DNA of 64,000 nt from Butyrivibrio sp. (lineage in GTDB: Bacteria; Bacillota; Clostridia; Lachnospirales; Lachnospiraceae), in the NCBI GenBank assembly GCA_023664865.1, contig JAMPEU010000014.1, positions 1 through 64,000 on the forward strand, in the 5' to 3' direction. Positions 1-64,000 of this stretch are shown here, piece by piece (position 1 is the first letter of the stretch; every line of letters starts with the position of its first letter). The notes beneath the pieces are model-generated. The model was not told the origin of the DNA. It saw only the letters and a program-made list of their open reading frames with translations, and did not search any database. Made by a program: the position numbers and the translations under genes.

Positions 1-139
1 GCGTATAATATTCGGACTGAAATACCATCAGATATACCAGCCTGCCAATCAGCCCTGCAAATAAGGCAAGGCAGATAAACATCACGGCAACCGTTTTATT
101 GCGGTGGAATGTTTTATGGGAATAACCTGCTTCTTTCAT
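1..139 (-). CDS. Penicillin-binding protein, N-terminal fragment (runs off window)
   Basis: Only the first 46 codons are present, from ATG at 139 to the window edge. The peptide starts MKEAGYSHKTFHRNK and then has one hydrophobic segment (VAVMFICLALFAGLIGRLVYLMV) followed by FQSEYY. A short basic cytoplasmic tail, one membrane anchor ending in G-R-L and then a tyrosine-rich stretch are usual at the start of class B penicillin-binding proteins (FtsI/SpoVD type). It lies 128 bp downstream of another class B PBP in the division cluster, where clostridia often carry a second PBP such as SpoVD. The catalytic domain is outside the window, so the family call rests on the anchor and context. Confidence 0.6.
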   Translation of the reverse strand, partial: MKEAGYSHKTFHRNKTVAVMFICLALFAGLIGRLVYLMVFQSEYYT

Positions 140-267
140 TATCTAAGAAAACCCCATAGAATGTATTAATATAATTTATTACTATTCTTTTAAGGTTATT
201 CTTAGAAACTGCCCGATAATAACTCTTCAAGGGATATTTCCGCTTCCGGTAATTGCAAAGCAGCCTG

Positions 268-2520
268 TTACCATATGCCAAAGTCATTATCTTCAGTATC
301 GTCTCCCTGCGGCGGCTCGCCTATGCCGCTGCCTGAGGGCGCATTTTCGGTATCATAAAGATTATCGAGATTCATCACAGCCCCTGTCTCAGGATCTACC
401 AAATATCCGGTATCAGGATCTTTCGGATATCCGCTCTCAGGATCTATCGGGAAAGACTTCCATACGTCCGAAGGCTCAGTATTTGGCGTACCTTCTCCTT
501 CAGGATTCTGTGTTTCGCCTTCGCTGCCTTCACCTTCGCCATTCGCGCCTTCCTCTCCTTCTATACCTTCTCCTTCTTCTATCTCCACAGGTATGGTAAG
601 CTGTATTTTCAATTCTTCGAGTTCTTCTCTTTCCTTATCGCTTAACTCCTCCGTCATGAAAATATTAAGATAAGGAAGAACTTCCGTCAGTATATTACGC
701 ACAATTTCTGTCGCATATCTCGCGGTACTCTGATCTGGCACATTCGGTCTATCAACTACGACATAAATTGCATACTTGGGATCGTCTGCCGGAGCATATC
801 CCATGAAAGATACGACATACTGACCGTTTCCACGCGGCAGCGTCTGTGCCGTACCCGTCTTGCCGCCTATCATGTATCCTGCCGGCCTCGCGGTCTTACC
901 TGTGCCGTTCTCGCCCGCTACTACCAGATTGCAGTATTCCAATATTTTATCGCTGGTAGACTGCGATATGGTCTGTTTTAGAACTCTTGGCTCTATATTA
1001 TCTACCACAGCGCCCTCCGCCGTGGTGATTTTACTTACTACATGCGGTTCATAATAATAACCGCCGTTAATCAGGGAACAGAAGCCTGTAATCATCTGAA
1101 TCATCGAGGCGTTAAAACCCTGTCCGAAAGAATTGGTCGCTAACTCGGTCTGCCTCATATTATTTTTATAATATATAAGCGCAGCGGTTCTCGACTCTCC
1201 CGCCAAGTCGATATTAGTCTTAAGCCCAAAACCGAATAAGTGCTGGTATTCGCAAAATCTGTCTTTCCCCATTGCAAATGCCACATTCATAAGCACCACG
1301 TTGCACGAACGTTCAATGCCCTCCGCTACGGTCAGATAATGATCGCCATATACATTATGGCAGTGTATCGGATAACCGCCTACCTCAAGCTTGCCTTCAC
1401 AATTGTAGGATTCATTGCCTGTTATCGCCCCACATTCAATCGCCGCAGCAACCGTAAACGGCTTGGCAACAGAACCCGGCTCGTAAGTATCTACGATACA
1501 GTAATTTTTCCACAGAGCGTTCAGATGCCTATATAAAGCTTCATCGTCCATTGCGTCAACCATTTCCTGCGTCAGATATTCGCCGGTTTTATTGCCTTTC
1601 TCGTCAAGCTCCGCCATACCGATTATATTGTCGGTATTTCTCGTATCGTTCAAGTCATAGTTAGGGTAGTTCGCCATCGCAAGCACATTTCCGGTATCCA
1701 CTTCCATAATGATGCAGCCCAGATTCTGCGCTCCGTTGCCTGTCCTATAGTTGTCTTTGTATTCTTCGTTAAATTCTTTTAAATATTTTTCCACGATGCT
1801 CTGAATATTAGCGTCAATCGTGGTCTGGATATTGTAGCCGTCAATCGCCGGAATGGTTGTCCGCTCCACGTTGGAGTCGTCGTTCAAATATCCGTATTCG
1901 CGCCCGTTAGTGCCGCATAAAATATCGTTATAATATTCTTCCAGCCCATACTGCCCGGCATTATCGCTTCTGGTAAAACCGATTACATCGCAGGCAAGCG
2001 AGCCGTTGGGATATTCCCTTTTATACTCGTCCTCAAACCATACCCCTTTAATATATTTGCCTACTTCTTCGTCCTTTTGCAGTTCCTTAAACTCTTCAAC
2101 CTTATCATAACCGAGCCGTTTCGCCAATACCTTATATGATGAAGTCGGGTGTGTCGTAATATATTCTCTGACCTCGTTTACATCAATGCCGAAAACCGTG
2201 TGAAGCGCATTTAGCGTAGGCTCTAAGTTTTCTTCTTTATCCAAAAGCACCTTAGTATCGAGAATAACGTTATAGACCTTATTGCTGATGGCAAGTATGG
2301 TGCCGTTGGCATCAAGTATTTCTCCACGCTTAAAAGGTATCGTCACGGAATCATACTTCTGCTGTGACAATACCTGTCTTTTATAAGTCTCGCCATTATC
2401 CCTGTTAATCAGAAACAGACTTACGCTTAAGCCTGCAAAAGCCAATAGCACCAAGACAAAAAGCACTAAAAGTTTCTTTTGCATTTTATTTGTAAATTTG
2501 CTAATACGCTCCTGTTTCAT
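268..2520 (-). CDS. Class B penicillin-binding protein (FtsI/SpoVD-like transpeptidase)
   Basis: A 750-residue peptidoglycan transpeptidase anchored by one N-terminal membrane segment (about 17-37) with its catalytic domain outside the cell. The dimerisation domain includes the R-G-E-I-L-D motif near 65. The three active-site motifs are visible: S350-V-A-K353 (nucleophile serine), S405-C-N407 and K554-T-G556. Such enzymes cross-link septal or spore-cortex wall. Beyond about residue 650 the tail is unusual: it is rich in Glu, Gly and Pro, then carries short repeats of the type DPxTGY/DPETG, and it has no recognisable PASTA domain. The gene follows the ftsL-like gene by 52 bp in the mraZ operon. 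The reading frame stays open for 21 codons after the TAA stop. I cannot decide between FtsI and SpoVD from sequence alone. Confidence 0.9.
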   Translation of the reverse strand: MKQERISKFTNKMQKKLLVLFVLVLLAFAGLSVSLFLINRDNGETYKRQVLSQQKYDSVTIPFKRGEILDANGTILAISNKVYNVILDTKVLLDKEENLEPTLNALHTVFGIDVNEVREYITTHPTSSYKVLAKRLGYDKVEEFKELQKDEEVGKYIKGVWFEDEYKREYPNGSLACDVIGFTRSDNAGQYGLEEYYNDILCGTNGREYGYLNDDSNVERTTIPAIDGYNIQTTIDANIQSIVEKYLKEFNEEYKDNYRTGNGAQNLGCIIMEVDTGNVLAMANYPNYDLNDTRNTDNIIGMAELDEKGNKTGEYLTQEMVDAMDDEALYRHLNALWKNYCIVDTYEPGSVAKPFTVAAAIECGAITGNESYNCEGKLEVGGYPIHCHNVYGDHYLTVAEGIERSCNVVLMNVAFAMGKDRFCEYQHLFGFGLKTNIDLAGESRTAALIYYKNNMRQTELATNSFGQGFNASMIQMITGFCSLINGGYYYEPHVVSKITTAEGAVVDNIEPRVLKQTISQSTSDKILEYCNLVVAGENGTGKTARPAGYMIGGKTGTAQTLPRGNGQYVVSFMGYAPADDPKYAIYVVVDRPNVPDQSTARYATEIVRNILTEVLPYLNIFMTEELSDKEREELEELKIQLTIPVEIEEGEGIEGEEGANGEGEGSEGETQNPEGEGTPNTEPSDVWKSFPIDPESGYPKDPDTGYLVDPETGAVMNLDNLYDTENAPSGSGIGEPPQGDDTEDNDFGIW

Positions 2521-2572
2521 ATTTCCCTCCGGACTTAATGCCTTAAGCCTGTTCCTGTATTATACGCTGCCA

Positions 2573-3025
2573 TTAATCCGGAATTAACGACAGCTGTTTT
2601 ACATAATCGTTATCATCGCTGGTAAAGGAGATAATCTGTCCTTCATCGGCATATCTCATGCCGAGTTCCTGAACGGCAATCCGCCTTACCTCTTCCAAAT
2701 CTATACTGCTTGTTATCCTATTATATTCTTCGTCATTTGCAAGCCTTAAATCATTTAATTCACGCTCAAGCGCAGATATATTTTCTATAGTATTGGTAAT
2801 ATCCGATTGCAGCCTTATATAGCCAAGCAGAATATAACCCGTCGCAATCAGGGCAAGGCTAAGAAACAACACATAGCCCGGACTCATATGTTCCGCTTTT
2901 TCCCTGTTCTTTCTGGCTGTGTTGCTCAGTTTCTTTTTAGGCTTTTTTTCTATTTCTCTTGTTACGTCAAGTTCTCTTGCCGCGCTGCCGTGGACATATC
3001 CGCTGTTTCTTCTGACTGATGCCAT
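2573..3025 (-). CDS. ftsL: FtsL/DivIC-like cell division protein
   Basis: A small bitopic protein of about 150 residues. It has a basic cytoplasmic N-terminus (repeated KKPKKK and RKNREK clusters), one membrane segment (GYVLFLSLALIATGYILL), then an extracellular heptad-patterned helix (IENISALERELNDLRLANDEEYNRI) and a conserved-looking end (VRRIAVQELGMRYADEGQII). Size, topology and its place between rsmH and the PBP are those of FtsL, which joins FtsB/DivIC and FtsQ/DivIB in the divisome. I start at the ATG at 3025 because an upstream in-frame ATG at 3037 directly abuts the AGAGAGGA ribosome site. FtsL proteins diverge so fast that the name depends mainly on position. Confidence 0.75.
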   Translation of the reverse strand: MASVRRNSGYVHGSAARELDVTREIEKKPKKKLSNTARKNREKAEHMSPGYVLFLSLALIATGYILLGYIRLQSDITNTIENISALERELNDLRLANDEEYNRITSSIDLEEVRRIAVQELGMRYADEGQIISFTSDDNDYVKQLSLIPD

Positions 3026-3124
3026 ACAACATTCCATTCCTCTCTAAAATTTATTTAGGTTATTGCAAAACTCAATCTTTTACGGCTATGATTGTGCCAA
3101 TTATACTGTTTTGCAATTACTTGA

Positions 3125-4069
3125 TTATTCATCTTTACTTCGCTCAAAAACTCTGAGCTTGGCGCTTTTTGCCCTTTTATTTTCCTCTACTTCCTCTTTT
3201 GAAGGCAAAATCGGCTTCTTATATACCGACTTTCCTTTTGATACCCTGCCGCATACGCAGATCGGAAACTCCGGCGGGCAGATACAAGGATTTTCATTCT
3301 GCCTGTAGGCTGTTTTAACGATTCTGTCTTCCAGCGAATGGAAGGTGATAATACAGAGCCGTCCGCCCGGTTTCAAGAGGTCGATAAAATCGTCCAGTGA
3401 ATTTTTTAACACTTCCAGTTCGTGATTACATTCAATGCGTATCGCCTGAAACGTCCTTTTGGAAGGGTGGCCGCCCGTTGCCCGCATTTTCGCCGGAATC
3501 GCCGCTTTTATTATCCCACTTAGCTCGTCCGTCGTCTCTATGGGCTTGTCCTTTCTCGCCGCTGCGATATGTTTGGCGATATTCTTGGCGAACTGTTCTT
3601 CTCCATAATCCCTTATAATACGATATAACTCCATCTCCGGATAATTATTTACTATATCCGATGCGCTCACGGTCTGCCTTGTGTCCATACGCATGTCCAA
3701 AGGGGCGTTGTGCTTGTATGAGAAACCTCGCTCTATATTATCAAGCTGGTAGGACGAAACCCCCAAATCAAGGACTATGCCGTCCACCCTGTCGATGTCC
3801 AGACTCGTAAGGATGTTTCTCATATTGCAGTAATTATCCCTGACTATCGTAATCCTGTCTTTAAATTCCTCAAGCCTTCTGCCTGCCGCCTGAACAGCCT
3901 CTCCATCCTGGTCTATGCCTATAAGCCTGCCTTTTTTTGTAAGCTTGGAGGCGGTCATATAAGAATGTCCGCCCCCTCCAAGCGTACCGTCTACGTATAT
4001 ACCATCAGGCTTTACCTGAAGATTTTCTATTGTTTCTTCCAAAAGAACCGATGTATGTGCAAATTCCAT
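3125..4069 (-). CDS. rsmH: 16S rRNA m4C1402 N4-methyltransferase RsmH (MraW)
   Basis: A 314-residue S-adenosylmethionine-dependent methyltransferase that modifies N4 of C1402 in 16S rRNA at the decoding centre. The N-terminus reads [15 protein letters not shown], followed by the family glycine-rich SAM loop [10 protein letters not shown]. Further marks are [15 protein letters not shown] with [15 protein letters not shown], and near the end [12 protein letters not shown], all typical of RsmH. It has full length for the family. It lies between mraZ (84 bp upstream) and ftsL, the standard dcw order. Confidence 0.96.
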
Positions 4070-4153
4070 ATTTAATCATCCATTCGCTAAATTTACGTTT
4101 TCGTACAGTCAGCGCAGCAAACGCGCAGACCTTCCGAACAATTACATCCATTC

Positions 4154-4585
4154 TTAGATTCCGAGACCAAGCTCTGCCATATGTTCAGCTATCTCGTCCA
4201 TATCGTCATAAGCCGCAGCCCCATCAAAACGTTCCTTACTCCAAATCTCAATTCTGCTCGCTACTCCAATCAGAACTACGTCCTTATTCAGTTCCGCAAA
4301 CTCCCTTAACACATTAGGTATCAGTATACGGCCCTGCTTATCAACCTCAACTTCGGCTGCTCCTGCCAGGAAGAAACGTACAAACTTTCTGGCGTCTTTA
4401 TTAGTAAGGGGCAGTGATTTAAGCTTTTCTTCAAATACATTCCACTCTGCATCGTCATACACGAACAAGCAGCCGTCCAGTCCTTTTGTTACCACGAATG
4501 CGTCTCCCAACGCTTCGCGGAATTTAGACGGGATAATCAGCCTGCCTTTTGCATCGATTGTGTGATTGTACTCTCCCATAAACAT
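4154..4585 (-). CDS. mraZ: Transcriptional regulator MraZ
   Basis: A 143-residue protein with two AbrB-like half-repeats: [24 protein letters not shown] at the N-terminus and [22 protein letters not shown] near residue 85. Each holds the family D-x-K/Q-G-R motif. MraZ forms a ring that binds short direct repeats and controls the division/wall operon it heads. The start chosen is the ATG at 4585 (MFMGEY), which has AGGTGA six bases upstream; a TTG two codons earlier is less likely. Four CCACTT repeats (AAGTGG on the coding strand) lie about 50 bp upstream and are its probable operator. Confidence 0.96.
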
Positions 4586-4635
4586 AATCAATCACCTGCC
4601 GTTAAGTGCCTGCCACGGTCCGCGGAAGAAATTCA

Positions 4636-4671
4636 CCACTTTTAACCACTTCATTCCACTTTCCACCACTT
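4636..4671 (-). promoter_or_regulatory. MraZ operator: four AAGTGG repeats with 10-bp period
   Basis: Read on the minus strand, AAGTGG occurs four times, at plus-strand positions 4666-4671, 4656-4661, 4646-4651 and 4636-4641. The spacing is exactly 10 bp each time. Known MraZ sites are short direct G-rich repeats of this period upstream of mraZ. The array starts at the predicted transcription start and runs into the leader, so bound MraZ would block initiation or early elongation. The repeat pattern is observed; binding is inferred. Confidence 0.8.
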
Positions 4672-4678
4672 ATCTACC

Positions 4679-4707
4679 ATTTTATATTAAAATAAAGTAT
4701 ATTGCAA
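4679..4707 (-). promoter_or_regulatory. Predicted sigma-A promoter of the mraZ operon
   Basis: On the minus strand a -35 box TTGCAA (4707-4702) is followed after 17 bp by a -10 box TAAAAT (4684-4679). This predicts transcription starting near 4672, right at the first MraZ repeat and about 85 bp before the mraZ ATG. Confidence 0.6.
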
Positions 4708-4747
4708 GGGAAAACAAGAGATTTTTTGAAATTTTTTTAGTAGGGTG

Positions 4748-4979
4748 AAATTCAGCCTGTAGGCGCGCATGGACACATATGCTTCTACACTTCGTTTCGG
4801 TCGGTGCTAATCATGCGCCACTGGCGCATAGCACCGTTTGAGGCACGCTCTCGCTCCGTAAAAAACGCAGTGGTACTAAGTTCAAAAGCCGCTTTGCGTC
4901 TTTTTCACTAACTACCAGCGTTTTTTAAGGGCCTCTGCACGGAAGCATATGTGTCCATGCGCGCCTACAGGCTGAATTT
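4748..4979. repeat. Large nested palindromic element A
   Basis: A 232-bp intergenic element bounded by perfect 38-bp inverted repeats (4748-4785 and 4942-4979). Inside are further stems: a GGTGCT/AGCACC plus ATGCGCCA/TGGCGCAT hairpin at about 4802-4834, a pair built on AAAACGC/GCGTTTT with TGGTA/TACCA, and a small AAAAG-CGC/GCG-CTTTT hairpin. The core phrases GAGGCACGCTCTCGCTCC, GGTACTAAGTTCAAAAGCCG and AAGGGCCTCTGCAC are shared with element B at 6004-6219. It has no convincing reading frame. It lies between the degV terminator and the mraZ promoter. It may be a mobile palindromic repeat (REP/MITE-like) or a structured RNA; I do not recognise the family. Confidence 0.85.
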
Positions 4980-4993
4980 TTGCATAATAAAAA

Positions 4994-5021
4994 GCAGCTT
5001 AATCCGTCGGGACTAAACTGC
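4994..5021 (-). terminator. Rho-independent terminator after degV
   Basis: On the minus strand a 12-bp stem (GCAGTTTAGTCC with GGATTAAGCTGC, two G-U pairs) with a CGAC loop is followed by TTTTTATT. It lies about 90 bp downstream of the degV stop and separates degV from element A and the mraZ promoter. Confidence 0.85.
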
Positions 5022-5112
5022 CTTTAATTTACTGTTTTTAAGTCACTGCTTCGTATTCTGTTTATAAATGCTTGCTTCACAATTATTTATTCCGCAAACA
5101 GCAAGCTATATC

Positions 5113-5964
5113 CTACTCCTTTGAAAAATAGGCTACCGCTATCGCACCGGGACCGATATGGGTTCCGATGGTGCTGCCGATGCAGTAGGACGGCACTTCG
5201 TCGATGCTGTCCTTCCACAAATGCCCGCTGTCTTGCAGGTATTTTTGCAAAAGGCTGTCTTCTAAGCCGGAATATGCCGTAACATAGGGCATCTCAAAAT
5301 CAATGCCGCCGGACTTATCTATCATCTGAGTCAGGAGATTGCTGCCTTTTTTAGAACCCATCGCCTTGCCGACCATCTTGACTTCGCCTTCAACGATGGA
5401 AATAACAGGCTTAATATGTAGGATCTCACCGGATATCGCCGTAGCTGCCGAAATTCTGCCGCCCTTTTGAAGATATTCAAGCGTGCCGAGCAGCGCCATA
5501 AGCTTAATGTGGTGCTTTCCCTCGTTAAGACGCTCTACCATCTCTTTTGCAGCAACGCCTTCTTTCAACATGCGCACCGCATACTGTAACAAAATCCGCT
5601 CGCCTATACATGCGTTAAGGCTGTCTACGACTAAGACTTTGCCGCCGAAATTTTCCGCTGCCTGTACCGCGTTTGAATATGTTCCCGAGAGTTTGGATGA
5701 AATGGTTATCGCCACCACTTCGCTGCCATCCGCAGTCATTTCCTTAAAACGCTCTTCAAACTGAAACATATTAATCTGGCTTGTTTTGGGTAATTCGTCG
5801 CTTTCGATTAATTTCTCAAAAAACTCCCTTTTGGTGATATCCACGCCGTCGGAATACATTTCATCGCCAAACGTAATTGTCATGGGAATCATTTCTATTC
5901 CGAGTTCCTTCGTCTCCTCCATAGTGATATCGGAAGATGAATCCACTAATAATTTTACTGCCAT
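5113..5964 (-). CDS. DegV family fatty-acid-binding protein
   Basis: A 283-residue DegV/EDD-fold protein. The N-terminus VKLLVDSSSDITMEE and the segment TKREFFEKLIESDELPKTSQIN are standard for the family. The conserved serine-rich phrase AITISSKLSGTYSNAVQAA and the later YLQKGGRISAATA are also present. DegV proteins of the FakB type bind a fatty acid and present it to the kinase FakA, feeding exogenous acids into phospholipid synthesis. No fakA is in this window, so which ligand it binds is unknown. The ATG at 5964 has AAAGGAG upstream. It is flanked by palindromic elements B (upstream) and A (downstream) and ends in its own terminator, so it is probably transcribed alone. Confidence 0.9.
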   Translation of the reverse strand: MAVKLLVDSSSDITMEETKELGIEMIPMTITFGDEMYSDGVDITKREFFEKLIESDELPKTSQINMFQFEERFKEMTADGSEVVAITISSKLSGTYSNAVQAAENFGGKVLVVDSLNACIGERILLQYAVRMLKEGVAAKEMVERLNEGKHHIKLMALLGTLEYLQKGGRISAATAISGEILHIKPVISIVEGEVKMVGKAMGSKKGSNLLTQMIDKSGGIDFEMPYVTAYSGLEDSLLQKYLQDSGHLWKDSIDEVPSYCIGSTIGTHIGPGAIAVAYFSKE

Positions 5965-6003
5965 AATTAAATCTCCTTTTGTTATTTATCTTATTGATAT
6001 TAC

Positions 6004-6219
6004 GAGTTCAGCCTCAGGCACATAGACGCATATACTTCTCCTTGAGGCACGCTCTCGCTCCAGTGAATAAACAAACGAATGTACGCTACGCGAACATTCT
6101 TATTGTTACGCAACGGTACTAAGTTCAAAAGCCGCTCTGCGCCTTTTTCACTAAGTGCCGGCGTTTTCCAAGGGCCTCTGCACAGAAGTATATGCGTCTA
6201 TGTGCCTGAGGCTGAACTC
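6004..6219. repeat. Large nested palindromic element B
   Basis: A 216-bp intergenic element with perfect 36-bp inverted repeats (6004-6039 and 6184-6219). The arms resemble those of element A (both begin TTCAGCCT and end near CATATRCTTC) but differ at several positions, and each change is matched in the opposite arm. The core repeats GAGGCACGCTCTCGCTCC, GGTACTAAGTTCAAAAGCCG, CTTTTTCACTAA and AAGGGCCTCTGCAC from element A. A variable hairpin (GAATGT/ACATTC at about 6077-6099) replaces the one in A. It sits between the end of lgt and the start of degV. Confidence 0.85.
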
Positions 6220-6248
6220 TGGTTACTGAAATAAATTTTCTTAATTGC

Positions 6249-7136
6249 CTATATGATTTCGGTTTCCGCCGCTTTCTTCTTTATCCGGCTGCGCACGATG
6301 ATATCCGCCGCTACGGACGCGATTACGCAGGCTATCGCGATTACCTGCGATACCGGAATATGCGTTCCCATTATATAGAGCTGGTCAGTCCTTATTCCCT
6401 CTATCCAGAACCTTCCCAGCCCGTATCCGCCCAGATAAAGCAGACACATCTCTCCGTCGAACTTCTTATGCTTCCTGTATAAAATGATTAAACACAATAT
6501 TGCCAGATTCCATAAGCTCTCATATAAAAAAGTAGGGTGTACCTGAATATAATTCGCGCCTTCGGGAATATGAGCCGCTATATTGGCGGAAATGTCCCAA
6601 CTCCTGACAGAATCAATAGGCAGCCTCATCGCCAAAAGGTTGTTCGTATATTCACCGAATACTTCCCTGTTGGTAAAATTGCCCCATCTGCCGATAGCCT
6701 GTCCCAATATCAGCCCCGGCATGCAGATATCCGCGAACTGCAAAAAATTCTGTTTCTTGATGCGGCAGAATATATATAAGGTAAGAAATGCGGCAATTAC
6801 CGCCCCGTAAATCGCCAGCCCGCCGTTTCTTAAATTAAAAATCTGCAGCAGATTGTCTTTATATAAATCCCAGAAAAAGACCACATAATATATTCTCGCG
6901 CCAATAATCGAAAATACCAGCTCATATATGAAAAAGTCCCATACCGTATCGGGATTGGCATTTTCTTTCTTAGCGGTATGCACTGCCATAAGCAGACCGC
7001 TTATAACTCCCAGCCCGATAAATATACTGTATAAGGCAATCTGAAAGCCGAAAACGCTGAAAAATTTCGGGACATTTTTAAGATAGATTCCCAGATTGGG
7101 AAACGCAATGTCCGACGCGCCCATTATATCGTTCAT
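6249..7136 (-). CDS. lgt: Prolipoprotein diacylglyceryl transferase Lgt
   Basis: A 295-residue integral membrane enzyme that transfers diacylglycerol from phosphatidylglycerol to the lipobox cysteine of prolipoproteins. About seven hydrophobic segments are visible. The Lgt signature is GQAIGRWGNFTNREVFG, and RNGGLAIYGAVIAA carries the conserved region near the catalytic His/Tyr position of the family. HPTFLYESLWNL and GRFWIEGIRTDQL near the end are also typical. The start MNDIMGASDIAFPNLGIYL has AAGGGGCAAGG upstream. Lipoproteins elsewhere in the window (51.4-52.5 kb and 56.4-59.1 kb) would be substrates. Confidence 0.96.
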   Translation of the reverse strand: MNDIMGASDIAFPNLGIYLKNVPKFFSVFGFQIALYSIFIGLGVISGLLMAVHTAKKENANPDTVWDFFIYELVFSIIGARIYYVVFFWDLYKDNLLQIFNLRNGGLAIYGAVIAAFLTLYIFCRIKKQNFLQFADICMPGLILGQAIGRWGNFTNREVFGEYTNNLLAMRLPIDSVRSWDISANIAAHIPEGANYIQVHPTFLYESLWNLAILCLIILYRKHKKFDGEMCLLYLGGYGLGRFWIEGIRTDQLYIMGTHIPVSQVIAIACVIASVAADIIVRSRIKKKAAETEII

Positions 7137-7171
7137 TATAGTATCCTTGCCCCTTCCTATGATAACATATG

Positions 7172-8269
7172 TTATACATTGAATCTGAAAAGAATAACAT
7201 CGCCGTCCTGGACTACATAGTCTTTTCCTTCCATTCCTACCAGACCTTTTTCCCTTGCCGCAGCAAGCGAGCCCTGTTCCAGCAAGTCTTTATAATTGAC
7301 AACCTCAGCCTTGATAAAGCCCCTTTCAAAGTCGGTATGTATCTTGCCTGCCGCCTGCGGAGCCTTCGTACCGATTTTAATAGTCCATGCCCTTGTCTCG
7401 TCTTCTCCCGCCGTCAAGAAACTCATAAGACCGAGAATATGATAGCTTGCTTTAATAAGCTTCTGCAGTCCTGACTCCTTTAAGCCTAAGTCTTCCAAAA
7501 ACATCTGCGTCTCTTCTTCGTCAAGCTGCGCAATCTCCTCTTCTATCTGCGCGCAGATGACAAATACTTCGCTGTCATTTTCAGATGCAAATTTCCGCAC
7601 ATTGGCAACGCCCTCGTTTCCCGCGCCGTCGTCCGCTAAATCCGCTTCCGCCACGTTAGCCGCAAAAATGACAGGCTTATAAGTCAAAAGATTGTATTCG
7701 GCAAGAAACGCAAGCTCGTCCTCATCGTCGGTAACGAAACTTCTTGCTAACTTCCCTTCTTCCAGATGCTCTTTCAGTCTCTTCTGCAACGCAAGCTCCT
7801 TCGCCAAAGTCTTGTCCATCCGCGCAGCTTTTTCAGTCTTTGCAAGCCTTCTGTCCAACACTTCCATATCCGAGAAAATAAGCTCCAGATTAATAGTCTC
7901 AATATCGCGCAGCGGATTAACCGAGCCGTCCACATGGACGATGTTAGAGTCTTCAAAGCAGCGAACCACATGAATAACCGCGTCAACTTCACGAATATTG
8001 CTAAGGAACTGATTGCCGAGCCCTTCGCCTTTGGAAGCGCCCTTTACCAGTCCTGCGATATCGACAAACTCGATGGTCGCCGGCGTCACCTTTTTGGATT
8101 TATACATATCTCCGAGCAGTTTGAGTCTTTCATCGGGAACCGCCACGATACCGATATTCGGATCGATTGTGCAGAACGGATAATTCGCCGACTCAGCCCT
8201 CGCCTTAGTCAAAGAGTTAAATAATGTACTTTTTCCCACGTTGGGGAGTCCTACTATCCCTAGTTTCAT
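7172..8269 (-). CDS. ychF: Redox-regulated ATPase/GTPase YchF (Obg family)
   Basis: A 365-residue YchF/OLA1-type P-loop protein that binds ribosomes and, unusually for its family, prefers ATP. The N-terminus MKLGIVGLPNVGKSTLFN is the Walker A motif; DIAGLVKGASKGEGLGNQFL carries the G3 region, and a coiled-coil hairpin follows (about 130-170). The C-terminal TGS-like domain includes TIKIGTKAPQAAGKIHTDFERGFIKAEV. I start at ATG 8269, which has AAAGGAG ten bases upstream, and not ten codons earlier. Full length for the family. Confidence 0.96.
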   Translation of the reverse strand: MKLGIVGLPNVGKSTLFNSLTKARAESANYPFCTIDPNIGIVAVPDERLKLLGDMYKSKKVTPATIEFVDIAGLVKGASKGEGLGNQFLSNIREVDAVIHVVRCFEDSNIVHVDGSVNPLRDIETINLELIFSDMEVLDRRLAKTEKAARMDKTLAKELALQKRLKEHLEEGKLARSFVTDDEDELAFLAEYNLLTYKPVIFAANVAEADLADDGAGNEGVANVRKFASENDSEVFVICAQIEEEIAQLDEEETQMFLEDLGLKESGLQKLIKASYHILGLMSFLTAGEDETRAWTIKIGTKAPQAAGKIHTDFERGFIKAEVVNYKDLLEQGSLAAAREKGLVGMEGKDYVVQDGDVILFRFNV

Positions 8270-8384
8270 TTTATCTATATCTCCTTTAATTTCATTCAAT
8301 TTCTGCTATACATGAATCGTCCAAGCCTCATAACAGCAAAGGATAAGCTGGCACTTGCCTGTTTTTAGCTTATATATAACAAAA

Positions 8385-8423
8385 GAGCCTTAACAACTAT
8401 GCTAGTATAGCATATCAAGGCTC
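8385..8423 (-). terminator. Probable terminator between the broken DUF2971-like gene and ychF
   Basis: On the minus strand GAGCCTT pairs with AAGGCTC around an inner TATGCTA/TAGCATA stem, and is followed by TTTTGTT. It lies 53 bp below the end of the pseudogene and would stop transcription arriving from it before ychF. Confidence 0.6.
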
Positions 8424-8475
8424 AAAAGTAAATCGTGGGAAATTTGGATTTTCAGTTGGATAATTTAGTGATAAT

Positions 8476-8942
8476 TTAATTATACTGCTTAAAATAAAAA
8501 ATTTTATAAAATAAGTTGTAATTAAAAGAAATAGTGTATACTAAAAGTTGATAATAATCCATATTATTATCTTCCCATAAGCATACATTTTCTGGCAAAC
8601 TGATAATACTGTGAGAATACCCAATCAATGACCGATTAAATTTATCAGCTTGCCCTTCAATACTTTTTTATTGACACTGAATGGATAAACAGGCAATTCA
8701 ATACGAATGCCTTTCATTTTATTAGCATACATATTCTACAATGCAATATTTTCTTCTTTTGAATCTGCCCAGCAACTCACAAAAACTAACTTACCTGCTA
8801 TATCAACATCTTCTCCTTTTGCTTTCTCCATATCATCTACATTTATCAAAGAGTTAAATTTTATAGTATGCGATTTCAATTGTTGAGAACTTTTACCTAT
8901 CCTTTCTTGTACATACGCCTTAAACTTTTGGTAATTTTTCAT
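8476..8942 (-). pseudogene. Broken DUF2971-like gene (nonsense codon plus frameshift)
   Basis: The open part (8736-8942) encodes 68 residues with HTIKFNSLINVDDMEKAKGEDV and LVFVSCWADSKEENIAL. It stops at TAG, and the same frame continues NMYANKMKGIRIELPVYPF. A tryptophan is expected at the stop (EENxALWNMY is how I recall DUF2971 proteins), so a TGG to TAG change explains it. About 23 codons later the frame breaks again, and the adjacent frame carries on as ADKFNRSLIGYSHSIISLPENVCLWEDNN to a TAA at 8476. The N-terminus may also be shortened, because no good ribosome site precedes the ATG. The family call is from memory of the motif; the two frame breaks are read directly. Confidence 0.55.
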
Positions 8943-8960
8943 AGCTCTATACCATATGTT

Positions 8961-9374
8961 TTATTTTTCGCATATAATTCTTATCATCTCTGCCGGCGTA
9001 ACAATAAAACTCTTAATCGGATAATGTTTCTGATTCCCTGTTACTAAATAGGTATCATCCTCTCGTTTTTCCATAGCAACCTCATAAAAAATCAAATCAT
9101 CCATATCAATCAAAATTTCACCCGTAGGCTGTGGAAATACCTCAACGCCAAACTTTTTCACAGCATTTAACACTAATTGTATAGACTCTTCTCTAAAGTT
9201 AAATTTTTCTCTATGAAGCACATTATTATATTCTGTCAAAATATCATCATGATACAACGGCACAATCCTGCCATCAAGAATTGCCCGCAACACTTTTACC
9301 GTTGCAGCATCACTATTCTTTGATAGAAGAGCAGATATAAATACATTGGTGTCTATTACCGCATAATATGTCAT
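8961..9374 (-). CDS. PIN-domain toxin of a type II toxin-antitoxin pair
   Basis: A 137-residue PIN-family ribonuclease. The N-terminus MTYYAVIDTNVFISALL holds the first catalytic aspartate in VIDTN. Later acidic positions (DDILTEY, DMDDLIFYEVA, REDDTYLVTGNQKHYP) match the usual PIN metal site. The start is the ATG at 9374, preceded by AGAGGTAATAGC; it lies four bases after the antitoxin stop, so the two are translationally linked. Such toxins cleave RNA when the antitoxin is lost. The group resembles the 'PIN toxin, COG1569-like' proteins. Confidence 0.8.
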   Translation of the reverse strand: MTYYAVIDTNVFISALLSKNSDAATVKVLRAILDGRIVPLYHDDILTEYNNVLHREKFNFREESIQLVLNAVKKFGVEVFPQPTGEILIDMDDLIFYEVAMEKREDDTYLVTGNQKHYPIKSFIVTPAEMIRIICEK

Positions 9375-9378
9375 GCTA

Positions 9379-9678
9379 TTACCTCTTTTTTCTTTCCACT
9401 CTTGCCGCTGATATTTCTGCATTGATTTCTTCTAATGTCATCTCCGGAAGATTACTTGCTTGCGCTCTCAAGTCCTCAAAAGCTCTCATTGCCTCAGCTC
9501 TTGTAACCGTATTCTCTGGAAGTCTTACATCAAACGGAACTCCCTTGACCATTTTACTTTTATTCATAAACATACGCAATGCCGTTGGTAAGTCCATCCC
9601 AAGAGATTCGTAAATTTCTGTCACTTCCTGTTTTAACGCTTTATCTGCACGAAACTGAATCAATACCTGTTCTGCCAT
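9379..9678 (-). CDS. RelB/DinJ family antitoxin
   Basis: A 99-residue antitoxin. MAEQVLIQFRADKALKQEVTEIYESLGMDLPTALRMFMNKS is the ribbon-helix-helix DNA-binding part of RelB/DinJ proteins. VKGVPFDV also belongs to the family, and the acidic C-terminal tail would wrap the toxin. The start at 9678 has CGGAGG eight bases upstream. RelB/DinJ proteins usually pair with RelE/YafQ toxins; here the partner is a PIN protein. The pair should repress its own promoter through the repeats at 9707-9726. Confidence 0.85.
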   Translation of the reverse strand: MAEQVLIQFRADKALKQEVTEIYESLGMDLPTALRMFMNKSKMVKGVPFDVRLPENTVTRAEAMRAFEDLRAQASNLPEMTLEEINAEISAARVERKKR

Positions 9679-9706
9679 AATATACCTCCGTTCCACTTCA
9701 TATAGT

Positions 9707-9762
9707 AGTTGTTTTGCAGTTGTTTTTAATACTATTATATGTTTAATATCAAATTATATCAA
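9707..9762 (-). promoter_or_regulatory. Promoter and operator repeats of the RelB/PIN operon
   Basis: On the minus strand a -35 box TTGATA (9762-9757) and a perfect -10 TATAAT (9739-9734) are 17 bp apart, predicting a start near 9727. Just downstream the 9-bp sequence AAAACAACT occurs twice in direct orientation (9718-9726 and 9707-9715), 11 bp apart. A site overlapping the transcription start is where an antitoxin operator is expected. Confidence 0.65.
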
Positions 9763-9840
9763 GCAAAAGGCAAGAAAATTCTAAATTTCTTTACATTCAT
9801 ACTACAGTTTCTTCTATCAATAGTCAAAAGTAAATTGCAG

Positions 9841-9887
9841 TTTAACGCTAGCGTTTTTGCAATTTTGCCAAAAACGTCCACGTTAAA
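9841..9887 (-). terminator. Nested AT-rich hairpin after the DUF4304-like gene
   Basis: On the minus strand TTTAACG pairs with CGTTAAA, and inside it CGTTTTTG pairs with CAAAAACG. It begins 11 bp below the stop of the DUF4304-like gene. It has no strong U run, so it may be a weak terminator or an mRNA-end stabiliser. Confidence 0.4.
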
Positions 9888-9897
9888 TTTTAACTTA

Positions 9898-10554
9898 CTA
9901 TATAAAAACCTCTCTCCTGCGTTTAATCATATCCCAAACCATTTTTTGTGCGCTTTCTTTTGATGTAAGATACGGCTTAATATTATGTATACAATGGTTA
10001 TAAAATTTCTCATGCCACTCTATATAAAAACCATTGACGTAAAAATTTCCCTTTAATATATCCAGATAATCTTCAAAAATCTTTACTCCATTCTCAAAAT
10101 CACCCATCAAAAAACACAGCATTGCCAAATCATAGACTTCCCAAAATCGATGTTTTTTCAAAGTGTCTGCTGCTTTCTGTTCAAGACATGTTCTGGCATA
10201 ATCCATATCTTTGAATTTACGGTATTCCAGTACCTTTTTTAAGCCCATTTCCGCATATTCTTCCATTCTTATCTGAAATTCATCATCATTTCCGTTATAT
10301 TCACAAAACATATTTCCCCGCTCTCCATAGGAATATATCAATGTTTTATTTAAGCCTTCCGTTTTCTCCCAGAGAAAGTCAATCCCAACTCCCAAATAGG
10401 CGCCTTTTGCCCTATTACTTGCATCAAATACGACAAAAGTCATGTAATATCCGTTATCATCTACCCAAGTTCTTGACTTTCCCTTCCGGAAAAGTCCCTG
10501 CGGCGCTAAAACTTTTTTCGCCGCTGTATTTATAATTTTGTCATGTTGGCGCAT
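9898..10554 (-). CDS. DUF4304-like protein of unknown function
   Basis: A 218-residue soluble protein. The N-terminal half (KIINTAAKKVLAPQGLFRKGKSRTWVDDNGYYMTFVVFDAS, then GAYLGVGIDFLW) resembles DUF4304 proteins, which have a predicted beta-rich fold with 'gF.kkg.tw...' near the start. The C-terminal half is alpha-helical (about 110-218). No catalytic motif is evident. The ATG at 10554 has GAGGGGGG upstream. It is a single-gene unit with its own promoter and an upstream repeat array, between a toxin-antitoxin pair and an ABC exporter operon, in a stretch that looks accessory. Confidence 0.55.
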   Translation of the reverse strand: MRQHDKIINTAAKKVLAPQGLFRKGKSRTWVDDNGYYMTFVVFDASNRAKGAYLGVGIDFLWEKTEGLNKTLIYSYGERGNMFCEYNGNDDEFQIRMEEYAEMGLKKVLEYRKFKDMDYARTCLEQKAADTLKKHRFWEVYDLAMLCFLMGDFENGVKIFEDYLDILKGNFYVNGFYIEWHEKFYNHCIHNIKPYLTSKESAQKMVWDMIKRRREVFI

Positions 10555-10580
10555 GATATCCCCCCTCGAAACATACAGTT

Positions 10581-10609
10581 ATTTTAACTGGTTTCATGTC
10601 TATCCACAA
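10581..10609 (-). promoter_or_regulatory. Predicted promoter of the DUF4304-like gene
   Basis: On the minus strand TTGTGG (10609-10604) and TAAAAT (10586-10581) are 17 bp apart, giving a start near 10574, 20 bp before the ATG. The phased repeat array begins immediately upstream. Confidence 0.5.
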
Positions 10610-10619
10610 CTTAAAATTC

Positions 10620-10687
10620 CACTATTCTTTCACTAATTTTCATTATTTTTTCACTAATTTTCACTATTCTTTCATTAATTTTCACTA
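10620..10687. repeat. Seven CAYTA repeats with alternating 11/10-bp spacing
   Basis: The pentamer CACTA or CATTA begins at 10620, 10631, 10641, 10652, 10662, 10673 and 10683. The spacings are 11, 10, 11, 10, 11, 10, so the period is exactly 21 bp per two units (10.5 bp each, one helical turn). The unit reads about TTCACTAATT. The array covers roughly -46 to -113 relative to the predicted start of the DUF4304-like gene. Confidence 0.75.
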
Positions 10688-10736
10688 TTTAGCTATTACC
10701 TAATCAGCCCTTCTCTTTAATTTTGATTATTTTAAA

Positions 10737-10761
10737 AGCCCTTGACCATAAGCCAAGAGCT
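10737..10761 (-). terminator. Terminator after the XRE regulator gene
   Basis: On the minus strand AGCTCTTG pairs with CAAGGGCT (one G-U pair) and is followed by TTTAAAAT. It ends the ABC exporter/XRE operon. Confidence 0.65.
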
Positions 10762-10811
10762 TTCTAAAATTCTATAAAGCAATTCTCCTTTTTCCTTCAG
10801 AATCGCAACCC

Positions 10812-11693
10812 TTACGTCGTCAAATCCACCACCAGCTCTGAAAACATTCCCGAAACGCTGATTTCATTTTCGCACTCGGCGGTATTGGCATATTCGGTTT
10901 CCTTTCCGCCTTTTATGCAATAAACATTACACTTTCTGCCTTTATTTATAACATTTACCATGTTTTCTTCCGGGATATGGACAATCGTTTTTGACTTCCA
11001 CTGGTTGATATCCAATCTTCCCGTAACCTTATCCACGGTGATTTCATAATCCGTCTTTGCCGTCAGTTCCAGACTTCCGCTACTGTTTGAAATCACTACC
11101 TGCTCCGCGTCGCCGTCATACTCCAGACGTTTCAAATGAAGGTCCTTTATCATAAGGAGTTTAACGCTGCCCTCAACCTCACAATCATCGGTAAATTTAC
11201 TCGGAAAAACAACTTCAACCCGCAGCGACTCTTCCGCCTCATAACGGCTCAACTTATTCTTGTTAAGGCAGTCTACATCAAGTCTGTTTCTATTTTCATC
11301 AAGCTTTATCTTAAACATGGACTCCAAGTTCTCAAGGGTTTCGGAAGACAGCTTTACATGAAGTTTCTCATCGTTTCCCGACGACAGCGTGATTGCCGCC
11401 GCACTGCCGATATTAACATCAAAATGCTTCTCTCCGTCAATGTCGTAAATCGTCTCGCTGGTATACACCGTGGTCTCAGGAAGCGTTATCGCGGCAGTTG
11501 AATCAACAAGCAGTTCATCTATAGTAGTCTTAAAAATCTCTGCTATAATAACCATGTTTTCTACGTCCGGCAAGCCTTTTCCGGTTTCCCACTTAGTGAT
11601 AGCCTGTCTTGAAACGCCGATTCTCTCAGCGAGCTGCTCCTGCGAGATGCCTTCTTTTTTTCGTATTTCCTTTAATTTTTCTGAAAAATTCAT
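10812..11693 (-). CDS. XRE-family regulator with C-terminal DUF4097-like beta domain
   Basis: A 293-residue protein. Residues about 5-62 are a Cro/CI-type helix-turn-helix (LKEIRKKEGISQEQLAERIGVSRQAITKWETGKGLPDVENMVIIAEIF). From about 85 onward the sequence is beta-strand-rich with repeated short hydrophobic strands (LHVKLSSETLENL, LRVEVVFPS, QVVISNSSGSLELTAKTDYEITVDKVTGRLDI), like DUF4097 'adhesin-like' domains in clostridial regulators. It follows the ABC permease by 15 bp and has GGAGGTTAGCT before its ATG. It is probably the local regulator of the exporter, perhaps sensing through the beta domain; that role is inferred. Confidence 0.8.
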   Translation of the reverse strand: MNFSEKLKEIRKKEGISQEQLAERIGVSRQAITKWETGKGLPDVENMVIIAEIFKTTIDELLVDSTAAITLPETTVYTSETIYDIDGEKHFDVNIGSAAAITLSSGNDEKLHVKLSSETLENLESMFKIKLDENRNRLDVDCLNKNKLSRYEAEESLRVEVVFPSKFTDDCEVEGSVKLLMIKDLHLKRLEYDGDAEQVVISNSSGSLELTAKTDYEITVDKVTGRLDINQWKSKTIVHIPEENMVNVINKGRKCNVYCIKGGKETEYANTAECENEISVSGMFSELVVDLTT

Positions 11694-11708
11694 AGCTAAC
11701 CTCCATTT

Positions 11709-13970
11709 TTAATCTTTTAGTAGTGAATATGCAGTAATCTTCTTTATCGGTGCGCAAAGCAGCACGCTGATTGCAAATGCCACAGCGGTAAAGACCGCTG
11801 CAAATACGATTAATATCAGCACAGATACCTCAAAATGGTTTTTTACAGCCCCAATCAGCGAAAAAATCACCTTATTCATTGCGGGGAGATACCACAGCCC
11901 TGCAGCCGCTGAAATAACCGACGCCACAGCCACAACAGGTATAAACTCAAGCGCCGTCTTAATGGTAAGCTGCCTGTTGGTGTATCCGATTGCTTTATAT
12001 ATGCCAAACTCCTGCTTACATCTGCTTATCATTGAATTGATGATTACATACATTACAAGCAGCATCATAAGGACTGAAATAATAAACAGGATAACCACGA
12101 CTACGGAAACAATGCCGGTATACATCATTTGACCGTTTTCGTTCATCTGTTCAAAATTTACTGACGACTTAATGAGTTCGCTATATTTTTCTTCATACTC
12201 ATCTATAACCTTTTCTGCGCCTTTATCATATAAGTAGATATTGATTGAATTAGGCTTCTCGCCGATTTTTTCATACCCTTTTTCTGTAAGCTGGCAGACC
12301 GCGCCGGCGTTATTGACGCTTTGGATATAGCCTGTTACCGTATAATTCTCTGACTTAGAGCCGACTGTAATCTCTATCTTACTGCCGATAGGATAATTGT
12401 CTGAAATCGCATTTCCCACAGCAATTTCATTATCTTTTACGGGGCTTTTGCCCTCATAACAGATATCGTTTGTTGTCTTGGAAAAATCCTCGCACACAAA
12501 AGCGGTAAGGCTTCCGTCTTCATAACTTACCGGCACGGATGCATATTCTAAGAAGAGCTTTACCCTACCGTCGTCTTGCAGAATTTCTTTAAGCTGCGAC
12601 GTTTTTCCGTCTTCAACGGTAAAGATAACGGACGGCAGTTCTTCCGAAAGCGTATTCATAAAATTATCCGGCTTGACATTTACATTATACATGAGCGTTC
12701 CCGCAAAAGACAGCAGCACCATTATGCCAAATGCGACAATAAATAATAAGATATTTTGTCCCGCCGATGCGTTTCCCGTAATGCCCCTTATGGCGTTGAT
12801 AGGCTCCAATACATGAATCTTCCTTGCGGAAATATAGGAAAAAACTATTATCGCAAGCATTAATACCAATACTACAATAAGTAAAGCCGTTATGTCAAAA
12901 GCGGGAGTATAGGAAAATCCCGACTGGATTGCCAAAATACTTGCGACAAAAGGCAGAACCGTATAGGACAAAGCTATTCCGATTACCGTGGAAACTGCGC
13001 CTACAAGTATATATGGCATAATTGATGCGGCGATAATCAGGCCGCTTGTATAACCAACCGCCTTTAACACGCCCATCTGCGCCAGTTCGTCTTCGATTGC
13101 ACTGCGTATCCTGAAGTTGCTAAGGAAAATGCTCACTACCAGTATAATTGCGGCAAGCGCGAGAAATATCACAATAAGCAGGAGGCAGACCATTGTTCTG
13201 GTCTGTTTAGCGGTTTCCCTGTCATTGATATTCATTAGGGCAATCCCTTTATCTTTTAAAAGTTCGGACACAGTATTTTTAATCCGGTTTAAATCCGCGT
13301 CGCTGCTTGTTTTTAAGGAATATTCCATAACCACGTTACTATCGTATTCTTCCGCAAAGTCATCATAGACTTCATCAGGCAGATATGCGCCGATTAAGCC
13401 CGTACCATAATTTCCGTACTGCATTTCCGATACAATTCCGGCAATATCATATGTATGCTCCTTACCGTCTATGGAATAAGTAATGCTTCCGCCTTCCTTA
13501 AAGCCGCCTAATTCCTTCATATACATGGGAATATAAACTGAACTTCCGTTCTTGTCGGAATATTCCGTAAAATCAGAATATTCAGTAATATCTAATAAAT
13601 TCAGCGTTTTTTCTGCATCAAGATTATAAAACACAGTATTCATGTCGAAATCAGAACCTGCAAATTCGCGGACCGTCACAGGAGTAAAAACCCCTTCATG
13701 CTTTTCAATGCGTGATATTCCGTCAATTCCTTCCACTTCCGTGAGTAAATCTTCATTATCCTGAATCTTGGGAATGATAAAATTGATGTCCGCCGTTTCC
13801 AGTTCATCAAACAAGTCATCATATGCGTCAAATGTCTGGAAAGCAAGCACCAGCGCAATATTTATGATAAATGCAGTCAGACAGATAAACACTCCGAAAG
13901 ATATGTACTGCCCCTTTGCCTTATTTAAGTTGTGCAGGGTAAGCGTAGATATTTTCTTCAATACTACCAC
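11709..13970 (-). CDS. FtsX-like ABC transporter permease
   Basis: A 753-residue membrane protein of the MacB/FtsX superfamily. One N-terminal membrane segment (about 24-46) is followed by a large extracellular domain. A bundle of three segments follows (LLLIVIFLALAAIILVVSIFL, then IIAASIMPYILVGAVSTVIGIALSY and ALLIVVLVLMLAIIVFSYI). A second extracellular domain and a last bundle ending in APIKKITAYSLLKD complete the duplicated layout. It starts at GTG 13970, overlapping the ATPase stop by seven bases. With that ATPase it should form an exporter or mechanotransducer of the peptide-resistance or lipoprotein-release kind. The substrate cannot be read from sequence. Confidence 0.88.
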   Translation of the reverse strand: MVVLKKISTLTLHNLNKAKGQYISFGVFICLTAFIINIALVLAFQTFDAYDDLFDELETADINFIIPKIQDNEDLLTEVEGIDGISRIEKHEGVFTPVTVREFAGSDFDMNTVFYNLDAEKTLNLLDITEYSDFTEYSDKNGSSVYIPMYMKELGGFKEGGSITYSIDGKEHTYDIAGIVSEMQYGNYGTGLIGAYLPDEVYDDFAEEYDSNVVMEYSLKTSSDADLNRIKNTVSELLKDKGIALMNINDRETAKQTRTMVCLLLIVIFLALAAIILVVSIFLSNFRIRSAIEDELAQMGVLKAVGYTSGLIIAASIMPYILVGAVSTVIGIALSYTVLPFVASILAIQSGFSYTPAFDITALLIVVLVLMLAIIVFSYISARKIHVLEPINAIRGITGNASAGQNILLFIVAFGIMVLLSFAGTLMYNVNVKPDNFMNTLSEELPSVIFTVEDGKTSQLKEILQDDGRVKLFLEYASVPVSYEDGSLTAFVCEDFSKTTNDICYEGKSPVKDNEIAVGNAISDNYPIGSKIEITVGSKSENYTVTGYIQSVNNAGAVCQLTEKGYEKIGEKPNSINIYLYDKGAEKVIDEYEEKYSELIKSSVNFEQMNENGQMMYTGIVSVVVVILFIISVLMMLLVMYVIINSMISRCKQEFGIYKAIGYTNRQLTIKTALEFIPVVAVASVISAAAGLWYLPAMNKVIFSLIGAVKNHFEVSVLILIVFAAVFTAVAFAISVLLCAPIKKITAYSLLKD

Positions 13971-14725
13971 CCCATTTCTTTGATGAACTTATCAAGTTTC
14001 TCAGTTCTTTCGGCATCGTCCTGCTCATATTTCCCCAAGTCGCACTCACCGTAAATCTTTCCGTCTTTTATGTAAATAACGCGGTTTCCCCGCAGAGCCG
14101 ATTTTTTATCGTGTGTAACCATGACGATGCTCTGCCCTTTGTCGTGAAGTGAAGTGAAAACATCAAGGACTGCTGCCGAATTAGCGGAATTTAACGCGCC
14201 TGTCGGCTCGTCGGCAAAAAGTACGTTGGGACTGTTAATAACCGCCCTGACAATGCCTGCCCTTTGCGCTTCACCGCCTGAAATCTGGGAAGAAGTCTTT
14301 TTCCATGTGTTCTCGGGAATATTTACCAAAGAAAAAAGCTCCTTTGCACGTTTTTTAATGTCTTCTTTGTCTTTGCTCGTCAGCACTCCCGCCGCAATGA
14401 CATTGTCCATAAGGTTCATTTTTTCAATCAGATAAATCTGTTGGAATACGAATCCGCACTCTTTGCGCCGGAACACTGCTAATTTGTCATTATTCAGTTT
14501 CGTGATGTCCGTTCCGTCAAAATCAATCTCACCGCCGTCCGGCTTATCCATGCCCGAAAGTGAATACATCAGGGTAGATTTGCCCGCTCCCGATGAACCC
14601 ATGATAACGGTAAAATCTCCCTTATAAATATCAATATTCAAGTCCGAATAAATAACCTGAATACTTTCGCCCTTGCCAAAAGCCTTTTTCAAATGCTTTG
14701 CCGATATTACTGTCTGCTTACTCAT
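13964..14725 (-). CDS. ABC transporter ATP-binding protein (MacB/LolD type)
   Basis: A 253-residue ATPase. Walker A is GSSGAGKSTLMYSLSG, the signature motif is ISGGEAQRAGIVRAV, and Walker B is NVLFADEPTGALNS. The ALNSANSA phrase after Walker B is characteristic of ATPases that work with FtsX-like permeases. The Q-loop is GFVFQQIYLIEKMNLMDNV and the H-switch IVMVTHDKK. I start at MSKQTVISAK (14725), since 27 upstream codons look noncoding and AAAGGCGG lies before this ATG. Its end overlaps the permease start. Confidence 0.93.
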   Translation of the reverse strand: MSKQTVISAKHLKKAFGKGESIQVIYSDLNIDIYKGDFTVIMGSSGAGKSTLMYSLSGMDKPDGGEIDFDGTDITKLNNDKLAVFRRKECGFVFQQIYLIEKMNLMDNVIAAGVLTSKDKEDIKKRAKELFSLVNIPENTWKKTSSQISGGEAQRAGIVRAVINSPNVLFADEPTGALNSANSAAVLDVFTSLHDKGQSIVMVTHDKKSALRGNRVIYIKDGKIYGECDLGKYEQDDAERTEKLDKFIKEMGW

Positions 14726-14946
14726 AATATAGTAGTCCGCCTTTCTTTTTATCTCTACTTGCAATGTGCCAATCAGACATGTTTGTATGTACCTTACCTT
14801 TGGCAAATGCTGTAAGAGTTATTATTTGGTAAGCATACCTTAAAACCCCGATATTAACCACCAACAGTTGTATACATTTGGTTTTTTTATGCTACTTTCC
14901 GTTGCATAGCCTGATTAGTAATGATTTTTCGGAGTTGGCAGACACA

Positions 14947-14978
14947 AAAAAAGCCCTGCCATTGTGACAGAGCTTCTT
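14947..14978 (-). terminator. Rho-independent terminator after the HigA-like gene
   Basis: On the minus strand AGCTCTGTCA pairs with TGGCAGGGCT (two G-U pairs) around CAA and is followed by seven T residues. It lies about 50 bp below the stop of the HigA-like gene and isolates the ABC operon from it. Confidence 0.85.
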
Positions 14979-15028
14979 AAGTTCTTGTTTTACTCTTTAA
15001 ATATCATATTTAACATCTTTAGCCAATG

Positions 15029-15391
15029 CTACCTGTTTCCTACTTCCAATGGGACAACAGCAAGCGTCTTTCCCAAAGGTGCCAATACCTTCAATATTGT
15101 ATCAAGCTGCGGGCTGGTACTCCCTTTTTCCATTCTTGCAATAACAGGCTGTTTTACCCCACTTAATTCTTCCAACTTTTTTTGACTTATCCCTTTCTCC
15201 TGCCTTGCTTTTATCATTTCACCGATAATTGACACACGCAACTCACTCTCTGCTATTTCAATCGGTGTCAGAATGTCTTCCATAAATGCCAAAACATTTC
15301 CGCCAACAGCATCTGCTCCACGTCTATTCAAATCTGCCATATTCTCTTTTGCCTGCGCTACAGCTTGCGAATATTCTTTATTTGTTCTCAT
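15029..15391 (-). CDS. HigA-like XRE antitoxin/repressor without visible toxin
   Basis: A 120-residue protein. The helix-turn-helix is at about 58-110 (IGEMIKARQEKGISQKKLEELSGVKQPVIARMEKGSTSPQLDTILKVLAPLGKTL). The N-terminal half is helical and acidic (AVAQAKENMADLNRRGADAVGGNVLAFM). The layout is that of HigA-type antitoxins, which normally follow a HigB/RelE toxin gene. Here no toxin gene precedes it: the promoter lies only about 75 bp upstream. It may be an orphan antitoxin or a stand-alone repressor, possibly of the divergent acetyltransferase gene. Confidence 0.75.
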   Translation of the reverse strand: MRTNKEYSQAVAQAKENMADLNRRGADAVGGNVLAFMEDILTPIEIAESELRVSIIGEMIKARQEKGISQKKLEELSGVKQPVIARMEKGSTSPQLDTILKVLAPLGKTLAVVPLEVGNR

Positions 15392-15453
15392 TATGTTTCA
15401 CCATATTCACTAAATTTTTTAGGTAATCCATTATTTTGTTTAGCTTTATCTTC

Positions 15454-15511
15454 CCAGTACAAATAAATTATACTGGAAAGTTATCAAAATATCAATAACT
15501 TTAAAGTTATT
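15454..15511 (-). promoter_or_regulatory. Promoter with two palindromic operators before the HigA-like gene
   Basis: On the minus strand TTGATA (15495-15490) and TATAAT (15472-15467) are 17 bp apart. A perfect 18-bp palindrome AATAACTTTAAAGTTATT (15494-15511) touches the -35 box. An inverted repeat CCAGTA/TACTGG (15454-15459 and 15471-15476) covers the -10 box. Both are good candidates for self-repression by the HigA-like protein. Confidence 0.65.
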
Positions 15512-15562
15512 ATTATTTTGAAATTTTTAATCCGGCTATCTATAACTGCCACAACCGCACAG

Positions 15563-15590
15563 TTGTATTATTATGGAAATATGATACAAT
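15563..15590 (+). promoter_or_regulatory. Possible promoter of the acetyltransferase fusion gene
   Basis: TTGTAT (15563-15568) and TACAAT (15585-15590) are 16 bp apart on the plus strand, 53 bp before the ATG. The two boxes are themselves an inverted repeat (TTGTAT/ATACAA). The match is moderate. Confidence 0.4.
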
Positions 15591-15643
15591 AATAAAGAGT
15601 CGGCAATTTCTTAAGCAGAAACCAAATAATTGGAGACATACAA

Positions 15644-16966
15644 ATGAAACCTAATGCACCAAAAAACCCCAATTACAAAATTTTAATAGCTATTTGCATA
15701 ATTAATATATTTATGGCTCTTGCATTAAATAATTTTAGTTCCTCGGAATTATATTTACCGGCGTTATTTATTTATTTTCTATCAGGACTCGCAACATTTA
15801 TTGACAAGATATCCTATTATAAAGAGCTACAATACAAAATAGAAGAAAGAATATCCTATATATGTTTTTTAACGTGTGCGATAATGGTATGCCTTTATGT
15901 TGCAGACTCACTTAATTATATTGAAATCACTTTTCAAGGTTATCACGGAATTTATAAAGTTCTTATGCAGGGCGTTCATAATTCCTTCTTTACCTTTAAT
16001 TCAATTAATATAACTCCATTCATTTTTCTATGTGCATTTATGATTCCGCTATTCTATCTCATTTTATGCATAATTGCATATCTGCGGGAAAAAGATGTTA
16101 CAAAAAAATTGGTTTTTTATATTTTAAATACCTACAAAATTTGGTTTATTTTGTGGGCTGTATTTTCAATTATATCCGGTAGCATCGGAGCAATAATATG
16201 CCATTTTAAATATATACACAGTTCCCATGAATATGGCAATCCACAGTATCATAAATATTTTATCTTGTTTTTTTGCTTAACCATAGCCATTTCTTATATA
16301 TGCCTTTTTCGACGTTATAAAAATCGAATTGATAAATTAAATAATCCAAATGCAGTTATGCCCAACACTACAAATACCGAATATGAAAAATGTATGTCCG
16401 GGAAATGGTATGACTGTCACAATGAGATATTTTTAGCATACAAAAATAATGCCAGAACACTATTGGCGCAGTACAATTCTCTCACCTATAACCAAAAGAA
16501 AGAAAAGACGGATATTTTGAAACAGCTTTTAGGAAGTGTCGGGGCAAATGTATCAATAGGGAATCCATTTATTTGCGATTACGGAAAAAATATACATATA
16601 GGCAAAAATGTATCCATTAATATGAATTGCACATTTGTTGACTGCAACAATATAGCGATAGGGAATAATGTACTGATATCTTCTAATGTACAAATATATA
16701 CAGCTACACATCCGATTGAACTGTCAGAAAGGCTTACTCCGAACTGGAATCCCGAAAGCAGCGAATATTTCTGCCGCACATATGCCTTACCTGTAAAAAT
16801 TAGCGATGGGTGTTGGATAGGCGGCGGCGTTATTATTCTTCCCGGAGTAACAATTGGTGCAGGAACAGTAATCGGCGCAGGAAGCGTTGTTACAAAAGAC
16901 ATTCCTGCCAATTGTGTTGCCGCCGGAAATCCCTGTCGGGTAATTAGAAACATTAATGAAGAATAG
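15644..16966 (+). CDS. Membrane domain fused to a maltose-type O-acetyltransferase
   Basis: A 440-residue protein with two halves. Residues 1-235 hold about six hydrophobic segments (near 13-34, 38-55, 73-90, 120-150, 166-186, 205-222). Residues 248-440 are a complete maltose/galactoside acetyltransferase: the Mac domain (EKCMSGKWYDCHNEIFLAYKNNARTLL), then hexapeptide repeats of a left-handed beta-helix, with the catalytic region TATHPIE and the end IGAGSVVTKDIPANCVAAGNPCRVIR. The usual soluble enzymes are about 185-200 residues, so the membrane half is an addition. It should acetylate a sugar, perhaps on a membrane-bound or exported glycan; the acceptor is unknown. The membrane half is AT-rich and the gene is one of only two plus-strand genes, which suggests horizontal gain. 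Confidence 0.85.
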   Translation: MKPNAPKNPNYKILIAICIINIFMALALNNFSSSELYLPALFIYFLSGLATFIDKISYYKELQYKIEERISYICFLTCAIMVCLYVADSLNYIEITFQGYHGIYKVLMQGVHNSFFTFNSINITPFIFLCAFMIPLFYLILCIIAYLREKDVTKKLVFYILNTYKIWFILWAVFSIISGSIGAIICHFKYIHSSHEYGNPQYHKYFILFFCLTIAISYICLFRRYKNRIDKLNNPNAVMPNTTNTEYEKCMSGKWYDCHNEIFLAYKNNARTLLAQYNSLTYNQKKEKTDILKQLLGSVGANVSIGNPFICDYGKNIHIGKNVSINMNCTFVDCNNIAIGNNVLISSNVQIYTATHPIELSERLTPNWNPESSEYFCRTYALPVKISDGCWIGGGVIILPGVTIGAGTVIGAGSVVTKDIPANCVAAGNPCRVIRNINEE

Positions 16967-16976
16967 GCTGCTCCTC

Positions 16977-17795
16977 CTACCCCATAATAACCGTCCGCAG
17001 CCATTCCTGCGCCAAGCCTACCCAGGATACACATTCTTCTTCCATGCCGTTGCCATCTGGCGACATGGTTCGCCTGTCGGCAAGTGCAAGTCCGTGCGCG
17101 CCTGCGGCGTACATATGCAGTTCGACGGGAATGTTATGCTTCCGCATTGCCAGTGCAAGAAAGATTGAATTTTCTGCCGGCACCAGACCGTCTTCGTCCG
17201 TACTCCAGATGAAAGCCGGCGGCGTGTCTGCGCTGACCTGATTTTCCAGCGACAGCTCGTCCTTCATGCTCTCATAATTCTCACCGAGCAGACTGCGAAA
17301 AGATTCTTCGTGGGCGTATTTACCCGATGTAATAACAGGATAATTAAGTATCATTCCGGCAGGACGCAGCATTTCCGAAGGTACGCCTACTTTCTCTGAC
17401 AGAAACGGTCTGTTCCAGAACATACCGTAGCTTGCCGCCAGATGTCCGCCTGCAGAAGAACCTTCCACCACAATCTTATCCTGCGCTACATGCCACTCTT
17501 TTGCATTCTCTTTTATTATCTTTACCGCGTTTGCAAGCTCCAAAAGCGCCGCCGGATATCTTGCAGGAGCTATCGAATAATACAGAACCGCCGCGTGGCA
17601 GCCGTATGCAGTCCATTGCAGCGCCAGCATCTCCGCCTCTCTGTCTGAAAGAAAGCAGTATCCACCGCCCGGACAGATAAGGATTAACGGTCTTTCGTTG
17701 ATGCCGATTTCTCCCGAATGGGAAATCAGGTACAGATTCAGTTTGGCGTTATCGCTCCCGCCTTCTACATGAATAGGGTATTCTTTGTAAATCAT
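16977..17795 (-). CDS. Alpha/beta hydrolase, acetyl-esterase-like
   Basis: A 272-residue serine hydrolase with no signal peptide, so cytoplasmic. ICPGGGYCFLSDREAE is the oxyanion-hole region (an HGGG-type loop with proline in place of histidine). The nucleophile elbow is EGSSAGGHLAA. The probable acid is in STDEDGLVPAENS and the histidine in AAGAHGLALADRR. This set resembles acetyl-xylan or carbohydrate-deacetylating esterases of gut clostridia. It converges with the acetyltransferase gene, only 10 bp apart, which hints at opposing acetylation and deacetylation, though they are on opposite strands. Confidence 0.85.
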   Translation of the reverse strand: MIYKEYPIHVEGGSDNAKLNLYLISHSGEIGINERPLILICPGGGYCFLSDREAEMLALQWTAYGCHAAVLYYSIAPARYPAALLELANAVKIIKENAKEWHVAQDKIVVEGSSAGGHLAASYGMFWNRPFLSEKVGVPSEMLRPAGMILNYPVITSGKYAHEESFRSLLGENYESMKDELSLENQVSADTPPAFIWSTDEDGLVPAENSIFLALAMRKHNIPVELHMYAAGAHGLALADRRTMSPDGNGMEEECVSWVGLAQEWLRTVIMG

Positions 17796-17813
17796 GATAT
17801 TATTTTCCTTTCA

Positions 17814-20417
17814 CTATGCTTTGTTATTAGTTTCATCCGGCTCATAATTATCCATTCCACTCACATTTAAATAGGCGGACAGTTCTGTCATGCGCCCTAT
17901 TTCCAGTTCGGATATAAAGTTTTCCATAAATTCAAAATCAATTTGGTTCTTTTCCTTTACAGGCAGCTTAATATATTCCGATTTAATCTTATCCCATGTG
18001 CACATATTATCAAACCCGAACTTTTTTTGTATAAACGATAACGCGCTTGCTATAAATAAGCCTTGCTTTTCCGAAACTTCAAATTTAGGGGTAAGTGAAA
18101 ACACCCTCGCATGTGTCACCATTTTATACTCAAAATTACGATAATACGCTAAGCCAAACATATCAACCGTAAACGTTCCTGCTTTAAATAATTTGGCATC
18201 TACATCAGTCTTGCCAAGTATTCCGTTATTTGCAGCTCCTGCGGTCACCACATAAGAACCTTTATTATTAATATGCCTTTTTTGAATATCAAAATTTCCA
18301 CTGCTGCTGTCAAATAACTTTTCAAGCTTATATTTTCCCCATTTAACATTTTTCAGCTTTTCGTTAAGCAAAGCATCCTTTTTCAAACGCTCATTATCTG
18401 TGTTTCGGTTCTTCAATAGATTTGATACTTCCCATGTAAGATAATCGCCCACCGTCTTTTCTAAATCACCAAACTCCGGTTTAATGTCAACAGGAGCTGC
18501 CTGATTCCAATCTGCGCCATTCTTAGGATCAATCCTGCCCTCATAATATTCTTTTTCCGTAAAGATATTCAGTTTAGACTTACCAAAACGCACCAGTTCT
18601 ATGAGTTCAGCATAACGTCCATTTGCATTATTGGTATCACGCAGATTACAGCTTGCCTTTTTACGATTGGTTCTTGTATATCCGTCTATGGAGAAATCAA
18701 TAAATTTCACCGTATCATCTTTATGGTGCGCTTCACCGACACGGAAAACATAAATATTGGTCTGCACGCTTGATTTTCCAATAAACAAGTCAGCCGGCAT
18801 TTTAATGCTTGCAAGCAATGTACTGTGTTTTAAAATTTTTTTGTTGTATTCAACCGCTTTTCCGCTTCCCGCAGAATTTTGAATAATAATTGCCGCATAC
18901 CCTTTATCCATCATTGATAAGGCTTTTTCAACAAATACCATACCGTTGCCGGGAGCTGAATATGGCGGATTCAAAACAAACGCATCCGCGGGAAATCTCT
19001 CTACATTTTCACCAAAACCATACTTTCCGTCAAATTCTTTCAAGGAATCCTTATTTATAATATTTGAACTGCCGTCACCCATCAAAATCATATTAAGGAT
19101 AGCAAGCATATAAACTTCCGAAAGATTTTCAATCCCAAGAAGCTGTTTCGCTTTGATTTTGGCAGATTTCAAGGCAAGTTCGTCAGGAGATTTAATCTCC
19201 TTTTTTGCATCTGTCAACATCTCGTTCATAGCAGCAACCAAAAGTCCTGCCGAACCGGTTGCAAAATCCCACACATAAGAATCTTTATTTACCCTTGCCA
19301 AACGTGCCAGAAGAGTTGCAACATAGGAAGGCGTCAGCACGACATCATTAAGCTTGTCCTGTGTAAAACCGAGCCAACTATACATTTCATTAAACAGTTT
19401 GCCGGTGAAATCGGTACTAAGCCCAATTTTATAATAAATTCCAAGATCATCTATGATTTTTGTGAATACGCGTTTCAACTGGCTCTCACCATTCTCTGCT
19501 TTATTGATATTATCGGTTGTCAACGTATTCTGCAAAGTACGGATAATCATCTCGCGTTTTTCCTGCGGCAAATCCTTTTTATTCAAAAACGCCTTGATTT
19601 TACGAAGAATTATATCACCGTCATGGTTTCCTTCTTCACTTGATGATTTTAATTCTGACTTTTCAAGAGCCGCAACGCTTCCGGGAACACCGAGCGTTGC
19701 TATAATAGAAGCCGCTACCAGATAAACCCTGTCCCGCTCACTTAAGCCCTTTTCATTCTGATAAATATCATTATTTAGTTTAACAAGGCTGGCATTGATT
19801 TCCTGTTCACGATGTTCTTTCAGTTTTTCAATTTCTTCCTGAGAGAGTTGAAGACGCTTTACTTTTTCAATAAAGCTGTTGAAATTATCGTTTTTAAGGA
19901 AAGAAAAATCTGTGTAGTCATCAACTTCCTGTCCGATGCCGAAATTGCTCTTAGAAACATAATAAACGCCAATCTGATATTCCAATTTTCCGGCATCATT
20001 TCTGTATCCTGTCATGCCAATTGCAATAATATCAGTATAGCTTGTGTAATGCAGAAGCGCATTGGCATAATGAACGGCTCCGTTTACGGCATAAGAATTG
20101 ATATTTTTAAAATCAGGGCGGTTTTGGCGTGTTTTATTGGCAACTTTGCCATCCCCATCAAGCATCACAAGTCTGTCTTTGTAGCCTTTATACTCAATTA
20201 AAACCGGATAATAAACCGAATTATTATACTGCAGCAGAAGTTTGACATCAGGACGATTCCCGCCAACACCGCCTCTTTTGGAATAATAATCATTCAATGC
20301 CTGATCAATCTCTGTATTTAGCGATTCCTGCTCTAACTTATAATCAAGTTCATATGATTTCAGCCACCCATTTGCAAGGTCTGCAATGTTTGGTTCAACA
20401 GATTGTATCTTAGCCAT
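17814..20417 (-). CDS. Single-chain restriction-modification enzyme (type IIG-like)
   Basis: An 867-residue protein combining three activities. Residues about 45-90 look like a PD-(D/E)XK nuclease core (R-P-D57-V-K-L-L-L then P-V-L-I-E75-Y-K77). Residues about 330-650 are an N6-adenine methyltransferase: SAM motif DFATGSAG (384-391) and catalytic N-P-P-Y (483-486). From about 715 to the end is one target-recognition domain like those of type I HsdS subunits (WGKYKLEKLFDSSSGNFDIQKRHIN, VTAGAANNGILGK, THARVFSLTPKF). I start at ATG 20417, with GGAGG upstream; 28 earlier codons are probably not translated. No separate hsdR, hsdM or hsdS gene lies nearby. A single recognition domain predicts an asymmetric target. 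Confidence 0.82.
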   Translation of the reverse strand: MAKIQSVEPNIADLANGWLKSYELDYKLEQESLNTEIDQALNDYYSKRGGVGGNRPDVKLLLQYNNSVYYPVLIEYKGYKDRLVMLDGDGKVANKTRQNRPDFKNINSYAVNGAVHYANALLHYTSYTDIIAIGMTGYRNDAGKLEYQIGVYYVSKSNFGIGQEVDDYTDFSFLKNDNFNSFIEKVKRLQLSQEEIEKLKEHREQEINASLVKLNNDIYQNEKGLSERDRVYLVAASIIATLGVPGSVAALEKSELKSSSEEGNHDGDIILRKIKAFLNKKDLPQEKREMIIRTLQNTLTTDNINKAENGESQLKRVFTKIIDDLGIYYKIGLSTDFTGKLFNEMYSWLGFTQDKLNDVVLTPSYVATLLARLARVNKDSYVWDFATGSAGLLVAAMNEMLTDAKKEIKSPDELALKSAKIKAKQLLGIENLSEVYMLAILNMILMGDGSSNIINKDSLKEFDGKYGFGENVERFPADAFVLNPPYSAPGNGMVFVEKALSMMDKGYAAIIIQNSAGSGKAVEYNKKILKHSTLLASIKMPADLFIGKSSVQTNIYVFRVGEAHHKDDTVKFIDFSIDGYTRTNRKKASCNLRDTNNANGRYAELIELVRFGKSKLNIFTEKEYYEGRIDPKNGADWNQAAPVDIKPEFGDLEKTVGDYLTWEVSNLLKNRNTDNERLKKDALLNEKLKNVKWGKYKLEKLFDSSSGNFDIQKRHINNKGSYVVTAGAANNGILGKTDVDAKLFKAGTFTVDMFGLAYYRNFEYKMVTHARVFSLTPKFEVSEKQGLFIASALSFIQKKFGFDNMCTWDKIKSEYIKLPVKEKNQIDFEFMENFISELEIGRMTELSAYLNVSGMDNYEPDETNNKA

Positions 20418-20549
20418 GATTATTTCCTCCAGTATACTATTTAATATTATATTACTAATCCTAAAATTAGTAAATACCGCTTTACAATTTAAAATAATCA
20501 TAGCACCCTATATGTCCAAAAAAACGTACTTATTTCCAATCGTTTACAA

Positions 20550-23500
20550 TTAACCCTTTCCTTCCTTTCTCCTTCTCTTCCTTTTCTTCCTGCTTACTAT
20601 TATAATCGCCGCAACAATTACCACTGCAGCCGCCGGGATAATGTAAACCAGATAGTCGGCGATTGTCTTCTCATGAACACAGGCTGCAATTTCAGCTTCC
20701 GTTCCAGCAACTGTAAACAAGTGATAGATTCCCATAAGTTCAGTATCCTCCTTAATCCATTCACCGTCCCGCTTTACATATACGTTCACGCCCTCGGTCT
20801 GCCCACGCGGTGCCTGATAACGTATCTGATGCTCATTATTTCCATCGTCTGTAAAGTTTATATTCCAGCCCTCCACGGCATCGACTGGCACGTCTTCCCC
20901 CGTCTCAAGTTCATTAACATCAATCTCTTTAATCTCAAGCTGCGCATCTTTTTCAAACTTGCCGTCTACGAGGAACACTGACTGCGAATTGCCCCTGGTC
21001 TGCTTGGATGCAATCGTTGTAAGATATCGTACATACTCCACAGTAACGTCTTCATCCTGAACGACGTGGTTAAGCTCTTTAATATCCCAATCCGCATAGA
21101 ATCCTTCTTTAACGGGAATATTCGGATACATTACGGAAGACACTGCCCCGCCGTACGAACATTCCACACTGCTTATTTCCTCATCGTCGGCATAGAATAC
21201 AATCCTCATTGTCCGAAACTTATCAGGCAGATTTTCTATTTCCATTTCCATAAGCTGTGCATAGCTGACAGGCTCTGCCTTTCCGCTGTAGCTGATGCGG
21301 TCTATACCTGCGATTTCATCAGATACAAAGAAATTATTTTCCACGTTTCCGCTCTCGTCAATTTCTCCAGCTATCGCCCCCGAAAAAGCTGCCGCCTTCT
21401 TAATTCGCACCATTGTATAACAGTTGCTGATGCTGTATCCGGAGCCTGCGATGCCTGCCACATACTCTTCTCCCTCTAAACTGCACTTGGCAAAGCTTCT
21501 CATTATATGCGAGCGGGACTGTCCTGCAATGCCGCCCGCATAGTTTCCTGAACTGCTGATTATCTTTCCATAATTCTCACACCACAGAATCGTTCCCATC
21601 TCCTGCAGCCCTGATATGCCGCCCACACAGCTTTTCTGCGCAGTAATCCTGCCTGTGTTGACATTGCTTCTCAACACGCACTTAGTTAAGAAAGTAGAGT
21701 TTAACTTCGCGTCTTCGATGCCCGTCACATCGCTTTCCAAGTCGAAATCATACTCTATTGCCATCGTTCCCGCGATTCCGGATACATTAATATCTCCTTC
21801 TACCGTTCCACTGTTCTTACAGCCGGCAACCGTGGCTTCCGTACTTGTCTCCGCATCTTCTCTGGAATTGTCTTCATATATATTGGAATAGTCCATTTCC
21901 AACACGCCGTCAAGGGCATCGGTATACAGTCTCATAATCACGCTGAACTGGTCGTTAAGCTGTGCCATATCGTCTAACAGTACGTCATTTGTAGATGACA
22001 TTTCACTGTTCAGATATCCCATATTTTCAGAAAGTCCCTGCAGATTAAGGTTAAGGCTGCTCATTTTGGAACGGTAATCATTTCCAAATTGCGGCATATT
22101 GATGTCCGGCATATCTTCCAGATTTTTCACAATACTTTTTGCCTCATTTCCGGCGTTTTCCAGATTTTGTGCCGCGTCCTTAGCATATCCTACCGCCTGT
22201 TCAAGTTCTTTTGATGCTGCCTCTGTCATATCGTCCTGATGCCGCATCACGATTTCTGACATAGTATTCAAATAATCCTTCATATCCTGCGAATAGCCAT
22301 GACCGGAATACGAATCGCCGCAGCTCTCACGATATTTCTTGTCTGCGTAATCATACGATTCATCATCAATATCGGAAGCGTTATCGGACATTTTATCCGC
22401 CACATCGCTAAGAAGGTTATTGTCTAGCTCTTCCCTCTTAGTGCCAAGCGCCGGAAAACTGCCGGCAGTATCCGTATCGGCATCATAGTGAACCCAGTCT
22501 TCTACTTCTAAATAGTCTTCAAAATTGCTGCTATAAGACCACTCCTTCTGTACTTCACCGCCAATCACCGGCCTTAAGTCGTCCTCATTAGGCTCTCCCC
22601 CTGTATAATCCCCCTGCCCGCGCAGTTCATCTATATACATATTTTTATGTGCCTTTACCGCGTCGGAATACGCCTCTGTATACACTTTCTCGCCATCTTT
22701 CATTTTCTGTTTGGCATCATCATAGTTTGCTTTTTCTTCCGGCGTCATATATTGGTACACATCAAGTGTAGCTACCGTATCGTCCAGCTCGCTCGCAGCA
22801 TTTTTTATATTGCCTGCCGCTTCTGCCGTTTCATCAGCCATTCCGTTTTCTTTTGCGCTCTCGTCTATAATGTAGTCAATACGGTTTATTGCATCATTGA
22901 CTGAACCGGTCATATTATCCGCCCACACTATCGTCTCGTCGGATAAGAATGACATATCATCAAGCGCGTTATCCGCAAAAGCCTGTATAATCGAAAGCCG
23001 CCCTGAAATGATATCAGACTCAGAACCCGCGTCCTCTATCATACGGCTGGTTATATCATGCAGCTTATCAATATTCTCCGAGAGCTGATACGCTATGTCC
23101 TGCGTTAAGTCAATGGCAATATAAGGTTCGGTCTGCCCCGCGATGCCGCCTACGTCTTTACGTCCATAGACCGTTCCGCTATTCTCGCAGCCATACACAT
23201 ATCCTGACTGCCGTCCTACGATGCCGCCTATATTGTAGCCTACATGTTCATAGCCGACAGTTCCGTTATTGACGCACGACTGTATAATGCCTGTGGAAAG
23301 TCCTGCGATGCCGCCTGAGTCAATCGTATTGTTATTGATGGACTCCTGTTTATTATTTTCCTTATCCGTTTCCTTGTCATTTTCCGTATTCAAAAATCCC
23401 ATTGTATACTGCTCGATATTAATATCCTCTATCGACATTGCCGTGTCACTGTTGTAAATATTAACGTCAGCCTCATTAACGCAGCCAAAAATATTCCCCA

Positions 23501-24197
23501 TATTGTCACCCGCTATGCCGCCTGTATAATGCGCACCTTTTATCCTGCCGTCTGTCCTGCATTTTATCAGGATGCCGCTTGGCTCATTATAGCCCGTGAT
23601 ACCGCCTACATAATCATTTCCCTCTATTATTCCGTCAAATGAGCTGTTAATTATAATCCCCCTGTTATCGCCCGCTATGCCGCCTACTACAACCTGTTTT
23701 CCCGCTGGGCGCACAGCGCCTTTTACATTCAGATTGGCAATTACCGCGCTCTTCTGCGTATAACAGAATAATCCTGTATATGATACGGAATCTCTGATTT
23801 CCAAGCCGCTTATGGTATGTCCTTGTCCGTCGAAATAGCCGCCAAAAGTAGGAATTGAAGTAAAATCACCGTCTGTTAAATCCAAATCACATTCCAGATA
23901 CACTTTCTTATCCTGCGACCATGTATCCAGCCGGCAGTTTCTGGAAAATATCCTGAAATCATTCACGGATTTAATATGTATCTCTTTCCATTCACTCTCT
24001 CCCGAATCATAGGACTCCAAAGTTGCATTGGCATCTTCGATGGTAATAACGCTTTCTTTCGTTATATCTTCCTTCGATATTTCTTCTTCCGTCTCCTGCG
24101 CCATAACGTTTATAACCGGCATCATGATAAGCGTAAGCGCCAGTAATAAAGATGCTGTCCTTTTCTTATATATATTCTTATATATATTCTTATACAT
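20550..24197 (-). CDS. GLUG-motif surface protein with C-terminal membrane anchor
   Basis: A 1215-residue exported protein. An N-terminal signal peptide ends near VMAQE. Two blocks of GLUG-type repeats (GGIAGxNxG with NSG-V-G phrases) flank a long helical middle. That middle has heptad-like stretches (ENIDKLHDITSRMIEDAG, SVNDAINRIDYIIDES, ASELDDTVATLDVYQ), as in YhgE/Pip-type proteins. A single membrane helix near the end (YIIPAAAVVIVAAIIIV) is followed by a very basic tail. I start at ATG 24197 with AGAGGTGG before it; it overlaps the MMPL stop by eight bases, so the two are made together. It is probably a surface partner of the MMPL transporter. Three tandem copies of a 12-bp AAGAATATATAT-type unit encode KNIYKNIYK at the start. 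Confidence 0.8.
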   Translation of the reverse strand: MYKNIYKNIYKKRTASLLLALTLIMMPVINVMAQETEEEISKEDITKESVITIEDANATLESYDSGESEWKEIHIKSVNDFRIFSRNCRLDTWSQDKKVYLECDLDLTDGDFTSIPTFGGYFDGQGHTISGLEIRDSVSYTGLFCYTQKSAVIANLNVKGAVRPAGKQVVVGGIAGDNRGIIINSSFDGIIEGNDYVGGITGYNEPSGILIKCRTDGRIKGAHYTGGIAGDNMGNIFGCVNEADVNIYNSDTAMSIEDINIEQYTMGFLNTENDKETDKENNKQESINNNTIDSGGIAGLSTGIIQSCVNNGTVGYEHVGYNIGGIVGRQSGYVYGCENSGTVYGRKDVGGIAGQTEPYIAIDLTQDIAYQLSENIDKLHDITSRMIEDAGSESDIISGRLSIIQAFADNALDDMSFLSDETIVWADNMTGSVNDAINRIDYIIDESAKENGMADETAEAAGNIKNAASELDDTVATLDVYQYMTPEEKANYDDAKQKMKDGEKVYTEAYSDAVKAHKNMYIDELRGQGDYTGGEPNEDDLRPVIGGEVQKEWSYSSNFEDYLEVEDWVHYDADTDTAGSFPALGTKREELDNNLLSDVADKMSDNASDIDDESYDYADKKYRESCGDSYSGHGYSQDMKDYLNTMSEIVMRHQDDMTEAASKELEQAVGYAKDAAQNLENAGNEAKSIVKNLEDMPDINMPQFGNDYRSKMSSLNLNLQGLSENMGYLNSEMSSTNDVLLDDMAQLNDQFSVIMRLYTDALDGVLEMDYSNIYEDNSREDAETSTEATVAGCKNSGTVEGDINVSGIAGTMAIEYDFDLESDVTGIEDAKLNSTFLTKCVLRSNVNTGRITAQKSCVGGISGLQEMGTILWCENYGKIISSSGNYAGGIAGQSRSHIMRSFAKCSLEGEEYVAGIAGSGYSISNCYTMVRIKKAAAFSGAIAGEIDESGNVENNFFVSDEIAGIDRISYSGKAEPVSYAQLMEMEIENLPDKFRTMRIVFYADDEEISSVECSYGGAVSSVMYPNIPVKEGFYADWDIKELNHVVQDEDVTVEYVRYLTTIASKQTRGNSQSVFLVDGKFEKDAQLEIKEIDVNELETGEDVPVDAVEGWNINFTDDGNNEHQIRYQAPRGQTEGVNVYVKRDGEWIKEDTELMGIYHLFTVAGTEAEIAACVHEKTIADYLVYIIPAAAVVIVAAIIIVSRKKRKRRRKEGKG

Positions 24198-26703
24198 ATT
24201 CTTCCACCTCTTTATTCCCATTTTGTCGTAACCGTTCAGCCATGCCATCAGCAAGCTTCTCATACTCTTCCTGCGTCAATTCCGTTACATCTCCCGCCTC
24301 TACATAAGCGCTGACACTACCCCTGATAATCGCATTCATGCTGCCTGTCACCATACCGTCGATTTTACCGTGTACCAGACCGTCCACCTTGATAAGTCCC
24401 GTGACATTTTTGGTCCTAATCGGCATATTCATGACAAACGCCGTCTTTTCTATAATAGCGTCTCCCACCAGAAGAATCTGCGGCAGTACAAACATCGTAA
24501 TAAATATGGAAATCAGCGTACCGCGCCCTAAGCATTTACCAATGCCAAAGATAGCGACATCGGAGGTCAGCTTGCCAATCAAAATACCCGCCACAGCCAA
24601 CATAGTGCCGGAAGTAATAATCGTAGGGAACGAAAGATTCATGGTATTGATAATCGATTCCTTTCTTCCCATAGTTTTGCGCAAATCCGTGTAGCGGCTG
24701 GCGATAACGATAGCATAATCTATATTGGCGCCCATCTGGATAGAGCTGACTATCAGATAACCTAAGAAGAAGAGGTTATCATGCTGCAGAGTAGGCACTG
24801 AGAAATTAATCCAGATGCTGCCCTGTATTACCGCAATCAGCAAAATCGGCATGCCTGCAGATTTAAAGGTGAACAAAAGCACCACCAATACCACCAGAAT
24901 TGAAACGACGTTTACAACCATATTATCGCGCGAAAAAGTCTTCTGTAAATCATACTGGCTGACGGACTCGCCGCAGACAAGCACAGTGCCGTCATAATAT
25001 TTTCCTGCTATCTCATGTATTTTATCTAAGAAAGCAAACGTTTCTTCACTCTCTTCAGGCAGCGTCAGATATACAAGCATACGGCTGTAATTCTCTCCCT
25101 GAAGCTGGTTTTTGGCAAAATTCATCTGCTTATAAGCATCGTCAAGAGTTTCCTGCAAATCTGCCTCTAAAGTCACATAGCCTTCTTCCACTTCATCATA
25201 TACAAACATAAACATGTCGATTAAAGCCACCTGATAATCCGCCAGTCCATTGACTACCTTAGCATAATCCTCGTCATTGACCGCATATGCGGTATAGATT
25301 AATTCTGCCACTTCGTAGTCCAAGTCAATCAGCTCGGAAAACTGTCTGGGCGTAAGCTTATCGGTAAGATTATAGCCGTCCATCGCCTCAATATTGGCAA
25401 GCCCCATCGTATAATCCACTTCCGGGCAGGCGTCTAAATCGCGCAGCAGCGCTTTTTCATTGTCATAACTGCCTGACGGCACAATCAGCGCCACCATGTT
25501 CTCGCTGCCAAAATTCATCTCCTGCATTTCCTCCGCCTTCTGCACACTGTTCTGCAGCGGCGGCGTAACCGTGCTGTAACCGAAGACATACGGACAGTTC
25601 TTGGAAATCATATAGCCTGCGACAATCGCAATCAAAAAAAGCGGCGCCACAATATGCCTTGATACATATGCAAATTTTCCCACGATGGGGATATCCGGAA
25701 TGAAATTCTTATGCTTAGTAGTATCCATTAGTTTTGAAAACAGCATAATAACGCCCGGCATCAGTAAAAATACCGCGAACAGGCTTAAGATAATCGCCTT
25801 AATAAGCACGACTCCCAAATCCGGTCCCATCTTATACTGCATAAAAGTCATGGCAATCAGACCGCCTATAGTGGTAAGAGAACTTCCGGCTATCTCCGGA
25901 ATCGCCTTGCTAAGCGCAATAATCGTCGCTTCCCGCGCCTCATACTTGGCGTGTTCTTCTTTATATCTGTTTAAAAGAATAACCGCATAGTCCACCGATA
26001 AGGCAAGCTGCAATACGATTGTTACCGAATTGGATACAAAGGAAATAGTCCCTAACAAGAAGTTCGTACCCATCTGAATAACCGCGGCGGATAAAAAGGT
26101 GATAAGCAGCACAGGAATCTCCGCATACGCCTGAGTTGTCAAAAGCAGCACAGACACTACAATGACCGCTACCAGTACGGAAATCGTATTCATTTCCTGT
26201 CCAATCAGCTCAGCCTGCGTATTGCCAAGCCCCGTCGTCAGATAATAATCCGAATCCGCCAACAGCTCCTTAACCTTAGCTAACGCCTCAAGGCACGCAT
26301 CATCATTCTCATCATAATCGAAAGTAATATTATAATAGGCAGAACCGTTTGTATAATGCTCTGTAGAGTCATCAAAATCCACAGAAAAAACGCCGCCTAT
26401 GTTTTCTATTCGTTCACAGACTTCCTGCGCCTGCTCGTATGACACGTTGGCAAGCAGCACATTACATGTTCCATAGGTAATAAACTCCTCTTCCATAAGG
26501 TCGAGCCCCTGCCTTGTTTCCGTCGTCCCCGGCAGATAATACGACATGGAATTCTCCACCCCTACCCAATTCCTTGATATTGCGGAAAAAATAATCAGAA
26601 TGCCGAAAATCAGAAAAAAGAGATTTCTCTTATCTACGATAAATCCGCATATCTTCAGCATTACCTGATTCGCATTTTTCTCCGCACCGCCCTTATTCTC
26701 CAT
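24190..26703 (-). CDS. MMPL/RND-family transporter
   Basis: An 837-residue proton-driven transporter of the MMPL class. It has the expected duplication: one membrane helix (NLFFLIFGILIIFSAI), an extracellular domain, then five helices, repeated once. The family phrases SVDYAVILLNRYKEE (first half) and GANIDYAIVIASRYTD (second half) carry the acidic residues of the proton relay; SSLTTIGGLIAMTFM is also typical. MMPL proteins export lipids or other amphiphiles. The start MENKGGAEKNANQ follows AGGAGG. It is divergent from a TetR gene and cotranscribed with the GLUG protein. Confidence 0.93.
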   Translation of the reverse strand: MENKGGAEKNANQVMLKICGFIVDKRNLFFLIFGILIIFSAISRNWVGVENSMSYYLPGTTETRQGLDLMEEEFITYGTCNVLLANVSYEQAQEVCERIENIGGVFSVDFDDSTEHYTNGSAYYNITFDYDENDDACLEALAKVKELLADSDYYLTTGLGNTQAELIGQEMNTISVLVAVIVVSVLLLTTQAYAEIPVLLITFLSAAVIQMGTNFLLGTISFVSNSVTIVLQLALSVDYAVILLNRYKEEHAKYEAREATIIALSKAIPEIAGSSLTTIGGLIAMTFMQYKMGPDLGVVLIKAIILSLFAVFLLMPGVIMLFSKLMDTTKHKNFIPDIPIVGKFAYVSRHIVAPLFLIAIVAGYMISKNCPYVFGYSTVTPPLQNSVQKAEEMQEMNFGSENMVALIVPSGSYDNEKALLRDLDACPEVDYTMGLANIEAMDGYNLTDKLTPRQFSELIDLDYEVAELIYTAYAVNDEDYAKVVNGLADYQVALIDMFMFVYDEVEEGYVTLEADLQETLDDAYKQMNFAKNQLQGENYSRMLVYLTLPEESEETFAFLDKIHEIAGKYYDGTVLVCGESVSQYDLQKTFSRDNMVVNVVSILVVLVVLLFTFKSAGMPILLIAVIQGSIWINFSVPTLQHDNLFFLGYLIVSSIQMGANIDYAIVIASRYTDLRKTMGRKESIINTMNLSFPTIITSGTMLAVAGILIGKLTSDVAIFGIGKCLGRGTLISIFITMFVLPQILLVGDAIIEKTAFVMNMPIRTKNVTGLIKVDGLVHGKIDGMVTGSMNAIIRGSVSAYVEAGDVTELTQEEYEKLADGMAERLRQNGNKEVEEYV

Positions 26704-26751
26704 GCTAAATGTGCCTCCTTTAATGCTTTTTTCTTAATTTCCATAGACCAA

Positions 26752-26780
26752 TATATACGAAACAAATCCGGCAAAAACAA
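26752..26780 (-). promoter_or_regulatory. Predicted promoter of the MMPL-GLUG operon with operator half
   Basis: On the minus strand TTGTTT (26780-26775) and TATATA (26757-26752) are 17 bp apart. The spacer holds TTTTGCCGGA (26776-26767), the same 10-mer found in the tetR promoter. Confidence 0.55.
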
Positions 26781-26862
26781 CGGTCAATTTGCCACAAATG
26801 TGTAAATTTTGGACATTTTTAGCATATTTGATGGAAAATGCAGATATATTGGGGCGTATCTA

Positions 26863-26890
26863 TTGCAATTTTGCCGGACACATGTATAAT
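26863..26890 (+). promoter_or_regulatory. Predicted promoter of the TetR gene with operator half
   Basis: TTGCAA (26863-26868) and a perfect TATAAT (26885-26890) are 16 bp apart. The spacer begins TTTTGCCGGA (26869-26878), matching the spacer of the opposing MMPL promoter in inverted orientation. A shared sequence in both promoters of a divergent regulator/target pair is a strong operator candidate. Confidence 0.65.
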
Positions 26891-26969
26891 AATTATTGCA
26901 GCAGTTCAGCCATGCAGAATGATTGTACAATTAGAAAGCCTACATAAAAAAAGGGGGACATGCTCTCAT

Positions 26970-27560
26970 ATGAAGCATGAAGTCACATCACTTAATACCA
27001 AAAAAATGCTTGCCGCCTCTTTAAAGAGGCTGCTTAGAAGCAAATCTCTATCCAAAGTGACAGTAAGCGAGATTGTCACGGACTGCAAAGTGAACCGTAA
27101 GACCTTTTATTATCATTTTGAAAATATTTACGTTCTCCTGCGCTGGATGCTTAAACAAGAAGCGATTGAAGTCGTTAAGCAGATGGATTTGGTCACGAAT
27201 TATGAGGAAGCCATTTACTTTGTAATAGACTATATTGACGAAAATGAAGTGATTCTTAAAAACATTTATCATTCTATGGGAAAAGATGAACTGTCACAGT
27301 TTTTCCACCATGACCTTATCGAAGTGTCCGCGTCAATTATTGAAAAGGCGGCGCAGAAAAATGGGATAAACGCCCCGCAGGACTTTAAAGACCTCTTAAG
27401 CAGGTTTTATACCGGGGCAATCGCAAGCCTTATCCTTGAATGGATTGATAACGGATCTATCTCTGACCGTGAGAAAAGTATGCAGTATATCTCACTGATA
27501 TTCCACAACTCTATAACTAATATTCTTAAAGCTGCGGAGTCGGAGAATGCAGCTAATTAA
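26970..27560 (+). CDS. TetR/AcrR family regulator
   Basis: A 196-residue regulator. The N-terminal helix-turn-helix is TKKMLAASLKRLLRSKSLSKVTVSEIVTDCKVNRKTFYYHFENIY. The C-terminal domain looks like the DhaS-type TetR group (LRWMLKQEA, then a helical bundle ending SIMQYISLIFHNSI-like). I start at ATG 26970; 44 upstream in-frame codons cover the promoter and are not translated. It is transcribed away from the MMPL-GLUG operon and most likely represses it until a ligand binds. It converges on rsgA with a 12-bp gap. Confidence 0.9.
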   Translation: MKHEVTSLNTKKMLAASLKRLLRSKSLSKVTVSEIVTDCKVNRKTFYYHFENIYVLLRWMLKQEAIEVVKQMDLVTNYEEAIYFVIDYIDENEVILKNIYHSMGKDELSQFFHHDLIEVSASIIEKAAQKNGINAPQDFKDLLSRFYTGAIASLILEWIDNGSISDREKSMQYISLIFHNSITNILKAAESENAAN

Positions 27561-27572
27561 ACAGCATGAGTT

Positions 27573-28469
27573 TTAACGCCTTCTTCTCAACTCCTTAACT
27601 TCTTCATATATCTGTATGTAATTTTCATAGCGCACCCTGCTGATATCGCCGCGTTCTACCGCATCCTTAACACTGCACTCAGGCTCTTTTATATGCGCGC
27701 AGCTTGTGAAACGGCAGTAAGGCTCATATCGGCTGAATTCAGGATAATACGTGCGTATTTTTCTTTCTTCAATGCAAGAGATGTCAAGTGAAGTAAATCC
27801 CGGCGTATCCATAATGTAAGCTTCGTTCCCCAGCGCTATGATTTCTGAATGCCTTGTGGTATGGCGGCCTCTTTCAATCTTTTTACTAATGCTGCCGGTT
27901 TCCATCGCCGCCTCCGGATTAAGGCAGTTGATAAGCGTAGATTTTCCAACGCCGCTCGGACCGGCAAGAGTCGTCGTTTTTCCTGCAAGAACCAACTTTA
28001 GATCTTCTACGCTTTCCGGTTCAAGCGCGCTTATAAAAAATACCCTGTATCCACAATTTCCATACGCCGATAGCAAAGTATTTTTCTCTTCTTCCGTCGC
28101 TATATCCTGCTTATTGAAACATATAACACAGGCAAGATTTTGATTCCTCATATGAATCAGAAGTCGGTCAATCAGATTTAAATTAGGGGTTGGTTTAGTC
28201 ATGGCAAAAACAATCAACGCCTGGTCTATATTAGCTACTGCTGGACGTACCAGTTCATTCCTGCGTGGCAGGATTTCTGTGATATTCCCTTCCTTATCAT
28301 TCTCATCAAGCGCTTCAATACAGACATCATCGCCTACTAGCGGCTTTACATGAATCTTTCTGAAAATTCCTTTCGCCTTGCATGAATAGATGCCTTTTCC
28401 TTCCACATGCACATAATAAAATCCCGCAATTCCCTTAATAATCTTTCCTACCATCAGCCCTCTTCTCAT
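27573..28469 (-). CDS. rsgA: Ribosome small-subunit-dependent GTPase RsgA
   Basis: A 298-residue circularly permuted GTPase that helps mature the 30S subunit. The order is an N-terminal OB fold, then G4 (CFNKQD), G1 (AGPSGVGKSTLIN) and G3 (MDTPGF). A C-terminal zinc knuckle follows (CRFTSCAHIKEPECSV, giving the Cys-Cys-His-Cys ligands). The ATG at 28469 overlaps the pknB stop in an ATGA arrangement; an alternative ATG lies five codons in. Following pknB is its usual clostridial place. Confidence 0.95.
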   Translation of the reverse strand: MRRGLMVGKIIKGIAGFYYVHVEGKGIYSCKAKGIFRKIHVKPLVGDDVCIEALDENDKEGNITEILPRRNELVRPAVANIDQALIVFAMTKPTPNLNLIDRLLIHMRNQNLACVICFNKQDIATEEEKNTLLSAYGNCGYRVFFISALEPESVEDLKLVLAGKTTTLAGPSGVGKSTLINCLNPEAAMETGSISKKIERGRHTTRHSEIIALGNEAYIMDTPGFTSLDISCIEERKIRTYYPEFSRYEPYCRFTSCAHIKEPECSVKDAVERGDISRVRYENYIQIYEEVKELRRRR

Positions 28470-30604
28470 TCCTCTGTAAAATTAACCACTCTCGTAACTA
28501 TCTTATCCTCAGAAGTCCCTTCAATCATCATCGTCTCTCCGGTCTCCGGATTAGTCGTCGTAGTAGGCGGCGTCGTTACGGTAAACGTAAACTGGACTAC
28601 TCCCGTAGCGCACTTGATGCCGGAATAATTAGTCGTTATCGGAAACGAAGACGTCTGCGTGCTTAACAGCTGTGTACCGTCTGTAGCTAACAAAACCACG
28701 GAAACCGACATGCCCGGCTGATAATCAGGATCCTCTGTCGGTGCCGATATTCCTTCCGTATATTTATAGGTCACTTCCGTAGGACCTATGCTTACTTTTA
28801 AATCAATGGCTGTGCCTTTATCTACATATGAATCAGGCGAATAGCTCTGGTAACATACCTTATCCGTAAGCGAGACGTCCTCGTTTATGGTCTGTGTTAC
28901 AGTGCCAAGTTCCAGCCCATTTTCATGCAGCGTCACCATAGCGTCCATCTCCGTATATCCAATCAGGTTAGGAACTTTTACTTTCGCGTCCTCTTCTCCC
29001 AGACTCACCCATATGGTTATTGCCGCTCCTGCCGGAGCCGTCGTATCAGCTTCCGGCGACTGTGAGATTATATATCCTTTTTCAACTTCTGTACTGTAAT
29101 TCTCGGAAAGGCTTACGCTAAATCCCGCCTTTTCAAGAATGGAAGTCGCTTCCGACTGCGATTTGCCGGCAACTCCCGGCACGGGAACCCCATCGCTCCC
29201 CTGCGCTACCGTTAGAATTACATTTGTGTTCTTTTCCACCATCTCGCCCGCATTTTTGCTCGCCCTTATGACAATGCCTTCTTCGTAAGCGTCGGATACC
29301 TCGTACTGTATTTCGGGAGTCAGCCCCGCTTCCAGCAGCTCACGCTTTACATCGTCCAACGGTTTCCCTGCCACAGGCGGCATTTCCACTGTTTCAATCT
29401 GCTCTTCCTGCTCCTGTTCTTCTTCCAAAGAAGCTCCAAAATTGAACATGCCAAAAGTTCTTCCTACCATGAAAATAATGATTCCGCCGATTAAGAGCGC
29501 CGCCACTACTGCAAGAAAAGTAGTGAGTTTCTCCATTTTCGGATCGTAATCGTCATTTTCTTCGTAGTATTCTTCTTCGTCCTCGTCATCTTCCTCGTCT
29601 TCATCTTCATACTCTTCATAACGCTCGCGTTCATGATAATACTCTGAATTCTTTCTAAGGCGCATGGTATCGTCCATAGAGTCTCTTCTGTCAGTCTGTC
29701 TTTTTATCTGCGCCATATCTCTATCGGTAATCGTTCTGGTAGATGACTCCTCATCGGGATCAACCACCTTGACAAAATCCTCATCGGGATTTAAAAGCGA
29801 CTGTTTTAAATCCACAACCAGCTCATCCATGGACTGATATCTTCTGTCCGGACTCTTCTGGCAGCATTTGTATACAATCTGCTCGACGCTGACCGGAATT
29901 TCCGGCACAAACTCTCTCGGTGACGGAAGTTCCTCCTGAATATGTTTAATCGCAATCGCAACTGTGGTCTCACCGTTAAAAGGCAGACGTCCGGTAAGCA
30001 TCTCAAACATCGTGACGCCGAGCGAATAAATGTCGCTCTTTTCATCACTGTATCCGCCCCTTGCCTGTTCAGGCGAAGTATAATGCACGGAACCCATGAC
30101 ATTAGAAGTAATGGTATTGCTGGTCGCCGCCTTAGCAATGCCAAAATCTGTCACTTTAACTTTGCCTTCTTTGGATATAATAATATTCTGAGGCTTGATA
30201 TCCCTGTGGATTATATGGTTGCTGTGCGCAGCGGCTATTCCCATGGAAACCTGAATCGCTATGCTTATAGCCTCTTTTACGGAAAGCCTTGCCTTTTTCT
30301 CGATATATTTTTTTAAGGTAATGCCCTCTACTAACTCCATGACAATATAATGTATGCCGCCTTCCTCGCCGACATCATATACATTGACAATATTAGGGTG
30401 CATCAGACCTGCTGCCGCCTGCGCCTCTACCTGAAATTTGGAAACAAAATTCGCGTTTTCGCTAAACTCCTGTTTAAGTACCTTGACCGCCACAAACCTA
30501 TTCAGCTTGTGGTCTTTTGCCTTATATACATCCGACATGCCGCCGGTACCGATTTTTTCCAAAATCTCATATCTATCTCCAATTAACATTCCAATCTTAA
30601 TCAT
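28466..30604 (-). CDS. pknB: PASTA-domain serine/threonine protein kinase (PknB/PrkC)
   Basis: A 712-residue membrane kinase. The kinase domain (about 8-270) shows GTGGMSDVYKA (glycine loop), AVKVLK (lysine), HRDIKPQN (catalytic loop), DFGIAKA and the activation segment with HYTSPEQARGG. A long acidic linker rich in Asp, Glu and Tyr precedes one membrane helix (TTFLAVVAALLIGGIIIFMV). Three extracellular PASTA domains follow, then a Ser/Thr/Pro-rich tail. PASTA domains bind muropeptides or lipid II, linking growth and germination to phosphorylation. I start at ATG 30604, overlapping the stp stop by eight bases; the 20 codons upstream belong to the stp frame region. Confidence 0.96.
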   Translation of the reverse strand: MIKIGMLIGDRYEILEKIGTGGMSDVYKAKDHKLNRFVAVKVLKQEFSENANFVSKFQVEAQAAAGLMHPNIVNVYDVGEEGGIHYIVMELVEGITLKKYIEKKARLSVKEAISIAIQVSMGIAAAHSNHIIHRDIKPQNIIISKEGKVKVTDFGIAKAATSNTITSNVMGSVHYTSPEQARGGYSDEKSDIYSLGVTMFEMLTGRLPFNGETTVAIAIKHIQEELPSPREFVPEIPVSVEQIVYKCCQKSPDRRYQSMDELVVDLKQSLLNPDEDFVKVVDPDEESSTRTITDRDMAQIKRQTDRRDSMDDTMRLRKNSEYYHERERYEEYEDEDEEDDEDEEEYYEENDDYDPKMEKLTTFLAVVAALLIGGIIIFMVGRTFGMFNFGASLEEEQEQEEQIETVEMPPVAGKPLDDVKRELLEAGLTPEIQYEVSDAYEEGIVIRASKNAGEMVEKNTNVILTVAQGSDGVPVPGVAGKSQSEATSILEKAGFSVSLSENYSTEVEKGYIISQSPEADTTAPAGAAITIWVSLGEEDAKVKVPNLIGYTEMDAMVTLHENGLELGTVTQTINEDVSLTDKVCYQSYSPDSYVDKGTAIDLKVSIGPTEVTYKYTEGISAPTEDPDYQPGMSVSVVLLATDGTQLLSTQTSSFPITTNYSGIKCATGVVQFTFTVTTPPTTTTNPETGETMMIEGTSEDKIVTRVVNFTEE

Positions 30605-31343
30605 GTTCCACCTCATCTGCTGCTCTTTCAATAATAATGAGTGAAATATTATCTTTACCACCATTATTATTGGCAGTGCGAACCAATTCCTCTGCCATAT
30701 CCTTTAGGCTCTCTCCACTCTTTAAAATTTTCAATATATCTTCATCTTCTATCATATTCGTTAAGCCGTCAGAGCAAAGCAGTATCATATCGCCGACACG
30801 TACTTCCAGCGTAAATATATCCGCTTCCACAGTATCCTGTGCGCCGATTGCCCTGGTAATTATGTTTTTATCAGGATGGTTCCTTGCCGCTTCCCTGCTA
30901 ATGCTGCCCATCCTCACCATTTCTTCTACTAAAGAATGGTCTATGGTAATCTGCTCTATCTTATCATTAATAAGATAAAGCCTGCTGTCTCCCACATTGG
31001 CAACTTCAAGTTCGTTTCCGATACACGTTGCCATTACCACAGTTGTCCCCATTCCCGACAGTTTATCGTCCTGTAAGGACTTTAGTATGGTATAAGTATT
31101 CGCCTTGGAAATCGCCTTATTTAAGATAGCGACAGGCTCCTTTTCGTCTGTGGCTTTAATCTCCTCTATGATTGTCTCCACAGCATATCTGGATGCAAAG
31201 TCGCCCGCTTTATGCCCGCCCATACCGTCAGCTACGATAAATAAGTTAGGCAGACTGCCTACAGGCTCTTCCGAAGAAAAAACAAAATCCTGATTCAGTT
31301 GTCTTCTTAATCCTATATCCGTGATTGCATAGGTTTTTAGCAT
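30597..31343 (-). CDS. stp: PP2C-type protein phosphatase Stp (PrpC)
   Basis: A 248-residue metal-dependent phosphatase that reverses PknB phosphorylation. Family motifs are YAITDIGLRRQLNQD, FIVADGMGGHKAGDFAS, GMGTTVVMA, NVGDSRLYLI, RAIGAQ, LLCSDGLTNMIED and NGGKDNISLIII, covering the metal-binding aspartates. It is coupled to pknB by overlapping stop and start codons and follows rlmN by 10 bp. Confidence 0.96.
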   Translation of the reverse strand: MLKTYAITDIGLRRQLNQDFVFSSEEPVGSLPNLFIVADGMGGHKAGDFASRYAVETIIEEIKATDEKEPVAILNKAISKANTYTILKSLQDDKLSGMGTTVVMATCIGNELEVANVGDSRLYLINDKIEQITIDHSLVEEMVRMGSISREAARNHPDKNIITRAIGAQDTVEADIFTLEVRVGDMILLCSDGLTNMIEDEDILKILKSGESLKDMAEELVRTANNNGGKDNISLIIIERAADEVEHD

Positions 31344-31353
31344 TATTATCCCC

Positions 31354-32406
31354 CTATGACTGCTTAGTTAAAATTTTTCGCCTAAGCTGTCCGCAGGCGC
31401 CGTCGATGTCCCTGCCCAGTTCTCTTCTTATAGTAACATTTATTCCATTTTTTTCAAGATTATTTTTAAAAGCTTGTGCCGCCGCTTTGTCAGAACCCGC
31501 GTAGCTGCGCTCTTTAACCGGATTTACCGGAATCAGATTAATATGACAGTTCTGCCCTTTTATAAGCTTGATGAGCGCCTCAATATCTTCCGCCGTATCA
31601 TTGACGCCTCTTATCAGACTATATTCAAATGTAATGCGCCTGCCTGTCATTTCAAAATAGTATGTGCAGCTTTCCATTAATTCTTCCACAGAATATTTAT
31701 TTGCAATCGGCATAAGTCTTTGTCTTTTTTCATCTGTGGCAGCATGAAGCGACAGCGCCAGCGTAATATTCAGCCTCTCCTTAGCCAGCTGCCTCATCAT
31801 TGGTACAATGCCGCATGTCGATACCGTGACATTCCGCTGACTGATATGCAGTCCGTTCTCGTCTGTCAAAATCTTAATAAACTTAAGAAGATTATCATAA
31901 TTATCTAACGGTTCTCCTGTCCCCATCACTACTACATTGGATACTCTTTCGCCTATAAAAAGCGTGATAGAATAAATTTGTCCAAGCATTTCCGAGGGAA
32001 GCAGATTACGTTCTATGCCGCCTATGGCGGACGCGCAGAAAGCGCATCCCATCCTGCACCCGACCTGTGAGGAAATACAGACCGAATTGCCGTATTTATA
32101 GCGCATAAGCACGCTCTCCACCAGATTACCGTCCGGAAGTCCAAAAAGGAACTTCTTGGTTCCATCTTTTTGCGACTCCTGAACCTGTATAGTTTTCAAC
32201 GTCGTCAAAGTAAAATTTTCCCTGCACTTATCCCTCAGGCTCTTAGGGATATTAGTCATTTCTTCATAATCCCCCGCAAGCTTTATATGCAGCCACTCAT
32301 AGAGCTGTTTCGCCCTATATGGCTTCTCATTCAGTTTCTCCATCTCAGCTTTAAGTTCGTCAAGCGTCAGGGAGTTTATGTCTTTTTTTCCTTCTGTTTC
32401 GCTCAT
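31354..32406 (-). CDS. rlmN: Dual-specificity 23S rRNA/tRNA adenine-C2 methyltransferase RlmN
   Basis: A 350-residue radical-SAM enzyme that methylates C2 of A2503 in 23S rRNA and of A37 in some tRNAs. The cluster motif is C-R-M-G-C-A-F-C. Other marks are YRAKQLYEWLH near the N-terminus, VVVMGTGEPLDNYDN, NVTVSTCGIVP, LALSLHAATDEKR and INLIPVNPV. The C-terminal DIDGACGQLR includes the methyl-carrying cysteine. I start at MSETEGKK (32406). Confidence 0.95.
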   Translation of the reverse strand: MSETEGKKDINSLTLDELKAEMEKLNEKPYRAKQLYEWLHIKLAGDYEEMTNIPKSLRDKCRENFTLTTLKTIQVQESQKDGTKKFLFGLPDGNLVESVLMRYKYGNSVCISSQVGCRMGCAFCASAIGGIERNLLPSEMLGQIYSITLFIGERVSNVVVMGTGEPLDNYDNLLKFIKILTDENGLHISQRNVTVSTCGIVPMMRQLAKERLNITLALSLHAATDEKRQRLMPIANKYSVEELMESCTYYFEMTGRRITFEYSLIRGVNDTAEDIEALIKLIKGQNCHINLIPVNPVKERSYAGSDKAAAQAFKNNLEKNGINVTIRRELGRDIDGACGQLRRKILTKQS

Positions 32407-32469
32407 ATTACGCACATACCTTTTCTTCCAATTTCTCCACAATCATTGCAATTCCCAATCTGCATCTTT

Positions 32470-33831
32470 TCAACATTCTTTTCTTAGTTTGGCAAGAAAA
32501 AATCCATCGCTCTTATGGACTCCGGGGAGAAGCTGCAACATTCCGCGCCCGCCTTCCTCTTTTCTTAGTTCTTCCGGCAGATACTGGCTCATGCTCTCTT
32601 TTTTAAATGGGAACTCTTCACAAAACCACTCTGCCATTTTCTCATTTTCTTCCGGATTTATCGTACAAGTGCTATACATCAGCACGCCGCCGTCTTTCAC
32701 ATAAGACGCAGCATTCCTAAGAATATCTTTTTGCAGCTTGGTAATCTCTTTAAGCGACTGTGCGCTTACATGATACTTAATATCCTGTTTCTTACCGATA
32801 ACGCCAAGCCCCGAACACGGGACATCGGCTATAACCACATCAGCTGCTTGGTACAAATCTTCCCTGTATATTACGGCGTCGTTTACTGCCGTTATCACAT
32901 TCGCCTTTCCCATTCTAATACGGTTTTCTTCGAGTTTTGCGACTTTTTTCTCAGTCAAGTCATATGAAAGAACCCTGCCTGTCCCTGCGAGCTTAGATGC
33001 AGCATGAAGGGATTTCCCGCCCGGCGACGCACACAAATCTACTATCGTCTGTCCTTCCTTTATTCCGGCGGCTTCCACCACCAGCATAGAACTTATATCC
33101 TGTACGCTGAAAAGCCCCTTATCGTAACCGTACAGATTTCTCAAGCCTTCGACTTTCTCTATCTGTACGGCATAAGGCAGATATGGATGTTTAGTTATTT
33201 TTGCGACATTTTTCTTCCATTCTTCCAAGAGGGCGTTCCGCTCTTCTTCACCCAGCCGCTCCTCTAGGCGCAGCGTAATGGGCGCGCTCTGTAAAAAGGC
33301 GGCAAGCATTTTCTCTACTGTTACCATGTCATAAGAGTGCAGGAAATGCTCTATCAACCACTCCGGCATGGAATAGGCGACCGACAGATAAGCAAGCGGC
33401 TCTTTATCCTTATCCGGATATGACAGTTCACCTTTTTGCCTGGATACAGTTCTTAAGACGCCGTTTACATAGCCTTGAAGCGATGTGAACTTACGTTTCT
33501 TCACAATTTTCACTGCCTCATTGCATACCGCCGCGTCAGGTACGGCAGCCATGAATAAAATCTGATAGACGCTCATTCTAAGCAGCGCGCGTATAAACGG
33601 TTTCATTTTTCGTACAGGTATTGTGGAGATGCCGTTAAGTATATAGTCAATCTGTATCCTTCTCTCGACGGTTCCCTCGGTTACTCTTTTTATAAAAGCC
33701 TTATCCCTTGCGTCCGGATAATCATACCTTTCCAATGTATCCGCAAGCAGCAGATTTACATATGCGTCAGTCTTTTCAAGCTCTAACAGCATATCTACGA
33801 TAATTTCTCTTGTATTAATTAAAACAGCCAT
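32470..33831 (-). CDS. rsmB: 16S rRNA m5C967 methyltransferase RsmB
   Basis: A 453-residue enzyme with an N-terminal NusB-like helical domain (about 1-140) and a Rossmann methyltransferase domain. Motifs are VDLCASPGGKSLHAAS (SAM), DVPCSGLGVIGKKQDIKY (motif IV cysteine) and LMYSTCTINPEENE (motif VI catalytic cysteine). It lies between the Zn peptidase and rlmN genes, the usual order. Confidence 0.95.
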   Translation of the reverse strand: MAVLINTREIIVDMLLELEKTDAYVNLLLADTLERYDYPDARDKAFIKRVTEGTVERRIQIDYILNGISTIPVRKMKPFIRALLRMSVYQILFMAAVPDAAVCNEAVKIVKKRKFTSLQGYVNGVLRTVSRQKGELSYPDKDKEPLAYLSVAYSMPEWLIEHFLHSYDMVTVEKMLAAFLQSAPITLRLEERLGEEERNALLEEWKKNVAKITKHPYLPYAVQIEKVEGLRNLYGYDKGLFSVQDISSMLVVEAAGIKEGQTIVDLCASPGGKSLHAASKLAGTGRVLSYDLTEKKVAKLEENRIRMGKANVITAVNDAVIYREDLYQAADVVIADVPCSGLGVIGKKQDIKYHVSAQSLKEITKLQKDILRNAASYVKDGGVLMYSTCTINPEENEKMAEWFCEEFPFKKESMSQYLPEELRKEEGGRGMLQLLPGVHKSDGFFLAKLRKEC

Positions 33832-33901
33832 ATAAAATCCCTTAAATTAACAATTATTCCCATGCCTTCCACATCTGCCACATCTTCTAATCCATCTGTA
33901 T

Positions 33902-34624
33902 CTATCTGCGTCTTCTGCCTCCATTATTTCCATACAGAAGAATAAGCCTTAGCAGCTGTAGTATCGAAGACGCCGCTGCCGCAACATAAGTTAATGCCGC
34001 CGCGCTAAGCACCTTGCGGCAGCCTCTGGTTTCATCATTCTCCATAAGCCCGTAACCGCCAAGCATATTTAATGCCCTTCCCGAGGCGTTAAACTCCACG
34101 GGCAGGGTTACGACCTGAAACAGCACTGCAAGCGCAAACACCCATATTCCAATCTGTATAAAAAGCTGGTTCATGCCAAGTATTACGCCGATGAGTATTA
34201 TCGGAATGCCAAGCTTAGAGCCGATATTTGCCGCCGGAACAAGCGCCGTCCTTATCTTTAAGGGCGCATAGCCTTTATCATGCTGCACGGCATGACCGCA
34301 CTCATGCGCCGCAACCCCTATTGCCGCAATCGAATTGGAACCGTAGACTGAATCAGAAAGCCTAAGCACCTTGGAAGAAGGATCATAGTGGTCTGTCAGT
34401 TCTCCCCTTATATGTTCTATCCGCACATCATATATACCCGAAAGCTGCAATATCCTCTGCGCTGCCTGCGCCCCTGTCATACCGCTTCTGCTCATCACCT
34501 TTGAATATTTCTTAAATGTGGTCTGGATCTTAAGCTGCGCAAAAATACAAAGCAGCGCGCCTATAATCACAAGTATATATGTCGAATCATAATAGTATCC
34601 GTAATATCCTCTGTAACATAACAT
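33902..34624 (-). CDS. Membrane zinc metallopeptidase (Zn_peptidase_2 family)
   Basis: A 240-residue membrane protein with an N-terminal helix (STYILVIIGALLCIFAQL), the zinc site AAHECGHAVQH (H-E-x-x-H) and further helices (LGIPIILIGVILGMNQL, IQIGIWVFALAVLF, and one near the end). The family phrase SGMTGAQAAQRIL is present. The peptide substrate is not known. It sits between fmt and rsmB, where this family is found across clostridia. GGGAGG precedes the ATG; the first residues are tyrosine-rich (YRGYYGYYYDS). Confidence 0.88.
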   Translation of the reverse strand: MLCYRGYYGYYYDSTYILVIIGALLCIFAQLKIQTTFKKYSKVMSRSGMTGAQAAQRILQLSGIYDVRIEHIRGELTDHYDPSSKVLRLSDSVYGSNSIAAIGVAAHECGHAVQHDKGYAPLKIRTALVPAANIGSKLGIPIILIGVILGMNQLFIQIGIWVFALAVLFQVVTLPVEFNASGRALNMLGGYGLMENDETRGCRKVLSAAALTYVAAAASSILQLLRLILLYGNNGGRRRR

Positions 34625-34681
34625 AATAAATCCTCCCTTAAAAATTAGATGTTTGTGAAATAATATTTTTTAACCAGCCAC

Positions 34682-34819
34682 GTTGTACAATATATACAAA
34701 ACAACGTAGGGCACGCTCTCGCTGCATTGCCACCAGTAGCGGTACTAAGCTCGAAAAAACCTCGCTAAGTACCGACGGCGGCATAGCGCCCTGCTTATGT
34801 TTTGCATATATTGCACAAC
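34682..34819. repeat. Palindromic element C (shorter relative of A and B)
   Basis: A 138-bp element with 22-nt inverted arms (34682-34703 and 34798-34819) that mismatch at two places; both become G-U pairs in RNA read from the minus strand. The core repeats GGGCACGCTCTCGCT and GGTACTAAGCTCG, as in elements A and B, and CGGTACT pairs with AGTACCG. It lies between fmt and the Zn peptidase gene. Confidence 0.75.
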
Positions 34820-34854
34820 TCATGCTGTGAAATAACAGATTTCGTAATTATTTA

Positions 34855-35793
34855 TTAATTCAAAATATCCCCGACAGCTATATGCGCGCCCAGCAGGAAT
34901 TCTTTCACTGGCATGCGTTTCTTGCCTTCAAGCTGAACTTGGGTAATTTTGAGTTGTCCTTTTCCTGTGCATATATATATCGCCGTTTTATCTACTTCCG
35001 CTATCATTCCGATTTTTTTGTCTTTTTGCGACCTTTTACTTTCGCACACCTCGCTCTCCCATATTTTTAAGACCTTGCCATTATACGAGGTATAAGCTCC
35101 CGGCCATGAATTCAGTCCGCGCACCAGCCTTTCTATCTTCACTGCGTCCTCATTCCAGTTAATCTTCCCCATTGATTTACTTAATTTTCCCGCATAACAT
35201 GACTCGGCGTCGTTCTGCGCTATAGGCGTAATGTCGCCTTTCTCTATCCTTGACAGTGCTTCAACGATAAGCCCCGCTCCCGCAGCCGCAAGCTTATCGT
35301 GCAGGCTGTCTCCGGTTTCCTTCTCATCAAGCAAAACCTTGCTTTGCAATAATATATCACCTGTATCCATGCCCTTATCCATCTGCATAATAGTGACGCC
35401 GCTCTCTTTCTCACCGTCCAGTATTGCCTGCTGGATAGGCGCTGCTCCGCGGTATTTGGGAAGAAGGGATGCATGGATATTGATGCAGCCAAATTTAGGC
35501 ATATTAAGAATTTCTTCCGAAAGCAGCTGTCCGAAAGCAGCTACTACAAATATATCTGCACCATAATTCTTAAGTTTCCCCACGGCATCGCCGTCCTTAA
35601 TTTTTACAGGCTGAAACACTGGAATGTCATGCTTAATCGCACACGCCTTGACCGGAGTTATCTGCACTTCCTTACCGCGCCCTTTGGGTTTATCGGGCTG
35701 CGTTACGACAAGCACGACTTCATGTCCGGCTGCCACTATTGCCTCGAGCGCGCCTACCGAGAAGTCCGGCGTCCCCATGTATATAATCCGCAT
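34855..35793 (-). CDS. fmt: Methionyl-tRNA formyltransferase
   Basis: A 312-residue enzyme that formylates initiator Met-tRNA with 10-formyl-tetrahydrofolate. Motifs are MRIIYMGTPDFSVGALEA, INIHASLLPKYRGAAPIQQAI (catalytic Asn/His region), GVTIMQMDKGMDTGDIL and the C-terminal tRNA-binding domain with VRGLNSWPGAYTSYNGK. The ATG at 35793 follows AAAAGGAG. It is paired with def, whose enzyme removes the formyl group; element D lies between them. Confidence 0.97.
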   Translation of the reverse strand: MRIIYMGTPDFSVGALEAIVAAGHEVVLVVTQPDKPKGRGKEVQITPVKACAIKHDIPVFQPVKIKDGDAVGKLKNYGADIFVVAAFGQLLSEEILNMPKFGCINIHASLLPKYRGAAPIQQAILDGEKESGVTIMQMDKGMDTGDILLQSKVLLDEKETGDSLHDKLAAAGAGLIVEALSRIEKGDITPIAQNDAESCYAGKLSKSMGKINWNEDAVKIERLVRGLNSWPGAYTSYNGKVLKIWESEVCESKRSQKDKKIGMIAEVDKTAIYICTGKGQLKITQVQLEGKKRMPVKEFLLGAHIAVGDILN

Positions 35794-35854
35794 ACTTAAT
35801 TATTCTCCTTTTTTCATAAATCAACAATCACTTACAAAACTATTTCCATAACCA

Positions 35855-35939
35855 GAGTTTAAGCAAAATGAACAAAACAAGGAGCGACTTACCGCTTTTC
35901 AGGCATGGAGCTCCGTTTTTGTTCGTTTTGCTTAAACTC
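35855..35939. repeat. Palindromic element D between def and fmt
   Basis: An 85-bp element with 22-nt inverted arms (35855-35876 and 35918-35939) starting GAGTTTAAGC. There is one mismatch, which is a U-G pair on the plus strand. An inner GGAGC/GCTCC pair is present. It shares only the general layout and a GGAGCGA-like phrase with A-C, so it may be a distant member or unrelated. It sits 14 bp below the def stop. Confidence 0.65.
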
Positions 35940-35953
35940 GTGACAGCAAAGAT

Positions 35954-36427
35954 TTACTCCTCAACCTCTTCGGCATCCTGCAGCTCTCCTTCAACCTTCT
36001 CCACATATAAATGTCCGTCGAGATGATCGAGTTCGTGCATAATCGCCCTGGCAAGCAGCTCCGTTCCCTCGACTTCAATCGGATCCAGATTTTCATCATA
36101 AGCCATAACTTTAACATAATTTGGCCTTGTGACCTGTCCGGTCTTGCCGGGTACGCTTAAACAGCCCTCGTACCCTGTCTGTTCTCCGCTTGCCTCCATT
36201 AGTTTCGGATTAATTAAAAGCAGCGGATCATCGCCCGTAGTGTCTATTACCACGATTCTTTTTAAGACTCCGACCTGCGGCGCCGCAAGCCCGACTCCGT
36301 TAGCCTCGTACAAAGTATCGTACATATCGTCGATTAATTCCAACGTCCGCGGAGTCATTTCCTTAACTTCCTTACATACTTTCTCCAATACCGGATCTCC
36401 CATCTCCCTAATATTTCTTATTGCCAT
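35954..36427 (-). CDS. def: Peptide deformylase
   Basis: A 157-residue metalloenzyme that removes the formyl group from new proteins. All three motifs are present: GVGLAAPQVG, EGCLSVPG (metal cysteine) and HELDHLDGHLY (metal histidines and catalytic Glu). The acidic C-terminal tail ends AEEVEE. It is the type 1 length and lies in the priA-def-fmt order. Confidence 0.97.
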   Translation of the reverse strand: MAIRNIREMGDPVLEKVCKEVKEMTPRTLELIDDMYDTLYEANGVGLAAPQVGVLKRIVVIDTTGDDPLLLINPKLMEASGEQTGYEGCLSVPGKTGQVTRPNYVKVMAYDENLDPIEVEGTELLARAIMHELDHLDGHLYVEKVEGELQDAEEVEE

Positions 36428-36456
36428 CGTAGTCTTCCTTTCTATTCCCTTCAGTC

Positions 36457-38694
36457 TTAGTATGTATTCATCGGATCAAAATCAAACTGTATATTTATAT
36501 TTCTGTAGTCCTGCTCTTTAATATGTGCCTCCAGCATATCCTTTATCCGTACAAGCCGCTCATAATCCGCATGTTTCAGATACAGCACATGCCTGTATAA
36601 ATCATTTATCTTAGAGACCGCCGCCTGTGTGGGTCCGATTATATAAAGCATCTCTTCCTGCTTAGACTGCTTCTTTATAAGCTCGGCAAACTGCTCCATA
36701 ACGTTCAGTCCCTGCTCTTCTTCCTTAGAAACCGCAAGTATGGCAAGCATATGCGCGGCGGGCGGATACTGTAGAAGCTCCCTGTACATGATTTCTTCAG
36801 CATAGAAACTTTCATAATCCTGATTTGCCGCATGCACTATACTGTAGTTTTCCGGCTGGTAGGTCTGTATCACGACTTCTCCCGGCTTATCTCCCCTGCC
36901 GGCTCTGCCCGCCGCCTGAGTAAGCAGTTGAAAAGTCCGCTCGCCCGCCCTGTAATCGTTCTGATTTAATGACAAATCCGCCGCCAGAATACCGACTAGC
37001 GTAACATTGGGAAAATCATGCCCCTTTACAATCATCTGCGTTCCGACTAAGATATCAGCCTTGCCGTCGGCAAAAGCGGAAAGTATTTTTTCATAGCTCT
37101 CTTTGGTCCGTGTGGAATCTGCGTCCATTCTAAGCACCCTTGCATTGGGGAACTCTTTATAGACGCTTTCTTCAATCTGCTCCGTGCCTGCCTTAAAGCC
37201 CAAAATATACTTAGAGCCGCAGGAAGGGCACTCCTTAGGTCTGACTTCCTCATAGCCGCAATAATGGCATATCAGTTTGCCGCCCCGATGCTCCGATAAA
37301 GATACGTCGCAGTGCGGACATTTCATCACATATCCGCACGCCCGGCACGATATAAACCCTGCATATCCTCTTCTGTTAAGAAAAAGAATACTCTGTTCCC
37401 CGCGCTCAAGCCGCTCCTTAAGCAGGCTTTTTAATTTCCTGCTGAAAATAGAGCGATTTCCCGATTTAAGCTCATCACGCAAATCTATCGTATACACCTG
37501 TGGAAGGCTGCCGCCCGTAAGACGCTCCTTTAACCTATATAACTTATAATCTCCTTGTTTCGCCCTATAATACGCTTCCAAAGAGGGAGTTGCCGAACCA
37601 AGCACTACGCTTGCCGACTTCATATGTGCAATCTGAATCGCAGTCTCCCTTGCATGATATTTGGGCATGGATTCGCTTTTATAACTGTTCTCATGTTCTT
37701 CATCAACAATAATAATTCCCAGATTGGGAAACGGCGTAAAAAGTGCAGAACGTGGCCCTATAATCACGTCCAGTTCTCCACGTCCCGCCCGCTCCATCTG
37801 GTCTGATTTTTCTCCCATGGACAGAGTTGAATTCATTACCGATACCCTGTCGCCAAATCTTTTATAGAATCTAAGCAGCGTCTGATAAGTCAGCGCTATC
37901 TCCGGAATCAGCACAATCGCCTGTTTTCCCATCGCTATCATTTTCTCAATAATGCCCAGATAGACTTCCGTTTTCCCGCTCCCCGTAATTCCGTGGATTA
38001 AATATGTCCCCGCATTTCCGGCGCGGTAATCGTTTATTACATCCTCTATGATAAAACGCTGCCCCTCGCTTAAAAGCTTCGCCTCTTCCCGCTCCGAGGT
38101 CCGTTTAACCGGATTTCTATAGTAGCTTTCCGTATCTATTGCAATAATACCTTGTTTTTCCAGACTGTTTAAAGTGGATGCCGACACGTTTAACTTCTCA
38201 CTGAGCAGCGAATACGGCAGCACTTCTTCGTCCAGCATCGCGTTTAACACCCTCGCTTTAGCAGTCTGATGCTTACGCCCGAACTCCGCAATCAGATTTT
38301 CCGTCTCCTGCCTGCCGGTAAGTCTGGTTATTTTCTTCTTCTGCGGCAGTTTCAGCCTGCGCTTTACCGGGAGCGCCGTTTTAAGGGCGGTAATCATCGT
38401 AGAGCCGTAATGGCTTTTCATCCAATATGCCGTTTTAATCAAATCGCTCTCCAGCGTGGCGGCATCCTCATCAACATCCGCTATTTCCTTTATCTTTTCA
38501 GGCGGATAGTCCGCACTGTCTGCAAGTTCCACCACATATCCCGTCATATCCTTATTGCCTTTGCCAAAAGGGACATGCACCCTGACTCCTATAGCAACCT
38601 TGTCAAGCAGCCTCTCGGGAATACGGTATCTGAACGGCCTGTCAACTTTCTCATGGGAAATGTCTATAATAATATCCGCATACTTTTCACTCAT
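36457..38694 (-). CDS. priA: Primosomal protein N' (replication restart helicase PriA)
   Basis: A 745-residue 3'-5' helicase that reloads the replisome at stalled forks. It has an N-terminal DNA-binding domain (VDRPFRYRIPERL). Walker A is GITGSGKTEVYLG, motif II DEEHENSYK and motif III GSATPSLE. The zinc region holds eight cysteines (C-R-A-C, C-P-H-C, C-H-Y-C, C-P-S-C). I start at ATG 38694, six bases after GGTGG; a TTG two codons earlier is less likely. It follows murE by about 15 bp. Confidence 0.96.
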   Translation of the reverse strand: MSEKYADIIIDISHEKVDRPFRYRIPERLLDKVAIGVRVHVPFGKGNKDMTGYVVELADSADYPPEKIKEIADVDEDAATLESDLIKTAYWMKSHYGSTMITALKTALPVKRRLKLPQKKKITRLTGRQETENLIAEFGRKHQTAKARVLNAMLDEEVLPYSLLSEKLNVSASTLNSLEKQGIIAIDTESYYRNPVKRTSEREEAKLLSEGQRFIIEDVINDYRAGNAGTYLIHGITGSGKTEVYLGIIEKMIAMGKQAIVLIPEIALTYQTLLRFYKRFGDRVSVMNSTLSMGEKSDQMERAGRGELDVIIGPRSALFTPFPNLGIIIVDEEHENSYKSESMPKYHARETAIQIAHMKSASVVLGSATPSLEAYYRAKQGDYKLYRLKERLTGGSLPQVYTIDLRDELKSGNRSIFSRKLKSLLKERLERGEQSILFLNRRGYAGFISCRACGYVMKCPHCDVSLSEHRGGKLICHYCGYEEVRPKECPSCGSKYILGFKAGTEQIEESVYKEFPNARVLRMDADSTRTKESYEKILSAFADGKADILVGTQMIVKGHDFPNVTLVGILAADLSLNQNDYRAGERTFQLLTQAAGRAGRGDKPGEVVIQTYQPENYSIVHAANQDYESFYAEEIMYRELLQYPPAAHMLAILAVSKEEEQGLNVMEQFAELIKKQSKQEEMLYIIGPTQAAVSKINDLYRHVLYLKHADYERLVRIKDMLEAHIKEQDYRNINIQFDFDPMNTY

Positions 38695-38709
38695 TTGCAA
38701 CCACCGTTT

Positions 38710-40182
38710 TCAGGCTCTTCTTTCCTCTAAAACAGCCTTAATAAGCTCCCTTTCGTCCATCGGATATTTTACTCCTTTTATCTCCTGATAATCTTCATGG
38801 CCTTTTCCCGCCAATACGATAATATCCCCCGGCTCTCCATTATCTATCGCATAAGCAATCGCTTCTTTCCTGTCGGGAATCTCTATATATCTGCCGTCTG
38901 TCTTGGATATGCCGGTCTTTATATCTTCAATGATATCTAACGATTCCTCAAAACGCGGATTATCCGAAGTAATAATCGTTAAGTCCGCAAGGCGCCCGCT
39001 CACTTCACCCATTTCATAACGCCTTAACTTAGAGCGGTTTCCGCCGCAGCCGAATACGCTTATGAGCCTGTGCGGATTATAATCTTTTAGTGTAGAAAGC
39101 AGGCTTTCGAGCGCCATTGCATTATGCGCATAATCAATCAACAGCGTGAAATCGTCCGATACTTTTACGGACTCTATCCTGCCTTTTACCTTAGCATGAA
39201 GCAGTGCGTCCACAATCAAATCCTGCGGCACGTTAAAGTGGCGGCAGATGGCAATCGCGCACAACGCATTATACACGCTGAACATGCCCGGCATGGCGAT
39301 TCCGGCTTGAAAGTTCATGAGTCCGGTCACGTCAAACTTTACTCCCAAGCTCCCGTCCTCAGAACAGAATTCTATGTTCTTTGCCCCTGTATCCGCCTCG
39401 CTCTTTATTCCGAAAGTTTCCAGCTTGCATGTATGCCCTTCCACTACCTGTTTCCAGTGCTTATCGTCCTTATTTACAACGCCTACCCTGCACTGTTTAA
39501 ACAACATTCCCTTGCATGAAAGGTAATCCTCAAAATCCGTATGCTCATTCGGTCCTATATGGTCCGGTTCTATATTAGTAAAAATACCGTAGTCGAAAAT
39601 AAATCCCTGTGTCCTGTGCAGCATCAATCCCTGCGACGACACTTCCATAACTACCGCGTCGCAGCCTGCATCGACCATTTGACTGAAATACTTTTGTATG
39701 AGATAGGATTCCGGCGTGGTGTTGTCCGCATGAATATGCGTATCACAGATAATAGTCTCAATCGTGCCGATAAGTCCGACTTTGTGGCCTATCTGCTCCA
39801 AAATGGATTTTACCAGATATGTCGTGGTCGTCTTGCCCTTGGTTCCGGTAATGCCGATTGTCTTAAGTTTGGCTGCCGGATTGTCAAAATATGCCGCCGA
39901 AATAAACGCCATGGCATATCTTGTATCTTTGACGCGTATTAGAGTTACATCGTTTTCTTCATTAAGCTTTACATCTTCCTGTATTATAAGCGCCTTTGCC
40001 CCGTCTGCTGCAGCCTGCGCGGCATACTCGTGTCCATCCGTATTTGCGCCCTTTATGCAGATGAAAAGGCAGTCTTTTGTCACCTTTCTGGAATCGTAAA
40101 TGACATCGGTTATTTCTATGGTCTCTCTTCCTTTTATACATTCGTATTCCAATTTAGCAAGTAAATCCTTTAATCTGTGCAT
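38710..40182 (-). CDS. murE: UDP-N-acetylmuramoyl-tripeptide synthetase MurE
   Basis: A 490-residue Mur ligase that adds the third residue to the peptidoglycan stem peptide. Motifs are ITGTKGKTTTTYLVKSIL (ATP loop), EVSSQGL, DYAHNAMALESLL and, in the substrate domain, TSDNPRFE. The DNPR sequence is the known mark of meso-diaminopimelate-specific enzymes, which fits a clostridial wall. It heads a murE-priA-def-fmt run from its own promoter and lies far from the dcw cluster at the window start. Confidence 0.95.
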   Translation of the reverse strand: MHRLKDLLAKLEYECIKGRETIEITDVIYDSRKVTKDCLFICIKGANTDGHEYAAQAAADGAKALIIQEDVKLNEENDVTLIRVKDTRYAMAFISAAYFDNPAAKLKTIGITGTKGKTTTTYLVKSILEQIGHKVGLIGTIETIICDTHIHADNTTPESYLIQKYFSQMVDAGCDAVVMEVSSQGLMLHRTQGFIFDYGIFTNIEPDHIGPNEHTDFEDYLSCKGMLFKQCRVGVVNKDDKHWKQVVEGHTCKLETFGIKSEADTGAKNIEFCSEDGSLGVKFDVTGLMNFQAGIAMPGMFSVYNALCAIAICRHFNVPQDLIVDALLHAKVKGRIESVKVSDDFTLLIDYAHNAMALESLLSTLKDYNPHRLISVFGCGGNRSKLRRYEMGEVSGRLADLTIITSDNPRFEESLDIIEDIKTGISKTDGRYIEIPDRKEAIAYAIDNGEPGDIIVLAGKGHEDYQEIKGVKYPMDERELIKAVLEERRA

Positions 40183-40245
40183 AAACCGCGCTGCCCTCCA
40201 TATTTTCCGCGCTTTTGGCGCTTTGCTTGTTTTTACTTTACGCCT

Positions 40246-40302
40246 ACTATATCATGAAACACACTTTTTTTCAACTTTACATAAACTTTTAGAGAAGTTT
40301 AT
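40246..40302 (-). promoter_or_regulatory. Promoter and upstream palindrome of murE
   Basis: On the minus strand TTGAAA (40274-40269) and TATAGT (40251-40246) are 17 bp apart, about 60 bp before murE. A perfect inverted repeat ATAAACTT/AAGTTTAT (40281-40288 and 40295-40302) lies just upstream and could be an operator. Confidence 0.55.
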
Positions 40303-40402
40303 ATTTTTATAATAAAGAAAACACACTTTAGACACATTTCCCAAATATCATAATAACATAGATAGTTGAAAGCAAACTATCTCCCCCCTCATAAGAAAAT
40401 GC

Positions 40403-40432
40403 GAAAAAGTCTGAGGCTGCTCAGGCTTTTTC
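40403..40432 (-). terminator. Terminator after fruK
   Basis: On the minus strand AAAAAGCCTGAG pairs with CTCAGACTTTTT around a short loop, ending in a T run, 19 bp below the fruK stop. The A/T flanks are symmetric, so it could act in both directions. Confidence 0.8.
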
Positions 40433-40450
40433 TGCGTGGTTTTGTTTAAT

Positions 40451-41380
40451 TTATCTTATCTGCTCCGCCGTAGCGCTCTCAAGCAGTTCCTGCGCCGTAT
40501 CTTTGGGAATGTCTGCACTCACAAGCGTAGTAGCGTTAGCAGCCGAAATCGCTACCGCTCTTTTCAGCGCGTTCTCATTGCGCTCTCTGTTCATAATAGA
40601 CATGGCATATGAAGCCACTACGCAGTCTCCGCAGCCTACCGTGTTCAATGCCTTAACCGCTGCGGCTTTGGCAAAGAAAACCTTTCCGCCGTCTACTGAG
40701 AGCAGTCCCTTTTTCCCCATCGATACCATTACATGAGCCACTCCCGATTTGTGTATGCTAAGCGCCGCATCCGCCACGGCGTCCCTATTTGAAAGTTTAT
40801 GCCCTGCGATATACTCTAATTCCTTCTGGTTGGGCTTAATCATATAAGGTTTAGCCTCGATTCCTTTCTTAAGGCTTTCTCCGCTTGTATCAAGCATGGT
40901 TTTGATGCCCCGCATCCGCGCTTTCTCTATCAATACCGTATAAAGGCCATCGGGCAGCCCCTGCGCCATGCTGCCGGACATTATCACGATTTCGCACTCT
41001 GGCAATAATTCCTCATACTGCGTAAGAAACTGCTTAAGCTGCTCTTCGCTTATTTTAGGCCCCGGCTCCAATATTTCCGTAACATAACCGTTATCCGCCA
41101 GAATATTCATATTGCTTCTGGTTTCTCCATCTACGCGAATGAAACGACAATCCACCTGAATACTCTTAAGATAGTCTTCGATGAAATTTCCCGCATAGCC
41201 CCCCAGAAAACCTGTCGCGCAGACCGGATAATCATACTGCCTAAGCACCTTGGTTACATTTATTCCCTTGCCTCCCGCGATGGACATGACGGTTCTCATT
41301 CTGTTCACATGCCCCGTAATCAGTTCTCCCGACGTATATGTTTTATCCACTGCCGGATTTAACGTTACCGTAAGTATCAT
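40451..41380 (-). CDS. fruK: 1-phosphofructokinase (PfkB family)
   Basis: A 309-residue sugar kinase. Features are MILTVTLNPAVDKTY, the substrate glycines SIAGGKGINVTKVLRQ, VRVDGETRSN-like text, KPNQKEL and the ATP/catalytic motif TVGCGDCVVASYAMS. That motif usually reads GAGD; here the catalytic Asp is kept and the preceding residue is Cys. The best fit is conversion of fructose 1-phosphate to the 1,6-bisphosphate, though tagatose-6-phosphate kinases look similar. No fructose PTS or FruR gene is adjacent, and it has its own terminator. Confidence 0.85.
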   Translation of the reverse strand: MILTVTLNPAVDKTYTSGELITGHVNRMRTVMSIAGGKGINVTKVLRQYDYPVCATGFLGGYAGNFIEDYLKSIQVDCRFIRVDGETRSNMNILADNGYVTEILEPGPKISEEQLKQFLTQYEELLPECEIVIMSGSMAQGLPDGLYTVLIEKARMRGIKTMLDTSGESLKKGIEAKPYMIKPNQKELEYIAGHKLSNRDAVADAALSIHKSGVAHVMVSMGKKGLLSVDGGKVFFAKAAAVKALNTVGCGDCVVASYAMSIMNRERNENALKRAVAISAANATTLVSADIPKDTAQELLESATAEQIR

Positions 41381-41447
41381 ATATCTCCACCTCTCATGTG
41401 CTTTCTTCCTTATTATACTTCATATCACCTGAACTCGTAATACTTCC

Positions 41448-43271
41448 CTACACCCTATAATCCTGCATAACAACCTGTAAACTCTCCCTACCTTGGTAGA
41501 CATTTATATCAGGATAATAAATTATCTGAATTTTAATCGAAACACTCCTCGCATGGTAGAGTTTTTCAACTTCCTCATCTCCAAAATTTTCCCGCAGAAA
41601 ATCGTGCCAGTTATCCAAATCCCCAAAATACATCATATCATATTCCATGCCTGAAGAATCTCGGATAACATATTTCCCCACATTCCTATTTTTGCCAAGG
41701 ATTCTCCCCCGCAATACCTGTATATCCTTTTGCGCAAATACCGGCTTGGGATTGCCGTTCCCGAAAGGTTCCAGTATCTTAAACTGTTTCACCAGCCCTA
41801 TACTTAAATAAGATAACGGCATCGGCACGTCTATGAGGATTTTTTCTTCAAAATCATCATCGGACAAATTGCAGTTCATATTAAGACATTTTCTAAATTC
41901 TTCCACGTTTTCTGTGGGCATCGACAATCCTGCCGCCATCTTATGCCCGCCGTACTTAGTGAAAAGTTCCTTGCAAAGGTTCATCTGCTCATACATATTA
42001 TAACTTTCTATCGAGCGTCCCGAACCTTTTATGCCCTCCTCCGTGTCCGTCAGCACGAATACAGGTTTATGGTATTTTTCCTTAATCCTGCCCGCAATAA
42101 TTCCGGCAAGGCTTTCATGGCAGTCCTCAAGATAAACCACCAGCACCTTATCTTCCTTAAGCGCGCTGCCCTCTATAATTTCCACGGCGCGCTCCGTTCC
42201 CTTCCTCGTCATTTCTTTCCTGCTGTCGTTTAATTCCTTAAGCTCCGCGGCAAGTGTGACTGCCTGTGCAAAATCATCGCTTGTCAGCATTGCAAGCGCC
42301 TTCTGCGCAGTATCGAGCCTGCCTGTGGCGTTAAGGCATGGACCAAGTATAAAACCGATATGATAAGCCGACAGTTCCCTGCCTTGCAGCCCGTTGACCT
42401 CGATTAACGCCTTAAGCCCGTTATTTTTCGTACGCGCTATCTGCTTTAATCCATATTTCACAAGAATACGGTTCTCGTCGATAAGCTCCATCACATCGCC
42501 TACTGTGGCAAAGGCTGCAAACTCCATAAGTTCTTCCAGCATCTGCTGCCTCTTATCGTTATGCTCATGCGTGCAGGTTCCATTTTCAGTCGCGCCATTC
42601 CCGCACTTTTTCTCATATTCTTCCACTAATACCTGTACAAACTTATATGCGACAACTGCGCCGCATATACCCTTAAACGGATAATCGCATCTATCCTGTT
42701 TCGGATCTATAACCGCCTCTGCATCAGGCAGCAATTCCTGTCTGCTGCCATCAGCCATGATTTCATACGGCACCTCGTGATGGTCTGTTACAATTACGCC
42801 CATCCCCAGCTCTTTGGCATATTCTACCTGGGAAGCTGCCGCAATTCCGTTATCGCAGGTAATAATCGTATCTATTCCATCGTCGTAAGCCTCTTTGATT
42901 AAATTATCGTTAAGCCCGTAACCGTCCTTTATGCGGTGCGGTATCACGGTATCCGCCACTGCCCCGCAGGATTTAAGCCCCTTAAGCAGAATATATGAAG
43001 CGCAGATGCCGTCAATGTCATAGTCCCCTATTATTCTTATCGCTGCGCCTTTCTCAATTTTAGCCAGCGTGAACTGAACCGCTTTCTCCATATCGTAAAG
43101 CAGCCTCGGCGAATAAAAGTCTTCCGGCGTGCCGCCTAAAAACTTATTTATCTGCGCATCTTCACAAATATCCCTATTCCTTATAATGCGTGCAGTTACT
43201 TGATCTATATCATATTTTTGCGCAATTTGTTTAAAATCGGCTTTTTTAGCCGAAATCAGCCATTTTGCCAT
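41448..43271 (-). CDS. recJ: Single-strand DNA-specific exonuclease RecJ
   Basis: A 607-residue 5'-3' exonuclease of the DHH superfamily. Motifs are IRIIGDYDIDGICASYILLKGL (motif I), TCDNGIAAA, VIVTDHHEVP (DHH), VIDPKQDRCDYPFKGICGAVVAYKF and a DHHA1 part with GSGRSIESYNMYEQM and KYGGHKMAAGLSM. The C-terminal OB-like domain is present. AGAGGCGG precedes the ATG. Full length. Confidence 0.94.
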   Translation of the reverse strand: MAKWLISAKKADFKQIAQKYDIDQVTARIIRNRDICEDAQINKFLGGTPEDFYSPRLLYDMEKAVQFTLAKIEKGAAIRIIGDYDIDGICASYILLKGLKSCGAVADTVIPHRIKDGYGLNDNLIKEAYDDGIDTIITCDNGIAAASQVEYAKELGMGVIVTDHHEVPYEIMADGSRQELLPDAEAVIDPKQDRCDYPFKGICGAVVAYKFVQVLVEEYEKKCGNGATENGTCTHEHNDKRQQMLEELMEFAAFATVGDVMELIDENRILVKYGLKQIARTKNNGLKALIEVNGLQGRELSAYHIGFILGPCLNATGRLDTAQKALAMLTSDDFAQAVTLAAELKELNDSRKEMTRKGTERAVEIIEGSALKEDKVLVVYLEDCHESLAGIIAGRIKEKYHKPVFVLTDTEEGIKGSGRSIESYNMYEQMNLCKELFTKYGGHKMAAGLSMPTENVEEFRKCLNMNCNLSDDDFEEKILIDVPMPLSYLSIGLVKQFKILEPFGNGNPKPVFAQKDIQVLRGRILGKNRNVGKYVIRDSSGMEYDMMYFGDLDNWHDFLRENFGDEEVEKLYHARSVSIKIQIIYYPDINVYQGRESLQVVMQDYRV

Positions 43272-43307
43272 CTATGCCGCCTCTTTCTTAGGTTCATCGC
43301 ATTATAA

Positions 43308-43338
43308 AAGGCATACCCGGAAATCCGAAATATGCCTT
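43308..43338 (-). terminator. Hairpin terminator after the sCache chemoreceptor gene
   Basis: On the minus strand AAGGCATA pairs with TATGCCTT, followed by TTATAATG. It lies 15 bp below the chemoreceptor stop and before recJ. The T run is short. Confidence 0.6.
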
Positions 43339-43353
43339 AGTATAATCTACATT

Positions 43354-45078
43354 TTACAGCTTGAATACATTCATATTCTGCTCTAAGCCGTCCGCAACGT
43401 TTTTCATTCTTGAGGCGTTTTCGGAAATATTATATACAATGCTGCTTACTTCCGTAACTGAGGCTGATGTTTCTTCCGTGCTTGCCGCGTTCTCCTGTGC
43501 TATTGCCGTCAGGTTTTGAACAACGTCAACTACATTAATCCTTGCCTCGTCCATCTTCTTTGTCTTTTCTGCAATTCTGTTTACTCCGTCTATAGAACTG
43601 TTAATTCCGGACTTAACCTCTGCAAAGATTGCGTCAGTCTTAGTAACATGCTCAATCTGCTCGTTCATGACTTCTTTTACTTCACCCATCGTCTTTACAG
43701 CCTTCTCTGAGTCGGCAATCAGCGAATCCGTAATATTTTCAATCTGCTGCGCAGATTCATTGGACTGCTCGGCAAGCTTCTGAATCTGAGATGCAACCAC
43801 GGCAAATCCTCTTCCCTGCTCTCCTGCCCTTGCCGCCTCGATACTTGCATTCAGCGACAGCAGGTTGGTTTCTTCCGCAATCGAAGTAATAAGCGACGTA
43901 GCCTCTCTGATTTTCATCGCCGACTCGTTGGTCGTATTGGTCTGTTCATAGATAATATCAATTGCCTCTTGGGCATGTTTGTTAATCTTCTCAAGCTGCA
44001 TCAGCGTGGAAGTTGCCTTATCGCCGGACTCCTTCATCTGTGTGGCGTTTACAATCAGATTTTCAACTTCATTGGAAGTATCAATAACCATGTTTCCTAT
44101 TAAAATAACGTTCTCCGTCGCTTTCTGCGTTTCATCCGCCTGTGAGGTTGCGCCTGCGGAAATATCCGATACCGCTTTCTCCACCTGCTCTACCGTCGTA
44201 GCCGTTTCTTCTGCATTCACCTTCAAAGAATCTGATGCTTCCAGGATGCTGTCGCTCTGTTCTTTAAGCCCGCTTACGACTTCTATAAGCTTTGTACGAA
44301 GCACACCGACTGCACGGCTCATTTCCCCAGTCTCATCTTTACGGCTGTTTAACTTCCTTTGAATCTCATTCTCCGTAAAGTCCATATCGGCAAGCTTATT
44401 AACTATCTCGTTCACCTTGACAAGCGGAGAAGTCAACGACAATACTATAAAATATCCTGCAACTCCAAAAAGTACGACTATCCCAAAACCTACTTCCGCA
44501 CTGATTGTCGTAATCCGCGTAACCGATTCCAGCACTTCGTCTTCGTCTGCCGATATAACTAATATGTAATCGGAATTAGCATTCACATAGTAAGCCGCAT
44601 ACTTTTTTACGCCCTTAAAATCATATTCTATTATCTGCGGTTCGATATTTTTCTTTCCCGCTTTAATCTCATTGACGACTCCCGTTACCACCACATTTTC
44701 AACCGGCTGTCCGATTTTGGATTCAGTCGGATGGTATAACATGGTTCCGTCTGCTGCTACCACATATGCGTAGCTGGAATCCATACCTGTGATGCCCACG
44801 CTGCCCACCATATACTGTAAAGCCTCCGGCTGCAGCATATTATTTATATCGACGCTGACTGCCGCCGCCAAATCCAGCTTTTCGCCGGTTGCCACGGTAA
44901 TATCATACAAATAGTTCTTCGTCTGTTCTTTCATGGTGTCTCTCATATTGGGAAGAATTAATAGAATCAATACCACCACAGGAATAAAAATGAACAAATC
45001 CATTGATACGGTCACCTTACCCCTGATAGACTTGAAAAAAGGAACTCGTTTCTGCTTGCTTTGTTTGCTTTGGTTCAT
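43354..45078 (-). CDS. Methyl-accepting chemotaxis protein with sCache sensor
   Basis: A 574-residue receptor. One membrane helix ([20 protein letters not shown]) leads to a short extracellular Cache domain with [28 protein letters not shown] second helix ([20 protein letters not shown]), a HAMP domain and a long signalling coiled coil follow. The hairpin tip is [38 protein letters not shown] start at MNQSKQSK (45078) behind AAGGAAGG; the open frame extends 59 codons upstream but those bases are the 3' part of tmRNA. No che genes are nearby. Confidence 0.94.
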
Positions 45079-45116
45079 ATAGTGTACCTTCCTTATTGTA
45101 TTTAGTTGTAGTGCAG

Positions 45117-45463
45117 TGGACCAGACGGGAGTCGAACCCGTGTCCAAAAGCCTATTCCCTGTCCTTCTACTATCATAGTCTGTTATTGCGGATTGCTCCT
45201 CATTCCCTCCCGTATCAGGAAACAGACGCCCCGATACGCTTAGTAGCTTCATCATACGCCCACAGGCTCAAAGCTTTGCCTGTGTCGTTTCCTGCATAGT
45301 CGATGCCCGATTCTTAATGTGCAGGTGCACTAAGGCGGACAGCTGCCCTTAGGCAGCGTATGCTAAATTATCTTCAGCGTTTATATTTAGTTTTGCGATT
45401 TAACGATTCGCCATCGGATAGCTTCTCCAGCTGCAAAACCCCTGTCGAAACCATGACTGGCCC
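45117..45463 (-). ncRNA. ssrA: Transfer-messenger RNA (tmRNA)
   Basis: The 5' end GGGCCAG (from 45463) pairs with 3' CTGGTCC to form a seven-base acceptor stem. GTTTCGACAGGGG is the conserved tmRNA 5' part. The T arm is ACGGG-TTCGACT-CCCGT near the 3' end, followed by discriminator A at 45117. The encoded tag starts with a GCA resume codon at 45396 and ends at a TAA at 45351-45349, giving AKLNINAEDNLAYAA. The bases after the discriminator are CTG, so the CCA end is added later. With SmpB it rescues stalled ribosomes. It lies 76 bp below smpB. Confidence 0.96.
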
Positions 45464-45539
45464 TTATTATTACTATAATATCATACATTTACTATTTTTT
45501 AAATAAAAATATTTTCTAAATTACAATTAAATTACAAAT

Positions 45540-46007
45540 TTACAAATTTTTTATCTTAAAATCCCTCTCATGCTCCCTTCTCTGGTCCTTTTTAGCAATA
45601 TCCTGCCTCTTATCATAGAGTTTCTTGCCCTTTGCGAGGCCTATTTCCATTTTTGCCCTGCCGCTCTTAAAATAAACCTGCAGCGGCACGATGGTATAAC
45701 CCTGTTCCGTTATCTTGCCTTCCAGCCTGCGTATCTCGCTCTTATGCAGCAGCAGTTTCTTTACCCTCAGCGGATCTTTATTAAAAATATTCCCCTTCTC
45801 ATACGGGCTGATATTCATTCCATAGCAGTAAGCCTCGCCGTTTTCGATACGGATATAGCCTTCCTTAATGCTGCATTTTCCAAGCCGCATTGACTTAACT
45901 TCCGTACCATGCAGTGCGATGCCGGCTTCAAATTTCTCTTCTATAAAAAAATCATGATAAGCTTTTTTATTATTCGCAACTAACTTCATTGCTTCTTTTT
46001 CAGCCAT
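45540..46007 (-). CDS. smpB: SsrA-binding protein SmpB
   Basis: A 155-residue tmRNA partner. Motifs are MKLVANNKKAYHDFFIEEKFEAGIALHGTEVKSMR, KCSIKEGYIRIENGEAYCYGMNISPYEKGNIFN and the basic C-terminal tail (GKKLYDKRQDIAKKDQRREHERDFK), which inserts into the empty mRNA channel. I start at MAEKEAMK (46007) behind AAGGGGTGA. It sits between rnr and ssrA. Confidence 0.97.
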   Translation of the reverse strand: MAEKEAMKLVANNKKAYHDFFIEEKFEAGIALHGTEVKSMRLGKCSIKEGYIRIENGEAYCYGMNISPYEKGNIFNKDPLRVKKLLLHKSEIRRLEGKITEQGYTIVPLQVYFKSGRAKMEIGLAKGKKLYDKRQDIAKKDQRREHERDFKIKNL

Positions 46008-46064
46008 GCCAATCACCCCTTTCTTACATGCGCCATTCTGCCGCAGCCATCCGGTATCCACAAA

Positions 46065-48206
46065 TTATACCCAATCCTCTTCTAATTCAAATACCGAAAA
46101 ATCCACGCTCCTTGTATATTCGTCCACGCCGTCAACCCGTATCTTTATCTGTTCGCCGAGCATATATTTTTTACCGGTATCCTGCCCTATCATTTCGTAA
46201 GTATTTTCATCATAATAGAAATAATCTCCCGGCAGTTTTGACACATGTATCATGCCTTCCACGGTATTAGGCAGCTCCACATATACCCCCCATGCCGTAA
46301 TCCCTGAGATGACCCCATCATATACTTCTCCGATATGATAACTCATATATTCAGCCTTCTTCAATTTATCTGTCTCGCGCTCAGCCTCATCGGCACGCCG
46401 TTCTGTCTCTGACGAGTGCTTAGCCACTTCGGGCAGTTTAGCCTGATAATGCTCTATTCGCTTATCTTTAAGTCGTCCGCGAAGCTGCTCCTTGATAATT
46501 CTGTGTATCTGCAAATCAGGATAACGCCTTATCGGAGATGTAAAATGACAATAATATTTACACGCAAGCCCGAAATGCCCCGTACACTCCGTAGTGTATT
46601 TAGCCCTTTTAAGGCTTCTGAGCGTCAGCCTGTTTATCAGCATTTCCTCCGGCGTTCCCTCTATTTTATCCAGTAGTTTCTGTATCTCCTTAGGATGCAC
46701 CTCGTCCTGCGCCATTTTGATATGATAGCCGTAATTATTAAGGAAAGTGGAGAGTTTCATAATCTTCTCCGCATCCGGATTGTCATGGGTACGATATACG
46801 AATGGCAGCTCCAGCCAGAAAAAATGCTGCGCCACTGTCTCATTGGCAATAAGCATAAAATCCTCTATTATCTTCGTAGCCACATTCCGCTCATACGGCT
46901 TGATTTCCAGCGGACGCCCTTCCTCATCAAGTATTATCTTGCTCTCCGGAAAATCAAAGTCAATCGAGCCTCTGGCATGTCTCTTTTGCCGCAGAATCGC
47001 CGCCAGTTCAGCCATCAGTTCAAACATCGGCACAAATTCCTCATATTCCTTACTCTCGGCCTCGTCCTTATCTTCCAGAATTTTCTTCACGCTGGTATAA
47101 GTCATTCTCCTGTCCACGCGTATAACGCTCTCCACAATCTGATAATCTACGACGCTGCCTTTATTATCAATCGTCATAAGACAGCTTAAACTGAGCCTGT
47201 CCACGCCTTGGTTAAGCGAACAGATTCCGTTGGAAAGCTTCGGCGGAAGCATTGGAATCACGCGGTCTACAAGATATACGCTTGTGCCTCGCTCAAGCGC
47301 CGCCCAGTCCAGAGCCGAGTTCTCCTGTACGTAATTGGATACGTCTGCGATATGGACGCCAAGCTTATAAAATGCGCCCTCCTTGGATACGCTGACCGCA
47401 TCGTCCAAGTCTTTAGCATCCTCGCCGTCTATCGTAACCATCTGCACATCGCGCAAATCCATACGCCCCACCGTATCCGCTTCTGAGATTTCATCGGGAA
47501 TACGCTGCGCCTGATTCATGACTTTTTCCCCAAACTCCACAGGTAAGTCAAAACCCTTCACTATCGACATTATATCCACGCCGGATTCGCCCATGCGCCC
47601 TAAGATTTCCACCACTTTTCCTTCCGGCTTATGCCGCTCGTCCCCATAGCTTGCCAGCTCTACCACTACTTTATGCCCATCCGCAGCGCCTTTAGAACAG
47701 CCCTTAGGCACAAAAACATCCACGGCAATCTTGCCATTGTCCGGAATCACGAAACCGAAATTGGCAGACTGCTCATAAGTCCCCACTATCTGTTTTAACC
47801 CATGCTCCAAAATTTTACGCACTACGGCTTCCTGCCTTTTGCCACGCTTGCCGGGCAATAACTCCACCTGTACCTTGTCCTGATGAAAAGCATTGTTCAC
47901 CATATCCTCGGGAATATATAAATCTTCTTCCCTGCCTTCTATTTCCACAAAGCCAAAGCCTTTAGAATTGCCGATAAAAGTCCCTGTGAGAAAACGCTCA
48001 TCAGGCTTCATATATCTGCCCTTAGATGTAATCTGAAGTTTCCCCTCTTGCAAAAGGACGTTCAGCACCCTGCGGAACTCTTCCCTGTCGTCTCCCGAGA
48101 CCTGCATAAACGTCGCAAGCTCCTTTTCCTTCATCGGCACATACAAATCATCTTCCACAAGTTCGCATATTAATTTTTTACGTTTTTCAAATAAGTCTTT
48201 ATCCAT
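46065..48206 (-). CDS. rnr: Ribonuclease R
   Basis: A 713-residue 3'-5' exoribonuclease of the RNB family. It has an N-terminal helix-turn-helix-like part, two cold-shock-type domains (about 65-215), and the RNB catalytic core with MVTIDGEDAKDLDDAVSV, KLGVHIADVSNYV and the metal-binding aspartates. It ends in an S1 domain (GEVYDGVISGITAWGVYVELPNTVEGMIHVSKL). It degrades structured RNA, including faulty mRNAs released by the SmpB-tmRNA system encoded next to it. The gap to smpB is 57 bp. Confidence 0.96.
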   Translation of the reverse strand: MDKDLFEKRKKLICELVEDDLYVPMKEKELATFMQVSGDDREEFRRVLNVLLQEGKLQITSKGRYMKPDERFLTGTFIGNSKGFGFVEIEGREEDLYIPEDMVNNAFHQDKVQVELLPGKRGKRQEAVVRKILEHGLKQIVGTYEQSANFGFVIPDNGKIAVDVFVPKGCSKGAADGHKVVVELASYGDERHKPEGKVVEILGRMGESGVDIMSIVKGFDLPVEFGEKVMNQAQRIPDEISEADTVGRMDLRDVQMVTIDGEDAKDLDDAVSVSKEGAFYKLGVHIADVSNYVQENSALDWAALERGTSVYLVDRVIPMLPPKLSNGICSLNQGVDRLSLSCLMTIDNKGSVVDYQIVESVIRVDRRMTYTSVKKILEDKDEAESKEYEEFVPMFELMAELAAILRQKRHARGSIDFDFPESKIILDEEGRPLEIKPYERNVATKIIEDFMLIANETVAQHFFWLELPFVYRTHDNPDAEKIMKLSTFLNNYGYHIKMAQDEVHPKEIQKLLDKIEGTPEEMLINRLTLRSLKRAKYTTECTGHFGLACKYYCHFTSPIRRYPDLQIHRIIKEQLRGRLKDKRIEHYQAKLPEVAKHSSETERRADEAERETDKLKKAEYMSYHIGEVYDGVISGITAWGVYVELPNTVEGMIHVSKLPGDYFYYDENTYEMIGQDTGKKYMLGEQIKIRVDGVDEYTRSVDFSVFELEEDWV

Positions 48207-48275
48207 ATCTTACCCCTCGCCCTATAACATTGCTGTACAATCAAAAATCCGCACTAATTCGTTGCCTATTGTAAA

Positions 48276-48301
48276 AAAGCACCCCTACAAGGAGTGCTTC
48301 G
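48276..48301 (-). terminator. Terminator after secG
   Basis: On the minus strand AAGCACTCC and GGGGTGCTT form a stem around TTGTA, followed by a T run. It lies directly after the secG stop and separates it from rnr. Confidence 0.85.
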
Positions 48302-48307
48302 CATTAT

Positions 48308-48547
48308 CTAAAAGATATTCAGGTTCAAAATAACTGCAATCAGCATAAATCCTACCGCCAGCCACGTCGTTATCTTAACGAGCTTTCCTTCCATAGACCT
48401 GCCTTTATTCTTCCCCCAATATGTTTCTGCGGCGCCGCTTACGGAACCCAATCCCGCGGTCTTGCCCTCCTGCATCAGCACCAGTACCACCAGCGCAATA
48501 CAAAGTATAATATATATAACGGTCAATATGATTCTTAACGTTCCCAT
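48308..48547 (-). CDS. secG: Preprotein translocase subunit SecG
   Basis: A 79-residue protein with two membrane helices (LRIILTVIYIILCIALVVLVLM and ITTWLAVGFMLIAVILNLNIF) joined by the family loop QEGKTAGLGSVSGAAETYWGKNKGRSMEGKL. SecG supports protein export through SecYE. I start at MGTLRIIL (48547); AAAGGAG lies 11 bases upstream. It precedes rnr as in many Firmicutes. Confidence 0.93.
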   Translation of the reverse strand: MGTLRIILTVIYIILCIALVVLVLMQEGKTAGLGSVSGAAETYWGKNKGRSMEGKLVKITTWLAVGFMLIAVILNLNIF

Positions 48548-48635
48548 TTCAAAATATACTCCTTTCACTGCATCAAGCAGATTTTAGTTTAACACAGATA
48601 CGCGCGGTATGCAAGCGAAATTTTTATATGTGTTA

Positions 48636-49829
48636 CTATTTTCCGCTCTTACGATGAGATACTACATCGAAGATAACGGCAAGCAGCAGAACGCCGCCTT
48701 TTACGACATACTGCCACGAATCACCGATACCCATGATAGACATGCCCATATTGATAACGCCAAGTAAGAGCGCGCCGATGATAACGCCGGGAATCGTACC
48801 GCTGCCGCCGTATGCAGACGCGCCGCCGATAAAGCAGGCGCCGATGGCGTCCATTTCAAAAGAACTGCCGGTAGCTCCGTTCACTGAACCTATCCTTGCC
48901 AGACAGAGCAGACCGCATAAACCGGCGAGAAACCCCATACTTGCATAGGCTATAAAATAAACTTTATTCGTATTAATACCGGAAAGCTGCGCCGCTTTCT
49001 CATTACCGCCTACCGCATAGAAATAACGTCCGAATGCAGTTTTAGAAGTAATAAAGTGATAAATCAGGCAAATCGCCACAACCCATACAAGCATAACGGA
49101 AATGCCTTTATACTGGCAGAGTAAATAACAATAAAACAACAAAGCCACGGAAATAACTGCGCTTCGCCCAAAATCAGCAAATGCGCTGTTTTGCCTATAG
49201 CCTTTTTTTGCCTTATTTTTACGGGAAGAAATTGTGCTGTAGAAAATAAAGGCAGCCGCCAATGCGCCGATTATAAGCGGAGATAAAATACGTGCATCCG
49301 TATCCAGTAGGGGAATTTTAATATAGGCAGTAAAAATATTTAAAAATTCCGTATCCTGAACGGCTACCGTCTTACCATCCAGTATCAGACGGCCAAAACC
49401 ACGGAAGATAAACATACCGCCGAGCGTAGTAATAAAGGGTGGGATACGCACATAGCCGATTAAATACCCCTGCCATACGCCGGCTAAAAGGCCTACAAGG
49501 ATACAGAGCGGGATTGCCAGAAAAATGCCAACACCGTGGTTGGTAATTAAAACTGCGGCAATACCGCCGACCATACAGATAACCGAGCCGACGGAAAGGT
49601 CAATGTTGCCGCCGGTTAAGATACAAAGCAGCATACCGCACGCCATAACTAATACATAACCATTTTGAATAAGCAGATTGGACATATTCTGCGCATATAA
49701 AAGCCGTCCGCCCGTCAGGAAATAGAATAAAATAAATACAATGACAAGGGCGATAACCATGCTGTTTTTTGTTAAAAATGCTCCCACGTTAGATTGGCTT
49801 ACGTCCATATTTTCTTTGTCAGTTGACAT
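48636..49829 (-). CDS. mmsB: Monosaccharide ABC transporter permease (MmsB/GguB type)
   Basis: A 397-residue permease with about ten hydrophobic segments. Family marks are QNGYVLVMACGMLLCILTGGNIDLSVGSVICMVG, IPPFITTLGGMFIFRGFGRLILDG and the coupling region AVGGNEKAAQLSGINTNKVYFIAYASMGFLAGLCGLL, then GASAYGGSGTIPGVIIGALLLGVINMGM. It is longer than the usual 320-residue RbsC type, which is typical of the XylH/GguB/MmsB group. It is the last gene of the three-gene sugar transporter and probably of the whole 48.6-61.9 kb cluster. Confidence 0.9.
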   Translation of the reverse strand: MSTDKENMDVSQSNVGAFLTKNSMVIALVIVFILFYFLTGGRLLYAQNMSNLLIQNGYVLVMACGMLLCILTGGNIDLSVGSVICMVGGIAAVLITNHGVGIFLAIPLCILVGLLAGVWQGYLIGYVRIPPFITTLGGMFIFRGFGRLILDGKTVAVQDTEFLNIFTAYIKIPLLDTDARILSPLIIGALAAAFIFYSTISSRKNKAKKGYRQNSAFADFGRSAVISVALLFYCYLLCQYKGISVMLVWVVAICLIYHFITSKTAFGRYFYAVGGNEKAAQLSGINTNKVYFIAYASMGFLAGLCGLLCLARIGSVNGATGSSFEMDAIGACFIGGASAYGGSGTIPGVIIGALLLGVINMGMSIMGIGDSWQYVVKGGVLLLAVIFDVVSHRKSGK

Positions 49830-49849
49830 TATAATAAGTCTCCTCTCAA

Positions 49850-51385
49850 TTAAACCTTAGCGTTTACGATGTAACTCATGATTTTTTCCTGTGTAGCGCC
49901 TTTAGCATTAAGTTCCCCGCAAAGTTCCCCTTCATTCATAATATAGATGCGGTCACACATACCGATTAATTCCGGCATTTCAGAGGAAATCATAATTACT
50001 GCCTTACCGTCTTCTACCATTTTATTAATCAGGCAGTAAATATCATATTTGGCGCCGACATCAATACCGCGGGTTGGTTCGTCCAAAATCAAAATATCCG
50101 GCTCCGTAAACAGCCACTTGCCAAGCAGCGCCTTTTGCTGATTGCCGCCTGATAAGTTACCGGCCTTCTGTTCGATTGACTGTGTTTTTGTCCCCATCGC
50201 CTCTGTCATATTTTCCGCGGCGTTCTGCTCGGCAGTCGTGTCAATAATGCCTTTCGAGCAGACCTTATTCAAGTTCGCAAGCGTTGTGTTGAAACGGACA
50301 GATTGAGCAAGAATGAGTCCATTGGCTTTTCTGTCTTCTGTTACATAGGCTAATTTATGTGAAATTGCCTGCTGCGGATTTTTCAAATCAACCTTTTTGC
50401 CGTCCAGATATAACTCGCCTGTGATATTGCTGCCATAGCTCTTGCCGAAAATCGACATGGCAAGCTCTGTACGTCCTGCGCCCTGTAAGCCAAAGAAACC
50501 TACGACTTCACCTTTATGCACTTTAAAAGAAATATTTTTAACGGCAATTTTTTCATGATAAAGCGGGTGGTGAACTGTCCAGTCCTTCACTTCAAATCCG
50601 ATTTCTTTACATATTTTATGCTCACGCTTCGGATAGCGGTCGTCCATCGGACGTCCTACCATTCCTTTTATAATGCGGTCTTCGCTAAATTCGTCAACGC
50701 CCTTTACAAGGGTTTCAATACAGGCGCCGTCCCGTATAATGGTTGCCTTATCTGCGCAATAAATAATTTCATTTAATTTATGGGTAATAATAATGGAAGT
50801 CAGTCCGTTTTTCTTAAATTCCATTAATAAATCCAGAAGCCTTTCAGCATCTTCGTCGTTCAGTGAAGAAGTCGGTTCATCTAAAATCAGCAGTTTTACA
50901 TTTTTGGAAAATGCCTTTGCAATTTCTACAAGCTGCTGCTTACCTGTACCTATATCTTTGATTAAAGTCTGTGCGGAGTCGTTTAACCCGACCTGGCGCA
51001 TATGCTTTTCCGCTTCGTTATAAGTTAAGTCCCAGTCTATAATTCCAAGTTTATTCTTTTTCTCATTTCCTAAAAACATATTCTCGCCAATTGTAAGAAG
51101 CGGAATTAGGGCAAGCTCCTGATGAATAATGACAATGCCTTTTGCCTCGCTGTCCCTAAGCGTCTTAAAGCAGCATAATTCTCCATTATAATATATTTCT
51201 CCCATATAAGAGCCATACGGATAAGTACCCGACAACACATTCATCAGCGTAGATTTTCCTGCGCCATTTTCACCGATTAAGGCGTGGATTTCACCCCGCT
51301 CCACGCTCATACTTACATTATCCAGCGCTTTTACCCCCGAAAACTCTTTGGTAATAGATTTCATTTCCAAAATAATGTCAGCCAA
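49850..51385 (-). CDS. mmsA: Monosaccharide ABC transporter ATP-binding protein (two ATPase domains)
   Basis: A 511-residue tandem ATPase. The first domain has GENGAGKSTLMNVLSG, a signature region GTGKQQLVEIAKAF and LLILDEPTSSLND. The second has a degenerate Walker A (GLQGAGRTELAMSIFG), with LSGGNQQKALLGKWL and ILILDEPTRGIDVGAKYDIY, as in MglA/XylG/GguA. I start at TTG 51385: AGGAGG lies eight bases upstream, and the next codons (ADIILEMKSITKEFSGVKAL) begin the domain exactly. An ATG-initiated frame reaches further upstream but overlaps the end of the binding-protein gene. The spacing to that gene is 13 bp. Confidence 0.92.
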   Translation of the reverse strand: MADIILEMKSITKEFSGVKALDNVSMSVERGEIHALIGENGAGKSTLMNVLSGTYPYGSYMGEIYYNGELCCFKTLRDSEAKGIVIIHQELALIPLLTIGENMFLGNEKKNKLGIIDWDLTYNEAEKHMRQVGLNDSAQTLIKDIGTGKQQLVEIAKAFSKNVKLLILDEPTSSLNDEDAERLLDLLMEFKKNGLTSIIITHKLNEIIYCADKATIIRDGACIETLVKGVDEFSEDRIIKGMVGRPMDDRYPKREHKICKEIGFEVKDWTVHHPLYHEKIAVKNISFKVHKGEVVGFFGLQGAGRTELAMSIFGKSYGSNITGELYLDGKKVDLKNPQQAISHKLAYVTEDRKANGLILAQSVRFNTTLANLNKVCSKGIIDTTAEQNAAENMTEAMGTKTQSIEQKAGNLSGGNQQKALLGKWLFTEPDILILDEPTRGIDVGAKYDIYCLINKMVEDGKAVIMISSEMPELIGMCDRIYIMNEGELCGELNAKGATQEKIMSYIVNAKV

Positions 51386-51398
51386 AAGAAATCTCCTC

Positions 51399-52526
51399 CT
51401 AGTCGGTGGCGGACAGATATCCGTCGGCGCCCATTGTGTATAAACCTGTATCAACTAAATCCTGCAGATTATCCTTGGTAATTACATTCGGCACAAGCAG
51501 GAAAGAAGGACATTTGTGTCCTGCCGATGTTTCATAAGAGTCTGTGTCGTATGCACATTCAATTCCAAAAGTATCGATTAAAGCTGCGTCAATAGTATCG
51601 CCTGCAATAATGGTCTGCGCGAGAGCTAATGTAACAACCGCCTCATTGCTTACGTTCTTATACACAGTCATTGTCTGAATACCGTCAACGATATTTTTCA
51701 GGTTAGCCTCATCGCCGTCCTGACCTGTAATAAGTACAGAGTTAGAACCTGCATAGTCGGAGGTAACAGCCTGTGCAACGCCCAGTGCGGTAGAGTCGTT
51801 AGAGCAAACCCATATATCAAGCTGTGTTCCGTCCGCATAATAGGAAGAAAGCACGTTCTGCGCCCTTTCAAGAGCCGTATCGGTATTCCATTGCGCTGTA
51901 GCAACCGTATCAAAGTCCGTCTGTCCGGAAACAACATTTAAAGTCCCCTTGTCGATATAGGGTTTTAGCGTATCCATAGCGCCGTTATAGAAATATCCTG
52001 CGTTATTATCGGCAGGATCGCCTGCGGTAAATTCTATATTGTAGACTTTATTTCCCGCATTAGCAAGGTCGAGCGTATCTACAACGAATTGTCCCTGAAG
52101 TCTGCCAACCGTATAATTATCGAAAGATACATAATAGGAAACCGCATCGTTCAAAATCAGACGGTCGTAAGAGATAACCGGGACATCTGCCTGCGCAGCT
52201 TCATTCATGACGGTATTCAACGCCTCGCCGTCTATGGCGGCAACAATGAGTAAATCAACGCCGTCTGCAAGCATATTCTGGATATCATTTACCTGTCTTC
52301 CGGAATCATTGTCTGAGAAAGTAAGAATAGTTTCATAGCCTGCTGCCTTGAACTTGTCGTTAAGATATGCTCCGTCACGGTTCCAACGCTCCAGAGATTG
52401 TGTCGGCATGGAAATGCCGATTTTACCCGCACTGTCTGTCGTAGTACCGCCATTTAAACCACAGCCTGCCAATAAAGCGGCAGCCAAAATAAGACTTAAT
52501 AAAACGCTAAGTAATTTTCTTTTCAT
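51399..52526 (-). CDS. chvE: Monosaccharide-binding lipoprotein (ChvE/XylF type)
   Basis: A 375-residue lipoprotein. The signal ends in the lipobox L-A-G-C at residues 19-22. The mature protein has the periplasmic-binding-protein fold of the sugar group: IGISMPTQSLERWNRDGAYLNDKFKAAGYE, ADGVDLLIVAAIDGEALN, VPVISYDRLILNDAVSYYVSFDNYTVG and VLITGQDGDEANLKNI. The SYDRLI phrase is common to ChvE and XylF, which bind aldoses such as xylose, arabinose, galactose or glucose. It starts 22 bp below the SpoIIE-type phosphatase gene, so sugar uptake and that signalling protein are coupled. Confidence 0.9.
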   Translation of the reverse strand: MKRKLLSVLLSLILAAALLAGCGLNGGTTTDSAGKIGISMPTQSLERWNRDGAYLNDKFKAAGYETILTFSDNDSGRQVNDIQNMLADGVDLLIVAAIDGEALNTVMNEAAQADVPVISYDRLILNDAVSYYVSFDNYTVGRLQGQFVVDTLDLANAGNKVYNIEFTAGDPADNNAGYFYNGAMDTLKPYIDKGTLNVVSGQTDFDTVATAQWNTDTALERAQNVLSSYYADGTQLDIWVCSNDSTALGVAQAVTSDYAGSNSVLITGQDGDEANLKNIVDGIQTMTVYKNVSNEAVVTLALAQTIIAGDTIDAALIDTFGIECAYDTDSYETSAGHKCPSFLLVPNVITKDNLQDLVDTGLYTMGADGYLSATD

Positions 52527-52548
52527 TTTCTTTTAATCCTCGCAATCG

Positions 52549-54315
52549 TTATAGTTTTTTCGTAAGCTTTAAAACATTATGCCCGCCTTCATAAACATAC
52601 TCCACAGCATCCATAAAATTTTTTACAATATGAATACCCATACCGCCTTCCTCGCGGGAATTTTCCATCTCTGCCGCATCCGGAGCGGCTTTAACTGTCG
52701 GATCGAAAGGCTCGCCGTTATCCGTAAACGTAAGGCACACCTGACTTTCTTCCACATTGCATGACACTTCTGCGCTTTGCGCCTTGCTGTAACGTACAAT
52801 ATTGGAAAAAATCTCGTCCACAGCAATATTCAGCTTGATAATAATTTTGTGCGACACATGGTTTTTTTGCAAAACGTCTTCTACAAAAGAGGAAACCTCC
52901 GCCATGCTCTCCAGCGTGGGAGCGACCGTAACAGAGTTTATAAAAAGCAGCTTCAAATGAAGCATAGTCATATCGTCGAACTGCGGCGCGTCCCCCACAA
53001 ATCCATCTACATCTGCTTTCACGTCAGTACACAATTCCTTCGCAACTTTTCCCTTAGAGCAATTTAGTACCGTAAGAAGCCTTTCATTACCATACATCTG
53101 CTGCCTTGCATTAGTCGCTTCCGTAACCCCGTCCGTATACAGAAAAATTTCATCACCCGGCACAAAATCCGTCTCCCCTATGCGATAATGAAGATTGCCG
53201 AACTCTCCAAGTACAAAACCGGGTTTGAACTTCAAAAATGTAAATTCCCCGCCATTGTGACGAAGCAGAGGCGGATTGTGTCCTGCGTTCGCAAAAAAGA
53301 GCTTCCCTTCCTTTATATCCGCAATCCCCATAAAACAGGTTACAAACATTTCCGCATCATTATTCTCACATAGCTGGTTATTCACCTTTTCTAACGCCTT
53401 ATCAGGTGAAAGCCCCGCCTGTGCCGCGTTATTTAACAGATTTTTCGCCACCATCATAAACAGCGCAGCCGGAACTCCCTTGCCGGATACATCCGCTATC
53501 ACAATCGCAAGCCGCGTTTCGTCCACTAGAAAGAAATCATAAAAATCGCCGCCTACTTCCTTTGCCGGCGTCATTGACGCGTAAATATCAAACTCCTGCC
53601 GTTCCGGAAAAGCGGGGAAAATACAAGGCAGCATAGATGTCTGTATGCGGGTTGCCACATCAAGCTCTGCCGCTGCGCGCTGACGCTCCTCATTGTCCTT
53701 TGCCTGTTTCTCCAAAAGATTTCTCGTCCGTCCCGCAATCGTCATGCAGACCGCGTGCGCACCGATTAAAATCAAGGTTCTTGGAAGGACAAAAAACAGG
53801 GTGTTCTCCAATAAAAGCCTGCCCGTAATGACACGCTCGCCGGAATAATAAGGCGCATCTAAAAACGTCTGATCCCACTCTCCGAAGTACATAGCTATAT
53901 AGATTGAGGCAGAAAACAATACCACTGACAAAATCAGTACAAACCGCGTCAGCTTTTTGGAATAATAGTGACAGCTTAAAATAAGCGGCAGCATCCACGC
54001 AACCACCATATGCTTTGAAATTGCACAGGACAGTATGAATATTCCGGTAATCGAACAGCACATAACCGCATATTTTACCCATGCCCTATCCAACTTGCAA
54101 ATGAAAGCGGGAAGAATGGAAAATGCTAAAAATATGGGCATTGCCGTATTCATGATTACTTTGGGCGTGATAAAAATCCCGACCATATCCAAAATCCAGC
54201 ACAATATGGCAACCAATGAAACTATTCCGATACATCTGGCAGCATACCGGTTCGCTTCCCACTCATTCTCAAGGAACAGATTGTAATCAGCCTGCTGCCC
54301 TGCATGCTTCTCCAT
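52549..54315 (-). CDS. Membrane SpoIIE-type phosphatase fused to an RsbW-like ATPase domain
   Basis: A 588-residue protein. Residues about 30-200 hold five or six membrane segments. A coiled-coil linker (LLEKQAKDNEERQRAAAELDVATRIQTSMLPCIFP) leads to a PP2C/SpoIIE phosphatase domain (about 235-450). Its metal motifs include AKEVGGDFYDFF, VIADVSGKGVPAALFMM, FANAGHNPPLL and LYTDGVTEATN. Residues about 460-588 are an HATPase_c_2 domain of the anti-sigma kinase type with intact motifs: N-box LNIAVDEIFSNIVRYS, G1 FTDNGEPFDP and G2 EEGGMGIHIVKN. Phosphatase and kinase of one partner-switching relay are thus in one chain. The STAS gene ends 24 bp upstream and is the probable substrate. Confidence 0.9.
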   Translation of the reverse strand: MEKHAGQQADYNLFLENEWEANRYAARCIGIVSLVAILCWILDMVGIFITPKVIMNTAMPIFLAFSILPAFICKLDRAWVKYAVMCCSITGIFILSCAISKHMVVAWMLPLILSCHYYSKKLTRFVLILSVVLFSASIYIAMYFGEWDQTFLDAPYYSGERVITGRLLLENTLFFVLPRTLILIGAHAVCMTIAGRTRNLLEKQAKDNEERQRAAAELDVATRIQTSMLPCIFPAFPERQEFDIYASMTPAKEVGGDFYDFFLVDETRLAIVIADVSGKGVPAALFMMVAKNLLNNAAQAGLSPDKALEKVNNQLCENNDAEMFVTCFMGIADIKEGKLFFANAGHNPPLLRHNGGEFTFLKFKPGFVLGEFGNLHYRIGETDFVPGDEIFLYTDGVTEATNARQQMYGNERLLTVLNCSKGKVAKELCTDVKADVDGFVGDAPQFDDMTMLHLKLLFINSVTVAPTLESMAEVSSFVEDVLQKNHVSHKIIIKLNIAVDEIFSNIVRYSKAQSAEVSCNVEESQVCLTFTDNGEPFDPTVKAAPDAAEMENSREEGGMGIHIVKNFMDAVEYVYEGGHNVLKLTKKL

Positions 54316-54339
54316 AATTTTATCTTCCTCCCGCCGCCA

Positions 54340-54639
54340 TCACAGCTCAATCGTCAGTATGTCAAAGGAGCCTGTCACCTCGAATACTTCCAGCACATCT
54401 TCATTTGCGCCCCTGATTACCATTTCCCCCTGCCTATCCATTGCCTTCTGCGCAGAAAATATTACGCGGAGTCCTGCGGAAGAAATGTACTCTAACTCTG
54501 AAAAATCCATAATCAGCTTTTTCACGCCTTCAAGTGATTTCTTTAATTCCGCATCCAGTTCGGGAGCCGTTGTCGTGTCAAGCCTTCCCACAGTCTTAAT
54601 GGTCATTTCATTTCCGGCAGTCGTTGTTGTAATCGTCAT
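54340..54639 (-). CDS. STAS-domain anti-sigma factor antagonist
   Basis: A 99-residue SpoIIAA/RsbV-like protein: EMTIKTVGRLDTTTAPELDAELKKSLEGVKKLIMDFSELEYISSAGLRVIFSAQKAM. Ser54 in ISSAGL aligns with the serine phosphorylated in RsbV. The start at 54639 has GGAGG eight bases upstream; an ATG five codons earlier overlaps that site. It lies between the nucleotidase-like gene and the phosphatase/ATPase fusion. The likely cycle is phosphorylation by the RsbW-like domain and dephosphorylation by the SpoIIE domain. Its further target is not evident. Confidence 0.93.
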   Translation of the reverse strand: MTITTTTAGNEMTIKTVGRLDTTTAPELDAELKKSLEGVKKLIMDFSELEYISSAGLRVIFSAQKAMDRQGEMVIRGANEDVLEVFEVTGSFDILTIEL

Positions 54640-54656
54640 TTTCTTTTCCTCCATTT

Positions 54657-56345
54657 TTACTTTTCGGATAACACTTTAATGCGTCCCTGTTCTTTTCTAT
54701 ATTCGTCCCCGATTGTTCCGCCTAAATGCTCCTTTATGTATGTGCTTAAAACCTGATAGTCTGACATTCCCTCGTCAATTATGAGCTGGTTATCCGTGAA
54801 CATATTCAAGCCGTCCCCGCCTTCCTTTAACAGATAGTTGTGAGACGCCACTTTATACATCTTATCAGGCTCGATTGCCTGATAGCTTCCGTCTTCTCCA
54901 AGCACTTCCACATCTTTTACGCGCCGTTCTCCCTCCACAGATACAAACATGCCGTTTTCGTCTGTTATAACGGAGGACTCTACCGATAAATCAACGGTGA
55001 AGCGCAGTCCCGACACCTGCTGAAAGCCGCCGTTTTCTCCAATGGCGTTTCCCGCCTCTGAAACCTCAGCCATCATCTGTGAACATGACATTTCCAGACA
55101 ATCCAATATCTCCTGTCCGCTTGCCCATACCATGCAAAGCGTATTCCCATACGGGTGTACCGCAATTATGTCTCCATAAGTGATATCGCCTGCCTCAATA
55201 TCCGCCCTGATACCGCCGCCATTGATAAAGGCAATGTCCGCCCCGGCAACCTCCCTGTACGCATCTGTGCAGAAATCTCCCAGATTTGTTTCCCTGCTGC
55301 GAACAAGCCGCACGCCATCTGAACCCGCAATCGTCAATGCCACGCTGCTGCTGCTGCCTATTATCTCGTTAAGCGTAGCTTCATAGCGTAACTGAATATC
55401 TTCCACGCAGGAAGCCATTTCATCATCTTCTTTGGGATATCCCATAATCAAAGTGGACACCATTTGCCCTTTAGGCGTAATCATAAGCTGTCCGATTGCG
55501 CCAAACTTTTCTCCTGTAGAAGATAAAAGCACTAACTCTCCTTCCTTGTTTTTAACATATTCACAGGGAATTGTGCTATGGGAATGTCCGTCCAGCACGG
55601 CATCCACGCCCGTAGTCCCCATAATCAAATCAACCGAGCGGAAGGGTTCTGAGACCTCGTCCGTTCCCAGATGAGTAAGTAAAACCACATAATCTGCGCC
55701 TTCTTTTAAGCAGTCGTCAATGCTTTCCTGCACCGTGGCATAAAATGACTCTTCATCTTCTGCACTAAATCCATATACATACTCACCGTTCTCGTCCATA
55801 AATACAGACGGCGTAGAAGAAAGGATACTTTCCGGCGTAGACACCCCGATAAATGCTACTTCCACATTCCCATATTTCTGAATAGCATAAGGTTTTACTG
55901 CGGAAAGCTTATTTTCCCCGGTCCCGGAATAAGTGATATTGCAGCCAAGATACTCTGCATCTGACAATTCCAGCAATCTGGCAAGCTGATCCATGCCATA
56001 GTCAAACTCATGGTTGCCAAGCACCGCATAGTCGTAGCCGACCTTATTCATAAGCTCCACGGGATATTCCCCGTCCGACACGGTGCCGAGGGCATCTCCC
56101 TGAATGGCGTCGCCGCAATCCACCAGCGTAACGTAAGGCGAATTCGCCTCAAGAAATTCGCTGTAAGCCGTAAGCTTAGCATACCCCATATTCCCGTCCA
56201 CTGCACAATGGACGTCATTGGTATAAAGGATATAGATATTACTGTCTCCTTCGTTCCGTACACTGCCAAAAAAAGCTGACAGCCCGACTGCCAATAGAAT
56301 GGCCGCACATATGCACAGTATCGTAAGTTTCTTTTTTTTGCTCAT
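54657..56345 (-). CDS. Membrane-anchored 5'-nucleotidase/metallophosphatase (UshA-like)
   Basis: A 562-residue protein. One N-terminal hydrophobic helix (KLTILCICAAILLAVGLSAFF) exports or anchors it. The metallophosphatase domain has IYILYTNDVHCAV, VDCGDAIQGDALG, AVLGNHEFDYGMDQL and LDGHSHSTI. The C-terminal 5'-nucleotidase domain has INGGGIRADIEAGDITYGDIIAVHPYGNTL and KEGGDGLNMF. UshA-type enzymes dephosphorylate extracellular nucleotides or sugar nucleotides. I start at MSKKKK (56345) behind AAGGAG. It lies 28 bp below the ABC fusion gene and 17 bp above the STAS gene. Confidence 0.92.
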   Translation of the reverse strand: MSKKKKLTILCICAAILLAVGLSAFFGSVRNEGDSNIYILYTNDVHCAVDGNMGYAKLTAYSEFLEANSPYVTLVDCGDAIQGDALGTVSDGEYPVELMNKVGYDYAVLGNHEFDYGMDQLARLLELSDAEYLGCNITYSGTGENKLSAVKPYAIQKYGNVEVAFIGVSTPESILSSTPSVFMDENGEYVYGFSAEDEESFYATVQESIDDCLKEGADYVVLLTHLGTDEVSEPFRSVDLIMGTTGVDAVLDGHSHSTIPCEYVKNKEGELVLLSSTGEKFGAIGQLMITPKGQMVSTLIMGYPKEDDEMASCVEDIQLRYEATLNEIIGSSSSVALTIAGSDGVRLVRSRETNLGDFCTDAYREVAGADIAFINGGGIRADIEAGDITYGDIIAVHPYGNTLCMVWASGQEILDCLEMSCSQMMAEVSEAGNAIGENGGFQQVSGLRFTVDLSVESSVITDENGMFVSVEGERRVKDVEVLGEDGSYQAIEPDKMYKVASHNYLLKEGGDGLNMFTDNQLIIDEGMSDYQVLSTYIKEHLGGTIGDEYRKEQGRIKVLSEK

Positions 56346-56373
56346 CTTCCGTCTCCTTTGACACATTTGTATT

Positions 56374-59109
56374 CTACAAAGAAATCTCTAAGCGGTTCTT
56401 GCCCCTCTCGTATCCATAACGGCTTTCCCTGATTACAGATTTTACCAGCTTAATGGAAATCTCGTCGCCGCTTTCTAAGGGATTGTACGGTGCGCCGCCC
56501 CAGACAAAGCTCATAGTCAGCGCGCCGTCCGCCTCGTAATACTGTACGGATATCTCCAGCATATAATTCCCTTTCCGGTTCGGAATGATATTAAGCGCAC
56601 AAACCTCTTCAAACACACGCCTTAAGTTTTCCGTCTGCCGCTGGCTCAAGAACTGCTTTTCCCCAAAGTTCCTTAACTGCTCGCTCATGGCGATAAAATC
56701 ATATTCAGGAGAGGAAATTGTAAACGTTAATGCCTTCAAGCGCTTCACAAAAGCCCTCGTCTGCTCCCGTTTAGGGGAATCAAAAATTTCCTCCGGCGTG
56801 CCTTCCTCGTATATTTCACCCTGATCCATATAAAAAATCCGCGTGCTGACGTCCCTTGCAAACTGCATTTCATGGGTAACAATCATCATGGTAAGCCCGC
56901 CTGCCGCCAGTTGTCTGATAACGGAGAGAACTTCGCCTACCATCGTCGGATCTAACGCGCTCGTCGGCTCGTCAAACAGCACAATTTCCGGTCTCATGGC
57001 AAGCGTCCTTGCAATAGCCACCCTCTGCTTCTGCCCGCCGGAAAGCTCGTCCGGATAAGAAAGGGCTTTCTCCGCCAGTCCTACCGTTTTGAGCAAGTAC
57101 ATTCCGTATTCATACGCTTCCTGCCGTCCCTCGCCCTTTAAGAGCGTCGGCGCCAGCATGATATTCTCAATGACGGTCAGATGTGGGAAAAGGTTAAAGC
57201 TCTGGAATACCATGCCCATCCGCTCTCTTACAGCGTTCAGGTTCGTTTCCTTTTTCCCCATGTCCTCGCCGAATACGCAAACCTTACCGCCCGTCGGCTC
57301 TTCGAGCCGGTTCAGGCAGCGCAGGAAGGTGGACTTTCCCGTGCCGGATGGACCGATAATGGTAATGACCTCTCCCCGCTTAATCTGCGCATTTACATCT
57401 TTTAACGGCGTTGCGCCTATAAATTCCTTCTTTAAATGCTCTACCGTAATCAGCTCAGACGCCTCATACGACGCGGTTTCCTCTTTTTCCACATATACTG
57501 ACATCACATCTACGCCTTTAGGGTACGCCCTCGGCTTCCGTTTCACGTCAAGCTTAAGCTCAACCCTTCCAATTAAGAAGGCAAAAATTACAGAAATCAA
57601 AAAATATATCGCAGCAGTCGCAAGCAGCGGGAAAAACGCCTCATAGGTACGGCTGCGGATAATATCCCCCGCCTTCGTCAAATCCTCAATCGAAATATAT
57701 CCCACGATAGAAGTCAGCTTCAACATGGTGACAAACTCACCCCTGTAAATAGGAAGAACGCTCCTTACCGCCTGCGGCAGAATAATACGGATAAAAGTTT
57801 TACCCCTGCTAAAACCAAGCGCCGTAGCCGCCTCCCATTGCCCTGCATCTACCGTCTCTATGCCGGTATTCAAAATCCCCGCGACTGCCACTGCAAAAAT
57901 CAGGGAAAAAGAGATAACCCCGACCGTCACAGGCTCAATCTTAACCGAGGCAAACACTACAAAATAAATAATCATCAGCACGACAAGGCTTGGGATACCC
58001 TCCATCAGCCTGCATATCACCCTTGCAAGCCCCGCAAGGAAACGGTTCTTACAGCGCAGCCACAGACAGAGCAAGAATCCCAGAACCGTCCCGAAAATTC
58101 CGGCAAGCACAGTAATCTCAAGCGTAACTAAAAGCCCGTCCACAATCAGCTTCCAGCGGTTTTCACGCACGAAAGTCTTTTCAAAGCTCTGAGCTATTCC
58201 TGCAAAAATGCCCATTCCAGCACTCGCGCCCGTCTCCGCGGCAATTGACGCCGAAGGGCTGTTTAAATCAAGCGTCTCTGATACTCCCTCTAAACTTTCG
58301 GTTCTGCATAAAAAAACCGTGCCGCCCGAATAATAAGACTCACAGAAATCCACGCTCTCGGCGCGTTCCGCAGTGACAATGATACAGCATGCCGCAATAT
58401 CCGCCTTATCCTGCTGTATAAACGGAACGAGCGAGGCAAATTTCGTTTCAATCAGTTCCACGCCCATATCAAGCCTGTCCGCAATTATAAGCACAAGCTC
58501 CGTCTCAAAGCCGGACGGATTGCCGTCGCTTCCTATGTACAACATCGGCATATTCGTTCCGTCAAAGGCGAAGCGCAGCGTCCCATTCGCGCGTTCGGAT
58601 AAGTTATACTGCGTCCAGTCAATCTGCATGGCTTCTTCGTCGCCGTTTAGCCATTTTTCCGCCAGCTTGTCAATGACTCCCTCTGACTTAATCTCACGGA
58701 TAACGCCGGATACCTTATCAGTCAGCGCACTCCCCTTTTTCAACATCATGCTATACGCATCACTTGATATAATCTCCGGAAACATTGCAAACTCATCCGG
58801 TCTTTGTGCAGCAGCCATCTGCGCCACCGGACTGTCTAAGGCGAGCGCCTCCACATCACCTTTTTTCAAAGCCTCAAGCTGCGTCGTAAGGTCGTCATAG
58901 TAATTGTAGTTAAGGCCTTCAAACTTATCTCCCAACACCTGGTCATAGAGCGAACCCGTAAGAACGCCGATAGTTTTCCCGCTAAAATCTGAGAACGACC
59001 GATAAACCTCTGTTTCCTTTTCACTGCCGGCACAGCCTGTAAATGCCATGACAACAAACAGCATAAGCCCGATTAGCCATGCCGCCTTCTTCATTCTTTT
59101 TTGTCTCAT
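56374..59109 (-). CDS. ABC transporter fusion: permuted binding domain, permease, ATPase and degenerate RsbW-like tail
   Basis: A 911-residue lipoprotein-like fusion (lipobox T-G-C, Cys26). Residues 38-155 match the second lobe and end of a family-3 amino-acid-binding protein ([36 protein letters not shown]). Residues 175-270 match its first lobe ([43 protein letters not shown]). The order is therefore swapped. Residues 320-530 are a HisM/GlnP permease with the EAA loop at 424-447. Residues 552-790 are a GlnQ-type ATPase: Walker [10 protein letters not shown] at 586, LSGGQ at 689, Walker B LFDEP. Residues 795-911 resemble an RsbW-type HATPase, but the DxGxPF loop reads [10 protein letters not shown] and the second glycine loop is missing. 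It should import a polar amino acid and signal to the STAS relay downstream; signalling is inferred. Confidence 0.88.
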
Positions 59110-59124
59110 TTTCCCTATAACCTC

Positions 59125-61128
59125 CTATATCCTGAACACCCTCATTCTCTCCATCAGTTTCTTTGCTTCCCGCTCTAATTCCTTCGCGTTACGGGCTACA
59201 ATATCACTGTCCTGAGTTACCGTTTCGGTATAACCTTCCAGTTCCTGCGCCGACTGAGTAATCCGCTCCATTTCCTGCACTTGATAATCAGCGATTTTGT
59301 GCATATTTCCTGCAACTTCTTCTGTCCTTCCGACCAATTGCACCATGCGCTCCACCGCAGTATCCGTCTCTCCCACCTTTTCGTACACCATATCAAAAGT
59401 TTCCCTGTTCGCACCGACCAGCTCCGCGCTTGTCTTTACCTCCACAACACTTTCCTTCGTCTTGGCAATGGCGCGCTGCATAGCCTCCTTAATCTCCGAC
59501 GTCAATCTGGAAATATCATCTGCCGCGTCACCGCTATTTGCTGCAAGTTTTCCAATCTGGTCCGCTACAACCGCAAATCCTTTTCCTGCCTCACCCGCAC
59601 GTGCCGCCTCAATAGAAGCATTTAAAGACAGAAGATTCGTTTCCTCCGCAACATTGACAATCATCTCCACCATACTGCCAATCTGCTCCATCGCAGTATC
59701 CGTCTTCATCATCTGCTCCGCAAGGGAAGATATGCTTTCTTCAATATGGCGCATACTTTCGCTGACACGCTCCGCCGCTTCTCTTCCGTTCACCGAGATA
59801 TCCACCGTCTGACGCATAACTAAACCTGCGCGCCTGCCCTCTGAGTCCGCCTCTTTGATAACTTCGGAAAGCATCTCCATCTGTTCGGATACTCCCCTAG
59901 CCGCTTCAGACAGTTCTTTTACAATCTGTCCAAGAGCTTCCATTGCTTCCGACTGGCTTTTAGAAGAACCGGTCAGTGAGCCTGACACATGGCCATTCTC
60001 CACCGACTGACGCTCCAGCCATTGCGCGATACCGATAATATCGGATATCGTCGTGCGCATCTGTGTCAAAAATTCCTGCATATGCGCACTCATAACAGCA
60101 ATCTCATCTTTTCCTTTAACTTCAACCGTCTGTGAAAAATCACCTTGCGCTACATTCTGTATGACATCTGTAATGCGCCCTACCGGTTTTACAACGCGGT
60201 TCATCAAGTTAAATGTCGCAAAAATCAGCACTGCCGCAGCAGCCGCAGCAATCACTATCATAATTATCTCCAGCCGATGTAATCCCGCAAGTGCCTCGCT
60301 TCTGGACATATAGCTGACTAAAACCCAATCCGTCCCGTCAATTTCATTCAAACATACAAAATAACCCTGCACAGAAAAGAAATCATCTGCACCGGCTTTC
60401 TGATTTCCAATTTCCTTCCCGATAGCTGCATACAATTCATTCAAGTCCGAATCAGAAAGCGTGCGCGCTATCATATCGGTATTCGGATGCGCAATAATCG
60501 TCCGGCTTTCCTTTGTCACTAAGAACGAGCTGATTCCGCCGCTTCCCTCAATATTCGATACAACCTCAGAAAGATAATTCAGATATACGTCTACGGCAAG
60601 TACCCTGACTGCATCAGTATTTCCCATGCGCACAGCAGCGCTGACGCAGATATCGCCTGTCTGTGAATCGTAATACGGCTCCCCAAAAGCAATCTCCTCA
60701 TTTTCCTTTCCGTCAAGATACCAATCCCGTTCCGTCAAAACCCAGTCGTCACCCGGCACCCAACCTGACGCATCTAAATACACTCCCCGGTCATCACCCA
60801 TATACAATCCCACCGGATAAGCATCACTCTTTTCAAAAGAAGTCTCCATAAATGCAAGCACCTCTTCATCGTTAGCAAATCCGCCTTCTTCAATCGTATC
60901 CTTATAGACCTGAAGCTCGCCAAAAATCCGATCTGTCCATGCGTAAATATCACCTGCACAGACTTTTGCATTAGCGGCAAGATTCTGCTCTGAAATACTT
61001 GTAATCATTTTTCGTGAAAGTCCGAAAAACGTTATAATAATAACCAGCACAATAGGAATAATGACCACGATTAATTTTGTACGGATTCCAAACGTTATGA
61101 TTTTCTTCTGCCCATCTTTATTGTCCAT
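59125..61128 (-). CDS. Methyl-accepting chemotaxis protein with dCache sensor
   Basis: A 667-residue receptor. The first membrane helix is [18 protein letters not shown]; a large extracellular double-Cache domain (about 40-285) includes [34 protein letters not shown] and [21 protein letters not shown], typical of amino-acid sensors. A second helix ([19 protein letters not shown]), HAMP and a signalling coiled coil follow, with tip [34 protein letters not shown]. It ends without the CheR-tether pentapeptide. It lies 15 bp above the ABC fusion and 14 bp below the response regulator. The pairing suggests it senses what the transporter imports. No che gene is present. Confidence 0.92.
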
Positions 61129-61142
61129 GAATTTTTATCTCC

Positions 61143-61844
61143 TTATCGTTTCTCAAATACCTTATCAAACAAGGTTTCCCGATATCTTTTTCTAACCTCA
61201 TCATAGTAGCGTCTGGATATCGGTATTCTCTCTCCTGCAATTATCAGATCCGTACCATCCATTCCTTCCACATGGTTTAAGTTGACGATAAAACTCTGAT
61301 GACACCGCATGAGGATTTCCCCGCACACCTGCTTCTCCAAATCACTCAGCTTTCCCGCGCTTTCCTTCATACTCCCGTCCATACAATATATAGACAGCGT
61401 ATGTCCCCTGCTGCTGATATAACGAATTTTTCCATAGGGAACTGAACCGACCTTCCCGCGCCATGAGTATGAAAGCTTCTTCCCGCCGTCACAATCAAGG
61501 TTTTTCTGCACCTTCAGAAGAAGTTTATTCAAAGCTTCCTCCTGTACAGGCTTAATCAGATATTGTATGGCATATAAATCATAGGCCTCCCTGTAAAATT
61601 CATTACTGCTGGAAATAAAGCAGATGACCGCTTCTTCATTGACTTCCCTAAGTCGTTTAGCAAGTTCAATCCCGTCCATAGAGTCACCCATAAAAATATC
61701 CAGCAGGTATAAATCATATGGTGCCTTGCCCATGTCTGACAAAAGGCTGTCCGCACCGGAATACACATTAACCTCATGCCCCGACAGGCATTTTTTAAGA
61801 AACAACGCATCTTCCGCACAGTCGTCGCAGACCGCTATCCGCAT
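61143..61844 (-). CDS. LytTR-family response regulator
   Basis: A 233-residue regulator. The receiver has acidic C-D-D near the N-terminus, phospho-acceptor D49 in LYLLDIFM, the switch region CFISSSNEF and LIKPV with the conserved lysine. The LytTR DNA-binding domain (about 130-225) has VPYGKIRYISSRGHTLSIYC, RCHQSFIVNLNHVEGM and RIPISRRYYDEV. It heads the cluster. No histidine kinase gene is next to it, which is unusual for LytTR regulators. A direct repeat of the LytTR kind lies at 61943-61976 before its own promoter, suggesting positive self-control. Confidence 0.93.
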   Translation of the reverse strand: MRIAVCDDCAEDALFLKKCLSGHEVNVYSGADSLLSDMGKAPYDLYLLDIFMGDSMDGIELAKRLREVNEEAVICFISSSNEFYREAYDLYAIQYLIKPVQEEALNKLLLKVQKNLDCDGGKKLSYSWRGKVGSVPYGKIRYISSRGHTLSIYCMDGSMKESAGKLSDLEKQVCGEILMRCHQSFIVNLNHVEGMDGTDLIIAGERIPISRRYYDEVRKRYRETLFDKVFEKR

Positions 61845-61914
61845 AGGTATCCCTCCTTCGCACAGACTACAAACACCAAAATTTATTAATAAGCATAGTT
61901 ATCTACAATAATTC

Positions 61915-61976
61915 ATTATAGTATGATTCCTTCTTTTACGTTATGTTAATTTTGTTTCCAATCATGTTAATTTTGT
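61915..61976 (-). promoter_or_regulatory. -10 box with upstream direct repeat, likely LytTR-activated promoter
   Basis: On the minus strand a perfect TATAAT lies at 61920-61915, with no good -35 box 17 bp upstream. ACAAAATTAACAT occurs twice in direct orientation (61976-61964 and 61955-61943), 21 bp apart, covering about -68 to -56 and -47 to -35. LytTR regulators such as AgrA bind two direct repeats with this spacing next to a weak -35. The repeat and spacing are observed; which protein binds is inferred. Confidence 0.7.
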
Positions 61977-62307
61977 CGCAAGGCGCAATTTACACTGCTT
62001 GCAGCATGGAGTTGCTCCTCTAAAGCTTCGTTCCATTAACTTCTATTATAAATCAGAAATAAGCATTTGACCTTAAATGAACTTAAGGGGCTGTCGCTGT
62101 TATGTTGTGTCGTGTTATTAGCATGGGATTTCTGAAAGAGAATCCATCATGAATGCAGGGCATTTACCGCTCTGCATATAGAAAATAACTGATAAACGTA
62201 GTATAGCACATTTGTGTTCAGAAATGCAACACTTGATTGGAAATTTTTTAGAAAACCGAAAATTAAATAAAATACAGATGATTACTATAAAGTGAAATCC
62301 TGGACCG
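61977..62307. other. Noncoding stretch between the LRR gene and the LytTR promoter
   Basis: An AT-rich stretch without a credible gene. It has small hairpins: CCTTAA/TTAAGG (62071-62088) and ATGCAG/CTGCAT (62153-62177). A 71-codon minus-strand frame at 62118-62333 has no ribosome site, overlaps the LRR gene end and reads as noncoding. No clear terminator was found. Confidence 0.5.
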
Positions 62308-63237
62308 TTACAATTCCAATCCTGCAAACACATTATCCATATCCACCCACAGCTCCCTACAATTCATAAGAAACGACTTCATCTCCGTATGCCCTTCACC
62401 CATATCGAAAAGCACAGCCTCAAAGTTATCTTTATCAATACAATCATAGTCCAACAAAAACTGATAATACGCCTTCTCGTCTCCGTGTTCTTCTAAAACC
62501 ACCTTCCAGGTTTCTTCCGACTCGCCGCCCTTCTTATGTAATTGCAGATAAGAAATAAGCTTCTTTCTTATTTCCGTATCCAGCCTGACGCCATACATAA
62601 GCCTTAACATGGCAAGCCTTACTTTAAACCGCCTTCGCTGCTCGACATAATAATCCAGATTGTTCTCCTTACTGCCGTAATCTTCCTCCCCGCATAGCAG
62701 CATTTTGGAAAAGCCTTCCGTATCTTCCTGCTCCATAAGCGACATCATGCGCGCATCCCATTGTTTAAACCATTCCACGCTTCCTGCCGCGGATAAATCA
62801 AACAGATAAAAAGCGTCCAGCACTGTTACAGCAGATGCAAGCAGACGCGGAATACACTCCAACATAGCCGCATCTTCATCTGCTATGTCATTTTCTTCAT
62901 ACTTAGTCGGAATAATTTTCTGCAGGCTGTTACAGTCCTTAAAGATGCCAAGCCCCGCCGTAATCTTTCTGCATGGAAGATAAATCGTCTCCAGATTACT
63001 GCATGAGGCAAACGCCCACTCCTGTATCTGCATAAGAGATTGAGGGAGCAAAATGTTTCGCAGGCTCTTTGCTCCGAGAAACGCCTTTTTCCCGACTATC
63101 GTTACCGGCATATCCGCAAGCCGGTCCGGTATCGCCAGCGATACGTCTTTGCCTTTATATTCAGTCACCATAACTTCATTATCCAGAATATTATACTTCA
63201 AAACACCGTATTCAGTTTCCCATTCATACTCCTTCAT
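62308..63237 (-). CDS. Leucine-rich repeat protein (BspA-like LRR_5)
   Basis: A 309-residue protein without signal peptide. Residues about 15-125 hold BspA-type repeats (LAIPDRLADMPVTIVGKKAFLGAKSLRNILLPQSLMQIQEWAFASCSNLETIYLP). The rest is helical and unassigned (VRLAMLRLMYGVRLDTEIRKKLISYLQ). Such repeats usually bind proteins; the lack of a signal suggests a cytoplasmic role. It follows the partial gene at the window edge by about 85 bp and is probably in the same operon. Confidence 0.75.
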   Translation of the reverse strand: MKEYEWETEYGVLKYNILDNEVMVTEYKGKDVSLAIPDRLADMPVTIVGKKAFLGAKSLRNILLPQSLMQIQEWAFASCSNLETIYLPCRKITAGLGIFKDCNSLQKIIPTKYEENDIADEDAAMLECIPRLLASAVTVLDAFYLFDLSAAGSVEWFKQWDARMMSLMEQEDTEGFSKMLLCGEEDYGSKENNLDYYVEQRRRFKVRLAMLRLMYGVRLDTEIRKKLISYLQLHKKGGESEETWKVVLEEHGDEKAYYQFLLDYDCIDKDNFEAVLFDMGEGHTEMKSFLMNCRELWVDMDNVFAGLEL

Positions 63238-63322
63238 TTATATACCCTCATTCTATAACTGACTGTTACTATTCACAGCTTACAACGGCATGAACTCATA
63301 TGCTTCTGCTTGAAGTCCTTGT

Positions 63323-64000
63323 CTAAAGCCCCAGCTCCTCTATCTGCTCCATCAATACGTCATGCCTCTCAGAAATCATCATTTCTTCATTATGCCGCTT
63401 ATAGTCCTCACAGCCATAGAGGGCAATAAATTTAGAGCTGTCCTTATTCACAGTACATTCCGTCAGCAGCACAAGCATCTCGTTGCCGCCCCCGAACGCG
63501 CCCTCCACAAAGGCAAACAGATAATGCAGCATATCCCCTGTTTCTTTCGTCTCCTGCTTATAAGAAAGCATTTCTGTTTCATAACGCCCCTTTAAAAATG
63601 AAAATGCCTGCCCGCCTTCCGTTATGCCCTCAAGCCGCAGACTCCTTGCGCAGTCCTGTAAAAAGCGTATGACGCTGCGCTGCTTGCGTTTCTCCCGCTC
63701 GGAAAGAGAACCCGCTTTTAAAAGCGCCTCCATGCCTTTCTTCCTGCCTTCAATCTGAACGTCCAGCATAGCGTAAACGTCGGTTTCTTTTCCACATTCC
63801 GTACTATCTTTTCCGCTTTCCACACTATTCCTTATCGCCTTTAAGTGATTGAGCACATTGCTTATATAGTCAAACTTCTCCATATTTTCCCGTATTGCAC
63901 GCTGGACGCGGTCAATCAGCATGCCCATAAGCGAGAGCCTTTCGTCAAAATCCGCTTTTCCCACTCTTGCCTTTATCTGCTCTGACACTTGCCCTCGCAG
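63323..64000 (-). CDS. C-terminal part of an unidentified helical protein (runs off window)
   Basis: The frame is open to the window edge, reading LRGQ before a GTG at 63988, so it is probably the end of a longer protein and that GTG is internal. At least 221 residues are visible, nearly all helical and charged (FDERLSLMGMLIDRVQRAIRENMEKFDYISNVLNHLKAI). Later comes AFVEGAFGGGNEMLVLLTECTVNKDSSKFIALYGCEDYKRHNEEMM. I do not recognise it with confidence; the C-terminal region of a MoxR/RavA-like AAA ATPase is one possibility. It precedes the LRR gene. Confidence 0.5.
   Translation of the reverse strand: MRGQVSEQIKARVGKADFDERLSLMGMLIDRVQRAIRENMEKFDYISNVLNHLKAIRNSVESGKDSTECGKETDVYAMLDVQIEGRKKGMEALLKAGSLSEREKRKQRSVIRFLQDCARSLRLEGITEGGQAFSFLKGRYETEMLSYKQETKETGDMLHYLFAFVEGAFGGGNEMLVLLTECTVNKDSSKFIALYGCEDYKRHNEEMMISERHDVLMEQIEELGL

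Follow-up and report, generated by a model that had tools for sequence, protein, structure and literature searches.

In the window, by which we mean the whole 64,000-nucleotide stretch of a Butyrivibrio sp. contig analysed here, an amino-acid-type ABC importer ends in what is predicted to be a degenerate copy of a partner-switching kinase domain, and its gene lies in one cluster with those for a phosphatase, a kinase, and a STAS protein. Our reading, to which we assign a probability of about 60%, is that the products of this putative operon form a partner-switching relay acting on the transporter, the pseudokinase being the dock for the STAS protein. Sigma factors are the chief known output of partner switching. 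If our reading is true, transporters carry the receiving half of the switch, and solute uptake and efflux become direct phosphorylation-controlled outputs.

The gene cluster and its partner-switching proteins

Nine ORFs separated by gaps of 2–24 bp occupy the minus strand from 48636 to 61844, which confirms the tight spacing of nine minus-strand genes described in the first-pass annotation. In the order of transcription, they encode a response regulator with receiver and LytTR DNA-binding domains (61143..61844; PF00072, PF04397), a dCache-HAMP-MCP chemoreceptor (59125..61128; PF02743, PF00672, PF00015), an ABC fusion of solute-binding protein (SBP), permease, and ATPase, a 5'-nucleotidase-like enzyme (54657..56366) with an N-terminal membrane segment judged by eye, a STAS protein (54340..54654), a membrane-SpoIIE-HATPase_c_2 protein (52549..54315), a ChvE-like sugar-binding lipoprotein (51399..52526; 85% identity to L129:2-964 of a relative discussed below), a GguA-like double ATPase (49850..51385), and a GguB-like sugar permease (48636..49829). 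ChvE, GguA, and GguB are the nearest names for the last three proteins, yet all fall under the NCBIfam equivalog cut-offs. The successive gaps are 14, 15, 7, 2, 24, 22, 13, and 20 bp, where the 13 bp value presumes that the sugar ATPase starts at a likely TTG at 51385 behind AGGAGGAG; the longest frame would instead give an overlap of 56 bp.

Upstream of the operon, two identical 13-bp direct repeats (61943-61955 and 61964-61976, minus strand) lie 21 bp apart from start to start, a spacing like that typical of LytTR sites, and they form a possible LytTR-binding site. The last base of the pair, 61976, is where the first-pass annotation had placed the end of the cluster. The repeats are overlapped by two promoter-like matches, whose first hexamers run from 61970 and from 61949, but such matches are not clearly above chance in number (24 against 25.2 expected), and the same is true of terminator-like matches (18 against 13.0 expected, sd 4.0). 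No Rfam element reached the gathering threshold between 48000 and 62500.

The STAS protein is of the anti-anti-sigma type (TIGR00377 above cut-off) and has a phosphorylatable Ser in its ISSAGLR loop, which we take to be the position of the acceptor. In the SpoIIE-type protein, a membrane region is followed by a PP2C phosphatase domain (PF07228, E 4.3e-54) with the metal-binding motifs ADVSGKG and YTDG, and by an RsbW-type kinase domain (residues 463-588; PF13581 at 83.1 bits, the cut-off being 27.4) whose ATP motifs DEIFSN, DNG, and GGMG are present in alignments. Judged by these motifs, the catalytic or acceptor sites of the phosphatase, the kinase, and the STAS protein are intact. A Pfam scan of the nine cluster proteins and SecG revealed neither a sigma factor nor CheA, and nor did a scan of 8 flanking proteins, so that the earlier remark that none is encoded nearby holds for this set, and a sigma-factor output via a neighbouring gene was rejected for the proteins scanned. 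The tail of the ABC fusion is the candidate for the third partner of the switch. As regards the chemoreceptor, five CheW-domain matches are located on other contigs of the genome, two of these belonging to ORFs 723 and 739 aa long, and the MCP could thus be served in trans.

The RsbW-like module on ABC, MATE, and SDF transporters

The ABC fusion, on the minus strand, consists of a solute-binding part and permease (residues 1-550, 57460..59109), a GlnQ/ArtP-type ATPase in which the Walker A, LSGGQ, Walker B, and H-loop motifs are kept in the alignment (residues 551-791, 56737..57459), and a degenerate RsbW/SpoIIAB-type, HATPase_c_2-like module (residues 790-911, 56377..56742). With SBP_bac_3, BPD_transp_1, and a GlnQ-type ATPase having all its motifs, it has the make-up of a GlnPQ-type amino-acid importer; the top PDB match of the ATPase is ArtP (E 3.9e-86). 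No Pfam family, PF13581 included, matches the last ~110 residues of the window's fusion, and PF13581 matches only 6 of 22 ABC tails at E <= 0.1 (best 6.3e-6). When the 22 tails were aligned by hhalign with five RsbW-type domains from relatives and the window, the probability was 97.7 (E 1.8e-12). The AlphaFold model of the window tail (pLDDT 91.6, pTM 0.85) retrieved by Foldseek, at PDB ranks 1-22, SpoIIAB, RsbW, mycobacterial anti-SigF, Rv1364c, or SiaB entries exclusively (best E 3.2e-6), and 20 of these 22 are, by title, complexes with a STAS-type partner or a sigma factor. As modelled, then, the window tail, which the first-pass annotation had mentioned without identifying it, has the GHKL fold of the SpoIIAB/RsbW type. 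Another known ABC C-terminal regulatory domain was considered for the tail and rejected, there being no such match among these PDB entries.

The ATP site of the ABC modules is largely lost. In 17 comparison kinases, which were picked by HMM score and are hence biased towards intact motifs, the N-box Asn and the G1 Asp are present in 17/17 and the G2 GG pair in 16/17; the corresponding values for 43 ABC modules are 5/43, 0/43, and 0/43, with the third G2 glycine in 10/43. The median ATP lid is 16 residues long in the kinases and 5 in the ABC modules, which retain the N-box Glu (43/43) and the G1 glycine (40/43). The window's tail likewise has the N-box Glu but is without the Asn, the Asp, the G2 glycines, and most of the lid, so that we class it as a pseudokinase-like relative and not as a kinase.

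The same module is found in relatives at the C-terminal end of GlnQ-type ATPases, at the C-terminal end of MATE transporters, and at the N-terminal end of SDF symporters. Our survey comprises at least 112 module genes: 43 ABC (including the window and the split frame L126), 36 MATE (37 before a gene present twice, L038/L294, was counted once), and 33 SDF, among them 6 long proteins that the module HMM did not match at E <= 1e-3 and that were included by length and alignment. These are lower bounds, since in many genomes the profile searches assessed no more than 11 candidates. In hhalign against the kinases, the MATE modules gave a probability of 99.0 and the SDF modules 98.1. PF13581 is above cut-off in both MATE proteins of one scan and below it in the MATE protein of L125. 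For the SDF module of L129, the first 12 PDB matches belong to the SpoIIAB/RsbW-type kinase class, in this case from a model of only moderate quality (pLDDT 70.3) whose alignment was built together with ABC tails. The 36 MATE modules are less degraded (Asn in 18/36, G1 Asp in 22/36, one G2 glycine in 29/36), and this partial retention suggests that some of them may still bind ATP.

Genomic neighbourhoods and the proposed switch

GlnQ-type ATPases with the module lie within 10 kb of a SpoIIE or STAS gene in 7 of 22 cases, as compared with 1 of 54 paralogues in these genomes that lack it (Fisher 5.1e-4, or 1.5e-3 if the window is left out). This comparison uses SpoIIE matches of at least 80 bits, all STAS matches including the SulP type, and 76 ATPase rows of at least 180 bits; the 22 include G224:C11, whose module is weak (18.2 bits) and which has no STAS/SpoIIE neighbours, and four other long control frames were checked and have no module. 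Likewise, 11 of 40 long MATE frames and 0 of 41 short ones of the same genomes are within 6 kb of STAS/SpoIIE (1.9e-4), where "long" means at least 560 aa by length alone and 4 of 85 rows of other lengths were left out. Two distances were tried per enrichment test, and the module-less controls cover ABC and MATE, that is, two of the three superfamilies. In 50 of 54 neighbour pairs (a module gene and a STAS/SpoIIE gene within 9 kb), both genes are on the same strand; the nearby STAS domains have the acceptor Ser in 28/28 cases (by eye), and the nearby phosphatases a DVSGKG-type motif in 22/23, the remaining one being a fragment. No STAS/SpoIIE gene was found within 9 kb of 75 of the 112 module genes (33/43 ABC, 14/36 MATE, 28/33 SDF), of which 15 ABC, 2 MATE, and 13 SDF genes are flanked in each direction by 8.5 kb of sequence or more. 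Many module genes would therefore need a switch in trans.

Three tight loci illustrate the association, with the module-bearing genes in brackets: STAS-SpoIIE-SBP/permease-[ABC]-kinase in L043, [SDF]-STAS-[MATE]-SpoIIE-kinase in L240, and [MATE]-STAS-kinase-[MATE] in L290. On the other hand, the first-pass annotation had made conservation of the gene order in relatives a check on its cluster, and here the outcome was negative, as the nine-gene order is absent from L129, G060, and the other loci examined. In L129, the closest relative among the matches listed, the STAS, ABC fusion, and nucleotidase genes are together, no SpoIIE gene was found in 21 kb of sequence, and the sugar-binding protein is encoded ~6.7 kb off on the opposite strand. 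In G060 (L029), the only other genome of the same genus with the fusion among the matches listed, 19 kb contain no STAS, SpoIIE, or kinase gene, and G370, the third genome of this genus searched, gave no match to the tail profile. A conserved nine-gene unit is thus ruled out for the relatives examined, where the unit is split up (L129) or the fusion stands alone (G060), and LytTR, MCP, and sugar transporter are outside the recurrent core. A contig scan was dominated by generic ABC motifs and for this reason yielded few named relatives: among its best 80 loci, three have the module (L129, L130, and L131), and one of the other 77 (L203, Streptomyces) has STAS matches nearby.

The genes for the nucleotidase and the ABC fusion are direct neighbours in L129 and L126, and in L031 they are one gene apart. 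More generally, nucleotide or purine genes recur near the module, such as those for a nucleotidase (window, L129, L031, and L126), adenine deaminase (L033), a xanthine/uracil-type permease (L031), and a nucleoside phosphorylase domain (L032).

In the mechanism that we propose, the membrane SpoIIE-type phosphatase would sense a signal and dephosphorylate the STAS protein, which the RsbW-type kinase domain fused to the phosphatase would re-phosphorylate. Unphosphorylated STAS would leave the kinase and dock on the degenerate RsbW-type module that terminates the importer ATPase, and docked STAS would set the activity of the ABC importer, up or down. We infer the binding of STAS to the module, its block by phosphorylation, and its effect on transport. 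The earlier suggestion that the output is transporter activity and not transcription gains indirect support from the degenerate RsbW-type tail and from the presence of the module on three transporter superfamilies, with enrichment near STAS/SpoIIE. In a broader form, to which we would give even odds, dead anti-sigma kinase copies carried by three or more unrelated superfamilies of transporters (ABC, MATE, and SDF) are STAS docks, and SpoIIE/RsbW switches gate transport directly, without a sigma factor, as a general modular control that this bacterial family shares with its relatives.

The flow could also run in reverse, with the transporter as the sensor: the module would sense the transport cycle and hold or release STAS, solute flux would set STAS phosphorylation, and the output would be a distant sigma factor, a c-di-GMP enzyme, or another target. 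Some transporters are known to act as sensors too, the operon includes signalling genes (MCP and LytTR), and further partner-switching genes of the genome (SpoIIE-type at C92 and C111, STAS at C103 and C92) make a shared STAS pool possible. Nevertheless, we consider this unlikely, if worth keeping in mind. At some loci, the SpoIIE proteins have sensor regions of their own (dCache-HAMP in L043 and L240), so that an extra sensor is not needed; a module common to three unrelated transporter classes fits a common output better; and no sigma factor occurs among the scanned neighbours in the window.

It seems improbable to us that the module is a leftover domain now serving, without STAS, in ATPase dimerisation, protein stabilisation, or nucleotide or metabolite binding, and that its STAS/SpoIIE neighbours are incidental. 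RsbW-type domains dimerise by themselves, and such reuse would agree with the 75 of 112 module genes that have no STAS/SpoIIE neighbour within 9 kb, with the half of MATE modules that keep part of the ATP site, and with the recurrent nucleotide or purine genes; against it speak the enrichment over module-less paralogues of the same genomes in two transporter families, the same-strand linkage (50/54 pairs), and STAS being the natural ligand of the module's fold. Finally, a sigma factor is the usual end point of partner switching, and the window could hold a partner-switching trio for a distant one, placed by accident between two ABC transporters, as the lack of a conserved nine-gene order in the relatives examined might suggest. 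Such an accident is very improbable, given the RsbW-type module on the importer itself and the repetition of the association at independent loci.

Comparison with known systems

There are precedents for partner switching without a sigma factor (SiaABCD) and for an ABC ATPase controlled by a STAS protein (MlaB); we found no report of an RsbW-like domain fused to a transporter in the open-licence PMC literature, as judged from titles and abstract starts. With the RsbU/RsbW/RsbV and SpoIIE/SpoIIAB/SpoIIAA switches of Bacillus, the window shares a PP2C phosphatase, a HATPase_c_2 kinase, and a STAS protein with an acceptor Ser, all with intact motifs, and the predicted fold of its transporter module is that of RsbW/SpoIIAB. 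The window differs from them in that phosphatase and kinase are one protein, that no sigma factor is among the scanned neighbours, and that the would-be target bears an apparently dead copy of the kinase domain.

According to the available excerpts of PMC8457831 and PMC7647112, SiaABCD of Pseudomonas directs partner switching onto a diguanylate cyclase, and SiaC phosphorylated by SiaB cannot bind SiaD. The likeness is that an enzyme, not a sigma factor, is the output; the differences are the cyclase target, the DUF1987 nature of SiaC, and the RsbW-like domain, which those excerpts do not mention. BtrU/BtrV/BtrW of Bordetella are a partner-switching trio tied to the control of a secretion machine by a mechanism that the part of PMC7498569 consulted calls unknown; nor does that part describe the machine as bearing an RsbW-like domain. 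In the Mla ABC transporter of E. coli, a phosphomimetic at the phospho-site of MlaB weakens its binding to MlaF, and the portion of PMC7367683 used here states that there was at that date no experimental evidence for phosphorylation of MlaB Thr52. There, STAS touches the helical subdomain and the C-terminal extension of the ATPase directly, and not an RsbW-like domain; in the window, STAS and the ABC ATPase are related by genetic linkage, and their complex is putative. The abstract of that paper raises the possibility that similar regulation is broader among ABC transporters (PMC7367683). Because a single cluster of the window encodes a phosphatase, a kinase, a STAS protein, and an ABC ATPase next to one another, phospho-control of ABC transporters becomes testable in a small reconstituted system. 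In SulP/SLC26 anion transporters, STAS domains are linked to transport (PMC8256260, in part); the STAS domain is there within the transporter, whereas in the window it is the kinase-like half that is within the transporter.

The tail of the ABC fusion

The ABC fusion is 911 aa long, and its ATPase is of the GlnQ/ArtP type (top PDB match ArtP, E 3.9e-86), followed by ~110 residues that matched no Pfam family. By sequence search, 20 of the 299 same-family genomes covered have this tail, and in most of them it ends a free-standing ATPase of ~360 aa with an SBP-permease gene adjoining. The tails align end to end with RsbW-type domains from some of the same loci, and a profile-profile comparison of 22 tails with five kinases gave a probability of 97.7 (E 1.8e-12). 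Six of these 22 tails matched PF13581 (HATPase_c_2) unaided with E values of 0.1 or below, the strongest at 6.3e-6; the window's own tail had no match in this search. The AlphaFold model of the window tail, for which the input was four sequences only, has a pLDDT of 91.6 and a pTM of 0.85. When this model was compared with the PDB using Foldseek, ranks 1-22 were all in entries of SpoIIAB, RsbW, mycobacterial anti-SigF, Rv1364c (RsbU-RsbW), and SiaB, 20 of which are, judged by title, complexes with a STAS-type partner or a sigma factor.

Motifs were counted after aligning 17 kinases together with 112 transporter modules. The N-box Asn and the G1 Asp are each present in 17/17 kinases and the G2 GG pair in 16/17, this set being biased toward intact copies by its choice on HMM score, whereas the ABC modules have them in 5/43, 0/43, and 0/43, respectively. 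The median ATP lid is 16 residues in the kinases versus five in the ABC modules. All 43 ABC modules retain the N-box Glu and 40 the G1 glycine; with the ATP site otherwise lost, a retained Glu would fit a domain that serves protein contact. In the window, the SpoIIE-fused kinase domain has its ATP motifs, the phosphatase has its ADVSGKG and YTDG motifs, and the STAS protein has its acceptor Ser. Because these motifs are intact here and lost in the tail, the cluster appears to encode a complete writer (kinase), eraser (phosphatase), and carrier (STAS), and the importer's tail is, judging from its motifs, a dead copy of the writer.

Related modules on other transporters

Matches to the tail profile in frames of ~570-620 aa were, where fetched, MATE transporters with a C-terminal module. 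HATPase_c_2 scored 34.9 and 38.7 bits in two scanned MATE proteins, above the Pfam cut-off of 27.4, and this architecture is already visible with Pfam; one further scanned protein, from locus L125, gave only a MatE match in Pfam. Of the loci found, the one most like the window's, L129 (JAMPCN010000017.1, from a MAG recorded as 'Bacillus sp.'), adds a third transporter superfamily: it has a sodium:dicarboxylate symporter (SDF) with an N-terminal module, followed by STAS, ABC fusion, and nucleotidase genes. Related symporters fall into two size classes, ~410-480 aa without and ~520-620 aa with an N-terminal extension, and the long form occurs in at least 22 of 299 genomes. Module HMMs match 27 of the 33 fetched long proteins at E <= 1e-3, the other six being counted on length and alignment only. 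The model of the L129 symporter module, made from an alignment with ABC tails, has a less sure fold (pLDDT 70.3), and its PDB ranks 1-12 are anti-SigF, RsbW, and SpoIIAB. By hhalign, the ABC, MATE, and SDF modules match the kinases with probabilities of 98.4, 99.0, and 98.1, and one another with 98.4-99.2. The MATE modules are half-way in motif loss (Asn 18/36, Asp 22/36, GG pair 0/36, third G2 glycine 29/36), and the SDF modules have the Glu in 29/33, the Asn in 3/33, and the Asp in 0/33.

ABC-type modules were found in at least 25 of 397 same-family genomes, window included, and, among 398 genomes drawn across the phylum, in five other families. A GlnQ-like ATPase at L305:965-2047 (genome G224, contig C11) bears a very divergent module (18.2 bits) that the profile searches missed, so the module family is probably larger than counted. 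Several single cases deserve mention. An SDF symporter from a genome of another family (L122:1151-2773) has an N-terminal domain scoring 93 bits with the kinase HMM, versus 19-41 bits for the other matching SDF proteins, and is possibly an intermediate. An unfused, free-standing module of 135 aa (L046:9583-9990) lies not far from genes for an ABC-type ATPase and DNA polymerase I. At L123:8693-9768 (genome G411), the module match falls past the end of the ATPase frame (9400), which looks like a gene split by a frame change.

Neighbourhoods of the module genes

The window is contig C55 in an assembly of 3.8 Mb (180 contigs, 96.6% complete, 5.1% contaminated). It does contain the nine-gene minus-strand run described in the first-pass annotation. 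This run extends from 61844 down to 48636 with spacings of 14, 15, 7, 2, 24, 22, 13, and 20 bp, and the gene names given in the annotation agree with Pfam and NCBIfam; the sugar transporter is a ChvE/GguA/GguB-like one, with scores under the NCBIfam equivalog cut-offs. The idea of the whole cluster as one kept unit did not hold in the relatives seen; the LytTR, MCP, and sugar transporter genes lie outside the recurrent core. LytTR-type genes also occur near the module loci L038, L124, L125, and L031. Upstream of the window's LytTR gene, a 13-bp sequence is directly repeated without change at 61943-61976, the two copies starting 21 bp from each other, a spacing that would suit a putative LytTR dimer site. 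In the solute-binding part of the fusion (58183-59109), the second half of the SBP_bac_3 domain (residues 95-155 against profile 97-131, weak and below cut-off) seems to precede the first (profile 1-94). The same order is seen in L129, which has an additional stretch of ~230 aa, and in L130 and L131, and these may be circularly permuted binding proteins. Nucleotide or purine genes recur across the module loci: a nucleotidase in the window, L129, L031, and L126, an adenine deaminase in L033, a xanthine/uracil-type permease in L031, and a nucleoside phosphorylase domain in L032.

In the fetched loci, 8/43 ABC, 19/36 MATE, and 5/33 SDF module genes have STAS or SpoIIE no more than 5 kb away; at 9 kb the counts are 10/43, 22/36, and 5/33. 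A module gene and its neighbour share a strand in 50 of the 54 pairs at up to 9 kb. Module-less paralogues from the same genomes served as controls for the ABC and MATE classes. Among GlnQ-like ATPases of 18 genomes, SpoIIE or STAS was within 10 kb of 7/22 with the module versus 1/54 without (Fisher 5.1e-4; window excluded, 1.5e-3), and within 6 kb of 4/22 versus 0/54 (p 0.0057; window excluded, 0.020), the divergent ATPase of G224:C11 being counted as module-bearing and taken out of the control set. In the single control counted, the neighbouring STAS match falls in a frame of 564 aa, about as long as a SulP transporter. For MATE proteins of 14 genomes, the counts were 11/40 long versus 0/41 short frames at 6 kb (1.9e-4) and 15/40 versus 2/41 at 10 kb (2.8e-4). 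Tight loci read, with the module-bearing transporters marked by a prime, STAS-SpoIIE(dCache)-SBP/permease-ABC'-kinase (L043), STAS-SpoIIE/kinase-SBP/permease-ABC' (L107), SDF'-STAS-MATE'-SpoIIE(dCache)-kinase (L240), STAS-SpoIIE/kinase-SDF' (L250), and MATE'-STAS-kinase-MATE' (L290).

Against linkage, 33/43 ABC, 14/36 MATE, and 28/33 SDF module genes have no STAS or SpoIIE neighbour within 9 kb, and for 15, 2, and 13 of these both flanks were covered for 8.5 kb or more. The 19 kb retrieved from a same-genus genome (G060) contain the fusion and no switch genes, the profile search gave no tail match in a third member of the genus (G370), and none of the three SpoIIE-family matches in the L129 genome lies in the 21-kb locus itself. 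All 20 genomes with the tail by sequence search have SpoIIE and STAS genes somewhere, which is weak support because spore-formers carry both anyway.

Other neighbours were also seen. STAS domains are fused ahead of APH-type kinases, and in one case a TCAD9 domain, near module-bearing transporters (L048:17277-18452, L250:10543-11733, L284:8047-9246, L121:3575-5941), perhaps a further output of the same switches. A recurrent MATE'-GH3-SpoIIE cluster (L125:6412-12944, L124, L038, L268), which in some cases also has ATPgrasp_ST and STAS, has the look of a small locus for biosynthesis and export controlled by partner switching. The window's genome has a second partner-switching locus (L052; contig C92, 4502-13382) with MCP, LytTR regulator, SpoIIE, kinase, and STAS genes, and the genes flagged there include no MATE, SDF, or module-bearing ABC gene.

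A proposed partner switch acting on transport

The partner-switching biochemistry of RsbU/RsbW/RsbV and SpoIIE/SpoIIAB/SpoIIAA is established. Most likely, the window cluster works through a similar cycle: in the SpoIIE-kinase protein, the phosphatase half would take the phosphate off STAS under the control of the membrane region and the kinase half would put it back, as the intact motifs and that biochemistry suggest. From the fold and the linkage, we infer that unphosphorylated STAS would shift from the kinase onto the importer's dead kinase domain, and that STAS docked there would alter the ATPase or its coupling. The main rival to STAS acting on the importer is a reversed flow, with the transporter as the sensor.

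The module-bearing sequences themselves are not new; the reading of them is, as far as our searches of the open-licence PMC literature show, in which we found no report of a transporter fused to an RsbW-like domain. SiaABCD is an established case of partner switching whose output is not a sigma factor (PMC8457831, PMC7647112), and MlaB-MlaF one of STAS control of an ABC ATPase (PMC7367683, PMC5016091); in PMC7367683, a phosphomimetic at the phospho-site lowers binding, and phosphorylation itself is not demonstrated. The window system would join the non-sigma switching of the SiaABCD type with STAS/ABC control of the MlaB-MlaF type, the RsbW-derived dock being the added new element.
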